Positions 1 through 18,300 of a stretch of 18,300 nucleotides of DNA are shown here, one piece after another. The first letter of the stretch is position 1, and every line of letters begins with the position of its first letter. The position numbers were made by a program, and so were the translations under genes. Under the pieces are notes generated by a model that was not told the origin of the DNA, made no database searches, and saw only the letters and a list, made by a program, of their open reading frames with translations. Source of the stretch: Porticoccus sp. (GTDB lineage Bacteria; Pseudomonadota; Gammaproteobacteria; Pseudomonadales; Porticoccaceae); the NCBI GenBank assembly GCA_011049795.1, contig DRHD01000079.1, forward strand, positions 1 through 18,300, written 5' to 3'.

Positions 1-1288
1 CAACAACAGCGTTAGAAGCATCTCGGCAAGTAATATCGTCCAAATCCCACCCTGCTAGAGAGGAAGGTTCAGCCGCGTTGTAGGCACCTGGTATTAAGTC
101 ACCAAATTCTAGAGCTGAACCATCATCGCTCGTTGAATCAGGCGATCCAGGTAATGCTACACCACCAGTCCCAGCACCTTCTGTAGCACTAAATTCGAAG
201 AGTGTACTATCAGGTGTCGGGTCGGTTTCTTTGATAATAATCAATTCACTACAGGTATTTAGACTCCCTAACGCGTAGTCAAACAGGTTAGCAGTGATGG
301 ATTGCGAAGCACGTGTTTCAAACATAAATGACCCAAGACAAATTTCACTTGCATTGGGTAACAACCCTGTAAAATTAATCGCAACTTCAAAGTACATATT
401 CTCAGCCAGAACACCGACACCACCGACATTAGACTCTGTAGGCCACGCAGGCATTATATTGCTGGTGTTTGTAGAAGCGCATAAGTCCACAGTTAAAGAT
501 CCAGGAGAGGGTGTTTGAGAAGCACAAGTATTCGCCGTGATGAATGGCATTTCTATCAAGTCATCTGCCGGGAGTTCTTCACTACATTCCGATATATCGT
601 TAGGACCAGGGTCACCCAGACATTCGTCACCGTTTTCTTGTAAAGGTGCACAACTTACAGCGTCGCCTCCGCCATCAATGCATTGCCAATAGTCGGGATC
701 CAACCAGTAGAAAGCTTGGACGTTGGATAGCGTGCCCCCATTGGTAAAATTACTAATAAATAAAACATCTCTATCCGTTCTTTTACCAACAAAATCTCCA
801 GAACCACTGGAATCACATCCCACTTCTTCCTGGAATAACCATAAACCCATTTGGGCATTACCATTGTTTGAGTAACGATCAACGGCACCAAACAGTAGAA
901 GGTCTCCACCATCGTTAAAGCCTGTCATCATGGCTGCTTGAATATCACCTTTGTTCGATGGGTTCATTTTTACAACGCAACCCCAATCTGAAAGTGGTTG
1001 ATTATCTTTGTTGCTTGGCTGGTGATATGTCGGGTCGGGCACAGATACAGAATTATCAGGTGAGAAAGATGACAAATCCGGCACAATCAACCAAGACGGA
1101 CTGCCATTAAAATCATTGTATATATCATCGCTATCGTTCAAACCATTGTTTTGCAACGAATCGCCGTCTGTGTCAAAAAATGGGGTGTCATTTATAGCAA
1201 ACACCGCCACTGTTATGCTCATTAATATGGCGAAAACAATGACTAGCACCGACATATGTTTATGAATAAACCCTGATACCTTTTTCAC
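1..1288 (-). CDS. Secreted protein with prealbumin-like fold domain, N-terminal part (runs off the left edge)
   Basis: The reading frame starts at GTG (1288-1286) and stays open for 429 codons to the window edge, so the C terminus is missing. The start is chosen because AAGGAG (1301-1296) lies 7 bases upstream and because a classic Sec signal peptide follows: KK, a hydrophobic stretch at about residues 13-31, and likely cleavage after VFA31. The mature protein opens with an Asp/Asn-rich stretch (about 39-59) containing a D-x-D-G-D calcium-loop-like motif. Next comes a domain (about 60-205) with GDLLLFGAVDRYSNNGNAQ and DVLFISNFTNGG, a pattern I associate with large bacterial surface proteins that carry SpaA/prealbumin-like repeats. 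A Cys-rich linker follows. From about residue 345, the CSELIIIKETDP start and the later GDLIPGAYNAAEPSSLAGWDL resemble a prealbumin-like (SpaA/SdrD B-type) domain. No anchor is visible because the end is missing. Function unknown; probably extracellular or surface exposed. A riboswitch candidate lies in its leader. Confidence 0.85.
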   Translation of the reverse strand, partial: MKKVSGFIHKHMSVLVIVFAILMSITVAVFAINDTPFFDTDGDSLQNNGLNDSDDIYNDFNGSPSWLIVPDLSSFSPDNSVSVPDPTYHQPSNKDNQPLSDWGCVVKMNPSNKGDIQAAMMTGFNDGGDLLLFGAVDRYSNNGNAQMGLWLFQEEVGCDSSGSGDFVGKRTDRDVLFISNFTNGGTLSNVQAFYWLDPDYWQCIDGGGDAVSCAPLQENGDECLGDPGPNDISECSEELPADDLIEMPFITANTCASQTPSPGSLTVDLCASTNTSNIMPAWPTESNVGGVGVLAENMYFEVAINFTGLLPNASEICLGSFMFETRASQSITANLFDYALGSLNTCSELIIIKETDPTPDSTLFEFSATEGAGTGGVALPGSPDSTSDDGSALEFGDLIPGAYNAAEPSSLAGWDLDDITCRDASNAVV

Positions 1289-1289
1289 G

Positions 1290-1301
1290 ACCCAACTCCT
1301 T
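1290..1301 (-). promoter_or_regulatory. Ribosome binding site of the secreted-protein gene, with complementary leader segment
   Basis: On the minus strand AAGGAG (1301-1296) precedes GTG (1288-1286) by 7 bases, which decides the start. The adjoining AGUUGGGU (1297-1290) is perfectly complementary over 8 bases to leader segment ACCCAACU at 1445-1438, so the site can be masked by the leader RNA. Confidence 0.6.
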
Positions 1302-1407
1302 CTGAAAGACTCAGCAAAATAAATTCGACACAGATAAAGCCAATTATTTGTGTGATAGAAAATTCGAAAACTGTAATGGGATGGTTTCTATCTCCATGCA
1401 TCATCAC

Positions 1408-1427
1408 GATATATCAATAGATATATC
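1408..1427 (-). repeat. Twin GATATATC palindromes forming a hairpin in the leader
   Basis: Two identical copies of the self-complementary 8-mer GATATATC lie at 1408-1415 and 1420-1427, separated by 4 bases. In RNA they would pair with each other as an 8-bp stem with a UAUU-type loop. As DNA they could be a tandem protein site. They lie in the loop between the two strands of the proposed RBS-masking stem. Confidence 0.5.
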
Positions 1428-1435
1428 AGTTATGT

Positions 1436-1520
1436 ACAGTTGGGTGGGTGAAAGAAACGTCTAGATAAGTTTGTTTGAATTGACTGCCAAACAATAAGAA
1501 CCACCTCGACCCCAAACTGT
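1436..1520 (-). promoter_or_regulatory. Candidate riboswitch expression platform (alternative pairings)
   Basis: RNA from this strand contains ACAGUUUGGG (1520-1511) just downstream of the aptamer. It is complementary to CCCAACUGU (1444-1436), giving nine pairs with one bulged U. The same CCCAACU segment is also complementary to the RBS-adjacent AGUUGGGU (1297-1290). The two stems cannot form together, as expected of an anti-anti-Shine-Dalgarno / anti-Shine-Dalgarno arrangement. No U-tract follows either stem, so translational rather than transcriptional control is the better guess. Which state the ligand favours cannot be read from the sequence. Confidence 0.45.
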
Positions 1521-1527
1521 TGTCTGA

Positions 1528-1638
1528 AGCTTTTCGGTAGTCCGGCCGTCTGGATGGTGACCCGTGGCTTTGCGTAGTTTGCTGACTGCTTCTACTGCTT
1601 AAAGAATATCCCTAGCAACACTTTGCCTTTTCCTAGCT
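1528..1638 (-). ncRNA. Cyclic di-GMP-I (GEMM-I) riboswitch aptamer, candidate with extended P2
   Basis: Read on the minus strand, the conserved GEMM-I blocks appear in order: AAAAGGCAAA (1631-1622), a hairpin, ACGCAAAGCCACGGGUC (1575-1559), a short loop, then GACGGCCGGACUACCGAA (1550-1533). GGC and GCC can close P2. P1 is short, AGCU (1638-1635) with AGCU (1531-1528). The residues that by eye match the ligand contacts of the Vibrio Vc2 aptamer (G20, A47, C92) are kept, which fits cyclic di-GMP rather than cGAMP. The P2 hairpin is odd. AGUgUUGCU pairs with AGCAAACU (8 bp, one bulge), but the top is a roughly 30-base insert containing a direct repeat AAGCAGU with 9-base spacing, in place of the usual short GNRA-capped stem. 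The predicted transcript start lies 2-3 bases upstream. The aptamer is followed by a plausible expression platform and then the secreted-protein gene. Confidence 0.68.
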
Positions 1639-1646
1639 GCCACATA

Positions 1647-1675
1647 GTTCTAGTAGAGCAACGACTTTTTTTCAA
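1647..1675 (-). promoter_or_regulatory. Candidate sigma70 promoter of the riboswitch leader
   Basis: On the minus strand TTGAAA (1675-1670, 5 of 6 matches to the -35 consensus) is followed after 17 bases by TAGAAC (1652-1647, 4 of 6 to the -10). Transcription would start near 1640, right at the 5' strand of aptamer P1. That coincidence supports both calls. The transcript leader would be about 350 bases long. Confidence 0.45.
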
Positions 1676-1696
1676 ATTCAAATTTCCTATGGAAGC

Positions 1697-1714
1697 TGTA
1701 AGAAATATCTTACA
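1697..1714. promoter_or_regulatory. Perfect dyad TGTAAGA-N4-TCTTACA, possible operator
   Basis: TGTAAGA (1697-1703) and TCTTACA (1708-1714) are perfect inverted copies around AATA. The site ends about 22 bases upstream of the candidate -35 box at 1675, a usual position for an activator site. It resembles a TyrR-type layout (TGTAAA-N6-TTTACA) but with G/C at the inner positions, so I do not assign a regulator. Confidence 0.35.
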
Positions 1715-1785
1715 AATTAGAATAAAGACCCTAAAAACTTTTCTTTTACTTGAGGAATATTGTGTAACTCTATGAAAAAAGTTAG

Positions 1786-1809
1786 GTTAACTATTAATCA
1801 ATAGTGAAC
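1786..1809. promoter_or_regulatory. Near-perfect dyad GTTAACTATT-N4-AATAGTGAAC
   Basis: Two 10-base arms (1786-1795 and 1800-1809) with one mismatch surround the spacer AATC. It lies in an AT-rich stretch about 110 bases upstream of the candidate promoter. It could be an operator or a chance hairpin; nothing identifies a binding protein. Confidence 0.25.
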
Positions 1810-1968
1810 GAAACACCTATTCTTGAATAAACGACAACCAATCCTCTCAGTGACAAACGGTATTTTTTTCTGATCAGTGGCATTTTTGGAGCGATCAGTC
1901 TGAAGAGAAAAATCTTACGAGATACTTCCATTCAATTTTCTGACGTAGTAGTGGCAAAATAGACCGAT

Positions 1969-2001
1969 AAAAAAACCGGCTGCAGTCATACTGCAACCGG
2001 T
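1969..2001 (-). terminator. Rho-independent terminator of the gsp operon
   Basis: On the minus strand ACCGGTTGCAGT-ATG-ACTGCAGCCGGT forms a 12-pair stem with one G-U pair and a 3-base loop (2001-1975), followed by a run of seven T (1975-1969). It starts 33 bases after the gspD stop codon. A smaller hairpin, CCCTC/GAGGG at 2019-2004, lies between the stop and the main stem. Confidence 0.92.
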
Positions 2002-2034
2002 AGCCCTCGTTTAGGAGGGTTGGTCGGGGAGATA

Positions 2035-4191
2035 CTATTTAAAACCGGATAAGTCCACGCCTTGTAGTTTAGCTTTATATTCATCTGTCACCCGACGGGC
2101 CTCTTGTGGATTGCCCACTGCACTTGGGGTGATCATAACCACCAGTTCAGTTTTGAAGGTACTGGTGCTCTTGCTTCCAAACAGAGCCCCCAGAAAAGGA
2201 ATGTCTTTGAGATAGGGGATACCACTCTCAGATTCCTCCTTATTCTCACGGATCAAACCACCCAGTACGATAGTTTCACCGCTCTGCACAGCCACAGTTG
2301 TGGTGATTTCCCGCTGCAAGATAGTGGGTGAATCAATGCCCGATGTCGTGGTTCTACCCACATCATCAACCTTCTGAGTAATCTCCATCGTCACCATACC
2401 GCCGGCGTTCACCCGAGGAGTTACTTCCAGGGTAACGCCAGTATCCCGGTACTGAATCTCACTGGTGATATTCGATGAGAATCTATCATCTCCTACCGGC
2501 ACGAGACTACTCGTATTAGTAGTTTCAGAGGTACGAATAGGCACCTGATCACCAACACGAATGATCGCCGTGTGGTTATCCAGCACCATTAATGAGGGAG
2601 ACGACAGTACTTTCAGATCGCTATCGCCCGCCGCCGCATTAAGTACCGCTCTAGTGCCCGCTGCATCGAAAACGGCATAGGTGAAGTTGACAGGGCTAGT
2701 TAGCAAGTCCTCAATACCGGGAAGGCCGGGGGGGGGGGTAATACCGGGAAGACCGGGAGAGCCAGTATCATTAATATTCAGCCCACCAATGCTATTGTAT
2801 TTACCGAGACTTCCTTTAAAAAACCACTGCAAACCGTATTTCAACTCATGCTCAAGTCGCACTTCCACAATGGAGGCTTCAACCAGAACCTGCATTGGGA
2901 GTACATCCAGTTTTTCTACGGCTTTTTCCACTTGTGCGTAGTCGGCGGGCGTAGCCAATATCAGCAGGGAATTGTTTACCGGATCAGGAATAATAGTGAC
3001 ATCACCAACATCAACACTGGAAACCCGCTCATTTGCCCGTGTAACCGGAGCCCCATCTTCGCCCTCAGCTGGTGCCGGTAACGGTGTTGCTGATTCTCGT
3101 TGCTCTTGAGCCAGCGCATTGCGGCGCTTACCTTCAAATAGCTGGTTCAACACATCCGCTAGATTTTCTGCCTTGCCGTTTTGAACATAGTAAACATACA
3201 TATTCATCCCATGGGGATTTTCTGCCTGATCCAGACGTTCAATCCAGATTTCCACGTCGTTGAGATATTTCTCCTGTGCGCTAATAACTAGTAAAGCATT
3301 AAGCCGATCCATTATCGTAAAGCGTACCAAACCTGCTAAAGGGCCTTCGGCACTGCCACCAAAGATAGCTTCCAGCTCATTCAGCATGGTTCCGGCATCC
3401 ACATTCTTCATGCGAAATAGACCTACAGACATGCCCTTGAGCTGGTCTACATCAAAAATGGAAATGGTTTCGCGTAGATTAAATAACTCACCATGAGTCC
3501 CCGTTAACATCAGCAGATTACGAAACTCATCGGCCTGCACTTTGGATTTTCCAGATTTCACTGGCTCCAGAATTTTCGCCATTTCCTTTGCACCAATGTA
3601 GCGTAAGGGCACAACCAGCATCTGATAACCACGGTCTGCACTCAATCGAGTACCGGGTGTTAAACCAGACAGGGCGCCTTCATCGATAAGAACAATTTCA
3701 TAGAAATCCTGGCTTTTAATAATGGCCGCACCATTCATTCGTAGCAGATTATCCAATACAGAAATCAGGGCATCCTGTGCTACTGGGCGTGCAGTGCGCA
3801 TGGACACTGAACCGTTCACCGCATCATTAATGACGTAATTGACCCCGAGAATGTCCCAAAGAATGGTTTTTACCACTTCCGCAATCGGGGAGTTCTGGAA
3901 ATTCAAGGTAACCTCGCCCTCGGTATCTTGCTGCCCTCCCCCTGCGGCCGAGTTGATAAAATGGCCACTACCCCCAAACACCTCTTTTAAGGGTACTGGC
4001 TCCCCTTGTTCCACTGGGATTACGGGACCAGATGATTCTTTATACGGCGGCATACTATTAACCGCAGCTGGCGCAGCTTTCCCAGTGGTAGGGGTGCTGG
4101 CGGAAGGCATCGTACTGGTCGTTGAATTACAAGAGGTAATTAATAATGCCAAGATGGCGACTGGCGCCAAATGCCCAAAGACATACTTCAT
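2035..4191 (-). CDS. gspD: Type II secretion outer membrane secretin GspD (XpsD-like lipoprotein)
   Basis: Forms the multimeric outer-membrane channel through which folded proteins leave the periplasm. The 718 residues begin with a lipoprotein signal peptide (lipobox ITSC, Cys21, followed by Asn, so outer-membrane sorting is expected). XpsD-type secretins are also lipid modified, which can make a separate pilotin unnecessary. The N0 domain lies at about 92-170 (VTLNFQNSPIAEVVKTIL), followed by N1, N2 and N3 to about 465. N3 carries a hydrophilic Ala/Pro/Glu insertion. The secretin domain covers about 470-700 with VGDQVPIRTSE, the conserved VTLEVTPRV block and GETIVLGGLI. A Pro/Gly stretch with two PGLPGI copies at about 477-492 is encoded by an 11-C tract. 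The start is ATG behind AAGGAG at 7-base spacing. It is the last gene of the operon, 61 bases after gspN and followed by a strong terminator. Confidence 0.96.
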   Translation of the reverse strand: MKYVFGHLAPVAILALLITSCNSTTSTMPSASTPTTGKAAPAAVNSMPPYKESSGPVIPVEQGEPVPLKEVFGGSGHFINSAAGGGQQDTEGEVTLNFQNSPIAEVVKTILWDILGVNYVINDAVNGSVSMRTARPVAQDALISVLDNLLRMNGAAIIKSQDFYEIVLIDEGALSGLTPGTRLSADRGYQMLVVPLRYIGAKEMAKILEPVKSGKSKVQADEFRNLLMLTGTHGELFNLRETISIFDVDQLKGMSVGLFRMKNVDAGTMLNELEAIFGGSAEGPLAGLVRFTIMDRLNALLVISAQEKYLNDVEIWIERLDQAENPHGMNMYVYYVQNGKAENLADVLNQLFEGKRRNALAQEQRESATPLPAPAEGEDGAPVTRANERVSSVDVGDVTIIPDPVNNSLLILATPADYAQVEKAVEKLDVLPMQVLVEASIVEVRLEHELKYGLQWFFKGSLGKYNSIGGLNINDTGSPGLPGITPPPGLPGIEDLLTSPVNFTYAVFDAAGTRAVLNAAAGDSDLKVLSSPSLMVLDNHTAIIRVGDQVPIRTSETTNTSSLVPVGDDRFSSNITSEIQYRDTGVTLEVTPRVNAGGMVTMEITQKVDDVGRTTTSGIDSPTILQREITTTVAVQSGETIVLGGLIRENKEESESGIPYLKDIPFLGALFGSKSTSTFKTELVVMITPSAVGNPQEARRVTDEYKAKLQGVDLSGFK
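2728..2738. repeat. Homopolymer tract of 11 G (11 C in the gspD sense strand)
   Basis: An uninterrupted run of 11 G on the plus strand reads as ACC CCC CCC CCC in gspD, coding Thr-Pro-Pro-Pro at about residues 484-487. The frame is intact on both sides at this length. Tracts of this kind can slip during replication, and they are also prone to sequencing error. Confidence 0.95.
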
Positions 4192-4252
4192 TCCCCTTCT
4201 CCTTTTTTGAACTGGTCGTCACAGACAGGAAAACTAAAAACGTCCATTTCTC

Positions 4253-4819
4253 TCACCTGTTAATCGTTCTATTTTTTTCTATGTTCTCAACTTTTTTTAC
4301 TTTCTTTTTTAATCTATTTTTTGAAGATGCTTGAATGAGGCTTGTTTCCTTGAGGTAAAAAACTTCTTCTTCCTCCTCATTGCCAAGTCTCACCTTTTCT
4401 GCAGTAATGGATTTCAGTTTCCATTTTTCCAGATACATACCCTGCTCCAAGCGCAAACGACGATCTCCAGAGACTTCACTAAACAAAGCGTAGATGGCAT
4501 TTCCAGTATTGACAACCCCAGATAATTGCCAGCGGGATGAAAGGTCCACTTCACTGACGGGTTGCTGGTCTATGGTTTTAGGTCGTCGGTTCCAGTTAAA
4601 CAATGAACGGCTTACCACAACCCGAAAGGCATCCAGAGATGAAATCTGTTTAATTGAGGGTGGTTCAATCGAGTAATCAATAACTACTTCTTTACTTTTA
4701 ATCCTGAATAGCTGACTGCCAATACCGAACCAGACAATTTCCACAGCCAAAACCAGCAGTAATAAAATAACAATGCTTTTAAACAACTTTACCAGGGGAT
4801 TAATTTTTGGCGTGGGCAT
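4253..4819 (-). CDS. gspN: Type II secretion inner-membrane protein GspN/GspC-like (XpsN-like, HR domain)
   Basis: Likely links the inner-membrane platform to the periplasmic N0 domain of the secretin, the job of GspC/PulC and of XpsN in xps-type systems. From ATG 4819 it is 188 residues: a short cytoplasmic start (MPTPKINPLVK), one membrane segment (about 14-36), a linker, then a homology-region-like domain (about 80-165) with the pattern WQLSGVVNTGNAIYALFSEV and later GMYLEKWKLKSITAEKV. The tail is very basic (SSKNRLKKKVKK). No PDZ domain or coiled coil follows, so it is a minimal version. A longer reading from 4867 would add 16 Trp-rich residues inside gspM and is unlikely. The ATG lies one base past the gspM stop, behind GGAGG. 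The position between gspM and gspD is that of xpsN; the gene could equally be named gspC. Confidence 0.82.
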   Translation of the reverse strand: MPTPKINPLVKLFKSIVILLLLVLAVEIVWFGIGSQLFRIKSKEVVIDYSIEPPSIKQISSLDAFRVVVSRSLFNWNRRPKTIDQQPVSEVDLSSRWQLSGVVNTGNAIYALFSEVSGDRRLRLEQGMYLEKWKLKSITAEKVRLGNEEEEEVFYLKETSLIQASSKNRLKKKVKKVENIEKNRTINR

Positions 4820-4820
4820 A

Positions 4821-5423
4821 TTATTTTGCCTCCCCTGCCAAATACCCCACCACATCCATACGAACATCCAGGCTGCTACTTTTTCTCAATGGAATATTCT
4901 TCTTATGGCGGCTTCTTGATGCTCTCACGCGAGAAGATGAGCTGATCACTGATAAATCATCAATAAAAATGATGGGCCGTGCACTTTCTATCTCGTGAAG
5001 AAAATCAACCAAATTCTGTGCCTCACCACTGACCTGTAACCGAAGACCAATAGCAGTGGCCGATGGCACTGCGTCGGCTTCATAGTCTTGGCTACTAACC
5101 AGCTGGCCACCACTACGTTTGACTGCTTCATTGATAAATTCACGTAAATTTGCAGAGGCAATAGATTTTTTACTGCCACTTAGGAACAGGTCGCCCTCAG
5201 AACCAAGATCATCAATACGTTTAAGCTCAGCATTAATCTTATCCCCATTAGCAACCAAGTATTCAAAGCGCGATAGTTGTTGTTGAAGATTTTCTAATGT
5301 TTCATTTTTTTCTATGTAAAAGTGACCCAATGGCACCAGCAGATAAAACACCACAAATAAGATGATCAATAATAAAAGAGATACCGCTGAAAACCGACTG
5401 GTAGCGGGAGAGAGGCTGCTCAT
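4821..5423 (-). CDS. gspM: Type II secretion inner-membrane platform protein GspM (subtype b)
   Basis: Partner of GspL in the inner-membrane assembly platform, related in fold to PilO of type IV pili. The 200 residues comprise a short N terminus, one membrane helix (about 14-34), a coiled-coil-prone segment (about 38-70, NETLENLQQQLSRFEYLV), and a periplasmic ferredoxin-like domain (about 90-165). A Ser/Arg-rich strand (SSSSRVRASRSRHKK) and a last beta strand (LDVRMDVVGYL) follow. This layout fits the XpsM-like subtype b family rather than the classical GspM. Its ATG overlaps the gspL stop in an ATGA, so translation is probably coupled. Confidence 0.85.
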   Translation of the reverse strand: MSSLSPATSRFSAVSLLLLIILFVVFYLLVPLGHFYIEKNETLENLQQQLSRFEYLVANGDKINAELKRIDDLGSEGDLFLSGSKKSIASANLREFINEAVKRSGGQLVSSQDYEADAVPSATAIGLRLQVSGEAQNLVDFLHEIESARPIIFIDDLSVISSSSRVRASRSRHKKNIPLRKSSSLDVRMDVVGYLAGEAK

Positions 5424-6520
5424 TTAACGTCACCCCCCAACTCCACTCGAATTTCATAACGCTCCATATTAGTAGAGGAGTTTCTGGTAATAGGTGAGAC
5501 AAAAACTACGTTTTTAAACTGCTCGGATTTTTCCAGCAATTCAATTAAATCTGACGCCTTGCGAGATTCACCCTGAAGGCTGACGCCTTGGTCATCTATC
5601 TTCAATCGAGACACCCAGGTGTTATCTGGTAGCAAGCCAGTGACTTTATGAATAATATTTAATTTTCCTGGCGACTGATTTTTACGCTGAACCAAGGTGT
5701 CCTGGGCCGCCAGCCTTGATGCCAGAAGAGACTGCTTACTGCCCACCACCATTGCTGGCTCACGGATATCGGCAACCCGTTGCTCCAAATGGCTAATATT
5801 CAGATCAAGCTGGTAGGCCGGATAAATCAATACCGCCAGAAATAGTATTAAAGTGACAACACCAAACTGCCTGGCTTTATGGCTCCAAATAGATTCAACT
5901 GCCGGGCGTTGCTCCACCGGCAGTAAATTTTGAGTTGGCGTTAAACTATTCTCGTCATTTAACGTTGGCCAGATAGCATCTGGTACTAGCCCTAAACGTT
6001 TCAACTGAAACAACAGCTGGTCTAAATACGTCTTCTGAAGTACACAAAGCTCTAGTTTAAGTTTATCGTTTTCTGGGTGTCGCTCTTTTACCTGATAACC
6101 ATAACTCACTTGTTCAGTGTGAAATGGGGTCAAACGATCAATTTCAAACTTTAGTACATTATCCAGATTCCCCTCGGTTACCAGCGGTAAACATTGCTCA
6201 CTGACTAATAATTGTTCGCTAGGTAAATAAACATTAATCGATACTCCATCAGGAATATCTACAAGGAGATTATTTTTCAATTCGGATAGGGTTTTATCAT
6301 CCCCTAACGCTAGATCAGCAACACCCAATAAATGCTGTCCTTTCTCTGTTTTCAACTGAAAACGTGCAACGTTATCTTCCAAGAAAATAGACAGCGTGCC
6401 AGCATTTTTTGAAAAATAATGACTCAGGCCACTGGGGGCCAAGTGACTCAACTCTGACGACCACCAGTCCCAAAATTTCTTCAAGGCATCCATTCCCTGC
6501 TGTTGTTGCTTTAAATCCAT
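5420..6520 (-). CDS. gspL: Type II secretion platform protein GspL (XpsL-like)
   Basis: Connects the cytoplasmic ATPase GspE to the inner-membrane platform. The 366 residues resemble XpsL, a PilM-like plus PilN-like protein. The cytoplasmic actin-like region (about 35-195) has the motif LDNVLKFEIDRLTPFHTEQV. A membrane helix follows at about 215-235 (FGVVTLILFLAVLIYPAY), then a coiled coil (LNISHLEQRVADIREP). The periplasmic ferredoxin-like domain has LLPDNTWVSRLKIDDQGVSLQG and KSEQFKNVVFVSPITR. The ATG at 6520 has only a weak AAGAG upstream; Met10 (6493) is a possible alternative. There is a 36-base gap after gspK and a 4-base overlap with gspM. Confidence 0.9.
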   Translation of the reverse strand: MDLKQQQQGMDALKKFWDWWSSELSHLAPSGLSHYFSKNAGTLSIFLEDNVARFQLKTEKGQHLLGVADLALGDDKTLSELKNNLLVDIPDGVSINVYLPSEQLLVSEQCLPLVTEGNLDNVLKFEIDRLTPFHTEQVSYGYQVKERHPENDKLKLELCVLQKTYLDQLLFQLKRLGLVPDAIWPTLNDENSLTPTQNLLPVEQRPAVESIWSHKARQFGVVTLILFLAVLIYPAYQLDLNISHLEQRVADIREPAMVVGSKQSLLASRLAAQDTLVQRKNQSPGKLNIIHKVTGLLPDNTWVSRLKIDDQGVSLQGESRKASDLIELLEKSEQFKNVVFVSPITRNSSTNMERYEIRVELGGDVK

Positions 6521-6556
6521 AACCGAAAAATGCTCTTAGGTTTCTTCGCCGCCAAT

Positions 6557-7504
6557 TTACTTATCTTGCAGAGTATCACTCTGTTGATCCGGCTCAACCA
6601 GTTTATTTATATACGGTTGCCAATCAATGGTTTCGATAGACAACCGGTTTCGCCCCCTGCGTAACCGAATTGTAGTACTCAACCCCGATTGCTGCCCCGA
6701 TTCAGTCATGCCTACCGCCCTTAATGAGTAGGTAACACCTCGAGTGCGCGACAGAAACTCACGAGCTACCGTTGGAGGACTTGGAAGGGGCAGCCCATTC
6801 TGATGGTTGTCACGGCGCTGGTCGATGTAACTTTCCAGTGTCGGTACCGAGTCATCTGAAACAGCCATTAATACTTGTAGAGAAGCGACATCAGGGTTAA
6901 CACCCTGATTCCGCGCATAGATAGTCACGTACGGTAACATCGCCCTATAAATCTCTGGCTGCATGCCATAAACTCGCTGCAACTCATCCACACTGGTGAA
7001 CGCACTGTCCTTCGTCCCCCAGGTCATCCCTGCCGCAAAATAATCATCACTCTCTGCACCATTGAGCCGCTTTAGTTCATCTTTATCCCTATAGTCAGCA
7101 ATGGCATCAGCCAAGGCATCTGCCTGTGACTGCTCCACATCGAGGCTGTAAAATAACCGCGCCAGCAGGCCTCCCCGGGCTGCATTGATATCAATCTTGC
7201 CATTTTCATCCATTACGGTGACAAGAGCGTGACCACCTGGTAAAACCACATCAATTGTTTCTCCATCAGCCAGTAATCGATCTGTCGGTGTTCTCGATAA
7301 TAAGTTCATCATGACTAGCTGGGCTGCACCATCAGCCAAATAACGTGCTTGCGTTCCGCCCATCAGTGCCGACATGGCTTGTGTGGACTGGCGACTGGTA
7401 TAGGACAAGCCACCTGCAATCACCGTGAGCAATACAATCAACCAAAGCACAGAGATTAATGCAAAGCCGTTGGAACGCTGGGATATGGAGATGTAACAAG
7501 TCAT
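6557..7504 (-). CDS. gspK: Type II secretion minor pseudopilin GspK
   Basis: Large minor pseudopilin thought to cap the pseudopilus tip together with GspI and GspJ. It has 315 residues, the usual GspK size. The prepilin leader ends SQRSNG, cleaved before FALISVLWLIVLL. Residue +5 of the mature protein is Ser rather than Glu, which is the hallmark of GspK. The helical-domain insertion includes DENGKIDINAA (GspK family signature) and the ADAIADYRDKDELKRLNGAESDDY segment near residues 130-155, which in the family sits by the calcium site. The start overlaps the gspJ stop by one base (TAATG). Confidence 0.94.
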   Translation of the reverse strand: MTCYISISQRSNGFALISVLWLIVLLTVIAGGLSYTSRQSTQAMSALMGGTQARYLADGAAQLVMMNLLSRTPTDRLLADGETIDVVLPGGHALVTVMDENGKIDINAARGGLLARLFYSLDVEQSQADALADAIADYRDKDELKRLNGAESDDYFAAGMTWGTKDSAFTSVDELQRVYGMQPEIYRAMLPYVTIYARNQGVNPDVASLQVLMAVSDDSVPTLESYIDQRRDNHQNGLPLPSPPTVAREFLSRTRGVTYSLRAVGMTESGQQSGLSTTIRLRRGRNRLSIETIDWQPYINKLVEPDQQSDTLQDK

Positions 7505-8220
7505 TATTGTCTCACCGTTTCAGCATATAGCTGCTGACTGGCAAAACGGGGGGCCACTGCAATTTCTGGTAATTCGGTTTCAATCCCATTGTTATCAATT
7601 TCAGTGAGTGTAAAACGAATCACCTGCGGTGTGGCTTTACTGGGTTCCCACTGATCATCCCATGATTCGATACCCTGCTGATCACGGCTGTAATAGTGTA
7701 AACCACTTAACTTAACACCCTCAGTAATCACTAAACTGGAGGGCAACTGGTCTTCGTAACTGATATTTCCTTTCGCATCAATGATGATCGGTGTTCCCGG
7801 CAAATATGGCCAATAATCCATCACTAATAAGTTGCTATTTTTAGCCTCGTCCCAACGATTTTTCAAACTCCACCAATAGAGTGAACCATCATTCTTAAAA
7901 CTGGGGTAAGGTGCCAGAAATTGTAACTGCTCTCCATCACCGAGAAAGCTCATCATAGTGATACTGCTATCGCTTCTCACTCTGAGAAACCGCATATTGC
8001 TCAGGTGCTTTCGCAACAATCGAGACACCATAAACCGGTGTTCAGATAAATCCTGTTTTTCGGTAACTTTGGTCCAGGTTTGTGACGAGAGCCTAAGGGC
8101 CCCCACCAACAATACTGCGATCAGAGCCACCAACAACAACGCCACTTGGAGCTCCACCAGAGTGAACCCTCTCTTGGCTCTGCTCTTTAAAAACTCTTCC
8201 TTTTTAGAAAGCCTTATCAT
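7504..8220 (-). CDS. gspJ: Type II secretion minor pseudopilin GspJ
   Basis: Minor pseudopilin of the tip complex. Of its 238 residues, the leader MIRLSKKEEFLKSRAKRG is rather long at 18 residues. Cleavage is expected before FTLVELQVALLLVALIAVLLVGAL, with Glu5 present. The rest is a beta-rich periplasmic domain typical of GspJ (LQFLAPYPSF, LLVMDYWPYLPG, VKLSGLHYYSRDQQG, PQVIRFTLTE). The ATG overlaps the gspI stop in an ATGA. Confidence 0.92.
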   Translation of the reverse strand: MIRLSKKEEFLKSRAKRGFTLVELQVALLLVALIAVLLVGALRLSSQTWTKVTEKQDLSEHRFMVSRLLRKHLSNMRFLRVRSDSSITMMSFLGDGEQLQFLAPYPSFKNDGSLYWWSLKNRWDEAKNSNLLVMDYWPYLPGTPIIIDAKGNISYEDQLPSSLVITEGVKLSGLHYYSRDQQGIESWDDQWEPSKATPQVIRFTLTEIDNNGIETELPEIAVAPRFASQQLYAETVRQ

Positions 8221-8639
8221 GGCCGGACTCCCAGACGAATCGTTGAAATTTCCAGCTGCCTCTTTTTATTATCACCCCACTTCACAACAACTTGGTAATG
8301 GTAGGGAAGATAAATTGCCTCCAGGTCAGTGAAACCACCAGCGCCTAGCAAAGGGCTGCTTGAATCCAGCTTAAATTCCGTTACCTGAGTATTCCAGCGA
8401 TAATAATCGCCCACCATACCGGTATCTGTACCCAGAGGATTATCCTGAGCCACCAACATGGCCATTTGGGTTTCTGCAATATCGACGGCCTGAGCGTAGT
8501 CATCGACAATTCGAGTGGCACCCACTACCCCAGAAAAGATACGCAAAATAACGCTGACACAAATACCCAGCACAGCCAGTGCGACAATGACTTCCAGTAA
8601 TGAGAAACCAGCTTGCTTGCGATTAATTCTGATGAGCAA
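8217..8639 (-). CDS. gspI: Type II secretion minor pseudopilin GspI (TTG start)
   Basis: Minor pseudopilin that starts the tip complex with GspJ and GspK. The 140 residues open with leader MLIRINRKQAG, cleaved before FSLLEVIVALAVLGICVSVILR with Glu5. The periplasmic domain carries AVDIAETQMAMLV and YHYQVVVKWGDNKKRQLEISTIRL, as is usual in GspI. There is no ATG ahead of the leader. The best start is TTG at 8639, six bases behind the strong GGGAGG inside the end of gspH, giving a 17-base overlap. Confidence 0.92.
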   Translation of the reverse strand: MLIRINRKQAGFSLLEVIVALAVLGICVSVILRIFSGVVGATRIVDDYAQAVDIAETQMAMLVAQDNPLGTDTGMVGDYYRWNTQVTEFKLDSSSPLLGAGGFTDLEAIYLPYHYQVVVKWGDNKKRQLEISTIRLGVRP

Positions 8640-9078
8640 AAGCGACCTCCCCGGTTAACCAGTTAACCTCCACCGTAAAATCACCAGCATCTGATTTCAG
8701 TTGAAGGGTGCCACCATTTGAGCTGCCATCGGGATAGAAATAAATACCCGGCTGGTTGACCACTACCTCATCAGTTCCAGGCTTGATCGATATATGGATA
8801 CCCCCAGGTAAAACCACCTCATCACCATCGGGTAAGATTTGGTACTGGGCGCCATCATCCAGAGAGATAACGCCCATAGACAAACTTTGTGAAATTGCCC
8901 GGGTGCGTGTATGGCGTAGCAATGCCACCAGTTTTCGAGATTCTGTTTTTAATTCAGAACCACTGGTAGCACCCGAAAACCGGGTGGCAACAAAACCAAT
9001 AGTCAATGCCATCAAGAACATGACCACCAGCAATTCAAGTAAGGTGAAACCCTGAACTGACTGCTGACGACTCATCAT
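8623..9078 (-). CDS. gspH: Type II secretion minor pseudopilin GspH
   Basis: Minor pseudopilin that joins the tip complex to the main filament. From ATG 9078 it has 151 residues: leader MMSRQQSVQG, cleavage before FTLLELLVVMFLMALTIGFVATRF with Glu5, then a GspH-type domain (ELKTESRKLVALLRHTRTRAISQS and later FYPDGSSNGGTLQLK, typical of the GspH/FimT family). No strong Shine-Dalgarno site decides the start. A GTG at 9093 would add TEPN to the leader, and a second ATG lies at 9075. Confidence 0.9.
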   Translation of the reverse strand: MMSRQQSVQGFTLLELLVVMFLMALTIGFVATRFSGATSGSELKTESRKLVALLRHTRTRAISQSLSMGVISLDDGAQYQILPDGDEVVLPGGIHISIKPGTDEVVVNQPGIYFYPDGSSNGGTLQLKSDAGDFTVEVNWLTGEVAFAHQN

Positions 9079-9112
9079 ATTTGGCTCAGTCACTATTTAA
9101 TAAACGTGGCTA

Positions 9113-9529
9113 TTATTCCCAGCTGACTACATCAGCATCGTCGTCCTCACCACCATCCTGATTGTCCGCACCCAATGAGTAGAGGTCATAATCACTATGG
9201 TCTCCAGGAGCACGGTAAATATAGTCATTCCCCCAAGGATCGGTTCGAATCACCTTTTTCCTTAGGTAAGGGCCGTTCCAAAATCGAGTGTTTCCAGGTT
9301 TTTGAATTAGCGCTTCTAGCCCTTCCTGACCGGTTGGGTAACGCCCCACCTCTAGGTTGAATAGATCAAGTGCTGTACCAAATTCTGCAATTTGCAGGGC
9401 CGCAGCCTTGCTTTTGGAACCACCCACCTGTTTCAGTACCTGAGGGCCAACAAGACTGGCCAACAACCCCAAAATAACGAGTACAACCAGTAATTCCAAC
9501 AGGGTAAATCCGCGATGTTTGCGTTCCAT
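9113..9529 (-). CDS. gspG: Type II secretion major pseudopilin GspG
   Basis: Main subunit of the periplasmic pseudopilus that pushes cargo through the secretin. From ATG 9529 it has 138 residues: leader MERKHRG, cleavage before FTLLELLVVLVILGLLASLVGP with Glu5. The family blocks LDLFNLEVGRYPTGQEGLEAL, RTDPWGNDYIYRAPG and the acidic C-terminal calcium loop (LGADNQDGGEDDDADVVSW) are all present. A TTG at 9547 is in frame, but GGGAG lies 6 bases ahead of the ATG, which settles the start. The gene lies 29 bases after gspF and 34 before gspH. Confidence 0.96.
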   Translation of the reverse strand: MERKHRGFTLLELLVVLVILGLLASLVGPQVLKQVGGSKSKAAALQIAEFGTALDLFNLEVGRYPTGQEGLEALIQKPGNTRFWNGPYLRKKVIRTDPWGNDYIYRAPGDHSDYDLYSLGADNQDGGEDDDADVVSWE

Positions 9530-9558
9530 GAAAAACTCCCGACACAATATTCTATCTG

Positions 9559-10779
9559 TTAAAGAGGCAGCTCATTAATACTCAGGATGGCCACCAAAAT
9601 TGACATAATAATGCCACCAATCAATAGGCCCAGACCGATAATGATCAATGGTTCCAATATTGACAACATTCGCTGTGTAGCAGTGGATACCTCGTCATCA
9701 TAAATATCCGCTACTTTAATTAACATCTGATCAAGCCTACCCGTTTCTTCACCTACCTGGACCATTTGTAGAGCAAATTCGGGAAAAACCCCTGCCTCCA
9801 TTAGTGGTTCAGCTAAACCGGAACCTTCCTGCAAGCTGGCGACCACTTCATCCAGACTACTTGCCATCACTCTATTTTTCAGGCTATCACGGGCTATCTT
9901 AATGGCGGCCAGTAATGGAACGCCGCCCTTCAAGAGGGTGCCGAGGCTACGGCTCAGTCGAGCCATTTCAACTTTTTTGGTGAGGTCTCCCAACAGTGCC
10001 ATTGATAAAACACGGGCATCCCAACGCATTCGCCAAGCCTCATCCTGTTGTCGGTGTCTGACATACAGAACCAACAACACCAGCATGCCTATAAACAGTA
10101 AACCATAACTGCGCACACCATCCGCCACGCCCAAAACAAAGGCTGTACTGGCTGGCAAAGAGGCATCCATATCTTCAAAAAGTTTGGAAAACTCCGGCAG
10201 CACATAAACCATGATAATACCCAGTGACAACAATGTAACTCCGACCAAAATGGCCGGGTATAACATTGCCGACAACAACTGATTTTTAAGGGCCTGGGCT
10301 TTTTCGATATAGCGAGAAAGGTCTTCCAGGCTCCCTGCCAAGTTGCCGGATATTTCTGCGGAGCGAATAAAATTTATATAAAAATTAGAAAAATATATCG
10401 GCTGAGCCATAAGCGCTTTCGATAAGGAGTCACCGCTGCGAACAGCGTTTTGTAACTCTTCCACAAGCTCAACCATCGGCGGCAGGGATGATACCTGGCG
10501 GATGATACCCAATGCTCGATCCAGCGGCAGTCCAGCGCCCACAAGAATAGCAACCTGACGGGTAAAAGCGGCAATATCTGCGGTACCTAGCCGATTTTTT
10601 CTAAACCGCCACGCCGCTTTCTTTTTTCCTCCCCCAGAGATCGTTGCCGCCTCGGCGCTGATGGGAATTAGTCCCAGCTGCTGAATTTTTGTAATCACAT
10701 CCTGCTGGGATACAGCAGACATACTGCCCGTTTTAACCTCACCCTGATTGTTCACTGCTTTGTACTGAAAAACTGGCAA
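9559..10779 (-). CDS. gspF: Type II secretion inner-membrane platform protein GspF (TTG start)
   Basis: Polytopic inner-membrane core of the assembly platform; it couples GspE to pseudopilus growth. The 406 residues contain two T2SSF domains (about 70-190 and 270-390), each with the pattern FTRQVAILVGAGLPLDRAL or LSRSLGTLLKGGVPLLAAI. Three membrane segments lie at about 170-195, 222-242 and 372-400. The N terminus MPVFQYKA is the family norm, and it is reached only by reading TTG at 10779 as the start. GGAGG lies 7 bases ahead of it, overlapping the end of gspE. Confidence 0.96.
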   Translation of the reverse strand: MPVFQYKAVNNQGEVKTGSMSAVSQQDVITKIQQLGLIPISAEAATISGGGKKKAAWRFRKNRLGTADIAAFTRQVAILVGAGLPLDRALGIIRQVSSLPPMVELVEELQNAVRSGDSLSKALMAQPIYFSNFYINFIRSAEISGNLAGSLEDLSRYIEKAQALKNQLLSAMLYPAILVGVTLLSLGIIMVYVLPEFSKLFEDMDASLPASTAFVLGVADGVRSYGLLFIGMLVLLVLYVRHRQQDEAWRMRWDARVLSMALLGDLTKKVEMARLSRSLGTLLKGGVPLLAAIKIARDSLKNRVMASSLDEVVASLQEGSGLAEPLMEAGVFPEFALQMVQVGEETGRLDQMLIKVADIYDDEVSTATQRMLSILEPLIIIGLGLLIGGIIMSILVAILSINELPL

Positions 10780-10781
10780 TG

Positions 10782-12518
10782 TCAGGCCTCCTGTGTCACA
10801 CGTACCACTTCTTCAATGGTAGTGAGTCCCTGTAATACTTTGTGGCAACCATCCTCGAACATGGAGTGCATTCCCTCCTGTTTGGCAGCCTGTTCAATTT
10901 TTCTGGCACTGGCATGCTGCAAGATCAACTCGCGTATCGGGTCTGACATGGGTAGCATTTCAATAATGCCAACCCGACCAAGATAGCCTGTTCCACCGCA
11001 GCCCTCACATCCACGAGCATGATAGAGCTGCAATTCACCCTCAGAATGTAATTTATCCAAGCCAAACTCACGAATAAGACCTTCATTGGGACTATAGGGT
11101 TCTCGACAGTGTTCACATAACGTTCGAACCAGTCGTTGCGCCACAACCATGTTGAGGGTGGAGTTCAAGAGATAGTCCTCCACCCCCATTTCCATGAGTC
11201 GGGTAATACTACTGGCAGCATCGTTAGTGTGAAGCGTAGACAGTACCAAGTGGCCGGTCAGGGCTGACTGCACACAAATTTTAGCTGTCTCCAGATCACG
11301 CATTTCACCCACCATAATCACATCCGGGTCTTGGCGAACAATGGAGCGTAATGCGCTGGAGAAACTGAGTCCGATGGATGAGTTCACCTGAATTTGGTTG
11401 ATGCCCGCCAGGTTGTACTCTACCGGGTCCTCCACGGTAATCACTTTGCGCTCTTCCGTATTGAGGCTATTCAGTGCGGTATACAACGTCGTGGTTTTAC
11501 CACTACCCGTGGGACCGGTGACAACAATCATGCCGTGGGGCATATCCAGTGATTGCTTGAGTCGCTGACGAGCTGTATCACTAAAGCCCAAACTGGGAAA
11601 ATCTAGCGCCACTGTTTCACGATGCAGTAACCGCATCACCACACTCTCCCCATACATGGTGGGAATGGTGGACACACGAATATCCAAATCTTTCCCCTGT
11701 ACCCGCAGATTAATCCGGCCATCTTGGGGCAAGCGGCGCTCCGCAATATCCAGATCGGCCATGATTTTCACTCTGGAAATAACGGCTGGACCCATCTGCT
11801 GGGAGGGTGACGCTTCATCCCGCAACACACCGTCAATGCGATAGCGGATTTTCAATTGGTTTTCAAAGGGCTCGATATGAATATCAGATGCCCTGGCATC
11901 CACTGCTCGCTGGACAACTTGGTTCACCAATCGGATAACGGGGGCTTCACTGGCCATATCCCGAAGCTGGGCTACATCGTGCTCACTCACGTCGTCTGAT
12001 TCAGCGGTACTTCTACGGTTATCGACATCACTTTCACTGAGATAGAGCTGGGTGATGAACTTCTGAATGTCTGAACTGATGCCGACACAGGGTTTAACCT
12101 TCATTCCAGAGGCCATGGCAACTGCTCGTAACGGGTAATCTGCCACGGGGTCAGCCATCGCCAACTCCAGCACACCATCATCAACACGAACAGGGATGAC
12201 CAGCTGCTCTTTGAGGAAACGACCGGACAATTGATCTTTTAACAGGGGAGTATCGGGATAGTCGGTCGCTTTAACCAAACACTGACCTGTCACCTCAGCC
12301 ACAGCTTCTGCCATGGCTCGCTCGGACACCATCCCCAATCGAACCAACAGAGATACCAGCGATTCATCTTCCAGCTGTTCTGACTTCACCCGCTTTGCAC
12401 GAGCAAAATCCACTTCTTTGACGGCGCCAGCATCAACTAACCTGTTCTTCAGGTTCCGCTCAAATTGAGCCGTATCACCGCCTTCAATTTCAGTAGCTAT
12501 GTCCTGAATCTCTTCCAT
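10782..12518 (-). CDS. gspE: Type II secretion ATPase GspE
   Basis: Cytoplasmic hexameric ATPase that powers pseudopilus assembly. From ATG 12518 it has 578 residues. The N-terminal GspE/MshEN-type region (about 1-150) is followed by the ATPase core with Walker A GPTGSGKTT (Lys near 340), the Asp box VITVEDPVEYNL, Walker B RQDPDVIMVGEMRD (Met where Ile is commoner) and the His box GHLVLSTLHTNDA. A zinc-binding tetracysteine module follows (CEHC near 469, CEGC near 506, then GGTGYLGR). A GTG at 12542 would add 8 residues; neither start has a strong Shine-Dalgarno site. It is the first gene of the gsp operon, two bases from gspF, and is separated from the upstream mce gene by a terminator. Confidence 0.96.
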   Translation of the reverse strand: MEEIQDIATEIEGGDTAQFERNLKNRLVDAGAVKEVDFARAKRVKSEQLEDESLVSLLVRLGMVSERAMAEAVAEVTGQCLVKATDYPDTPLLKDQLSGRFLKEQLVIPVRVDDGVLELAMADPVADYPLRAVAMASGMKVKPCVGISSDIQKFITQLYLSESDVDNRRSTAESDDVSEHDVAQLRDMASEAPVIRLVNQVVQRAVDARASDIHIEPFENQLKIRYRIDGVLRDEASPSQQMGPAVISRVKIMADLDIAERRLPQDGRINLRVQGKDLDIRVSTIPTMYGESVVMRLLHRETVALDFPSLGFSDTARQRLKQSLDMPHGMIVVTGPTGSGKTTTLYTALNSLNTEERKVITVEDPVEYNLAGINQIQVNSSIGLSFSSALRSIVRQDPDVIMVGEMRDLETAKICVQSALTGHLVLSTLHTNDAASSITRLMEMGVEDYLLNSTLNMVVAQRLVRTLCEHCREPYSPNEGLIREFGLDKLHSEGELQLYHARGCEGCGGTGYLGRVGIIEMLPMSDPIRELILQHASARKIEQAAKQEGMHSMFEDGCHKVLQGLTTIEEVVRVTQEA

Positions 12519-12583
12519 AAAACCCGATTCCCAACGACTCACGTGGAAAGAACTTGCTCCACTGGTTACATAAGTGTACTCGT

Positions 12584-12612
12584 AAAATATGGTATCACTA
12601 TGACTGAGTCTA
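12584..12612 (-). promoter_or_regulatory. Candidate sigma70 promoter of the gsp operon
   Basis: In the short gap between the upstream terminator and gspE, TAGACT (12612-12607) and TATTTT (12589-12584) are spaced by 17 bases, each 4 of 6 to consensus. Some promoter is required here because the terminator at 12647-12673 ends the preceding operon. Confidence 0.35.
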
Positions 12613-12646
12613 TCTGCACTTTGCCATTTCAGCCATTCACATCCAT

Positions 12647-12673
12647 AAAAAAGCCCTGTATCAACAGGGCTTT
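12647..12673 (-). terminator. Rho-independent terminator of the propionate operon
   Basis: On the minus strand AAAGCCCTG-TTGATA-CAGGGCTTT is a 9-bp stem with a 6-base loop followed by a run of six T, the last three of the stem included. It lies about 80 bases after the mce stop. The stem also has T-rich flanks on the plus strand, so it may act weakly in both directions. Confidence 0.9.
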
Positions 12674-12723
12674 CTCACATTCAACAAGCTTCACGGGCAT
12701 ACTTAAGGCCTATCTATTCATGA

Positions 12724-12750
12724 CACCACATCTGTTCCTTACAGGTGGTG
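12724..12750 (-). repeat. Stem-loop immediately after the mce stop codon
   Basis: CACCAC/GTGGTG (12724-12729 and 12745-12750) and CTGT/ACAG (12732-12735 and 12741-12744) form a 10-pair stem with a 2-base bulge and a 5-base loop. It lies one base past the mce stop and has no T-run. It is perhaps a 3'-end stabiliser ahead of the true terminator. Confidence 0.5.
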
Positions 12751-12751
12751 C

Positions 12752-13156
12752 TTACTCCTGCTCCAGCTCAACTAACGTACCACAAAAGTCCTTGGGGTGA
12801 AGAAACAGTACCGGCTTGCCATGGGCACCAACCTTTGGCTCACCATTCCCCAACACACGGGCACCTGCCGAAACCAGTTTATCCCGTGCAGCCTGAATGT
12901 CTTCGACTTCATAACAGATATGATGCATGCCACCATCGGGGTTACGTTCAAGAAATTTCGCCACCGGCGAATTATCGCCAATGGGTAATAATAACTCGAT
13001 TTTGGTATTGGGCAATTCCACAAATACCACTCGTACGCCATGTTCAGGCAAATCATTCGACGCAGATATTTTTGCACCCAAAGCGTCACGGTAGATTGAC
13101 ACTGCCTTCTCTAAATCGGGGACGACAATAGCCACATGGTTCAGGTTTCCAATCAT
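12752..13156 (-). CDS. mce: Methylmalonyl-CoA epimerase
   Basis: Interconverts (S)- and (R)-methylmalonyl-CoA, linking propionyl-CoA carboxylase to the mutase. The 134 residues make a vicinal-oxygen-chelate (glyoxalase-fold) protein of the usual length. It starts MIGNLNHVAIVVPDLEKAV, with the metal-ligand His7. The family blocks IELLLP, NPDGGMHHICYEVEDI (His78/79), GARVLGNGEPKVGAHGKPV and FLHPKDFCGTLVELEQ (Glu130) all follow. AAGG lies about 8 bases ahead of the ATG. It is the last gene of the propionate operon, 63 bases after meaB. Confidence 0.94.
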   Translation of the reverse strand: MIGNLNHVAIVVPDLEKAVSIYRDALGAKISASNDLPEHGVRVVFVELPNTKIELLLPIGDNSPVAKFLERNPDGGMHHICYEVEDIQAARDKLVSAGARVLGNGEPKVGAHGKPVLFLHPKDFCGTLVELEQE

Positions 13157-13219
13157 TCTGTTACCTTTATTTAATCAATTTCTGTGTCATGTGGGCGCGA
13201 AATAATTCGCATTACCACG

Positions 13220-14218
13220 CTATTTTCGAAATGCATCAATGAGTGTTCTGGCGGCGATAGTCGGCGACACCCGCCCTTGGGTAACTTCTTTTTCCAGACC
13301 GGCCACCAATGATTTCACTGCGTCACTTTCTTTCAATTCTGCCAGAAGCGTATCGGCTGTTTCGCTCCACATCCAGGCGCGGGATTGTGCGGCACGACGT
13401 GCCTCTATTTCACCGGCATTTCCAAGCGCCTCACGAAACTCTTCCACCGATTGCCAAACTTCATCGACACCCTGATTCTTAAGTGCTGATAACGCCTGAA
13501 TTTTGGCCTCCCAGTGTCGGCTACGAGGATGAAGGAAATGCAATGCCATACCGTAATCAGCCACGGTACGATCGGCCGCCGCCTGTTGGTCGCCATCAGA
13601 CTTATTGACCAGCACCAAATCTGCCAGCTCCATAATGCCGCGCTTGATACCCTGCAATTCATCACCACCCCCTGGCAGCAACATCAGCAAAAACATATCG
13701 GTCATCTCTGCCACGGCCGTTTCCGACTGCCCCACCCCAACTGTTTCGACAAAAATAACATCGAAGCCAGCGGCCTCGCACAGCAACAAGGTTTCTCGGG
13801 TACGACGGGTGACGCCACCCAGTTTTTTCCCGGCGGGTGATGGACGAATAAACGCACTGGGGTTTCTGGACAGGGTTTCCATCCGGGTCTTATCGCCGAG
13901 AATAGACCCACCACTGATGGCAGATGTGGGGTCTACTGCTAGTACCGCGACACGATGGCCCTGACCTATAACATAATTTCCGAAAGATTCGATAAAGGTG
14001 GATTTCCCCACCCCCGGCACACCAGAAATCCCCAACCTTATGGAGTTTCCAGTATGAGGCATGATGAGCTCCAATAACTGGGACGCCTGTTCTCGATGAC
14101 CTGGGCTGGTAGATTCAACCAAGGTAATACCCTTGGCCAAGGCCCGGCGGTCACCGCACAGGATACTCTCTGCGAGTTCCTCCGGGATCATCGATACGGT
14201 CATCTGCGGTACGCTCAT
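13220..14218 (-). CDS. meaB: Methylmalonyl-CoA mutase-associated GTPase MeaB (ArgK family)
   Basis: G3E/SIMIBI-type GTPase that guards B12 loading and protects methylmalonyl-CoA mutase from inactivation. The 332 residues fit the family. Motifs are Walker A GVPGVGKST (66-74), AVDPTSAISGGSILGDKTRM (switch region), IRPSPAGKKLGGVTRRTRE, VETVGVGQSE (switch III/Walker B region) and the guanine-specifying NKSD. Older annotations call this family ArgK or LAO/AO transport ATPase; the neighbouring mutase, carboxylase and epimerase genes make the MeaB role clear. ATG 14218 has only a distant GGAG; Met6 and Met10 are alternatives. Confidence 0.95.
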   Translation of the reverse strand: MSVPQMTVSMIPEELAESILCGDRRALAKGITLVESTSPGHREQASQLLELIMPHTGNSIRLGISGVPGVGKSTFIESFGNYVIGQGHRVAVLAVDPTSAISGGSILGDKTRMETLSRNPSAFIRPSPAGKKLGGVTRRTRETLLLCEAAGFDVIFVETVGVGQSETAVAEMTDMFLLMLLPGGGDELQGIKRGIMELADLVLVNKSDGDQQAAADRTVADYGMALHFLHPRSRHWEAKIQALSALKNQGVDEVWQSVEEFREALGNAGEIEARRAAQSRAWMWSETADTLLAELKESDAVKSLVAGLEKEVTQGRVSPTIAARTLIDAFRK

Positions 14219-14261
14219 TTGAATTGTCTATCTCCAGCGATCGGGTCATGGCTGAGAATAT

Positions 14262-14303
14262 TGTACCTTTTACATGGTACCTTCCACACAGCACCTTCCA
14301 CAT
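14262..14303. repeat. Three imperfect 14-bp tandem repeats between pccA and meaB
   Basis: On the minus strand the units are ATGTGGAAGGTGCT (14303-14290), GTGTGGAAGGTACC (14289-14276) and ATGTAAAAGGTACA (14275-14262), with no spacer. They fill part of the 137-base gap ahead of meaB. No known element matches. Confidence 0.6.
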
Positions 14304-14355
14304 TGAACAAGGGTCAGCCTTTGAACCCACCAATCGAGAATAACAGATTTATTTT

Positions 14356-16344
14356 TTACTCAAACTCCACAATCGGCTGATCCACTACCAGGCTATCACC
14401 CTGAGCGGCAGAAACTTTCTTGACTACCCCATCGGCCAATGCGCGCAGGCTGTTTTCCATTTTCATGGCTTCAACCACTGCCAGCTCTTCGCCTTCTTTT
14501 ACGACATCACCTTCCTGCACAGAGAGCTTCACTAACAAGCCCGGCATGGGTGACAGGAGGAACTTGGACATATCTGCCGGCTCTTTATGCAACATATGCC
14601 GGTTGAGTTCTGCAGCCCTTGCAGTGACCACAAAGGCCTCTTTCTGGGCGCCTCGATGGGACATCCGCAGTGATGAACCCACCACATCCACCTGAACACA
14701 CACAGGCTGACCATTAATGCTTGCCTTAAATAACGGCTCACCAAAAGTCCAATGGGTATCAATTTGATAGTGCTTGCCCGCCAACTCAACACCAATGGTC
14801 TGGCCACCGTTTTCAACGGAAACCTCATATTCGGCATCACCACCGTCCATAATCACCACCCAATCAGGGGACGGCTCATATTCATGGCCCGGTAACTGAC
14901 CTGAAATCATGGCGCAACGGTCCCGGTATTTCTTGTTAATAGCGGCGGCAACAACAACGCAGATTGCCGGGTCATCTTGGGGTACCAGATCAGAATTAAA
15001 GCCGTCCGGATATTCCTCAGCAATAAAGTTGGTAGTCAGATCTCCCGCCACAAAGCGCGGGTGCACCATCAGCGCATTCAAAAAACTAATATTATGACTC
15101 ACGCCGCGAATATAATAGGCATCCAGCGCATCCACCATCCGATCGATCGCTTCTTTACGATCCTGACCATAGGTGATCAGCTTGGCGATCATGGGGTCGT
15201 AGTACATGGACACTTCACCGCCTTCATAGACACCCGTATCCACACGCACACCCTCGCCTTCTGGCGGAATATAATGAACTAAACGGCCCGTAGACGGCAT
15301 GAAATTGCGAAATGGATCTTCGGCATAGACACGGGTTTCCATCGCCCAGCCTTTCAGCGTCACATCTTCCTGAGTTAAGGGCAGCGGCTCCCCGGCTGCG
15401 ACCCTAATCATTAACTCAACCAAATCCTGCCCGGTGACAAACTCCGTCACGGGGTGCTCTACCTGCAACCGAGTATTCATCTCCAGAAAGTAGAAATTCA
15501 TATCCGCGTCAGCGATAAATTCCACGGTACCCGCTGATTGATAGTCCACGGCTTTGGCTAACATAACTGACTGTTCGCCCATTTTCTTACGGACTTCTTC
15601 CGTTAAAAATGGCGAGGGGGCCTCTTCAATGACCTTTTGGTGACGACGCTGAATAGAACATTCACGCTCCCCCAGATAAATCGTATTACCATGGCTATCC
15701 GCCATCACCTGAATTTCAATGTGACGGGGTTCCTGAATAAATTTCTCAATAAAAATACGATCATCACCAAAGCTGGAACGAGCTTCGTTGGACGCACGCT
15801 CAAAACCATCGCGACACTCTTCCTCATTCCAGGCGACTCGCATCCCCTTACCACCGCCACCGGCGGAGGCTTTCAGCATGACAGGAAAGCCAATGTCCTT
15901 TGAAATCACAACAGCTTCATCTGCATCTTTTACTACATCGGTGTAACCGGGAATGGTATTCACACCAGCTTTTTCAGCAATCAACTTGGAGGTGATTTTG
16001 TCACCCATGGACTCGATGGCTTTAACACCGGGGCCAATAAACGTGATACCCGCTGCATCCAGCGCTTTACAAAATAATTTGTTCTCAGATAAAAAACCGT
16101 AACCGGGGTGTACGGCATCGGCGCCCGTCTGTTTGCAAGCATCGATAATTTTATCGATAACCAAATAGCTTTCCGCGGAGGCTGCCGGGCCAATATGCAC
16201 CGCCTCATCCGCCATGGACACATGCAGTGCATCTTTATCCGCATCTGAATAAACCGCCACTGTGCCAATACCCATAGCCTTTGCCGTACGAAATACACGG
16301 CAGGCAATTTCACCCCGGTTTGCTACAAGAATTTTTTTAAACAT
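14356..16344 (-). CDS. pccA: Propionyl-CoA carboxylase alpha subunit (biotin carboxylase plus biotin carrier)
   Basis: Carboxylates its own biotin with ATP and bicarbonate and hands the carboxyl group to PccB. It has 662 residues. The biotin carboxylase domain (about 1-450) has NRGEIACRVFRTAKAMGI, HPGYGFLSEN, the ATP-grasp loop KASAGGGGKGMR (about 165) and EMNTRLQVEHPVTE (about 285-298). A BT-type linker domain that binds the beta subunit covers about 500-575. A biotinyl domain at the C terminus carries the attachment site EAMKMEN, with Lys628 as the biotinylated residue. The BT domain and the neighbouring pccB, mutase, meaB and mce favour propionyl-CoA over acetyl- or methylcrotonyl-CoA as substrate. 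There is a 96-base gap after pccB and a weak Shine-Dalgarno site (AGAAG). Confidence 0.95.
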   Translation of the reverse strand: MFKKILVANRGEIACRVFRTAKAMGIGTVAVYSDADKDALHVSMADEAVHIGPAASAESYLVIDKIIDACKQTGADAVHPGYGFLSENKLFCKALDAAGITFIGPGVKAIESMGDKITSKLIAEKAGVNTIPGYTDVVKDADEAVVISKDIGFPVMLKASAGGGGKGMRVAWNEEECRDGFERASNEARSSFGDDRIFIEKFIQEPRHIEIQVMADSHGNTIYLGERECSIQRRHQKVIEEAPSPFLTEEVRKKMGEQSVMLAKAVDYQSAGTVEFIADADMNFYFLEMNTRLQVEHPVTEFVTGQDLVELMIRVAAGEPLPLTQEDVTLKGWAMETRVYAEDPFRNFMPSTGRLVHYIPPEGEGVRVDTGVYEGGEVSMYYDPMIAKLITYGQDRKEAIDRMVDALDAYYIRGVSHNISFLNALMVHPRFVAGDLTTNFIAEEYPDGFNSDLVPQDDPAICVVVAAAINKKYRDRCAMISGQLPGHEYEPSPDWVVIMDGGDAEYEVSVENGGQTIGVELAGKHYQIDTHWTFGEPLFKASINGQPVCVQVDVVGSSLRMSHRGAQKEAFVVTARAAELNRHMLHKEPADMSKFLLSPMPGLLVKLSVQEGDVVKEGEELAVVEAMKMENSLRALADGVVKKVSAAQGDSLVVDQPIVEFE

Positions 16345-16440
16345 AATTTAATCTTCTTCTGGAAATTCTGCTTTTCAACGATGCTTAAGCTCTAAACATC
16401 AAGGTTTCCACTGCTTATAACTTCTAGCCTCAGCGGCTCA

Positions 16441-17973
16441 TCACAAGGGAATGTTGCCGTGCTTACGCCATGGATTCTCAATATCTTTATCACGCAACAT
16501 GGCCAGTGAGCGAGCGACCCGCTTGCGAGTACTGTGGGGCTTGATCACATCATCAATAAAACCACGCTTGCCCGCGATAAAGGGATTGGCAAATTTCTCA
16601 CGGTATTCAGCTTCTTTCGCTGCAATTTTTTCCTTATCACCGATGTCTTTACGGAAGATAATTTCGACAGCACCCTTTGGCCCCATCACCGCGATTTCTG
16701 CAGTAGGCCAAGCAAAGTTCACATCACCACGCAGGTGTTTGGACGACATCACATCGTAAGCACCACCATAGGCTTTACGGGTAATGACGGTAACTTTTGG
16801 AACCGTACATTCCGCGTAGGCATACAACAGTTTGGCGCCATGCTTGATAATGCCACCGTATTCCTGACTGGTACCCGGCAGAAAACCTGGAACATCCACA
16901 AAGGTCAGTACTGGAATATTGAAAGCATCACAGAAGCGAATAAAACGGGCGCCTTTTTTGGAGGCATCAATATTTAGGCAACCTGCCAACACCAAGGGCT
17001 GATTGGCAACCACACCTACTGTTGAACCTTCGATGCGAATAAAGCCAATCACCAAGTTACCCGCATAATCGGGTTGCAGTTCAAAGAAATCACCCTCATC
17101 GGCCACTTTAACAATCAATTCTTTCATGTCGTAAGGCTTGTTGGGATCGTCAGGAATCAATGTATTCAATGACATTTCTGCACGATCGGCCGAGTCATCT
17201 GTGGGCCACACGGGTGGTTTTTCCTGATTATTAGCCGGGAGGTAACTGAAAAAACGACGCAGTTTCACCAATGCATCCACATCGCTCTCAAAGGCCAAAT
17301 CAGAAACGCCTGACTTAGTAGAGTGGGTAATTGCACCACCGAGCTCTTCCGCAGTCACTGTTTCATGAGTCACTGTTTTAACCACATCCGGACCCGTCAC
17401 AAACATGTAGGAGCTATCTTTTACCATAAAGATAAAATCTGTAATGGCGGGCGAATACACCGCACCACCCGCACAGGGCCCCATGATCATAGATATTTGA
17501 GGAACAACACCAGAAGCCATAACATTTTTTTGGAAGACATCGGCGTAACCACCCAGAGAGGCGACCCCCTCTTGAATACGTGCACCCCCGGAGTCATTAA
17601 GACCAATTATCGGCGCCCCGACTTTCATAGCCTGATCCATCACCTTGCAGATTTTCTCGGCATGGGTCTCAGACAAAGAGCCACCAAACACGGTAAAGTC
17701 CTGACTATAAACAAAGACTAATCGTCCATTAATTGTACCGTAGCCCGTGACAACACCATCTCCAGGAATATGGTCCTGCTCCATACCAAAATCTGTGCAC
17801 CGGTGCTCTACGAAAGTATCCCACTCTTCAAAGGTGCCTGGATCAAGCAGCAATTCAATTCGCTCTCTGGCGGTCAATTTACCCTTTGAGTGCTGGGTAT
17901 CAATACGTTTTTGACCGCCGCCAAGGTGTGCTTTTTTACGCTTCTCTTCCAGCTGCTCGACAATCTCGTGCAT
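16441..17973 (-). CDS. pccB: Propionyl-CoA carboxylase beta subunit (carboxyltransferase)
   Basis: Transfers carboxyl from biotin on PccA to propionyl-CoA, giving (S)-methylmalonyl-CoA. Its 510 residues are the usual length. The N-terminal crotonase-like half has [31 protein letters not shown] and the oxyanion-hole glycines of [12 protein letters not shown]. The C-terminal half has [26 protein letters not shown] and [17 protein letters not shown]. The Asp of GAYDVM (about residue 407) sits at the position linked to acyl-CoA size choice in this family and is Asp in propionyl-specific enzymes. The start is ATG behind AGGAG at 6-base spacing. The gene lies 107 bases after the mutase stop. Confidence 0.96.
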
Positions 17974-18080
17974 AGTGTTCTCCTGTTTGAACCGCCTAAA
18001 ACACTGGCAGACTCTTATTGTTATATCTCAATAGTTGTTTGATACAGGCTTTAAATCCAGCCTCAGAAAATAACGATTCG

Positions 18081-18281
18081 TCAGCTTTTGCGCAGCAGCT
18101 CAAGCACTTCTGCTGCCGCCACGGGAATATTAGTACCAGGACCATACACTGCCGCCACGCCCGCATCGTAAAGCACCTGATAATCCTGAGGGGGGATCAC
18201 ACCGCCACAAACCACTTTAATATCATTAGCACCTTCTTTTTTTAATGCCCTAATCAGTTGTGGCACCAACGTTTTATGCCC
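18081..18281 (-). CDS. scpA: Methylmalonyl-CoA mutase, C-terminal end (cobalamin-binding domain; truncated by contig end)
   Basis: Only the last 67 residues are present ([17 protein letters not shown], then [20 protein letters not shown] and [15 protein letters not shown]). They match the end of the B12-binding domain of methylmalonyl-CoA mutase, which isomerises (R)-methylmalonyl-CoA to succinyl-CoA. The true start lies outside the window. The frame can be read on into 18282-18296 as MYKRQ, but those residues come from sequencing adapter, so the apparent ATG is false. A small separate B12-binding subunit, as in related acyl-CoA mutases, cannot be ruled out. The gene is first in the visible part of the propionate operon. 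Confidence 0.9.
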
Positions 18282-18300
18282 CTGTCTCTTATACACATCT
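18282..18300. other. Tn5/Nextera mosaic-end adapter sequence (library artefact)
   Basis: The final 19 bases, CTGTCTCTTATACACATCT, are identical to the Tn5 transposase mosaic end used in Nextera libraries. They begin exactly where the mutase homology stops and read in reverse as the telltale peptide MYKRQ. This is not genomic sequence, and the contig should be trimmed at 18281. Confidence 0.98.

Follow-up and report, generated by a model that had tools for sequence, protein, structure and literature searches.

A probable divergent class I cyclic di-GMP riboswitch, without the known docking elements, ahead of a large secreted-protein gene

Which RNA occupies the leader between gspD and the gene that follows it in Porticoccus sp., and might that gene answer to cyclic di-GMP (c-di-GMP)? 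A sequence-only reading had proposed that a class I c-di-GMP riboswitch precedes a gene for a secreted protein, at 1528..1638 on the minus strand of the window, by which we mean the whole 18,300-nucleotide stretch that was analysed. Our explanation, of high confidence, is a divergent, docking-less class I c-di-GMP riboswitch that is located in the leader of a gene for a large secreted protein and adjoins a type II secretion operon. On the minus strand, the leader that carries this RNA separates gspD from the open reading frame at 1288-2; the aptamer ends at 1525, upstream of the GTG at 1288 on the same strand, which makes the RNA the leader of a co-directional gene. The locus is laid out as follows.

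2035..4191, minus strand: gspD, the secretin gene of the upstream type II secretion cluster (Pfam Secretin, 3.3e-50)
1969..2001, minus strand: terminator-like hairpin after gspD, between the riboswitch unit and the gsp operon
1525..1642, minus strand: predicted class I c-di-GMP-type aptamer, whole, P1 to P1 (RF03167, R1 and, for the P1 extension, a constrained fold)
1296..1301, minus strand: AAGGAG ribosome-binding site (by eye)
2..1288, minus strand: presumed regulated gene for a large secreted protein, 5' part, 429 aa, GTG start, open at the window edge

Covariance evidence and aptamer anatomy

At curated cut-offs, no Rfam family reached its gathering score anywhere in the window, so the expectation of an Rfam match above threshold formally failed. 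A permissive cmscan of 701 bases (1250-1950) against 4227 Rfam families gave RF03167 (c-di-GMP-I-GGC) as the best match, on the minus strand, with model positions 1-80 (full length) aligned to 1636-1532 (32.4 bits, E 1.1e-5). The remaining four matches listed had E-values of 1.3 or worse; the table leaves out two overlapping, lower-scoring matches from the same clan and does not display the window's own RF01051 score. The gathering score of RF03167 is 59 bits, an annotation threshold rather than a structural feature. The significant full-length covariance match places this RNA with the class I c-di-GMP riboswitches in the broad sense.

For an independent view we built a covariance model, R1, from 19 relatives picked by eye from 71 RF03167 places, with the window left out. 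A place qualified if P2 carried GGC in its usual or a simply altered form. The 71 places came from two sources. Among 12 genomes with relatives of the window's GspD, 9 had RF03167 matches at E up to 1, with 10 places at E below 1e-6 and one genome over the cut-off. A setting this loose also brought matches in 6 of 14 control genomes. Among 293 genomes from the order of the relative G003, matches at E up to 0.001 were found in 42 genomes (61 places), 8 of them over the cut-off, and in 0 of the 14 controls. In the R1 alignment, 89.9% of cells are paired, compared with 69.2% after shuffling and 44.8% or less when the structure is slid, a control biased in the structure's own favour because the R1 structure was written from the Rfam layout. 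Covariation is 0.703 versus 0.274 in shuffled alignments; in 17 of 21 pairs, both partners vary. Searched with filters off against all 18300 bases, R1 matched 1636-1532 on the minus strand with 38 bits (E 4.9e-10, the E-values from this tool being rough); the second-best place in the window reached 13.2 bits (E 0.02). A chance likeness, or a structured RNA of another kind, would sit easily with short conserved blocks and scores below the Rfam cut-offs, but the R1 match and the presence of the RNA at the matching position in four other genomes leave that reading barely credible.

The anatomy of the aptamer was read from alignments to RF03167 and R1 and from a fold constrained to P2 and P3.

1635..1642, minus strand: P1 5' strand UGG(C)AGCU, pairing with 1531-1525 in the constrained fold
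1625..1627, minus strand: GGC, with the equivalents of G20 (1627, ligand contact), G21 (1626) and C22 (1625) (RF03167 and R1 alignment)
1576..1622, minus strand: long P2, AGU-G-UUGCU (1622-1614) with AGCAA-ACU (1583-1576), a 30-nt apical part and no GNRA tetraloop
1568..1575, minus strand: ACGCAAAG, with the equivalents of C44 (1574), G45 (1573), C46 (1572) and A47 (1571) (alignment)
1539..1569, minus strand: P3, AGCC-A-CGGGUC (1569-1559) with GAC-GG-CCGGACU (1550-1539), including the G83 equivalent at 1546
1537..1537, minus strand: C92 equivalent, ligand contact (alignment)
1525..1531, minus strand: P1 3' strand AGCUUCA (constrained fold)

The three conserved blocks named by the sequence-only reading are present on the minus strand and in the order given: AAAAGGCAAA from 1631, ACGCAAAGCCACGGGTC at 1575-1559 and GACGGCCGGACTACCGAA at 1550-1533. 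Its location for the element also holds; its ends do not, as P1 extends the element to 1642-1525. Closure of P2 by GGC and GCC proved half right: the GC of GGC pairs with the GC of ACGC (G1626-C1572 and C1625-G1573), while the GCC at 1568-1566 is part of the P3 5' strand. P1, P2 and P3 can all form around a three-way junction in the window, bar a single P3 mismatch, C1567.A1541, at a pair that is unbroken in all 19 R1 sequences. Mapped by alignment, the equivalents of the contact bases are present as G1627 (G20), A1571 (A47) and C1537 (C92). The interhelical pair, to which we take the Vc2 numbers C44 and G83 to apply, has both bases in place by alignment (C1574 and G1546), and the contact itself is predicted. 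The roles of the three ligand contacts and of the interhelical pair are as given in the available part of PMC4744006.

Copies after gspD in relatives and the genes they precede

We looked for relatives of GspD in three sets of genomes: 112 from G193's family, with 9 found at an E-value limit of 1e-100; 390 from G273's order, with 7 at a limit of 1e-200; and 140 from G273's family, with 2 at a limit of 1e-150. Together these sets yielded 16 distinct gspD loci besides the window. In four of these 16 loci, R1 finds an RNA directly after gspD and on the gspD strand: G193 (49.4 bits, L081), G311 (25.3 bits, L082), G273 (26.8 bits, L110) and G611 (27.2 bits, L147), of which the G193 copy is inside the R1 alignment and the other three are outside it; the G311 copy was missed by R1 in a genome-wide first pass. 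The other 12 loci gave no R1 RNA after gspD (one contig, L088, ends 651 nt past the gspD match); their weak R1 matches (E 0.051, 0.26 and 0.13) lie on the other strand or elsewhere and are taken as chance, and in L001-L004 and L008 other genes follow gspD, with no R1 match at the site. Closeness of GspD alone does not predict the RNA, because loci with RNA (identity to the window 66% in G193, 67% in G311, 67% in G273 and 63% in G611) are matched by loci without it (64% in G002; 63% in G001, G003 and G383).

Only the G193 copy passes an Rfam gathering score among the five syntenic RNAs (RF01051, 43.8 versus 35 bits). Against the same 35-bit threshold, the G611 copy scores 31 bits (E 0.0054) and the G311 copy 27 bits (E 0.052), and the G273 copy is absent from the Rfam matches at E up to 0.1. 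The equivalents of G20, C22, C44 and A47 are identical in all five RNAs, and C92 is kept in all five 3' ends, whereas P2 and the P3 tip vary among the copies. The covariance scores, the kept contact bases and the copies in four genomes, one of them over the RF01051 cut-off, thus make it the best reading that, as had been proposed, the secreted-protein gene is preceded by a class I c-di-GMP riboswitch. On three grounds, covariance model, contact bases and synteny, we predict with confidence that 1642-1525 of the minus strand is an aptamer of the class I c-di-GMP (GEMM-I) type.

This conservation bears on whether the window RNA still works. An RNA that descends from a working aptamer and has lost binding in Porticoccus sp. 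would be expected to look worn, and the window RNA does so in some respects: R1 gives it 38 bits against 49.4 for the G193 copy (a comparison that favours G193, which is in the model), one P3 pair is mismatched, there is no tetraloop or receptor, and the fold is no better than shuffled sequence. Decay is nonetheless improbable, since P2 and the P3 tip vary from one syntenic copy to another without loss of the contact bases, the identical P3 C.A mismatch recurs in the G611 RNA (AGCC with GACU) and all three helices can form in the window. The leader is most likely c-di-GMP-responsive, ligand binding being predicted from the aptamer.

Selectivity for c-di-GMP is predicted from just two bases, the G at position 20 and the C at 92. 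The GGDEF matches number 25 in G193, 15 in G273 and 13 in G311, some of them pieces of one domain. The Hypr signature is a serine at the tested place of the GGDEF motif. None of the 20 readable loci among the 25 GGDEF loci of G193 has such a serine, and all have D there; together with the G at position 20 in the window and its four syntenic copies, this argues against the same aptamer fold serving a different ligand, such as 3',3'-cGAMP. That alternative, which we consider very unlikely for the window, draws on rare class I variants that bind c-AMP-GMP (PMC7266159, as far as its available text goes), on the binding of cGAMP by a G20A mutant (in the accessible portion of PMC7288161) and on an A at position 20 in 3 of 5 G193 RNAs. 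These three (L077 4178-4082, L077 4807-4717 and L076 15795-15699) combine A at the G20 equivalent with a U22-A45 pair, and two other class I RNAs from the same G193 region have the G there; the paralogous G193 leaders may include some whose ligand choice is altered or relaxed. Elsewhere (L050, L055, L057, L058, L060, L062 and others) GCC and ACGG replace GGC and ACGC, a swapped P2 pair and a frequent form, and RNAs of this form precede short frames that look exported by eye.

The protein encoded after the window RNA begins MKKVSGFIHKHM, and an N-terminal motif of this protein is present in the downstream proteins at three of the four syntenic loci: G193 (MKRVAGFVHRHM, 1792 aa), G273 (MVMKSVKGFIRKHV, 1112 aa) and G611 (MKRVKGFVHRHL, 1413 aa). 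At the fourth, G311, a collagen-like frame without that motif follows past a run of N. The window fragment has a prealbumin-like SpaA_4 stretch below the Pfam cut-off; in Pfam, SpaA_4 matches 10 stretches of the syntenic G193 protein (E 6.5e-97), DUF11 and DUF7507 match the G273 protein, and DUF7507 matches the G611 protein. Among 293 genomes, four carry homologues of the window protein: G193 has three such genes, and G273, G018 and G172 have one apiece. A protein database yielded 17 homologues at E up to 0.001, including one 334-aa fragment with 100% identity. A class I RNA lies ahead of four of the six homologous genes in the four genomes: the G273 gene is preceded by the syntenic RNA, and each of the three in G193 has one on its own strand, 0.9-1.2 kb upstream, a long distance at which a shared transcript is possible. 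The G018 and G172 genes have no R1 match upstream. In G018, an R1 match of 35.9 bits (L078 1245-1318) lies on the other strand from the homologue, just before a 604-aa frame with metallopeptidase-like and cadherin/Big_9 Pfam matches that is its convergent neighbour.

Other genes of the window were also surveyed. The region 12752-17973, upstream of the gsp cluster, holds a glyoxalase-family gene, meaB, a biotin carboxylase carrying a propionyl-CoA carboxylase BT domain, and a carboxyl transferase. GspE (window 10782-12542) has a Pfam match to MshEN, which the available part of PMC5013675 describes as the c-di-GMP-binding domain of MshE. GspE was considered as a second c-di-GMP receptor and dropped: the key R, G and Q residues of the motif in that part of the paper are missing by eye, and the motif in GspE looks degenerate.

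Leader folding and a possible switch

The sequence-only reading had set the transcript start at the 5' edge of the aptamer, on the strength of a predicted promoter. We dropped this idea, as a consensus scan of 1200-2100 found no sigma-70-type promoter (0, with 2.6 expected). The terminator-like hairpin that follows gspD at 2001-1969 suggests that the RNA has its own promoter, between that hairpin and the aptamer. The folding energy of the minus strand is not unusual (z +0.84 versus shuffled), and its minimum-energy fold differs from the aptamer: constrained to the aptamer, the fold has -18.3 kcal/mol against -22.9 for the best free fold, a cost of 4.6 kcal/mol that ligand binding could cover. 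Two downstream segments enter into the question of how binding might be read out.

1498..1519, minus strand: post-aptamer segment CAGUUUGGGGUCGAGGUGGUUC, candidate anti-aptamer arm (free leader fold and duplex test)
1438..1453, minus strand: UUUCACCCACCCAACU, predicted to sequester the start region (leader fold; duplex -19.2 kcal/mol)

Sequestration of the start codon by 1453-1438 stays no more than an idea: it is predicted by the fold, but the leader-to-start duplex is no better than in shuffled leaders (80/500), and forcing the aptamer fold leaves the predicted access to the start codon unchanged.

The anti-aptamer arm offers another route. In the free leader fold, GGACUACC (1543-1536; the P3 3' strand plus C92) pairs with GGUGGUUC (1505-1498), and GCUUCAGAC pairs with GUUUGGGGU; the corresponding arms are GCUGGACUACC and GGUAGUCCGGC in G611 and GCUACCG and CGGUAGC in G273. 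Such a hairpin can be formed in four of the five syntenic copies. With 2000 shuffled versions of the 70 downstream bases as the background, the duplex reaches p < 0.05 in only two of the five (0.0095 in G611 and 0.0155 in G273) and is not significant singly in the window (0.10), G193 (0.12) or G311 (0.39); combined over the five copies, Fisher's method gives 0.0016. A run with 200 shuffles, which leaves out L042 and the near copy L053, placed the duplex at rank 10 or better in one of four syntenic RNAs, one of three additional RNAs from G193 and 7 of the 38 remaining ones. In L017, L026, L028 and L063, a long anti-aptamer hairpin is followed by a U run, with the look of a terminator. Behind the window arm stands UUAUUGUUU, which makes a poor U-tract, so the hairpin there may act either on termination or on translation.

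These observations are compatible with the following model. P1, P2 and P3 would fold around c-di-GMP, read by G1627 (G20), A1571 (A47) and C1537 (C92), and the bound ligand would hold the P3 3' strand, C92 and the P1 3' strand within the aptamer. When ligand is absent, that strand would pair with the downstream GUUUGGGGU...GGUGGUUC segment to form the anti-aptamer hairpin. Ligand would thus prevent the hairpin, and high c-di-GMP would most likely turn the gene ON, by blocking early termination at the hairpin or by freeing the start region. We infer the ligand, the ON direction and the platform, and we give this anti-aptamer ON model roughly an even chance.

Relation to described class I riboswitches

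Class I has been divided into type I, with a GNRA tetraloop and its receptor, and type II, usually with a GYRA tetraloop and without a receptor (PMC11218506, in the part available). A script for GNRA loops closed by at least three pairs, which by eye misses some imperfectly closed loops, found none in the window, G193 and G311 syntenic copies, and its match in G273 lies outside P2 (position 8). By the same script, GNRA occurs at the P2 tip in 31 of 40 other relatives, one of them a shortened sequence. Of the 40, 7 have a receptor-like pattern, which all four syntenic copies scripted (window, G193, G311 and G273) lack, and G611 has neither tetraloop nor receptor by eye. Both hallmarks of type I, the GNRA tetraloop and the receptor, are thus absent from the window RNA and from the four copies syntenic with it. 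With type II these RNAs share the absence of a receptor, but the GYRA tetraloop is missing from all five, as follows from the lack of a GNRA loop in P2. The span from C22 to C44 is 50 nt in the window, 31 in G193, 45 in G311, 47 in G273 and 49 in G611; it is 21 in L036, counted by eye. The G193 RNA at L077 4717-4807 also has a longer, GNRA-less P2, so a long P2 is not confined to the syntenic five. Judged on these features, the five syntenic RNAs fit neither type I nor type II. The evidence supports the window RNA as a broad-sense class I c-di-GMP riboswitch that is below the cut-offs of both curated families and outside both described types, with binding predicted.

These RNAs suggest that class I c-di-GMP aptamers may persist without type I tetraloop-receptor docking and without the type II tetraloop, and that docking-less copies fall below Rfam cut-offs, one in five of the syntenic RNAs (G193) being called. 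They provide five natural sequences with which to gauge the importance of docking to affinity, and they suggest that c-di-GMP is tied to a family of large exported repeat proteins adjoining type II secretion genes. Taken jointly, the parts could describe a third structural type within class I, marked by a long P2 and lacking both tetraloop and receptor, that forms an inherited link between the type II secretion operon and the adjoining large secreted protein in a group of Gammaproteobacteria, acts ON through an anti-aptamer hairpin and is missed by curated models in most copies. We offer this joint reading tentatively, at a little under even likelihood.

The closest curated family is RF03167 (clan CL00126), the best and full-length match, which resembles the window RNA in its AAAAGGCAAA and CGC.AAGCCACGGGUC blocks and in having no receptor drawn in P3. 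It differs in that the window scores 32.4 bits against its gathering score of 59, has a P2 insert of 46 nt rather than 17 and lacks a GNRA loop. With RF01051 and the Vibrio cholerae riboswitches Vc2 and Vc1, the window RNA shares the G20, A47, C92 and C44/G83 equivalents and the P1-P2-P3 layout, and it departs from them in its long P2 and in having no tetraloop or receptor. GbpA belongs to the secreted adhesins. According to the available part of PMC4744006, Vc1 acts on the levels of GbpA. A further parallel comes from M. nitratireducenticrescens GP59, in which c-di-GMP riboswitches lie beside PEP-CTERM genes (PMC12530212, in its available text). The target family there is a different one, and that text mentions no type II secretion operon; as far as it describes them, GP59 and G193 are alike in carrying several class I riboswitches before exported-protein genes in one region.
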